In this document: positions 1 to 33,714 of the stretch, piece by piece
How the letters are laid out: every line of letters begins with the position of its first letter
Position numbering within the stretch: the first letter of the stretch is position 1
Origin: Jaapia argillacea MUCL 33604
Taxonomy: Eukaryota > Basidiomycota > Agaricomycetes > Jaapiales > Jaapiaceae
Assembly: GCA_000697665.1 (NCBI GenBank)
Contig: KL197764.1
Span: 100,915-134,628 of the forward strand
Reading direction: 5' to 3'
DNA: 33,714 bases
Notes under the pieces: generated by a model
What the model saw: only the letters and a program-made list of their open reading frames with translations
Databases searched by the model: none
What the model was told of the DNA's origin: nothing
Translations under genes and position numbers: made by a program

Positions 1-2374
1 ATGCCACGATATTCTTCCACTGCTCATTCGGTTTCATCTTCCCCGATTTCCTCTCGGTCTTTCCATCTACGAGGAGTTTGAACCTCAGAACCTTTGGCGG
101 GTTGTTGAGATTGGCCTCGATGGCTAGATGATGTGTGATCAGTCTCAAGGTACGACGCCCGATTACGAAGAAAAAAGGCGGACATTCGATGCGTAAAGAT
201 GGCCTGAGACGAGAAGTGTTTCAGTTGGAATGGATGTGGGTGAGATGGTGGTGCAAGCTTACATTCTTATTGCTACGATGAGTATGCTTGTATTGGACGA
301 TGGACGTTCAATGAGGAGGACAGTCAGCAGCGACGCCGTTATCGAGCTGTCACGCGTGACCTTGAACACCTCTTTCGTGTCGACTCTCCCCGTTCAAATG
401 TTCAAGACCGATCGTCGCCTCTGGAAGGCGTATAAACCTCGCGAATATCAAAGTATATCAACGCTGTTCTACCACCCGTGATTGATCACATTGGGAATAC
501 ACCACACCCTCTCCCTCCTTGTTTCACACACCTCCGACGCAGAGCCCGCCCTCCTTTTCCCGTGTGAAGCGTTCTCCGCCTGCACAGCATCACCCCTTCA
601 CGGGCGGGCCCAAGGTTTCCCTCCTGCGAAATCCGCACTGCGCTCTCTTTTGGCATCGACTCTGATGGCTTACTTCGCCTAGGAGCCCGCGCAGACGCTC
701 CTCCCATATCGCCAAGTCACAGTCCATCGTTTCCCCCTCACCGTCCTTCGATGAAACGCTCGTGAAGGTTATTGGCTGGCTGGTGATTGGGCCCCTTTGT
801 GAGCACATGATTTCGTGTTTTTGATCTTCTCTTCTAATGTCGTCTCAGTTTCTCTTTCGGATTTGCTGGACTATCTCATGCGTGGTATCGACTACTGACT
901 GCGCCAACATTGGGAGTTCCCATTCAGCGGACGCGTTACGGAAATCTTGATCCCTTGGGACATCGAAACCTCAAGTGCTTGCGCACGGTTCGCGACGGTT
1001 TTGGTGCCGATTCGATCCTCGAGACTTTGAGATGAAGTGAGCCTTCTTTGTGAGCTTCTCGCACTCTAATCTATGGACCCTATCTTCCACTTCTTTCAGC
1101 TTTCCTCTGTCTGGGGTGGTACTTGGGCTTTCGTGTTGGGGTTCTATGATGCATGCCACCAGATTATTCGGAATGCAGCTATCGTGGCGATTCGTGGACG
1201 TCGCCCTTCCATTTCTCCTCACCTAGCGACGACAGTAACTTCGGTGTTGCGCACCTACCTTCCTGGCTCACAAAAGTCTCATTTCGTTCACTCCCCGCAA
1301 AGTCTACTTCCTATACTCTCGTCTATGCCTCGTTTTCTCAACCCTTGTCTCACAATAACATTCCTGTCTTTGATGCAGAAGCCCATCATGCCAATCTTCA
1401 ACCGTCTGCGACCATGAGGTTGGATATGGAATGTAGCCGTGATTGTTCTCCATCATCGTTGTCCCCCTCGGCCCCACACCCCAACAAACCGTCTTCCTGT
1501 GTACGCTCATGACGTTGTGGCGCCATATGTGTTGTCGCGACTACTGGAAGGTCAATCCACTCAATAATGGATCGTCCGAATCTTTTGATCCAAACGGTCC
1601 TCGGAATTGAGTCGTGGACGGATATATTACTTCTGGTATTAGTGGGGGGCCCAAAGACCGACGATTCTGTATCTACGTAGAACGAGAAGATAATTGACCG
1701 TCGGATTGAATGGCAGCCTAGCGTATTCCACCTCTATATATTGAACGTTGAACGTTGAACTCTTGCAGATAACACGCTGGAGGGAACATCGCGTGGGTGA
1801 ATTTTATGACGTCATTGCTTCAACCGTCCTCGCACAACACAACGTTTCTGTGATGACCGTCATTCGAGGACATGGCTGCATCGTGGTCTTCGCCGTCGCA
1901 TGGCCGAACTGTTGCTCACTGATTCATCCTTGTCCTCAGACCGCTACGATCCCTGGTTGAGCGCTGGCGTGTCCGAGAATTGAACCAAGCTCATCTCCGC
2001 GCAACAGCCCTCCCTTCACAATCTCTTCACATCCACCAACCTTGATTGTTGATCCCAGATTGTCCCCAGAGTGGAGATGTCGCGAGGCCCGCAGGCTGTG
2101 ACGGGTGAGTTTTCAACCTCGGCCTCGTGTTTCCTGTTGTCTTCCAGCGTGTATTGATTTTTGTTCTTGTTCTATTTGGTGCGTGTTGTTGCGTCAAGCA
2201 TGCCTCGCTCTTGTTGAACAGAGAACACGGGTGCAGGCGTGTAATTTGCCTGTCTTACTCCCACCACTTGGTCAGTCTTTTATCTGCCCTTCATCGATAT
2301 CTTCACAACCTTCCGCTTCGATCCACCCCCCAAATCATACCAGTACTCATCCATCTCCCGTATCCCTAGATCAC
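1..2374. other. Gene-poor stretch, no recognisable gene
   Basis: I see no family-level similarity in either strand. Open frames here are short, overlap one another and lack motifs. In frame 2, positions 2-127 read as a plausible protein end (containing LGLSIYEEFEPQNLW, then a TAG at 125-127), which could be the last exon of a gene starting upstream of the window; this is weak. The last part (about 1980-2374) is pyrimidine-rich and probably holds the promoter and 5' leader of the ATPase gene. An ATG at 2077 followed 28 nt later by a GTGAGT donor at 2105 could be a short extra first exon or an upstream ORF. Confidence 0.4.
1740..1760. repeat. Short direct repeat, 7-nt unit TTGAACG, about three copies
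   Basis: The unit TTGAACG is repeated head to tail almost three times directly after a TATATA stretch. No function can be assigned. It may be simple replication slippage. Confidence 0.6.
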
Positions 2375-5300
2375 ATGTCCAGACACTCATTCTCATCCCA
2401 ACCCCACCCAAATCCAATCCAACGCCGAACCCATTCCCACTCCTCCCCAAACCTCCTCAACCCAACCCTAAGCTCGGACTCTCCAACCTTCCTCAACCCA
2501 AACTCAAATTCAAGCCGACTAGGCTGGCTTCATCGTTCCGAGACCCTCGACCTCCGCTCTCACACCCACACACATTCACGTTCTCAGTCTAACCCGCTGG
2601 ACAGACATCATTCTACGGCGAGTAGACTTGATAGGCAAGCTTCGAGTAGTTGGAGACGGGGAGATCACCCGAGTAGATTGGAGAGAGAACGTTCGGATAT
2701 TTCGTTTCATTGGCTTTTCCGCTCCAATATTCCGAGGAGGAGAGGCCAGCCGTTCTCGAACGACGCTCAACGACGTAATTTCTTTGGGATGGGTGAGATC
2801 ATCGGGGTGATCACCAACGTACGTCCCTCTCCCTTCCACCTCGTTGTACCTATCATCTCACCAAAACCTCGATTCATCTCATAGCCTGCGGAAACAGTTC
2901 GCTCCCTCACCGAATCCCGTCGCCTGCTAAACGAAGCCCGTCAAGAAATAGAAGAAAGTAGGGAACGTGCACAATTACGTCCTGCGCATACTTTCTCGCG
3001 ATTACCTGGATTCTGGGATCGACCGAATGAGGTCAAGCAGATCGAGAGAGCGCTCGAGGGGGAACCGAGCTTTACGGTTTTGTTTGGGGCGAGTAGTGTT
3101 GGGAAGGTGAGGATCGAACGTCCCTTCTGCGAACTAACGAATCTAACGCGAATTATAGACTGCGCTACTGCGAGAGGTGCTATCGAGACCTACGTTTCAT
3201 GTGTTGCATTTCGACCTCCGGATAGCTGGGTTTGCAGACTTGGTGAGTTATCCTTTCCTCTTCCATTCCCCTCTCTTCCTTCGTTGAAGTGAGTTGTTAA
3301 TGTTAATGGGTATAGGGAAGTTTGTATACGAGTTTGAGTCAGCAGATGGAGATGTATTTTGAATGTGTTGGGAGAATGAGAGGGTACGAAGTTTTCGAGA
3401 GGGAGGGGTGGGGGTTTAAGGTTTGTTTTTTCTTTTTGGATTTGTCTACTGGTACTCGAGGCCGACGTTGGGGAATGAAGTGGCGTTTATTTTTAAATCT
3501 TTCACTTCGATGGGTATTCTGACGTTTCTGTCATTTCCGTTAGCATGACAGGTTGAATGTGGAAAGGAGAGTCTCCGAAGCGCCCGCTGATAGCGAGAAC
3601 GCTAACGTGAAGGTTAGCGATATCGCTAGGCTGATGGAACTTTTCCAGGTACGGATCCCCACTCTCTTCACCCCTTTCCCCCTCCAGTCTCCTTGAACCC
3701 ACTAACCGTTTCCTCGCCTCTTAGAGCTCCCTCCTCAAATATTGGGAACACCAACCTCCCCCCGTCGAACCCCCATCCGATGGCGAAGGCGAGGACCAGA
3801 AACCACCGCCACCGAAAGTGGAGGAAGAGCAAGGTGTGACTAGGCAGCCATCGAAGACGAAGTGGACCGGTAGGGTGTTTGGAGGGATGAGGAGGGGGTC
3901 GAAAGATAGTGGCAGGCCTGCAGAGGAGGGGAAGAACAAGGGGAGGGTATCGGAGGATGTGAGGAGGGGAGAGATGGGAGTGGGGAAGGAGAAAACGAAG
4001 GAGAAGAGGAGGGAGAAAGAGAAGGAGTTACCGAGGGAGCCGGAACCTAAGAAGATGCCTGTTATCTTTTTTGATGAGGCTCATAAATTGTCTGTATATT
4101 CTCCCCCTTCTCCCCCTTCTTCGCTTGTCTGATCTGGTCAATGCTTACCTTGCCTTTTCCCGTAGACCAGCCTTGATTCGTTCAACGGAAGCCATGAAAT
4201 GTCTCCTCGATTCAATGTTGGTGTTGACGAAACAGGATCGACTGTGTCATGTTATACATGCTACTAGTGATCCGTTTTATCAGACTTGGTTGAGGCAGTT
4301 GAATATCATGCAACATTGCAAGGTGAGAATGTTTTCCGATTTGTTTTCTTATTGCGGTTCCTCCTCGACCATTCCCCGAGCTTCCTTATGTTCAACCGTC
4401 CATTTGTTCCTATCCTCTCCTGTTGCCGCCCCTTGTATTCGCCGTCCTCGTTCATTGCTGATCCTCGAGTGTAGATCATCACGATAGGCGACTGTTCCAA
4501 AGCCGAGACACGGGCTTTCTTCAACGATCGAATCTTGCCTAGGGTTCCGGAGAGCATGCGACGCAAGTTGAATTTTGAGAGGTTGTATGATGCGTTTGGA
4601 GGAAAGTTGGCGCATTGGCATGATTATATCACGGACTATGGTTAGTAGCGCGTTTTTTCTGCAAGGAAGGATGGCTGGTTTACTCATGGGTGTTCGATTA
4701 TCGTACAGTCAATCGGAATGGGAAGTTGGATGGTGAGTCGTTCTTCAGTTCGAGGCTGTGAATCAGATCTGACGGTTTGCAATAGTCACTCAGAGCTCTC
4801 ACTTCCTTCAGGCTCACGCCCTGCTTAACCTCCACGTCATCCACTCCTCTCAGTTACCCTCTTCTCAGCCCCAGGCCAATGGTCGTGGTACCCCGCCACC
4901 ACCACTCCCCTCCACCGGAAAAGGGTTCAAGATCTACTCTCCTTTGACGAACCCACACGCCGCACCTGCGCCTACATCTACCTCCGCTCCAGACCTCCTC
5001 GACAGCACGGAGTCGCCAGGTTTCACAGCAATGCAGTTGTTGAGGGTGATGAGTCGGTTTAGTCAGGATGATGTCAGGAGCGTTGGGTATTTTCCTTTGT
5101 GCAGGGAGTTTGGTGCTAGGGCTGTTGACGGGATGGTTAAAGGGAGGATATTGGATTTGCGATGGACCGAACCCGTTACGACTGAAGGGAACTTTGGGGA
5201 TCCTGAGGAACGGGAGCGAGCGAGACTGAGAGAGAGGGAAGGGGTGAGGGTGAGGGAAAGGAGTGGGATGGTGAGGAATTCGGAGGTTGTGAGAGAGTCG

Positions 5301-5675
5301 GAGTTGATACAGGATTCGGCGATTCAGATGGGATTCCCCAGACACCATCTTGCGGCGGAGAGTAGTGGGACTGCTATCGGGGTCATTGAGTCGGAGGAGG
5401 GGGATTACGTGGATGTTATTGTTGGTGAGCCAGAAGTTATCGAGCAGGAGAGAGGAGAGGAGAGGGGGATGCAGCAGAATCACCATGTGGAGCAGGAGGA
5501 AGAGGAGGAGATCTTGTCGCCCTTGACGGATTATAGGGAGGATGAAGTCATTGGGCCAAAGTTAGTGCCCACCACCCCTATCATGAGGTTTGCGATGCGG
5601 GAGGTGGTGCAAGAATACGAAGATGTTCAATCCGTCTCGGAGTACGCGTCGCTTTCAGAGCCTGATGAGTATTGA
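2375..5675 (+). CDS. P-loop ATPase (AAA-like / ATPase-family NTPase), fungal family of unknown role
   Basis: Ten exons: 2375-2818, 2885-3106, 3159-3242, 3316-3420, 3544-3648, 3725-4089, 4166-4322, 4475-4640, 4709-4732, 4786-5675, giving 853 aa with the frame kept throughout. The N-terminal ~130 residues are Ser/Arg/His-rich and low in complexity. Walker A is GASSVGKT near residue 222, split by an intron between K and T; Walker B is VIFFDEAHK. Between them lies a charged Lys/Arg/Glu- and Pro-rich insert (about residues 330-430). After Walker B come sensor-like segments (HVIHATSDPFYQTWL, ITIGDCSKAETRAFF). The C-terminus has a Glu/Arg-rich, possibly coiled part. I recall similar P-loop proteins in basidiomycetes, generally unnamed; the Walker A-to-B architecture suggests an ATP-driven switch or remodeller. 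Start at 2375 is the first in-frame ATG of the open exon; a 28-nt exon at 2077 spliced in frame to 2145 is an alternative. Its 3' end converges on the helicase gene, 133 bp away. Confidence 0.85.
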
Positions 5676-5808
5676 TCCATCGCTTTTTGTACCTCGCCGC
5701 ACCACCGTCTGTAGCTTAAGTTTTCTCCTACTTAGTCCACGACTTATTCATGTATATCGCCGCTGTATTCTGGATCTCTTCCATTGCACTTGTATAGATT
5801 ACAAGCTC

Positions 5809-8800
5809 TCATTCTAATCCAGCATATCGGACATCAGCGTTGTTGTCTAACCATTTGAGCCACTTTTTGAGGAACGAGCCCCCATGCTCGACGGTTGAGG
5901 AGTCTCCGACGATGCACTACTGGTGTATTAGCCCGTGCAACGGATGGCAAGAACATTCGGATACGAACAAGGTGTCTCTTGGCTCGAGTCATAGCGACTG
6001 AAAGGTGTCCAAGGTCAGCAAACGAATCTGAAGGGGAGGCTGGCATATTACTCACCGTTCAACCTCCGTTTGTCTTTCAGAAAGCCGACTTCTCGCTGGC
6101 GTGGAATGAGAGGGGAACAGTGGATTGGAAAGCGTTACATACCTGCTCGTTACTCCGGACCAGACTGATCACAATTGCTTCCTTTTCACGACCTTGCATG
6201 CCATCGACAGTTCCTATTTCTAGTTCAGGCCCGTGGAGAGGTCGGAGGAGGGATGTCAAGAGCGTGACTTGTGCTTGGTATCTGGAATTCCGATTATTAC
6301 CCGGAGAGGCGGAAATTTTGGGGGCACTCACGGCGTAATGATAGCAATTTGGGAGGGTAGAAGACCGGTCCCAACCTGGGTAATATTGTGAACTCAGGGT
6401 CACTCAAAAACTCGGGAATCGAACCAGTTTTTCAACCCATCGCTTGACGACTTCGGCTTCGTTCTCATTACATCGACTGCCTTCGTCACTATCCCCTTCG
6501 ACCCTTTCAAAATACTCACATCCTGCGGTGTCGAAAAACACGACGGGCGTTTTCAACAACTCCTTCTCGTCATCTTCATCGTCGACGCCAGTGTTCGGGA
6601 GGTCGATCAATAAATGTGACGCGACGGAAGAATGGGAGGCGAGTTTCGACGAATACATGACTTTAGAGGGAAACTGTGCGATCTTTGCGTGCATTCTTGG
6701 GGTGGCTAAGTGCCCATTACGAGAAACGGAACATGAATCCGACGAACCTGTATTGTACCGCGAGCATTCTCTTGATCCCAGGCCCATACATCTTCTCCAG
6801 CCGGCTGAATAGAGTGGTTTCTAGCGTCCTGGGAGGCTCTAACGGCCTTGGGAATGACGAAGGCCCCTTGAGTCCCGAAGTGGACTGGGGAGGTATCACG
6901 ATCGCAGTGTTTTCTATGTCTTCCTCATCGTCCATAGCTTCGTCATGAGATGATTCAGACTCGTCAGACCCTGGCGATGGAGGTGAAGGATCATCCTGAG
7001 GTTCAGCGGATTTGGCGACATTCTTGGCCGATTTTCCGCTCGCATTAGCTACATCGAGTTTTTTTGATTGGTCAGTTTTCTTGGTCTTCGTGGAGTCAGA
7101 GGTTTTCTTGTTCGGCTTGTCAACGGAGAGGATGGTGGGTGGGAGTTGCATTGGATCACCAGCGAGAATCAACTTCTTTGCTTTGAAAATAGGTATCCAA
7201 CAAACCTGAATGATATTCCGCTCAACTGAGGTCCCGGGAACCAGGACGAATTACTCACAGCCTCGAGCGCTTGTGTAGCCTCGTCAATAATCAGGACGTC
7301 AAATTGGTGGTTCCGAAGCTGTCTTCCCCCAGCTGAATGGCAAGTAGCCAGGACAACCTTGTGAGTCCTGTTAATTTGGGATCGACGTAATGGAGGTGGG
7401 AACAGACCTGTGATTCGCTTAAGACCGTCTCCACCACGCCTCCCTCGCGCTGACGATATCTTGTGGGTGTGATTAGACCAAACACCTCGACTAATGAGCG
7501 AGCTCACTCCTTCCTCAGTGCTTTCACTTCCTCCCATAACTTCTTTCGCTCCAATCCTCGAGGTGCTTTGCCTTTAGCTCCCTTCCCCTTGCCTGATAAC
7601 GTACCCAAAGCCGCCTCCAATTCGTTCTTCACATCTTTGGCGAGCGCAGCCTTGCGAGTGTCAAAATACGATCAACATCAGTGGTATAGTGGTTGACCAG
7701 GAAACTAGCCCCAACCTGGTCACTACGTCCTGCTTTTGCGTCGAGCGTTGAGTCAAGCACCCCTTCGTGTGCCATTACGCGCGCCGGGTGGCCTAACCTC
7801 GTGACCTTTAGCTTTTCGCCTTTCTCCGCAGCAGGCAGAGCGATTAATCGTTCCACTATGTTGTCTACGGAAAGATTGGATGCACCGCAGACGAGCAAAC
7901 GTTGGCGTCTTGGGTTTGTCGCCGTTATGGTAGTAAGCTGGCGGATTATTTCTATGAGAGTGTGGGTTTTACCCGTTCCTGTCGCAGATCGATATCAGAC
8001 GTTGCGTGGTTGCGAAGGAGCCAAAAACATACCTGGAGGTCCGTGTATACACGCCACTTCAGGAGACTCCAAGGCAAATTTAACAGCACGCTTCTGACTG
8101 TCATTGAGGGATTCGTCAAAGTATTTGATTTCATTGATGGAAATAGCGCTGGAGGGTTGGGTCATACCCAGCAGGACTTCCGTCAACCTGGTCAACGGCA
8201 ATGAAGACTTTTCAGTTCCCTATAGTGGGATAGTCAGTCAAGAATACAGTGGGATCGGAGCCTTGACGAACTGCGGGTCTCGAGGATGGGACGACCATTC
8301 GCTCGAGCTGATCCAGCGCCTTGTCCATTCTATATCGACTATGATCGGCTGAAGATGGAGCACTGTCAAATTGACGTGCCTATCATAAGTCACGCTGTTT
8401 GCAAGCTTCACGACGCGACATCGATCAGGGAGGTCGATGTCTTCCGAGCTTGAATTAGATGGATCAACAGCTACGACGATACGTGTGTCTGAGACCTGGG
8501 AAGTAGATGAGCAGAGAGAGACTGAATAAACAAGTGTGTTTTACTTTAGAAACGACACCTTCCACCGTCTTGCTGCTCTTCGTGTCCGACGTAACTGCTT
8601 TCTTCGGTTTGGCACCTTTCTTAGGGACATTGGTTGAGATGTTCTCTTCGATTCGTGCGAGATCGCCTGGTCTGAAGTTTGAATTAGATGCAGTATCAAC
8701 GTACTACCAAGATACAATACCTGAAGGTATGGGGAGGAAAGAGCGGTGATGTATGATAAGCGGTGGGCCTCTCCAATTCAACTAGCCTATACTTTGATTC

Positions 8801-9033
8801 CACTCAGATCGACCCTCAAAATTCGCGGAGAGAATGGCGCACGTCTTCCCCCCTAATCCAATGTTCACGCTGGCGACACCCAACCCACACAAGGCTAATC
8901 CTTTCTGCTCAAGCAATCGGGGGGCACAATTGGACAAGAGGAGAGAGGTCCTTTCGATTTCTGCATCGCGTTCCTTGGCCAAGAGGGTGCGGTGGCGAGC
9001 GATAAATGCTGTCAGACGTTCTTCCGAAGACAT
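5809..9033 (-). CDS. hcs1: SF1B DNA/RNA helicase, Hcs1 / IGHMBP2 (SMUBP2) type
   Basis: Upf1-like helicase with many short introns. Starting from the ATG at 9033 ([20 protein letters not shown]), an N-terminal beta-barrel/stalk region leads to the Q-motif region ([14 protein letters not shown]), Walker A GPPG|TGKT (split by an intron near 8030), motif Ia ([16 protein letters not shown]), DEAT box ([17 protein letters not shown]), motif III ([11 protein letters not shown]), motif IV (MLAVQYRMH), motif V ([17 protein letters not shown]) and motif VI ([12 protein letters not shown]). The last exon restores the typical end [18 protein letters not shown] to the TGA at 5809. Yeast Hcs1 is DNA polymerase alpha-associated helicase A, and the human relative IGHMBP2 works on ribosome-linked RNA. 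A ~100-residue charged insert (Lys-rich then Ser/Asp/Glu-rich) sits between motif III and the second RecA domain at about 6850-7130. It is divergent from the reductase gene, sharing a 207-bp upstream region. Family assignment is secure; the Hcs1-versus-IGHMBP2 role is inferred. Confidence 0.93.
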
Positions 9034-9240
9034 GCAGGTAGAGATATCGATGAGAAGACCAGATGAGGGGAATGCTGTTGAGAACGAAGTCCAGTTACAT
9101 ACGGGAATCAAATTGTTTGCCGGCCACCACTGCGTAAGTAGCAGAACCGCCGCCTACAACCGCACCGAATATAACTGAACTCTCACCTCCTCATCACTTT
9201 TCTGGCACTTGGCTTGATTGGACAGTTTGCTGAGATCCCA
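9034..9240. promoter_or_regulatory. Divergent upstream region between helicase and reductase genes
   Basis: The two start codons face away from each other and are 207 bp apart, so this stretch must hold both promoters or 5' leaders. I see no specific factor site. The call rests on gene arrangement only. Confidence 0.5.
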
Positions 9241-10685
9241 ATGAAAGACGTCCTTCTCGTTGGATTTGGAGCCGTCGGGGCAATCTGTACGGCTGATTTC
9301 AAATTCTTGACTGAACAGACGAACATTCACATCAACAACTCTTCAAGATTCACTCATCCTCAAGCGAAGTGGACGTGCCTCAGTGACCGTCATTGCTCGA
9401 GGGAACTTTGAGTCGATCTCTTGTGGGTTCCTCCGTTCGCTTCCTGTCTTTATGCTGACAATCACAGCTCATGGAATGCACTTCAAGAGCAAGAAATTCG
9501 GGGACATTCAGGGATGGAGACCCGACAGACGTTCGCTGTCTCCGCTACCCCCCACCTATAATACACTCACCTCTTCTGCATAGTCTTCAAGTCTGTCGCA
9601 GAAGCTGCGGATCGGCCCTATTCGCATGTAGTCGTCGCTTCGAAAGCCATTCCAGAAGTCATGCGAACTCCCACATTGCTTTCACCGTTGCTCTCGTCCC
9701 CCTATATCGATAATCACCCACAACCGACATATGTCATATTGCAGAATGGGTTGAACGTCGAGAAGGGCCTGTACTACGCGGTTCAGAAGCTGTGTCAGGG
9801 CGAACCGAAAATCATCAGTACTGCCCTGTACATCGGAACCAACTTGGTTGACCATAATGTGGTTGAGCACAGTCACTTTGTGAGTGAATCCATCGTCTCC
9901 GGATCGCTTAGGTTTCTCATGGATATTACAGGATCGATTGACCATGGGGATCTATCGACCTGAGAACTACACTGCCACGAGCAACACTCCAGAGGAACAA
10001 TCTACCCTAGACGAATTTGAGTCGCTCCTTCACGATGGTGGAGGTACCGTGATCGTTGTTCCTGAAGTTCAACGTCTAAAGTTCTCAAAGAACTTTTGGA
10101 ACGTTGCGTTTTCGTCACTCGCAACCTTGACGAGATATCCAATCCAGGCGATCTTCCGGCATCCCGATGGCTCCGGAGACACTCCAGCTCCCTACGTATT
10201 TCCTGGGACTGCGGATCTTATCAAGGACTATACGCTTCCAAATCTGCGGGCTATTCTCCAGGAACTGGTGAACGTCGGTGGGTTTCCTGCGACTTATGTA
10301 CTATATGCGAATTTTTGCTTATGAGTGCTTGAATTTGATAGGACGAGCCCTAGGCTTTGACGAAACGGCTCTACCCAGTTCCCTTGTTCAATCAACGTTG
10401 GAGAACACTGCACCCCTCCACGCCACTGCGGACAGTGTTCACATACCAAGTATGTTGCTAGACGTCGAGAAGGGCCGACCTATCGAAGTTGAAGTCATCG
10501 TCGGGGAAGTGGTTCGACTGGCGAGAGGGAAGGGGGTGGACATTCCAGTTCGTCTTTCGCAATCCAGTCCCCTCAAAATATCTGACCCAAGGTACTAACA
10601 ATTCATTGTCTAGCGAATCGAAACCCTTTACGCCTTTCTACTTGTCTTGCAGAATCAGCTGTTGAGAAGTTCAGGCCCAAAGTAA
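9241..10685 (+). CDS. Ketopantoate reductase family protein (ApbA/PanE, 2-dehydropantoate 2-reductase)
   Basis: Seven exons: 9241-9286, 9348-9422, 9468-9530, 9584-9879, 9932-10277, 10342-10547, 10614-10685, giving 367 aa. The N-terminal Rossmann motif for NADP(H) is VLLVGFGAVGAIYS (residues 4-17), followed by VTVIARGNFES. The central part has VVVASKAIPE and the QNGLNVEKGL motif typical of the family. A Lys-containing helix (RLKFSKNFWNVAFSSL) and the C-terminal SMLLDVEKGRPIEVEVIVGE segment match the catalytic Lys and Glu regions of ApbA/PanE enzymes. The family reduces 2-dehydropantoate to pantoate in the coenzyme A pathway. Fungi often carry several paralogs acting on other 2-oxo acids, so the exact substrate is uncertain. 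Start at 9241 places the Rossmann glycines at the usual distance from the N-terminus. No targeting signal is seen. Confidence 0.9.
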
Positions 10686-11376
10686 GTGAGTGTATACGTT
10701 CTATGGGATTCCTGTTTTTGTCTCAATCCTTCCGCAACGCAGCCCTGTCCCTCTTGCACGGATGTAGGGTTTGGCGTGTCGCTGAATCACTCGTGTACTC
10801 AACGTAGAGCTGAGCGACTGACGAGAAGTTGTTTGTCGATCTCGGCTTCTTTACGCGGTGCGAGTGAGTCAAGCACTGTAAGGTTTGCCTGAGTCATTTG
10901 CGGGTCCGGTACATCAAGCGCGTCGCGTCGCGGTCACATGCCAGTTGCGTCGCACCAACCCACGACAGGTGAAGTTGCGCTCAAGCTGAACCACTCGATA
11001 TGCGTCTTTTTGCAGCCGGAGAACGATGGCCTATATGATTCGAGACTCTTGGGGAACCCTCAGCGAAGGTCATGAAATGTCCATGAGAACCCGGTAGAAC
11101 TGAACCTGATAGTCCCCGAGGCGCTTTTCTGCCGAGCATTGAGTGGAAAAGGTTCCAAATATGCACAGCTGTTGTTTTATCCTTACAGTGCCTTGCTGGG
11201 AAAGTATCCATAGTACATTACACAATCGTCAATCCACAGATAATAGCCCGGTACCGCCCACAGCGTGGGTACCTCGAGGCTCGATGGTTCAAGTCGAACC
11301 GCAGCATTGTAACTCCGAACCCAGCTTTCCTTTGTACCACCACCAACCCACAAACTATTCACATTGACGAATTATC
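10686..11376. other. Intergenic region upstream of Argonaute
   Basis: About 690 bp without a supportable gene. Frames here are short and lack motifs. The final ~130 bp are C/A-rich and probably form the Argonaute 5' leader. A segment near 11280-11302 resembles a tRNA T-arm, but no full cloverleaf could be drawn. Confidence 0.5.
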
Positions 11377-14300
11377 ATGAGTTCTAGAGGTGACAGAGGA
11401 AGAGGAAGGGGTGGGAGAGGAGGAAGGGGTACTCCCACGCCAAGTGATCGTAGCAGCCCCGGAGGTGAAGGCTTCCGAGGACGAGGTGGTGGTCCTCCAG
11501 GTGGGGACGGCTTCAGAGGTCGAGGAGGTCCTCCGGGTGGCGATGGTTTCAGGGGTCGTGGAGGCCCCCCTGGGGATCGAGGGGGAAGAGGAGGATTCCA
11601 GGATCGCGGTAGAGGAGGGTTTGGAGGTGACCGTGGAGGCAGAGGCTTCGGAGGAGACAGAGGAGGCGGGAGGGGCAGAGGCGGTGGTAGGGAGCCTGGA
11701 GGGTGGGTCACCTGTTCAATATGGACTGGTTCTGATTATTGACGAGTACTCGATAGGGTCTTCCTTCCTGGCCAGCCCGCCGAAATCGATGCTCGCCTTC
11801 GCGACAACGCTCAAGATGCCCTCGTCGCATCTTTCCGTAACCTCACAGTGGCCCCGACCGGGCAAGACCTTCCCCTCCGCCCAGGATACGGCAAGAATGG
11901 CAGAGCCATCAAGCTTCGCGCCAATTTCTTCCCTGTCAGGGTCCCAAAGATTCCCCTCCAAGAATACGACGTTGCTATCACTCCAGCATCAGGGACCACA
12001 AATCGTCGCCTCAAGAGAAGGATTTGGCAACTTGCCGAAGAAACCCGGGATTGGGCTGACGCTGGGATGAGGAACGCGGTGGCTCATGACCATAGTGCGA
12101 AGTTGATTGCGTCAAAGAAGTTGCCCCAGCCGTTGACCATCGCGGTTCCCTATTACGATGAAGACGAAGCCGGTCCTCAGCCCAACGGCAAGACCTACAC
12201 GCTCACTTTCAATTATGTTCAAGAGCTCGACACCGGGAACTTGCTTAGGTTTGTCTTCATCTCTCCTTGCCCACGCTCCTTTCTAAGCTTTTGGTGCAGC
12301 TATCTCGAAGGTCAACCGCAGTACCGCGGATACGACGTCATGCCAATCATTTCAGCTCTGAATCTCATCCTCGCGGCTCACCCAAATCGCTCGGTGGGGG
12401 GCGGAGTCATGGTAGGACGAAACCGATACTTCTTCCCCTCCGCAGCGGAGCCACCTGTGCACCTCGGCGGGGGGTTAGAAGCATGGAAAGGGTTCTACTC
12501 CTCCGTTCGCCCATCGTTCAAGCAGCTGATGGTCAACGTCAACGTCTGTCATACGGCCTTTTATACTCCTGGTGTTCTGGCGGTGAAGATGATTGAGTTC
12601 GAGCGATCGACGTTTGGTGCGAGGATGGCAGTCTTTGTGAAGGGAGTTAGGGTGAAGACGACCCATCTTGGGTATAAGAAGACGGTGAAGAGCTTGGCGA
12701 GACAAACTCCAAGGCAATACTCCTTTGATTCTGAGGAGTATGGTAGAGTCACTTGTGAGGAGTACTTTAAGCGGAGTAAGATACTTCAACATGTCACGGC
12801 GCCAGGGACTGACGACGCCGCCTCTTTGCAGAATACAGGATTACGTTGCAATATCCGGAGCTTCCGCTCGTCGACGTTGGCGGACAGAAGTCCAACTACC
12901 TTCCTCCCGAACTCTGCATGATACTTGACAATCAACCTTTCCGAGGCAAGTTGACGGATGAGCAGACTGCCAACATGATCACAGCAGCTTGCAAGCCACC
13001 GAACGTCAATGGCCAATCAATTGTCGGTCGCGGACTCGGCGAGCTTGGTTTCAGGCAAACGGCGGAACCTCTCGGTTCCTTCGGGGTCAGCATCGGCACG
13101 GAAATGACTGTTGTCCCTGGCAGGATATTACAACCACCTCAGGTTCAATACGGACAAGGTCGACCGAGGGTCGACGAACGCGCCAGCTGGAACTTGAGAG
13201 ACGTCAAGTTTGCCAAAGGCGGTAGGTTGGAGAAGTGGGCGGTATTGCTCATTAAAGATGGTAACAATCGGGACGAGTTCCGCGATGTCAATGATCCCGA
13301 TTTGCGATCCACCGTGAATGGGTTCGCGGCAATGTGCAGGACATCCGGAATGACTGTCGATAACGCCGAGCCTCAGTATGTTCAGGTCCAGCTCCCCCCG
13401 CGAAACCAGGCAGATCCCATCCGAAAGAGCGCAATAGCTGCCATCCGCACGGTCCTCAGGACTGGTCTACGCGCCCGACCCAATCTCGTATTTGTCATCC
13501 TCTCCAGTGGCGACAAGCATATCTACTCTGGGATGAAGCATCTATGTGATGTTTATATGGACGTACCTACCGTCTCGGTTCAATCGGCGAAGTTCAGAAA
13601 GCAACAGCCACAGTACTACGCGAATGTCGCCCTCAAGGTCAACATGAAGATGGGTGGTGTCAATCACAGTGTTACGTCCCAAACGTCAAATTTCTTGAAA
13701 CAAGAACCTACGATGCTCGTGGGCATGGACGTTACTCATCCTGGACCTGGCTCTGTCGCGGGGACTCCTTCCGTCGCTGCCGTTGTCGCGAGCGTCGAGA
13801 ACATGTTCGCTCAATACCCTGCCAGTCTCGCCATTCAAGAGTCGAAGAAGGAGGTGAGCGTGGATTGTCGTCCGTGGGCTTGGGAACCTTATTCATCCTG
13901 ATCTTGCTCTAGATGATTACTGATCTGACCAACCTGATGGTCGAGAGGCTCAACGCATTCAAAGAAAGGAACAGCAATATCCTCCCAAAGCGTATTCTTG
14001 TTTACAGAGATGGAGTATCAGAGGTACATGACTTTTGAACCTCAGCAGCAGAGACTCGCCTGTTGACGTTCTTTACAGGGTCAATTCCAGACCGTCGTAG
14101 GAGATGAATTACCGAAGATCAAGGAAGCGTTCAAGAAATTCGGTAATGCGAAGGCCCCATACAACCCTAAACTCACCATCGTGATCTGTGGAAAGCGACA
14201 CCACACACGGTTCTATCCCACTGAAGCTGGAAACGCTGACAGGGACGGCAACCCTTTGCCGGGAACCGTCGTAGACCAAGGGGTGACGGCGGTCTATGAC

Positions 14301-14736
14301 TTCGACTTCTTCCTACAAGTACGTGACGATCTCAAGTGCTGAGCTTTCTTTTTCACTGGCTTTACAGGCCCACGGAGGTCTTCAAGGAACCACTCGCCCA
14401 ACACATTACTATGTGGTTTGGGATGAGATAGGATTCCAAGCGGATCAACTCCAGGCTTTGACCAACGAGGTCAGCTACATGTTTGCTCGAGCCACCAAGG
14501 CGGTTAGCCTTGTTTCTCCGGCATACTATGCAGATTTGGCGTGCGAGAGAGGAAGGTGCTATCTCCACAGCTTGTTTCAAGGCCTCTCCGAAAGCGGGAC
14601 TACTACGGCCAGTGGTCCCTCTGCGTCGAGGCGTCTTAGTCCAGAGCAACAAGCGGAGGAAACGATGAAGGAAGCGGAGAAGTTGTGGCACGGCGGGGTT
14701 GGACAGGTACTGAAGAAGACAATGTTCTACCTTTGA
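11377..14736 (+). CDS. Argonaute protein with RGG-rich N-terminus (QDE-2-like slicer)
   Basis: Seven exons: 11377-11702, 11757-12248, 12300-12775, 12832-13853, 13913-14023, 14079-14318, 14368-14736, giving 1011 aa. Residues 1-108 are an RGG/GGxGFRGRGG tract, typical of arginine-methylated RNA-binding tails. Then follow the N domain (GYGKNGRAIKLRANFFPV, near residue 165), the PAZ domain (about 345-470), MID (about 590-690) and PIWI (about 700-1000). The slicer tetrad is complete: D731 in GMDVTHP, E772 in ESKKEMITDL, D805 in YRDGVSEGQF and H902 in RPTHYYV. The MID 5'-phosphate pocket residues equivalent to human AGO2 Y529 and K533 are present as Y663 and K667, with the Gln of VQSAKF and the Lys of LKVNMKMGG. 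It should therefore bind small RNAs and cut targets in RNA silencing. It is convergent with VPS15; no Dicer or RdRP gene is in the window. Confidence 0.97.
11464..11571 (+). repeat. Three tandem 36-nt repeats encoding the Argonaute RGG tract
   Basis: Three consecutive in-frame 36-nt units (11464-11499, 11500-11535, 11536-11571) encode GEGFRGRGGGPP, GGDGFRGRGGPP and GGDGFRGRGGPP. More degenerate Gly/Arg repeats follow up to 11700. The unit length is a multiple of three, so copy-number change keeps the reading frame. Confidence 0.9.
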
Positions 14737-14977
14737 GCTCACCGACGGTTCTCCTTTTTACGCTCCATTTTGTTTAGTTGTAGGAGTTGTACACCCGTGT
14801 CTAATTTGAATCAATGTAAGCTTCCCGTACAGAAGGCTATGGAATTGGAATCTTGTTGTAGTATTCTTCATCCGGGGTACTGTCAATGCGATAAACATAA
14901 TATCGACTGACAAGGTGACGGGCAAGCTATATTCATTTGGGATTACGGCGGTCTACAGTGCTGGTAGAGGTGTCAAG

Positions 14978-17900
14978 TCAATCCATACCGTCGACTCTCC
15001 ATACCTTAATCACACCGCATCGATCACCACTGACCATTCCACCTCTAAATGGTGAATCAATACATGCCAGAGCCGTGACGGTGTCCTGGTGGGCTTTCAA
15101 TAGGGTCTGCTGGCTGTGGTTGATGAGCGACATTCGTTGGGGAGGTCGATTGCTCAAACTTGAGCTATTCGGAGAATCGATCCATGTTTCGACCAACATC
15201 GATGTTGAACCGGTTGCGGACTTGATAACACTGACGGATATCTTAATTAATTCCGAAAGGACGCGACTGGGAAGGAAAAACATACCCATAAGTTGGTTTG
15301 TCGGCTTCTGGTTCCAAGCCGCTCAACACGGTCGTTCGTTCAACTCCTCCAAGGTCCCACAAACGTATCTTCCGATCCTCCGAACCACTCAGCATAAACC
15401 CGCGACTCCCAGATGGCCGACGCATATCTCCTTCCAGTGTCACACCCATAGGCTCGCCCCTGCGAATTGTGGAGAAGCCACCAAAATCAACTCCTACAAC
15501 GATGGTACGGATATCGGGGGAAGGGCCTGTAATCAACGTTTCCTTGAACTGATTACTTTGGGACGAGTTTCGAGATCGTCGATTGTAACGGTCGCCGGAG
15601 ACACCGTTAGCTTGACGCGATCGGACGAGGGCTGAGATTGCAGCCGCGTGGGTTTTCTCCGGCTCTGTCCCAACCGTGTCAACGGGGTCGTCAATGGACT
15701 GAGTTGGGTTTGTGATCGTCCGCGTCGCATAGGCCTCGACAAGCACTCCATGCTCGATATCCCACACTTCTATGAGGACGGCCGTAACATTCTCTCCAGC
15801 AGGCCGGCAAGACTCGATAACGGCCATTACCCATCTCCCCTTTCCCTTGGAGGGATGAACAACACATTGATGTATCCGTACAGGCTTGGCACTGGAGGAA
15901 CCCCCAGCCCGCCAACTTTTGAGAAGGATCCCAAATCGCAAGTCCCACAAGGACAGGACACCAGTCGAAGTTGCCACAACGACCCAGGCTCGTTTGCGGT
16001 CGAGGCAAAGGCAGGTGATGGGTCCAAAATGTCGGGGATTGTTCATACATTGAAGTATGCGCATTGTCCGAAGGTCCAAAATACACAAGGTCGAATGAGT
16101 AGTTCCATAGATGAGGTTGGACGACGTGTCTAAGGAGAGTACAATGGATATTGGGAGAAAATCAGGGATCAATCGACGCACCAGTATTATAATGTGTCAT
16201 GCATGTGATGTATTCGCCAGGATGTTCGACTCGGTGTTCACGAATGACTTGAAGCTTGTTGTATTTCGGCAACGCACCACTTTGGCTAATGGGCACACGA
16301 ACGACGTGTAGGCTGCCATCATCTGCAGCGCTAGCAAAACAATGCACGGCCTCCAGAGTGCAAACACATTTCACTCGAGCATGATGCTGTGCATAGGTAT
16401 GTCTTGGTTTGCTCGTCACGTTCCTCTCAAGTCTTGCTGTGTCCCAAACTTTGACAGTCTTGTCATCAGATGATGACACGAAAAAGGCGTGGTCGGGAGA
16501 AACAGCCAAACCAGTGACGCAATCGGAGTGGGATTGGAAGTGATGGATCAGCAGGGACTCGACTCTTCTAGTAGACCCGTCTCGAGGAGAGAAGCTATGG
16601 CGAACTGCGTTGCGGCGTCTGACCGGGCCTTCGTGGACTTTAGGCCCAAAGTCTTGCTCCAGGTCACGATTGTTGTCAAGATAGAGCTGCTCCAACATAT
16701 TTGTGATCCCCGGTTCCTGGCCGTCTGTGACGGACAGTCAACTACAGAGTGACAGGTTGGATGAAATTATGTGAAGACTTTACCATATGAAGATATCGGG
16801 ACAACGGGAGGAGCGCGTTGACGAAGCTGACCACGAATCGTCCCAGCAACAGAGACGGGGGAAGATCTCCCAGACCGCTCTGGTGACCCTTCGGACTGCA
16901 TCCGGCTTGCAGTCTCGAGAAGACCCGTCGCATTAGCTCTAGACGACCCAACAGCAGGAGCGGCCTTTTCAGCACCCCCAACGTGCCATCGATTAACCGC
17001 TCGAAACGCAGACGTGTTAGTTGTAGAAGTGATGGATTCTGCAGGGCTACCAGGACGGTCAAGGGTCGGGGGCAAATCTGACGTTGGATGGAGAGTGGTG
17101 TCCGAAACCGGAGGGAGGGAATTACGATGATCTCGGTTAGGTGTGCCAACAGCTAAAGAAGACGCAGAGCCGTTGATGGTGGCGAGCCTCCGTCGCAAGT
17201 CTTCGAAGGGAACCATCCCGGAACCCACCTCACTTGGCGCCCGGCTGAGGCGAGGAGAGTTCGGGCCGAGGATCCTAGCGGACTCAAAGGTTGACCTGCG
17301 AGATGCACGAGGGATAGCTTCAGGGGGGCGTGTCCTCAAAAAGACTGTTTGCGGGACGACGCCAAGTTTCTGAAGCTCAATGTCACCAGTAGTCTTGAGG
17401 CTCTCTGCCTCGGCTTCGAACCTGAGGCGAGAGGAGAAACTGGCGCCAGAGACAGTCAACCGATAGCTTTGCAACGGATACATGCATAACGCGTACCTTG
17501 ATATGGCATCAGCCAACTTGACGATATAATCCCTCATAGCAAGCAGCTTCGCCTCTTCAGTAGATGTCATCCCGATCTGGCGCAATTTCGCCAGATTAAT
17601 CTCATCTCTATCAAAGTAGATTTAACAGACACGCTCGGTCCAAAGGGTCTAATGGGGACTTACTCTTCCGACTTTCCTCGAGTCTGAGGACCAGCCTTTC
17701 TCAAAGCTACCATACTTTCTTTGGGTGACTCAACTTTTGACATCGTCCGACTACGATGATTTCTCCAAAACTGAGTCTTCTCGGCTTTCATCGCCCATGC
17801 AACTGATGCATCGAATATCTGTCGCGAGAGCTAAGAGAAGATCAAGCAGAAAGGTTAGAATGGCGACCCAAGGGTCAAAAAGTTACGGGCTTACGGGGGG

Positions 17901-20900
17901 CTTAAGGGAAAGGAGCAAGCTTTGTTCGTCAATGGACCGCACATCGGCGCGGAGGAAATGCTTGAGGGAAGGGTAAAGTATACACCAAACGTCGCTAGGC
18001 AGGAGGTGCTTCGCGGCAGAAGCGATGAATGCAGCGGCGCCTACCAACATCCTATGTCTTAACAGCGAACAAAATTTCAAGAAGATGAAAGACGCACCTT
18101 GGCGTATCCATATATTCGGATGATACAAAAAACCAAGGGTGGCACTCATCAATTCCCAAATCCTCATCCTCGCGAATAGTCCCAACTCGCAGAGGCTCGT
18201 TAACGACGCAAGTACTTTAGCCACGACAGTCTCTTCCACATCTACAAAAGCGATGTCAAACAAGTGAACAGAGTCCTAAACAAGAAACCACACTCACCTG
18301 ATAGAGCTTGGATCATCAAAGGCAAAATATACTCCTCCAAACTCTTCACCCCAGCACAAGCAGCAACATCCACAATACTCTCAAAAAACGCATACCTCAA
18401 CAACCACTCCCTATCATTCAAATACGTGATCATATGACTCAGCAACACATCATTCGTCTTTTGTCTCCCAAGGAAAATGCACAACGACGAAATGTTATGC
18501 AAGACTGCCCGTTTGACTACGCTGGATGAATCGACTAGGAGAGTCGAGAGGTGATCTGTGATGACGTTTTGTAATTCTTGCATACTGGCATCATACGAAA
18601 CCTATCATAACACATTTTCAGCACGACGAAGCAGCAAATTGCATCGAAAAGGGGAGCAACAAACCTCGAAATGAGCTTCATCATACTCCATCCTATCAGC
18701 CGATATCTTCAAAGTCCCATGAGCCTTCAACGCCTGCCCCATCTCCAAATACCTAACAGCCGTATCCGCAAGTGGAGCCAAACACTGCGCATACAAGCTC
18801 CTCACCGAGACCTCCTGATCTTGCACGAGTGGGGATATATGCTGAAAGATATACTCTGGGAATATAGCAGCGTTTGAAGGCGTTATGACCGTCACCAACA
18901 TCGTCTACTCCAAAAAAAAAATCCAAAAGGTAATCAGATCAGTAGTGAGATGTATAATAGATCGAGAAGGGAGAATGAAGACGAGACGTACGACTTGAAC
19001 CAAAGTCCTCAACGCAGCCCCTCTAACAACAGCCGCCTCATCATGCAACAAATCCACCACATAAGGAACCAACCTATCCAACTTTGCTTCATCCGTCAAA
19101 TGGGTCGACAACGCCAAAAACACATCCAAAGCTCGAAGTTTGGAAGAGGGTAAAAGACAATTTCGGATGTTGGCGCATACGAGGGAGAGGAGGATTAACG
19201 CCGGTCCGTCTAAAGTGTCAGATACAAAAGGAGATGTCAGGTTGGGGGTGAGATGGTTGGAGGGGGAGAAGGGAAGGGAGAGATGGTACGTACGTACCCT
19301 CAGAAGCAGCCCTCCTCTGCCCCACCCCAGTCAACAACTTCGATTCCCGATTCGGTATATGCAATTCCACAGGTAGCACATCCTACACACCCAAATCAAC
19401 AACCCATCACAAAATAAAGTCATCTCACACACCTGAAAAGCCTTATAAGACCCTAACCCAACACCTACATACCCCTCATCCACTCTCACAGTACCCGCAT
19501 TCTCCTCCAAAGTTCCCTCATGTGGAGGACTAACAAGCATCTCAATCACACCTTCATAATCCTCCCATATCCTCTCTATTTTCCGATCAGAGTCATTGGG
19601 TAACGCACCACTCCCAGCACCCCCAGCACCCAGTTCCACACCGGGATTAGTGCTGAACTTCCCCGCGGCCGTAGAAGGCGCAGAACTGAGAGTCGAGGGT
19701 GAAGGTGTGAGAGTGACGTGTGGAAGTGAGGGGGCGATACCGCTATGAGGGTGTCCTAGATGAGGATGTGTAGGCGTCGGTGCTGTATGTGTACCAGCCG
19801 TGGAAGGCGAGTGGACGGGTTCGTTGAGGGTCGAAACGTAGTTGTGCAAGAATGAATAAAAACATTCTGGGAAAACCGTTCCTCGGCTTGTTTGAAGGAG
19901 AGTGTCGAATGAAGGTCGGGTTAGAGGGTCGAGGGATATCATTTGTTTTATCAGACCCTATACGCAAACCAACGTCAACTTTAGTTAAACCATAACAATA
20001 ATCAAGACCAGAGAAGAAAACGACATCACTCACCCTAACACCCTCATCCTCCACACCCCCCAAAGCCCCGTCCACACTCAACTCGCCCTCCCTATACTTG
20101 AAAAGCTGACTCAATGTAAACAACGGCGTCCCTTCCATCCACAACTCCGCCAACACACACCCCACACTAAACACATCCATAGCTTCACTAACCCTCCCAT
20201 CCCTCTTCCCCCCAACCACCACCTCCTCACCCTCCCCTCCCTCCCCATACTGTTTCCTAGCCGCAACCTCAGGATTCTCAGAAGCGGTATAAAACCTCTC
20301 GGGCGCGAGGTAACATGTCCTCCTGCCCGAAGTATCGAAATAGAACGAGAAATCCGAAGGGTCGTCGAGAGGGAGGTAGGTAGGTTTGTATGAAGTTGAG
20401 AAATCTGAGAGGTAGATTGTGTTGGATGATGTTACGAGGACGTTTTCGGATTTGATATCTCCGTGTGAGATTTTGGAGAGGGTACGTGTTTGGTGGAGGG
20501 CTGAGAGGAGTTGGTAGGAGATGTAGAGTTTCTCGATTGGGGTTAGGAAGGGTCGGGTGCTGCGTGTTTGTGTGGTGAGAGTTGAGTTGAGTTGAGTCGA
20601 GAAGAGAAGAGAGGAGGGGACGATGGATGTACGGACCTGATTCGATCGTATAGATTACTTGCTACCCATTGTCGAATAACATATCCCGCTCTATCTGTCT
20701 CTACAAAAGCTTGATAGCCATAAACATTTGGCAAATCCTGCAAGGCTTCTCTTTCAACTGCCATTGGCGAGTGAAAGGGTCGGTCAGAATGAAAAGTAAG
20801 ATGTAAACCAATTAATGCTCACCCTTTAATCTTCGATGATACGTCCGTAAACTAAATCCAGGATCTGGTTTGATGAAGATTTTGACAACAAGATACCCAT

Positions 20901-21108
20901 TCCTATGTCGGCATTTGACTGTTTTGAGGAAACGGGCTGAACCAAGACTAAGCACAAGAAGTCAAGGGATTGGCCACATCGTCTACAACAGCGAGGACAA
21001 AGGAACTCACCTCTTCTCATAAACGATATCGCTACCGAGTTCAGCAACGAACGAGTCCAATGCCCCTCCTGTCCGAGTCAAAGTCGATCCAGAGTGGGTG
21101 TTTCCCAT
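14978..21108 (-). CDS. VPS15: VPS15, regulatory kinase-like subunit of the Vps34 PI3-kinase complex (PIK3R4)
   Basis: Large multi-exon gene. The start at 21108 reads MGNTHSGSTLTRTGG, an N-myristoylation sequence as expected for Vps15. The kinase-like domain has the ATP lysine in YLVVKIFIKPD, HGDIKSENVL in place of HRDLK, DFS (YLSDFSTSYKP) in place of DFG, and CYLAPERFY; these deviations are characteristic of Vps15. After DVFSVGCVLAELW and SLDPLTRPSFDTLL comes a HEAT-repeat region (about 17880-19300: FPEYIFQHISPLVQDQEVSV, HLSTLLVDSSSVVKRAVLHN), a Ser/Pro-rich linker (about 16770-17400) and a C-terminal WD40 propeller (about 14978-16700: SSSDDKTVKVWDTARL, LSGSEDRKIRLWDLGG, last blade DRCGVIKVWRVDGMD then stop). 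Vps15 anchors Vps34 on endosome and autophagosome membranes. Inner exon borders in the HEAT part were not all resolved; gene identity is firm. Confidence 0.95.
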
Positions 21109-21919
21109 CGGAAATGATGGAGATTAGATTCCTAACCAGGAGTCCAGGATTCAGATGAGAGCAGGAGATAATATTGATGATATTAAGGGTTCATTCGCGA
21201 ACGTGCAGTAGGTTGCGTGATTCAGGCTGACGAGGAGGAGGCCGTTCACTACTAGCGGCAAGCAGACTTTGTCGGAGACGTTCAGTTGCAGAGGCGGCCC
21301 GCAGATCGCAAGCAGCGCTGCGTCTTACGCGTACACTCTTGGATCGACCTCCGAAGCTGCCAGGTCAACGTAGACTACAACGTAAATACGTGCTATCTTG
21401 CAACAACTTCCGGGGCTAGCAATTGACCTTTGTATTGCCCTTTGAAACGGACTGTGGGGAGGACAACCGTTGAAATATTGGAGTTTCGAGGTAAATCGAG
21501 TCCTTGAAGCGATTCGTGACCAAGTGTATAACCAGGCCCTTTGAAAATACATGCGATCTAATACACTAGTACGCCTCCATGTGCGAAGGACAGTCTAGTA
21601 GATTTATGAGCGTAGATATACAACTTGGATATAAAAAGCACTGAAAGGTATACAAACAACTGTCCCATGACCGTGTCCTTAGGGATATCGAGTGTCAAGA
21701 AGGTGAAGTGGGCCGCGCGAGTCCTGACCAAACCCCCATATATACTACTCGTCTATCCATTGTCCCCGTCCCCGTCGTCCTTGGTTCTCTCTCCCGACGA
21801 TGGTCCGTCCCGACTTCATCCTGACCCAATGTCCGTCGGCCTACATTCTATGATGGGCACACTAGGATTCTTGAAAGTAGGAGACGATGAGGCGCGTCTC
21901 CGTCGCGCATCCTGACCTA
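21109..21919. other. Intergenic region upstream of VPS15
   Basis: About 810 bp with no supportable gene. It holds the VPS15 promoter side (near 21109-21300) and the 3' flank of the kinase-PARP gene. Positions 21280-21322 resemble 26553-26587 in the same orientation (see repeat entries). Confidence 0.45.
21280..21322 (+). repeat. Possible short dispersed repeat, copy 1
   Basis: This stretch begins GTTCAGTTGCAGAGGCG and ends ATCGCAAGCAGCGCT. It resembles the copy at 26553, with a small length difference in the middle. The two copies lie on opposite sides of the kinase-PARP gene in the same orientation. It may be a mobile-element remnant or chance similarity. Confidence 0.35.
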
Positions 21920-24900
21920 TCACTCATACATCACAAGGTACAACGGTAGGATGGCGCGATGGTCAAACACCACCAGACTGTCATATTCGTTAGCGGGCCG
22001 ACCATGAGCACGAGGCTCACTTGGCCGAGATCCATTGCGCGGATTTGATCCACCAGTTTGTATGTTGTCGTCGCTGTTGGATCGGCGCCATTGAGAACTA
22101 GATGACGCTGTCTTGTCGTGCGAGAACGCGCAGTACTCGCTGTGATTGGATGCATTGAGTGAAGACTACTTGGAGAGCAGTGGGTTGCTCACCCATTTTG
22201 ACAACCCTTCATTGTATTATAAAATGAGCACGGCCCTTTCGGCGGTCTACTACCGTTAGCTGAATGAGTGCGAACGGGTCCCGGTAGTCCTTGGACGTGC
22301 GAGAACTTGCAGTCCTTGCTGTGAGAGCATTTGAGTGAAAAGTTACTTGGAGAACACGGGATTGCCCACCCATATTTACAACCCTTCGTTGTACCATAGT
22401 ATGAGCACGGCCCTTTCGGCGGTCTACCGCCGTTCGCTGAATAAGTCCGAACGGGTTCTGGTAGTTCCTGTCTGGGGCCATCGACTACCGGCATGGCACT
22501 TGTCGCATCCGTGGAGCCGCCTATTGCTTTGAAGGAGCCACCAATGGCCTTGAAGGAGCCACCAGTGGCCTCGACGGAGCCACCGACGGCCTTGTCGAAG
22601 CCATCATCCGCCTTGACGGAGCGCCTTTCAGCCTTGCTGGATCCACGATCGGCCTTCATCGGGCCACCTGGGATGTGTGGGGTGATAGTGTGATCAAACA
22701 ACGGAAGCCGTTCACCCTGCGAGCGTACTGTGGCGAGGGGTCGGGGTTTGGGTATATCAGGGAATGTGAGTTCTCCGACCTGGAAAATATATCAGATAAC
22801 CTTATTAATTTGATATGAGATCCGACACACAGAGTTGTACCCCTCAGGAATCTCCGTCAATCTTTCATCTCGTTCCACAGAATAAACATTTCCAGCAATC
22901 ACTTCGCATAGCAGCACAGGTTTCAGAGGACGAGAGGACGACTGCTGGAAGAGCCGATCAAAGGATCTTGACTGACGTCAATGCTGAGACAACCACCGAT
23001 GGTGTAGGCTTGCATACCTGGATGGGCTTGATGACATGGAGAAGCCCCAGTCATATCTGGAGTCAAAGGACTGAAGTGTGAATGGAATCGTCGGGTAAGT
23101 CCAAGAAGAGACAAACCTTCGCCACTTCAGCGCTTTACCACGGAGATACTCTAAAGACTTGATCGTACGGCAAATACCACAGGTTGGGAAAGTGCAGGTC
23201 ACGCTCTGCGATGACTGTCCGATTAAACATGGACATCGAGGGCCGTACCAACGTCGGTCCTGATTTCCGGGAACTTGCCACAGTTCGCATGAAGAATCCA
23301 TGCTTTCACTGGGGCAACTGTCTGTAAGTGTAATTCATAGGCACGCGGGGCGGTTTGCAGCTCACCGATAAGACTCATGGTTAGCCTGAGCTTCTGATGA
23401 AGAGATGACCCTGAAGACTCTGGTTACAACTGGAGCCTTGGAGTCAATTCCCCACGACTGGATAAAATACTGAGCCACTGGGAAGGTGAAGTCAATATCG
23501 GGGATATCAATGCCAAGAACTTGCTCCTGACCTCGCATAAACATGGGGTGAGTGATTGGTACATCCAGCACATTGGACGCAGAGGCAGCAGCGTCAAGCG
23601 CACATGAAGTGCCACAGAAAGGATCGTCCAGGCTATCCCACATCCGGCAGTTTATGCGACAGAACAAGCAAATGTTGGTGGCATACCTTTCAAAAGAGCA
23701 TTATGAGGGCAAAAAGGGCACGAGGAAACTGAACGACCCACATCGCATGGTGCGTGATACACACCTCGAATGCTTGAATACCATCGAATATCACGGGTTC
23801 TTCACAGCCGCGGATTCTGCACGTCTGATTCCATTTAAGGGCACATGCATCGCTGCAGAAGTCATGTTGAATGTTCCCATCAGAATGTTTCGGTTGATTG
23901 TAGCAGACCTGTGGTGACACGTTAGGCCAATTCGATCAAGTGCAATGAATAAGCTCACAACACATGAATTGGGCAAAGAAGCTTCAGTAGGATCGGGGGA
24001 GACAGATGAAAAAGCCGCCCTAGGCGACCTCCGCTGCTCCGTGAAATTTACCGTAGTCGGAAGAGTGGAAACCGGTCGAGTTGGAGGACTTGTTGGCAAA
24101 ACTACTTCGGTTTCTGGTAGAGGGCATGTAATTTTAGCCGTTGTGACAGTTCCTCGGCAAATATCCTCCATATCACGGAGGGCAGTCGCTGCGCTTGGCC
24201 TGTCTTCTGGGAGTTCCGACCAGCAATGCTCAATAAGGGACCACAAATCGTCGGGTAGTGTTCGCTCCAGACACTGAGCACTGGATGGACGGCTGGGCCT
24301 TTGTTTCCGATGGAGTTTCAATGCCAATTGGGCATCGCTACAACCCATAAATGGAGGGTGACGTGTGTAGATCTACCAAAGAGTCGTTGATCAGTCAAAT
24401 ACCCCACTGTCAGTTAAGACACTGAGATCACGAACCTCCAGATACACACATCCCAAGGCGTAGACATCACTTGCGAAGGTCCTTTCGAACGAGAGGTTGA
24501 ATCTATCAGGGAAATGGAGTTCGGGCGCCATCCATTGAGGGGAACCAGCATTGTTCGTACTGCGGGCACCCTTGGTCACATCAGCAATGCTCGCTAGCCC
24601 GAAGTCCGCAAGACGGACGTGACGTGTATCATCGATGAGAATGTTGTTCTATGGATGGGTTATCAACACGCTCCTCCAGATACAGAGGAACACGCACCCC
24701 GCGGAGGTCACCGTGTATCATCTTTGACTGATGAAGATAATTCAATCCCTCAGTAATCTCGAGCAGCTGCAACCGATACTATCAGTCTCCGAACTGATGT
24801 AGGGGTGAAAACCATACCAGTTGGTCGATGTCAACTTGCACTGGACCAGAACGTTTCAGAAACGTCAAGATATCACCATGTCGCATCCATGGAGATACTA

Positions 24901-25978
24901 TACAAGACAAGGGAGCGAAGGAGATGGCATCAATGCCTAGGAAGGGAAGGACGTAGCGATGCTCGAGGGATTTCCAGATCAGCGCTTCCTGGAAGACCTT
25001 CTATTTCCGGGTTCAGACCTGCGTTCGAGCCGACCACTGAGCAGAGACTCACTTTACATATGATCAGTTGATCGCTTTCCTTATCCTGCAGTGCTCTCGG
25101 GCGTTTAAGAGCAACTACTACCCCTCCAAGTTCACCTTGGTAGACATCCGCGAACGAACCTCCTAGGATAGAGACCTTACTCCATAGCTTCACGCCATCG
25201 ATGCATATGGAGGAAGGAAGCTTCTGGCAACGCAACGACAAACTGATAAGGAGTTTATGAACATCTCGGCAAAACTTTTCGGTGAAGTTGAAGAAGTGAT
25301 CAGAGGTGTCTACATCTCCTCTGGCTTGAGGTCGACCATTACCAATCCGGCGCCACCATCCCCAGTCATCGAGAACCTATGAAGGAGATCACTCAAGGAA
25401 AATGCTGGATGGAACGAGACGAACGGTTTGCGCCAATATCATGAATGAATCCGCCTCGTCATCTTCCAGAGAGACCACTTCCGCCTTGTGTTCTTCAGAA
25501 TCGATTACCTTTCCAAGTAGAGATACGATGTCTGCTTGATCTTTGGCGATAGCCTCTCTTTCCTGTGTCTCGTCGCGGCGCTCAACACCCTTCAAGACCT
25601 GAGAACACCTGAGAATGAGAAGAGTACCTCCGTTCTGCGACCCGCTTACATGATACAAAGAGTCACGGAACTTGCTGCACCGTACTAAACTCTGAACGAC
25701 GCCAATGTTGGACATTTGACCCAAGCAATCTCTCAAATCCGACCATTGTCTGCATCGAGGATAAGCGATGAAATCGGTGAGGACAGCTGCATCATACCTG
25801 CTGCTGGACAGATCGTGATCGGGCGGAGATGCCTTTTGGATAGCTCGGATCAGCAATGAGGAGAGGTACTTGGAAAAAGGTAAATCAGGATCGCCGAGAA
25901 CGAAGCAGCATCCAGAACTACCTTGTAGACTCGAGGCTCTGGCAAGTCGGAAGGCCAGGGTGAAGCGACAAAAGACAT
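21920..25978 (-). CDS. Kinase - Cys-rich zinc-knuckle - PARP-like ART fusion with two inserted CCCH zinc fingers
   Basis: The start at 25978 reads MSFVASPWPSDLPEPRVYK. An N-terminal helical region is followed by a TKL-type kinase domain: SILGGSFADVYQG, ATP lysine in VVVALKRPR, HGDLRGNNILIDD, LADFGLASI, SPQWMAPEL and the final ELPEDRPSAATALRDM. A Ser/Pro linker runs through a phase-0 intron, with no stop, into Cys/His-rich segments (VCYNQPKH, HDFCSDACALKWNQTCRIRGC, EVCITHHAM, CLFCRINCRMW, DPFCGTSCALDAA). Next comes a PARP-like ART domain (VTRVFRVISSS, NQDRRWYGPRCPC, CGICRTIKSLEYL, YDWGFSMSSSPS, KPVLLCEVIAGNVYSVERD, EIPEGYNSVGE). Its final strand (EYDSLVVFDHRAILPLYLVM) is reached only after an insert of roughly 220 residues with heptad repeats and two CCCH fingers. 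Kinase catalytic residues look intact; ART H-Y-E residues are replaced (Y, S, S). Exon joins were inferred by hand; a split into two genes is possible but needs no stop codon that I can find. Stop at 21920, or 21931 if a 43-nt intron is removed. Confidence 0.75.
22117..22472 (-). repeat. Tandem duplication of a CCCH zinc-finger exon-intron unit (about 178 nt x 2)
   Basis: Two adjacent copies (22117-22295 and 22296-22472) each encode a leader (PVRTYSANGGRPPKGPC / PVRTHSANGSRPPKGPC), a CCCH finger and an intron at the same place (22369-22319 and 22192-22140 on the minus strand, 51 and 53 nt). After splicing the fingers read CSYYGTTKGCKYGKDCKFSH and CSFYNTMKGCQNGEYCAFSH, both C-x8-C-x5-C-x3-H. 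The introns also resemble each other, pointing to a duplication at DNA level that included the intron. Confidence 0.85.
22498..22644 (-). repeat. Seven 21-nt repeats encoding heptapeptides of GSFKAIG type
   Basis: Inside the kinase-PARP gene, seven consecutive 7-residue units can be read: GSSKAER, RSVKADD, GFDKAVG, GSVEATG, GSFKAIG, GSFKAIG, GSTDATS. Units five and six are identical in protein. This is a low-complexity linker just before the CCCH fingers. Confidence 0.8.
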
Positions 25979-27033
25979 GGTAGCCAGGTGGTCTCGATGG
26001 ATGTGGGAAGAAGGGATTGTGTTCACAACTCAGGTGAAAACAGAGATTTCAACGTGCCACAAGGTCCACGAAGACAATGCGCTGCGTATGATGGCTGTAC
26101 CCATGCAGAGCAACGAAACCTTAATACAGTTTTCCTGAGCGTCTGAATTCGGTGCTGTGGCTTAATGCTTTAGTTGACCTTTCAATCGTGTTCAGTCCGG
26201 GTAAAGGATCGGACGAAGCAGAATGCGCTTACCACGAATTCACAAACTTCTGGTACCCATCTCGTCTTGGTGAATCAGGATCAAGCACGGGAGAGACACC
26301 AACCCGAACATACTTACCCTGGTACATAAATCATGCCGAGCATCATTTCACAGCCCAACGAGGCGTAGAATTCAGCGAAATTCGGAGAGATTTGACGTGG
26401 CGGCGGCTGTCCAACTACGAGCTTGGTATCGATCGAGTCCATGGTTTCAGGACATCGTACAGGTTAATTGAACTCTGAAGGGGCAGGCGCCGAGGGATAA
26501 CGCCCAAGGCCGCACCCAGTCGAAACCACAAAGAAGGATCGCCACGGATCAAGTTCAGTTGCGGAGGCGCATCGCAAGCAGCGTTCTGATGGGGTTGGTG
26601 ACATACACTTGTCGACATCAGAACAACTAAACAAAGCCTCACGATTCTTGACACATACACGCACCCGGCTACCCAAAGCACCATTACTTATGGGTATACA
26701 ATGTACAGGGAGGACACTCTGCTTGCCACCCAGCATACTTAGTCGCGACACGAGGGTGCGAGCAAAAATCTCAAGGGTTTTCTGCTAACGAGGTGATCGA
26801 CAACATACACATCTCGACATTGCGACAAATCGCGAATTCGCACGGTCATTGCCACGTCGTCGCATGGTGGAAGTGGAGAGACGTGAAACTCTGAGGCAAG
26901 ACAGCAGCAAGGACTTTGATCACCACAAGGCCCAGTTGGATTGATGCCACACAACAGGTAGCATGCGAGAAGTTGCCGCAACCAAGTAGGTCCAATGCAG
27001 TTGGGTAGACAACGAATAGATACACGCCGGGGT
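25979..27033. other. Region between kinase-PARP gene and OST4, no firm gene
   Basis: About 1 kb. On the minus strand an open frame from 27065 to 26739 could form a second exon to the small ORF after OST4, but it has no recognisable motif. A plus-strand frame at 26152-26478 also lacks any recognisable feature. The part next to 25978 should contain the kinase-PARP promoter. Confidence 0.4.
26553..26587 (+). repeat. Possible short dispersed repeat, copy 2
   Basis: Contains GTTCAGTTGCGGAGGCG and ATCGCAAGCAGCGTT, close to the copy at 21280. The lengths differ by a few bases in the centre. See the finding on the pair. Confidence 0.35.
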
Positions 27034-27089
27034 CTACAAAGAGAATAGCAATCAGTCCTCCACATATCACCGAGTACCTCACAAAGGAC

Positions 27090-27170
27090 TCACCTCCAAC
27101 CACCTTCAATCCCAGCTCCAAAAGTCCAAAGCACGAACACACCTCCGAGTGCCCATCCAAACCACATCAT
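27090..27170 (-). CDS. Small hydrophobic ORF directly after OST4 (uncertain)
   Basis: Only 4 nt after the OST4 stop codon, ATG-ATG opens a frame reading MMWFGWALGGVFVLWTFGAG and continuing to TGA at 27092-27090 (26 aa), mostly hydrophobic like a single membrane span. A GTGAGT donor overlaps its end (intron 27093-27034, with a good pyrimidine tract and TAG acceptor). Splicing would extend the frame to 26739, but the added part is not hydrophobic and has no known motif. It may simply be the OST4 3' untranslated region with an intron. I do not recognise a family. Confidence 0.3.
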   Translation of the reverse strand: MMWFGWALGGVFVLWTFGAGIEGGWR

Positions 27171-27174
27171 CGTC

Positions 27175-27303
27175 TCACTTCGGAGTCACCCCATCCTTCT
27201 TGACATACTGTGCATTGACAGCCACGAAATGGTACACAACGACTGTGAGCATAGCCATAGCTCCAAGACCGTTGGCGAGGGAGTAAAGAGTGTCGTGGGT
27301 CAT
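27175..27303 (-). CDS. OST4: OST4, mini-subunit of the oligosaccharyltransferase complex
   Basis: A single-exon ORF of 42 aa: MTHDTLYSLANGLGAMAMLT followed by VVVYHFVAVNAQ and a short Lys-containing tail. Length, the N-terminal DxxLYSLAN segment, the one membrane span and the YHFVAVN motif match fungal and animal OST4 proteins (36-43 aa). Ost4 sits in the ER membrane and helps Ost3/6 join Stt3 during N-glycosylation. The start is the only in-frame ATG before the span. Upstream, a GTGAGT donor at 27412 with an acceptor near 27313 suggests a 5'-leader intron, unproven. It is divergent from QCR8, 345 bp away. Confidence 0.9.
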   Translation of the reverse strand: MTHDTLYSLANGLGAMAMLTVVVYHFVAVNAQYVKKDGVTPK

Positions 27304-27648
27304 CTTCTTGGTACTTAGTTCCTTCTCTATTCATTCCCAATATCCACACACGCCGAGAAACCCCAAAGTCAGTGTCGTAGAAGCAAAAGTTGTGAGCAGA
27401 AAGGAAACTCACAAGGAACGTCTCGAATATCCAGTCAACGGTGAGTGCAACTTGAAGTCATCATTCCTACTGGCTTCAGCCACAACGCCACGCCACTATT
27501 TGGCTTCTTATTTGCATACTTTCACACGAACGGGAGGACCCCGGAACGCCTCGGAAACTCCAGCCATTCGTCCGTCGAACCTCTGCAAACCCATTCCACT
27601 CAAAGTCTCTCCTTCCTTAGACCTTCCAACCACCATCCATCATAAAAG
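27304..27648. promoter_or_regulatory. Divergent promoter region OST4 / QCR8
   Basis: The start codons of OST4 (minus) and QCR8 (plus) face away across 345 bp, which must carry both promoters. The side next to QCR8 is pyrimidine-rich (27580-27635), as is common just upstream of highly expressed fungal genes. No specific factor site was identified. Confidence 0.5.
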
Positions 27649-28417
27649 ATGAGGCCCACCCAAGCGCGCTTCAGCGAAATGCCCGGGCGTAAGTAACTTT
27701 CCAAAAGCGCACCGTGTAGTGGACGAAACTAACGCTCCCGAATTTTCGTTCAATGTGTGTGTTTGGATAATAGCTGTGAAGGCCTACGTGAGTGTACTTT
27801 TACTCTCTGATGATGAGGTTTAACTGACGTCTATCTGATTTTTGGTTTTGCTTTGACGCGTTAGAACAAATGGTGGGGTGACAAGTCGCAGGGTGTGCAG
27901 CTGATGAAGGGTGTTACACAATACTGTACGTCCTTCCTCTTACCAAGATTGTCCCCACCACTCCACCCCTCCCTTTCCCTCCTCCCGCCCTGCACCCCCG
28001 CGTCCTTCACACACCGTACCACCGGACCTCCTAATCCCCTTCTCAAACAGCCTGGTCCCCCTTCAACCAACGCGCAGCCAAAGGCGCACTTCAAGGCTAT
28101 CTGTTCAACGGTTTCCGACGTCTCTCAGGCGAAGTCGGTTACTGGATCGTTCCTTTCGCTCTGGGTGCGTTTTCTTCTTTCATCCGTAACCGTCATTGTG
28201 ACTGATTTTGGAATTCGTTTTTTATCCTGCTGTTCGTTTACCTGTGTCCCCTTTCCATCGTTTGAACTTACCCATCTCACCTCCAACCGTCCATACACAC
28301 CCTCAATCATCGGTACACTCCACTCCAATAGGTTATGGGATCTACACATGGGCGAAACGAACCTCCGAGTTCATGGATAGCAAAGCTGGTCATTTGGCTG
28401 GACATGCAGGACATTAA
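27649..28417 (+). CDS. QCR8: QCR8, subunit 8 of mitochondrial cytochrome bc1 complex (complex III)
   Basis: Five exons: 27649-27688, 27774-27787 (only 14 nt), 27865-27925, 28051-28164, 28332-28417, giving 104 aa in frame. The protein starts MRPTQARFSEMPGPVKAYNK and continues with WWGDKSQGVQLMKGVTQYSW, FNGFRRLSGEVGYWIVPFAL, GYGIYTWAKRTSEFMDSKAG and a His/Gly-rich end. The KGVTQYSWSPF segment, the FNxFRRL motif, one membrane span (YWIVPFALGYGIYTWA) and the SKAGH end match UcrQ/QCR8. The subunit lies in the inner mitochondrial membrane, binds cytochrome b and is needed for complex III assembly. Introns are numerous for so short a gene. Confidence 0.95.
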
Positions 28418-29560
28418 GTGGTGTCCCGGTTTGTCTGAGGAGGGGTTCCCTTTGCGTCTCGGACCACAGGAGGTTCTCGTCATTTGAATCCTTGGAACAG
28501 AAGTTCATTCGTATCTCGGGATTGGAGAGGTCTGTTCGCAGTTTGGAGTTGGGGAGGTACATAGGAATGGAGGAATAGAAATCGAATCAAATACATCTGG
28601 TTTGATCGGATTGAGTGTGTTCTCCGCTTGGTCTGTTTGGAGATCTCGAAGTGAACCTGTATCTCCCAGACCTCCATGGTCGGGAAGGAATACTCTGTGG
28701 TCTTGCTCGAGGAATAAGATTCTAGTCGGAGGGACAGAATATTGATGTCGAAGATAACGAGGACGGTTGTGGACCAATCGTTCACGGAGTTCAAAGTTCC
28801 AGTCACTTCTTTTCTTCAACTTCTTCGAATCCATTGCTCATTTCGACATCGGCTTTACCTCTCCTTGCCTACCTGCCTAAACTGCTCAACCCTCAACGGG
28901 CAGTTATGAAACCACTATAAGTCTATACGTACATCCTAGGTCTGTTATCTCCACCGCGGGCGCTTGATCCCACCAAACTCTTCCGACGTTCGCTCAAGAT
29001 GGGATCACCAATGCTCTGTTGGACGTGCCTACAGTATCCCAGGCTGTCGCGTTCGACGCCGTCTAAACTTCCACTGGTACTGCTTCCCTCCGGTCGCCTG
29101 CGAAGGAGAGAAGGCAGGGTCGTCCAATCTGTCAGACAAGCTCCTTCCAGAGCACATTGCATGGATCAGTAACCTTTCACGTCTTCCGATGCAAATCTCA
29201 GCGTCGCCGTTGATAGTGCCTGCCGATTTCGATATCCCCACATACTGCCTCTCTGTTCTCAGTCCTTCTCATTCGGTCTTTTCCTTGCAAAGGACTCCGA
29301 CGCCCAACCAAATCCCCTGGCTGCCGAACCATGCCAGAATCGAGCGCCCAATATATCAAACGGCCGTTCTTGCGAACTGGTGCTCTGAGTCCCTGGCAAC
29401 GGATACAGCTGGGAGTCAACGTAGTTGCCGTTGAACACTGCATTTACTCGTCTCTCACTTTTCACAGCCTTTTGCCTCTACTAGTACTTCCCTGCATCTC
29501 GTCGCGTCCTGATTCCTTGCTCCCCCTAACCGTCCGTTAACTGCCTTTCTCAATACAATA
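28418..29560. other. Region downstream of QCR8 without a firm gene
   Basis: Several open frames of 70-156 codons occur on both strands (plus 28964-29434; minus 29198-29443, 28505-28834), none with a known motif. The last ~100 bp before 29561 are C/T-rich and look like the leader of the surface-protein gene. Confidence 0.4.
28505..28834 (-). CDS. Hypothetical ORF, 109 codons (low support)
   Basis: An uninterrupted ATG-started frame begins MDSKKLKKRSDWNFELRERL and ends at a stop at 28505. It is hydrophilic, with a basic N-terminus. No domain, signal peptide or membrane span is seen, and an overlapping frame of equal length (28480-28806) exists. It could be an exon of an unrecognised gene or chance. 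Confidence 0.2.
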   Translation of the reverse strand: MDSKKLKKRSDWNFELRERLVHNRPRYLRHQYSVPPTRILFLEQDHRVFLPDHGGLGDTGSLRDLQTDQAENTLNPIKPDVFDSISIPPFLCTSPTPNCEQTSPIPRYE

Positions 29561-30651
29561 ATGGCGAACTTTGGCTACTCAAGTCGACCCTTGCTTGTAA
29601 TTGGAATGTTGCTCTATCGTGCTCTGCTCTGCTCGACACAATCGGGGAATACCTTTTCGTTCCCGTTCGATCAACTCGCACCAGTAAGTCGAGATTCTTT
29701 TGGTTTGATCTTGAACAGCTGCTCATCCATTGCAGAATTCGGAGTTGCTATCGTGTTTGCCATATCATCTAAGTGTTGGTTATTCCCGCTACCCTCCTAT
29801 ATATTATCTTTATGCATATGAGTTGGGCGGAGTCACCAGTGTCTCAACACTGAATGCATCCAACAACTATATGTGGACAGTTTCCCATCGCCCCGGTTAG
29901 TCCTGCTTTCAACGCGTCCTGCTTGCTTCACCTTGATCACTAATGCGTGGATTTAGGAACACAGTTGATGTTATCTGTCACAGACGCTAACGGAAATTCT
30001 GGCGGAGTCTCGGGCACCGTATACGGTGTTATACGTGAGTTTCGCTCTTGCCGTCTTATCGAGTCCTTTTGTTCACTCTATAGAGTTGATCAGCTGGAGC
30101 TACCGATTGTCTACCACCACCCGCTAACCAATCGTTCTTTATGATATCCAACGTGACGGGAAACTTGGAACCTTGTCAGCCTTTGGGGCTCGCCATAGAG
30201 GGTGGTTCACCACCGTATTCTTTGTCGTTTGTCTCACTCAACGCGACCGCACCTGTCATTGTGACGTTGCCCTCTGTCGATAATGCGTTGACGTATATCA
30301 ACGCAGCTCCTCCCGGCATTGCGATGTCAGGTCAGTTTCGTTTAAACTCTTCTTCGATCATATTATCGATGAACTCGATCTGCCCGGCTTATCGCTGCAG
30401 TTCATGACTCGTGAGTATTTTCCCTTGCAAGGGTGAAGTCCTGACTGAGTGTAGACCATACTAGGACTGGAACATGGGGTATCGGAACCTCACTGATCTA
30501 TACTGTTGGTCCTCTGAACTCGAGTTGCAACGGAACATCGTTAATTCCGAGTCAAACATCAGATTTGCCTCCATTCCCACCTCAGCAGTCACTCGTACCG
30601 TCCTTGGTCGACCCCCCCTCTGGCTCTTATTCGTCTTACCAGTTGGGGTAG
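29561..30651 (+). CDS. Secreted/surface beta-sandwich-like protein, paralog A (lacks membrane anchor)
   Basis: Six exons: 29561-29683, 29736-29895, 29957-30034, 30094-30330, 30401-30410 (10 nt), 30465-30651, giving 264 aa. An N-terminal signal peptide (LLVIGMLLYRALLCS) is followed by two related extracellular modules: PPIYYLYAYELGGVTSVST with LMLSVTDANGNSGG, and CQPLGLAIEGGSPPYSLSF with VHDSTGTWGIGTSL. A Ser/Pro-rich stalk ends at TAG 30649-30651. This GG-x-PPY-x-L plus D-x-x-G pattern is widespread in unnamed Agaricomycete surface proteins. Exons 3 and 4 have exactly the same lengths (78 and 237 nt) as in the paralog at 32195. After the stop the same frame reads NRVFIIGAIVCVAAGLFL, a membrane-span-like stretch, then a second TAG. 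It is thus either a secreted form or a decaying copy. Confidence 0.7.
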
Positions 30652-32194
30652 AACCGAGTGTTCATAATCGGGGCAATTGTTTGCGTGGCTGCGGGGCTGT
30701 TCCTTTAGGAGATAGGCTGGGTCTGGTTGTTACGCTTGGGGATTTCTGCGCATATGAGACAATTATCCGAAACCCACACGCATCTTACCCGAAATCACCT
30801 TCCACGACCACTCGCCATCGAAAAGTATGACGATCACCCATTCCAACGCACCTTCATTGTCCAGTTCGAATGCGCCACCATTGTTGGAGTTAGATTGGGT
30901 TTGCGAGTGCGCCACGGAAGTAACGGAACTCGTTGTACCTTACGTGCGCAGTCGTACTTGAGCCCTATGAAGTCGGATCGAATGAGCCTTGCTCACTCGT
31001 CACTCATCCGTGAGAGACAAACTCGCTAGCCCTTAAAACCTGAGTCCTACCCTAAACATTGCTCGCCTGTGTATGAGACGTTGTAACACATTCTGAGACT
31101 TCCATCCGTACATGGACCCGTTCGCTATGTATTTTTCGCATCCCCCGGCCGTTGTAGTGACGTTCATCCGTGGCTCGTCACGGTTCCATCAAGGAGTGTA
31201 AATCATTGAGAAGTATGATAGTACTTACGTGGTGATGGTGGAGGGTGAGCCGAACAAACAGGTACTTCTATCTTTTTTTTAATTACCCAGCCTAACGTGT
31301 TATTCCGACCTTTGCTGCTTGATCAACCAATTATAGCATAAAACGGAAACACGCTCTCGCTATCTCCGTCGCAGAAAGGCTCGGCGATCCAACAAGCTCA
31401 TCCAAAGTTCGAACTCACATCAAGGAGGGATCGTCGACCCCATCTTCCTTCGACTGTCCCACGGCTTTGTAGGTGAGTCGCTCACGAAAGCCACGTACTC
31501 GATGCAGGTCCGTCAAGCTAAACCCCAAATTCACATTGATTTGGCATTTGACAGATCCCTCTTAGTTCTGGTTATAATTCGCGGTTGGATGTCCCTTGAG
31601 GTCCAATGAGGAAGAGTTCTTCTGATTTGACAGGCCCCTTCGAGAGTCGCTGGACAGATCAGTCGGTCCAAGCTATCTGATGCGAAGACCTCACTGCCCA
31701 GGGTCACCGACCGCCTTGCCCCACTACGGAACCACCACGCCCAGGCAATCTGAACTGGGGATCTTTCACGGGAGGGGTCGATGTCTTCAGTTGCGAACCT
31801 GCCCAAGAGCCGAGGTAACATTGGCGCCCAATGATCAGCAGTCTTACCCGCCAGGAATTTGATGGCGGGCATCACGATCCTTGTTTCAAGCTGGCAAATT
31901 GACGTACTCTTTCAGCATGTGTCCCTCGCAACAACTCTGACGGGATTCGACAGGATTGCATTCTGTGTTCCTATCTCTTACTCGGAACTTCCCCCGTCTT
32001 CGCGAAACGGGGTAGGCATCACCCAACAGCCGGAGTGTGACATTGTCATCCGAAGAACATTCTTTAGGCCTTCGGTGAGGGTATTAAAGCGCTGATGTGC
32101 CTCCCTGTCTTCCTTGAGCCAACCCCCCCCTTCGCTCGCGTTCAACCTTCCTTCGGCCGTTGCTGCTGTTGCCTCTGAGGACATTCCGTTCAAG
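30652..32194. other. Spacer between the two surface-protein paralogs
   Basis: About 1.5 kb. The first ~380 bp hold the former membrane-span and tail frame of paralog A: after the TAGs at 30649 and 30706 the frame stays open to 31029. The rest (31030-32100) shows no recognisable gene; a minus-strand frame at 31531-31875 (114 codons) has no known motif. The stretch before 32195 is C/T-rich and likely the leader of paralog B. Confidence 0.45.
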
Positions 32195-33714
32195 ATGGGC
32201 CCCATTAACCTCCATGGACTCATTGGCTATGTGCTCATTATCGCATACGTACTTTCCCACTCGTTGGTATTGGCCCAGCAGAGCAACACATTCTTCTGGG
32301 GATTTACTCCGGTACGTTCGTATCCCACCTGAATCGTTGACGTCATTGCTCATTAACGTCTCCAGAACGACAATCCTACCTTGCAAGCCTGTCAAACCTA
32401 CTCTCTCTCTATCTACGCCGGGCAAAATAACATATCTGGTTTGAGCACCCCTCCGTATTACCTTTTTGCCTACGAAGTAGGCGGTATCACGACTGTCACT
32501 CCTGTTGGATCCACGTCTCTAGAATGGCAGGTTACCCATCCAGCTGGTGCGTTTCTCCTCAGTCAAATTATTTTGCTGTTGATAGATAGTAATAGGTTCC
32601 CAACTGGTGATCACCATGGCCGACGCAAAGGGGAATTCAGGTGGGGTCGATCCTGTGATACGGACCGTTACTCGTGAGTTTTCCCCGACACGCTCTTGCA
32701 GTTGTCCCCCGATCGCTAAGCCTTGTTCACAGCTGGTAGTTCGACGAGTTGTCAAATCCCCGCCCCCGACAAGTCTTTCGTAATGACTTCAAACGTTACT
32801 GCTCTCACTACCTGTGAGCCTTGGGGACTCTCAATAGCGGGCGGCATCCCACCTTATGAGGTGACAGTTGCACGTATCAATACGCCGAATGTCACGAACA
32901 TGACGGTTCCATCTGGCGACAACGTTGTAACATACATAAATAGGGGAGAACCTAATGGTCAAATGATCGGTAAGTCATCTTCCCCTCTACGGACCCGACG
33001 CAGAATCTGACAGATATCGATGACCTTTCAGCTGCTGTCCATGACTCGTAAGTGCACAGTCCAGCGAGGGTCTTCGATGTTCTCAAAGTCTTTGTTTGAT
33101 CTTTAGAACTGGCCGATGGGGTATCGGGACATCACTGGTGAATACGGCTGGGACGAACGATACCACTTGTCCCGGACAAGAAACAAGCTATACGTCAGCT
33201 CCGCCAGCCATTGTTTCGTCAGCGTCGTCAGCGTTCTCCCAGTCATCGTCGACCTCACCTCCTGCCCCGCAATCAACGGCTATCTCATCTTCTACGCCGA
33301 CTTCGACCAAGAAAAAGTCCATCATCATCGGTCTTTGTGTCGTTGTGGTAACGGTCCTTGGAATCGGCATAATTGGGTGGAGTTTGGTTTCCAAGTGGAG
33401 AGGGACAAGGAAGGATCTTTCTAAGCGACCCGGTGAACACGGACCGATGCTACAGTCTTCTCCACCCGAGATCTTCATGCCATCTTCCACGTACAAAACA
33501 CCACCTCCAGCCTATCCAGCCTCATTCACAGTCGTCGGCATGCCGAATCCAACGATGCCAACGGTAGATGGCACTTATGACCGCCAACATATGGGATATC
33601 CCCAAATGTTCCCTCACGCCCCGCATCCCTCCCACCCTGCTCCCCCAATGCCTTCCCATTCACCTAATAACCCCTCTATCAGCTCCAACCGAGAAAGCCC
33701 CGGTGCGTACACCA
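32195..33714 (+). CDS. One-pass surface protein with beta-sandwich-like modules, paralog B (3' end beyond window)
   Basis: Exons 32195-32311, 32366-32546, 32596-32673, 32733-32969, 33032-33047 (16 nt) and 33107 to the window end. The start gives a signal peptide (GYVLIIAYVLSHSLVLA). Two extracellular modules follow: CQTYSLSIYAGQNN, YYLFAYEVGGITTVTP and LVITMADAKGNSGG, then CEPWGLSIAGGIPPYEVTV and VHDSTGRWGIGTSLV. N-glycosylation sequons (NVT, NMT) are present. A Ser/Thr/Pro-rich stalk leads to one membrane span (SIIIGLCVVVVTVLGIGIIG) after a Lys-rich stop signal, then a Pro/His-rich cytoplasmic tail (TYKTPPPAYPASF). This is a sensor-like layout, as in fungal wall-stress sensors, but no function is known for this family. 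The frame is still open at 33714, where a GTGCGT donor may lie (33703). Confidence 0.8.

Follow-up and report, generated by a model that had tools for sequence, protein, structure and literature searches.

A gene in the window (the whole 33,714-nt stretch of Jaapia argillacea MUCL 33604 DNA analysed) joins a protein kinase that looks intact to a PARP-type ADP-ribosyltransferase (ART) domain that is predicted to be catalytically dead, with two CCCH fingers inserted inside the latter (Table 1).

One gene and its paralogue

The gene runs from an ATG at 25978 to a stop at 21920 on the minus strand and encodes 1071 aa in 17 exons; its 16 introns, every one GT-AG, measure 48-63 nt. The protein is ordered as N-terminal region, kinase, Ser/Pro linker, Cys-rich zinc-type modules, and ART domain with inserted fingers. 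A paralogue with the same domain layout was found on another contig (G000:C27:189203-185479), with 15/15 introns at aligned positions. Because a single 414-nt exon (24372-23959) contains both the kinase C-terminus and the linker, and because frame and intron positions are preserved in the paralogue, kinase and zinc-ART tail are, as a gene model, one gene, and the two-gene reading was ruled out. More broadly, it is most improbable that what reads as one gene is in fact a pair of adjacent genes, a pseudogene undergoing decay or an artefact of assembly: the window ART domain is indeed the more diverged (branch length 0.69 vs 0.29 for the paralogue) and has lost one triad residue more, but such an error would fit neither the shared exon, nor a full paralogue of the same frame and layout, nor the dN/dS below 0.5 in all eight measured segments of the fused pair.

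The initial annotation had placed a single gene between these same end coordinates, which stands, as does its joining of kinase, zinc, CCCH and PARP-like parts in one polypeptide. Its order, with CCCH fingers followed by the PARP-like domain, had to be changed, the fingers lying within the ART domain and the last ART strands coming after them. It had missed the triad loss, the insertion and the wider unfused zinc-ART family of the genome, to which the module belongs.

Table 1. Features of the kinase-zinc-ART fusion gene, in window coordinates
Feature	Coordinates	Strand	Remarks
Whole gene	21920..25978	-	17-exon model; paralogue introns 15/15 at aligned positions
N-terminal region, aa 1-213	25188..25978	-	later part recurs in sibling kinases (C12, C27)
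Protein kinase domain, aa 214-480	24169..25187	-	PF07714 9e-38 and catalytic motifs
Pro/Ser-rich linker, aa 481-546	23971..24168	-	same exon as kinase end; 49% identity to paralogue
Cys/His-rich zinc-type modules, aa 547-656	23533..23970	-	common to unfused zinc-ART genes
54-nt intron, in-frame and stop-free	23478..23531	-	uncovered by comparison with relatives
ART (PARP-type) domain, first part, aa 657-822	22774..23535	-	Y719 and S768 at triad positions; four intra-ART cysteines retained
Insertion into ART domain, aa 823-1049	21989..22773	-	low-complexity region and two CCCH fingers
21-nt tandem repeat, 5.2 copies	22513..22622	-	codes GGS/KA-rich stretch
177-nt tandem repeat including an intron, 2.0 copies (82% matches)	22117..22465	-	yields the two CCCH fingers
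CCCH finger 1, aa 945-964, C-x8-C-x5-C-x3-H	22297..22407	-	split by intron 22369-22319 (in-frame, stop-free)
CCCH finger 2, aa 987-1006	22118..22230	-	split by intron 22192-22140
ART domain, last two strands, aa 1050-1071	21923..21988	-	S1053 at catalytic Glu position

A model of 1089 aa, in which the intron 23531-23478 is read as 18 aa of coding sequence, was ruled out by the relatives. The Pfam scan and the paralogue alignment used the final 1071-aa model; the solved-structure search, one of the two viral-contig scans, the genome search with the tail, and the unfused-relative and triad comparisons used the 1089-aa model or parts of it. Retention of 12 of the 16 introns would shift the frame or add a stop, and that of the other four would do neither, the intron in finger 1 (22369-22319) adding no stop. 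Exon 16 measures 126 nt and is flanked by phase-2 introns; skipping it alone would preserve the frame and leave one hybrid finger, and skipping exons 15 and 16 together would give a frameshift, intron 14 being in phase 0 and intron 16 in phase 2. Finger 2 and the last ART strands have the final exon in common. Isoforms with altered CCCH fingers, by exon-16 skipping or retention of intron 22369-22319, are thus possible.

The kinase (best match PF07714, 130.5 bits, aa 222-476; PF00069 follows with 5.7e-36, 124.7 bits) retains K241, HGD 336-338, N343, DFG 356-358 and APE, which we take to be the catalytic motifs. The profile match together with Lys, HxD, Asn, DFG and APE places it among eukaryotic protein kinases, in agreement with the intact kinase (K, HGD, DFG) of the initial annotation, which had proposed the PF07714 search. 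The N-terminal region, which has no Pfam match in the scan of the window protein, shows 62% identity to the paralogue (dN 0.22). Unfused-looking kinases of the same type on contigs C12 and C27 have several intron positions in common with the fusion, and part of the N-terminal region is common to the fusion and these kinases in four aligned loci. No zinc-ART tail was found at them in stretches reaching 256-589 nt beyond the aligned part, nor did a genome search with the fusion tail give any match near them. An FslK lineage of kinases is described for the Agaricomycetes in the part of the literature available to us (PMC3937382).

An apparently maintained ART domain without its triad

The zinc-type modules, again without a Pfam match in the window protein, would presumably bind zinc. 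Modules of the same kind occur elsewhere in the genome, in unfused zinc-ART (PF00644) genes that form a partly clustered family and also share with the fusion ART sequence, the intra-ART cysteines and several intron positions. Only the zinc-ART part of these genes was modelled (incompletely for C30d and C16b). In three stretches examined, no kinase near them scored above shuffled controls. The literature searched, in the parts available, holds no description of a partly clustered zinc-ART family with intact triads, nor of the kinase-zinc-CCCH-ART layout. Two scans of viral contigs found no relatives outside this genome.

Recognition of the ART domain depends on these relatives. PF00644 gives no match to the whole window protein at E ≤ 1, and 11.3 bits (E 0.24) to its ART piece, below the cut-off of 26.7; the paralogue scores slightly below it (26.1 bits, E 7.1e-6), and the four of the six unfused relatives that were scanned all score above it (45.5-53.0 bits). 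The initial annotation had staked its PARP-like domain on a profile match, and with PF00644 the result literally goes against it, the domain being recognised only by a profile of the six modelled unfused relatives. This profile finds the window protein at 1.3e-40 with zinc modules and ART, and at 5.1e-23 with ART alone; the last ART segment (aa 1050-1071) is matched apart, at 0.067 alone, and none of 200 shuffled versions of the window protein was listed at E ≤ 1. Against solved structures, all 28 matches of the window protein are PARP chains, the best, at E 0.17, not being significant; the relatives' zinc+ART profile picks out structures of PARPs and tankyrases (best 3.5e-14), by which homology to established PARP-type ART domains is reached. 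The Pfam scan of the window protein (E ≤ 1) found neither the ankyrin repeats nor the SAM domain that would mark a tankyrase.

Where H-Y-E is expected, the window protein has Y719-S768-S1053 and the paralogue Y-Y-G, so that neither bears the H-Y-E of PARPs or the H-Y-x of mono-ARTs; H-Y-E is retained in all six modelled unfused genes. With residues for NAD+ binding and catalysis lost, the window domain is predicted to be inactive. It is very improbable that, unusual triad or not, it has kept its activity, which would combine kinase and ADP-ribosyltransferase in one protein. The glycine following the His position is retained, and in human mono-ARTs the Glu is typically absent (PMC9189837, as far as available), but both copies have Tyr at the His position and Ser or Gly at the Glu position, the window copy also has Ser for Tyr, and the Glu strand is preceded by an insertion of 227 aa.

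The ART domain looks like a maintained pseudo-enzyme, because its structural cysteines are retained, all four in both fused proteins, and dN/dS is low: about 0.3 in the ART part (dS 1.1) and about 0.2 in the CCCH part (dS 1.35) of the fused pair. Between the two copies, identity in the last ART segment reaches 91% over 22 codons (dN 0.06). In a tree of eight ART domains the fused pair forms one clade (100/100); of the five inner branches of this tree, three are drawn open, and C30d sits on a long branch.

The CCCH insertion and known pseudo-PARPs

The 227-aa insertion sits at the acceptor-loop position of the ART domain, ahead of the Glu strand; the six modelled unfused zinc-ARTs do not have it. 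In the window protein, the CCCH spacing fits and two stretches each are matched above cut-off by PF00642 (5.4e-6; 26.6 bits, cut-off 20.5), a search that the initial annotation had also suggested, and by PF22623 (3.3e-6). The paralogue has a single finger, whose spacing fits by eye and whose Pfam scores lie under the cut-offs (22.1 bits against 27, and 19.7 against 24.6). CCCH fingers may also bind proteins or DNA.

A close likeness is to PARP13/ZAP (ZC3HAV1), which in the parts of the sources available also combines a dead PARP domain, Tyr at the catalytic His and CCCH fingers in one polypeptide. Human PARP13 has the triad Y-Y-V, with Tyr for His, and is inactive (PMC9189837, PMC8568172), and its fingers bind RNA (PMC4245714). 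It differs in that its fingers are N-terminal, WWE domains are present and a kinase is absent (PMC8568172), whereas in the window fusion the ART domain encloses the fingers and follows a kinase. Measured against the ZAP/PARP13 type, the fusion thus has the Tyr and lacks CCCH and WWE ahead of the PARP domain; no WWE was found anywhere in the window protein (Pfam scan, E ≤ 1). Since the solved structures nearest to the profile of the unfused relatives are tankyrases, the likeness to ZAP is probably convergent.

TASOR, RCD1 and PARP9 likewise retain a PARP fold without catalysis, though with no kinase or CCCH insertion in the descriptions available. TASOR is a pseudo-PARP of transposon control whose PARP domain binds RNA weakly (PMC7532188, as far as available). 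Its long functional loop, between the last two strands, was considered as the same insertion site and ruled out, being one loop beyond the insertion of the fusion.

A proposed kinase control by a pseudo-ART tail

We infer that the best mechanism is a signalling kinase under the control of a ZAP/PARP13-like, RNA- or partner-binding pseudo-ART. The protein would be an intracellular signalling kinase with its C-terminal pseudo-ART serving, as in PARP13/ZAP, as a binding and regulatory platform. The CCCH fingers would bind RNA, and this would relieve or trigger the kinase, probably via pairing of two molecules, so that a ligand detected by the tail leads to phosphorylation. As to origin, a zinc-ART cassette would have joined a member of the genome's kinase family; the fused gene would then have duplicated, and the window copy doubled its CCCH finger. 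The layout suggests that the kinase senses its ligand via the tail, the ligand most likely being RNA, and the earlier proposal that the C-terminus senses nucleic acid or ADP-ribose and the kinase signals seems reasonable.

Taken as a whole, an RNA-binding pseudo-ART tail governing the kinase, with cassette fusion followed by duplication, is our leading explanation, held tentatively and at somewhat less than even chances. In its favor we count the intact kinase motifs, the lost triad with kept cysteines, the low dN/dS, the PF00642 match and the PARP13 and TASOR parallels. Against it we count the paralogue's lone finger under the Pfam cut-offs, the loss of NAD+ binding being read from sequence, the range of CCCH ligands, and a coupling to a kinase that has no precedent in ZAP or TASOR as described in the sources available.

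Perhaps the pseudo-ART instead binds proteins, such as the intact-triad zinc-ARTs or their targeters, as a partner or decoy, with the kinase phosphorylating or reporting on these partners and the fingers adding affinity only. This is possible if rather unlikely: related unfused H-Y-E zinc-ARTs, partly clustered, are at hand in the same genome, and the two fused copies show conservation of their zinc modules and ART part, but CCCH fingers inside the ART domain of both copies would be left unexplained. It is more doubtful that the tail reads ADP-ribose or NAD+, its zinc modules or altered pocket binding ADP-ribosylated targets or NAD+ without catalysis and so setting the kinase. The ART domain is conserved, and the triad-bearing ARTs of the genome would supply the mark; yet neither copy retains the His or the Glu, the window copy has lost the Tyr as well, and PARP9 and PARP13 are described, in the part of the source available, as without the His required for NAD+ binding (PMC9189837).

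The boldest form of the RNA-binding, kinase-governing tail, which we consider unlikely, is a fungal RNA sensor: a ZAP-like CCCH pseudo-PARP, derived from the zinc-ART family of the fungus itself and bearing its fingers where active PARPs hold the acceptor substrate, would recognise foreign or transposon RNA and switch on an effector kinase in the same chain. If true, the roles of ZAP and PKR, separate in animals, would be combined in one chain. Dead PARPs recur in studies of antiviral defence and transposon control (ZAP, TASOR), where, as far as the sources describe them, their polypeptide includes no kinase. A maintained kinase-pseudo-ART fusion with RNA-type fingers in its ART domain would put to the test the idea of a dead ART as a ligand-controlled switch, and would be a lead towards intracellular sensing in fungi.

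A fused kinase-zinc-ART gene and its paralogue

The minus-strand gene at the centre of this analysis encodes, in order, an N-terminal region, a kinase, a Ser/Pro linker, zinc modules and a PARP-type ADP-ribosyltransferase (ART) domain with CCCH fingers inside it. A single 414-nt exon encodes the kinase end and the linker up to the first zinc module. By length and stop check, retention of its 16 introns would shift the frame in six cases, introduce a stop in six and leave the frame open and in phase in four; one of these last lies within CCCH finger 1, and another is listed in the table. Intron lengths near 50 nt, together with gene content, suggest that the DNA is from a basidiomycete fungus.

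Features located in the window
Feature	Position	Strand	Remarks
Kinase-zinc-ART gene	25978-21920	-	spliced at GT-AG sites: 17 exons, 1071 aa (final model)
In-frame stop-free intron	23531-23478 (54 nt)	-	recognised via relatives
Argonaute gene	11743-13901, probably on to about 14736	+	ArgoN, ArgoL1, PAZ, ArgoL2 and Piwi over Pfam cut-offs
WD40 and kinase pieces	16162-16737 and 19743-20654	-	one strand, few kb apart
AAA_11 match	6717-7250	-	

The Argonaute gene, whose Mid domain is slightly under the Pfam cut-off, lies ~7 kb from the kinase gene. The WD40 and kinase pieces resemble parts of what we take to be a VPS15-type gene, and the AAA_11 match presumably belongs to a UPF1/SEN1-type helicase gene.

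A search of the same genome (43.7 Mb, 95 contigs) with the zinc-ART part as query detected a second fused copy on contig C27. It was modelled by spliced alignment from the window protein, without intron information; 976 residues aligned, followed by one further codon and a stop. Part order is identical. The paralogue has 15 introns, every one aligned in position with an intron of the window gene; the sixteenth, present only in the window gene, falls in its extra CCCH copy. This agreement and the bridging exon bear out the initial annotation's claim of one gene, and the kinase looks intact as proposed, with its catalytic motifs present. The two proteins are 62% identical over 962 aligned codons. 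Ratios of dN/dS from a simple Nei-Gojobori count are rough because dS is 0.7-2.5; they come to ~0.1 in the zinc part, ~0.2 in each of the N-terminus, the kinase and the CCCH part, ~0.3 in the ART and ~0.4 in the linker.

Identity and catalytic residues of the ART domain

The PARP-like domain of the initial annotation is supported, though not directly: a scan with Pfam PARP (PF00644) detected no match in the window protein (11.3 bits for the ART piece alone, cut-off 26.7), so the domain's identity is argued through relatives. The paralogue is slightly under the same cut-off at 26.1 bits. Six unfused zinc-ART genes were modelled (four on contig C30, two on C16), and the four scanned all scored 45.5-53.0 bits. 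An ART profile built from the six matches residues 658-822 of the window protein at E 5.1e-23 and, separately, residues 1050-1071 (that segment alone, E 0.067); of 200 shuffled versions of the protein, none reached E <= 1. The remaining rows of this search, paralogue aside, are single reading-frame pieces of the window, which, judged by profile position, resemble exons of the gene. The unfused models were built with guidance from window-derived queries; independent of these are three PF00644 matches in the genome's raw reading frames, one within a C16 gene. Against solved structures, a profile of the six matched 72 sequences at E <= 0.01, of which the best 60 are PARPs and tankyrases, led by a chain named Poly [ADP-ribose] polymerase (3.5e-14), with tankyrase-1 second (4.8e-14).

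The H-Y-E catalytic triad is kept in all six unfused models (invariant columns H189, Y239, E299). The corresponding residues are Y719, S768 and S1053 in the window protein, and Tyr, Tyr and Gly in the paralogue. Both fused proteins keep a four-Cys motif within the ART, and their last ART strands are 91% identical (22 codons). Because the cysteines and last strands are kept while both copies have lost catalytic residues, the domain reads as a maintained pseudo-enzyme.

CCCH fingers inserted in the ART domain

Between the GYDSV strand and the final YDELVVY...PSYLVMY strands, unfused genes have a short stretch; the window protein has 227 aa there with two CCCH fingers. Finger 2 falls within a 177-nt tandem repeat, which takes in an intron as well. 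The paralogue has fewer residues and one finger, with scores under Pfam cut-offs. In PARP1 the acceptor loop spans residues 977-988, with Glu988 at its end (PMC7198025, in part); Glu988 is a triad residue (PMC8150716, in part). Since the insertion ends just ahead of the strand carrying the Glu position, we infer from strand order and tankyrase alignment that the fingers occupy the acceptor-loop position. The long loop of TASOR was rejected as an equivalent insertion site, as it lies between the last two strands (PMC7532188, in part).

Origin of the fusion and nearest known systems

Four sibling kinases (C12, C27) share with the window gene not only the kinase but also part of its N-terminal region and the placement of several introns; no zinc-ART tail was found in the 256-589 nt by which the fetched stretches extend beyond the aligned part. 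The tail query gave 17 genomic matches: the fused layout at C56 (the window's contig) and C27, plus places on C30 and C16. The N-terminus and kinase-start query gave at least 63, none of those listed falling in the zinc-ART places of C30, C8 and C16, and a kinase query on the fetched C30 and C16 stretches scored 35-41 against 39-51 in three shuffled runs. From this distribution, a single fusion event followed by duplication is probable.

The zinc-ART family, nearest to tankyrases by profile search, is partly clustered (L035, C30:408000-417900; L036, C30:417000-424000; L037, C16:678500-688000 of genome G000) and has H-Y-E and the four-Cys motif inside the ART. Additional ART-like matches beyond the six modelled genes occur on C30, C8 and C16. 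Two other stretches (L038, C2:1801500-1809500; L039, C19:501500-508500) have PF00644 matches at profile positions 1-75, with similar scores of 54.2 and 53.6 bits.

A literature search, which says nothing on annotated proteomes, gave no fungal kinase-ART fusion among the titles and abstract beginnings of the matches listed. Two PARP surveys, PMC2964712 and PMC4245714, we take to be Citarelli et al. 2010 and Perina et al. 2014. In the portions available, the former assigns fungal PARPs to clades 1 and 6 and has 'kinase' twice, both within its reference list (PMC2964712); the latter also has the word twice (PMC4245714). Word searches of the available text found neither 'PARP' nor 'zinc' in the FslK kinase paper (PMC3937382), no 'kinase' in a Fusarium PARP study (PMC11569842) and no 'PARP' in a survey of fungal NLRs (PMC4986451).

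By way of working, the nearest case is PARP13/ZAP, which is inactive, with triad Y-Y-V (PMC9189837, in part), and still requires its dead PARP domain for full antiviral activity (PMC8568172, in part). The window protein falls outside this group: it lacks WWE, has a different domain order and has relatives closest to tankyrase by profile. Its CCCH fingers may bind RNA, its tail would regulate the kinase, and the protein may serve in sensing.
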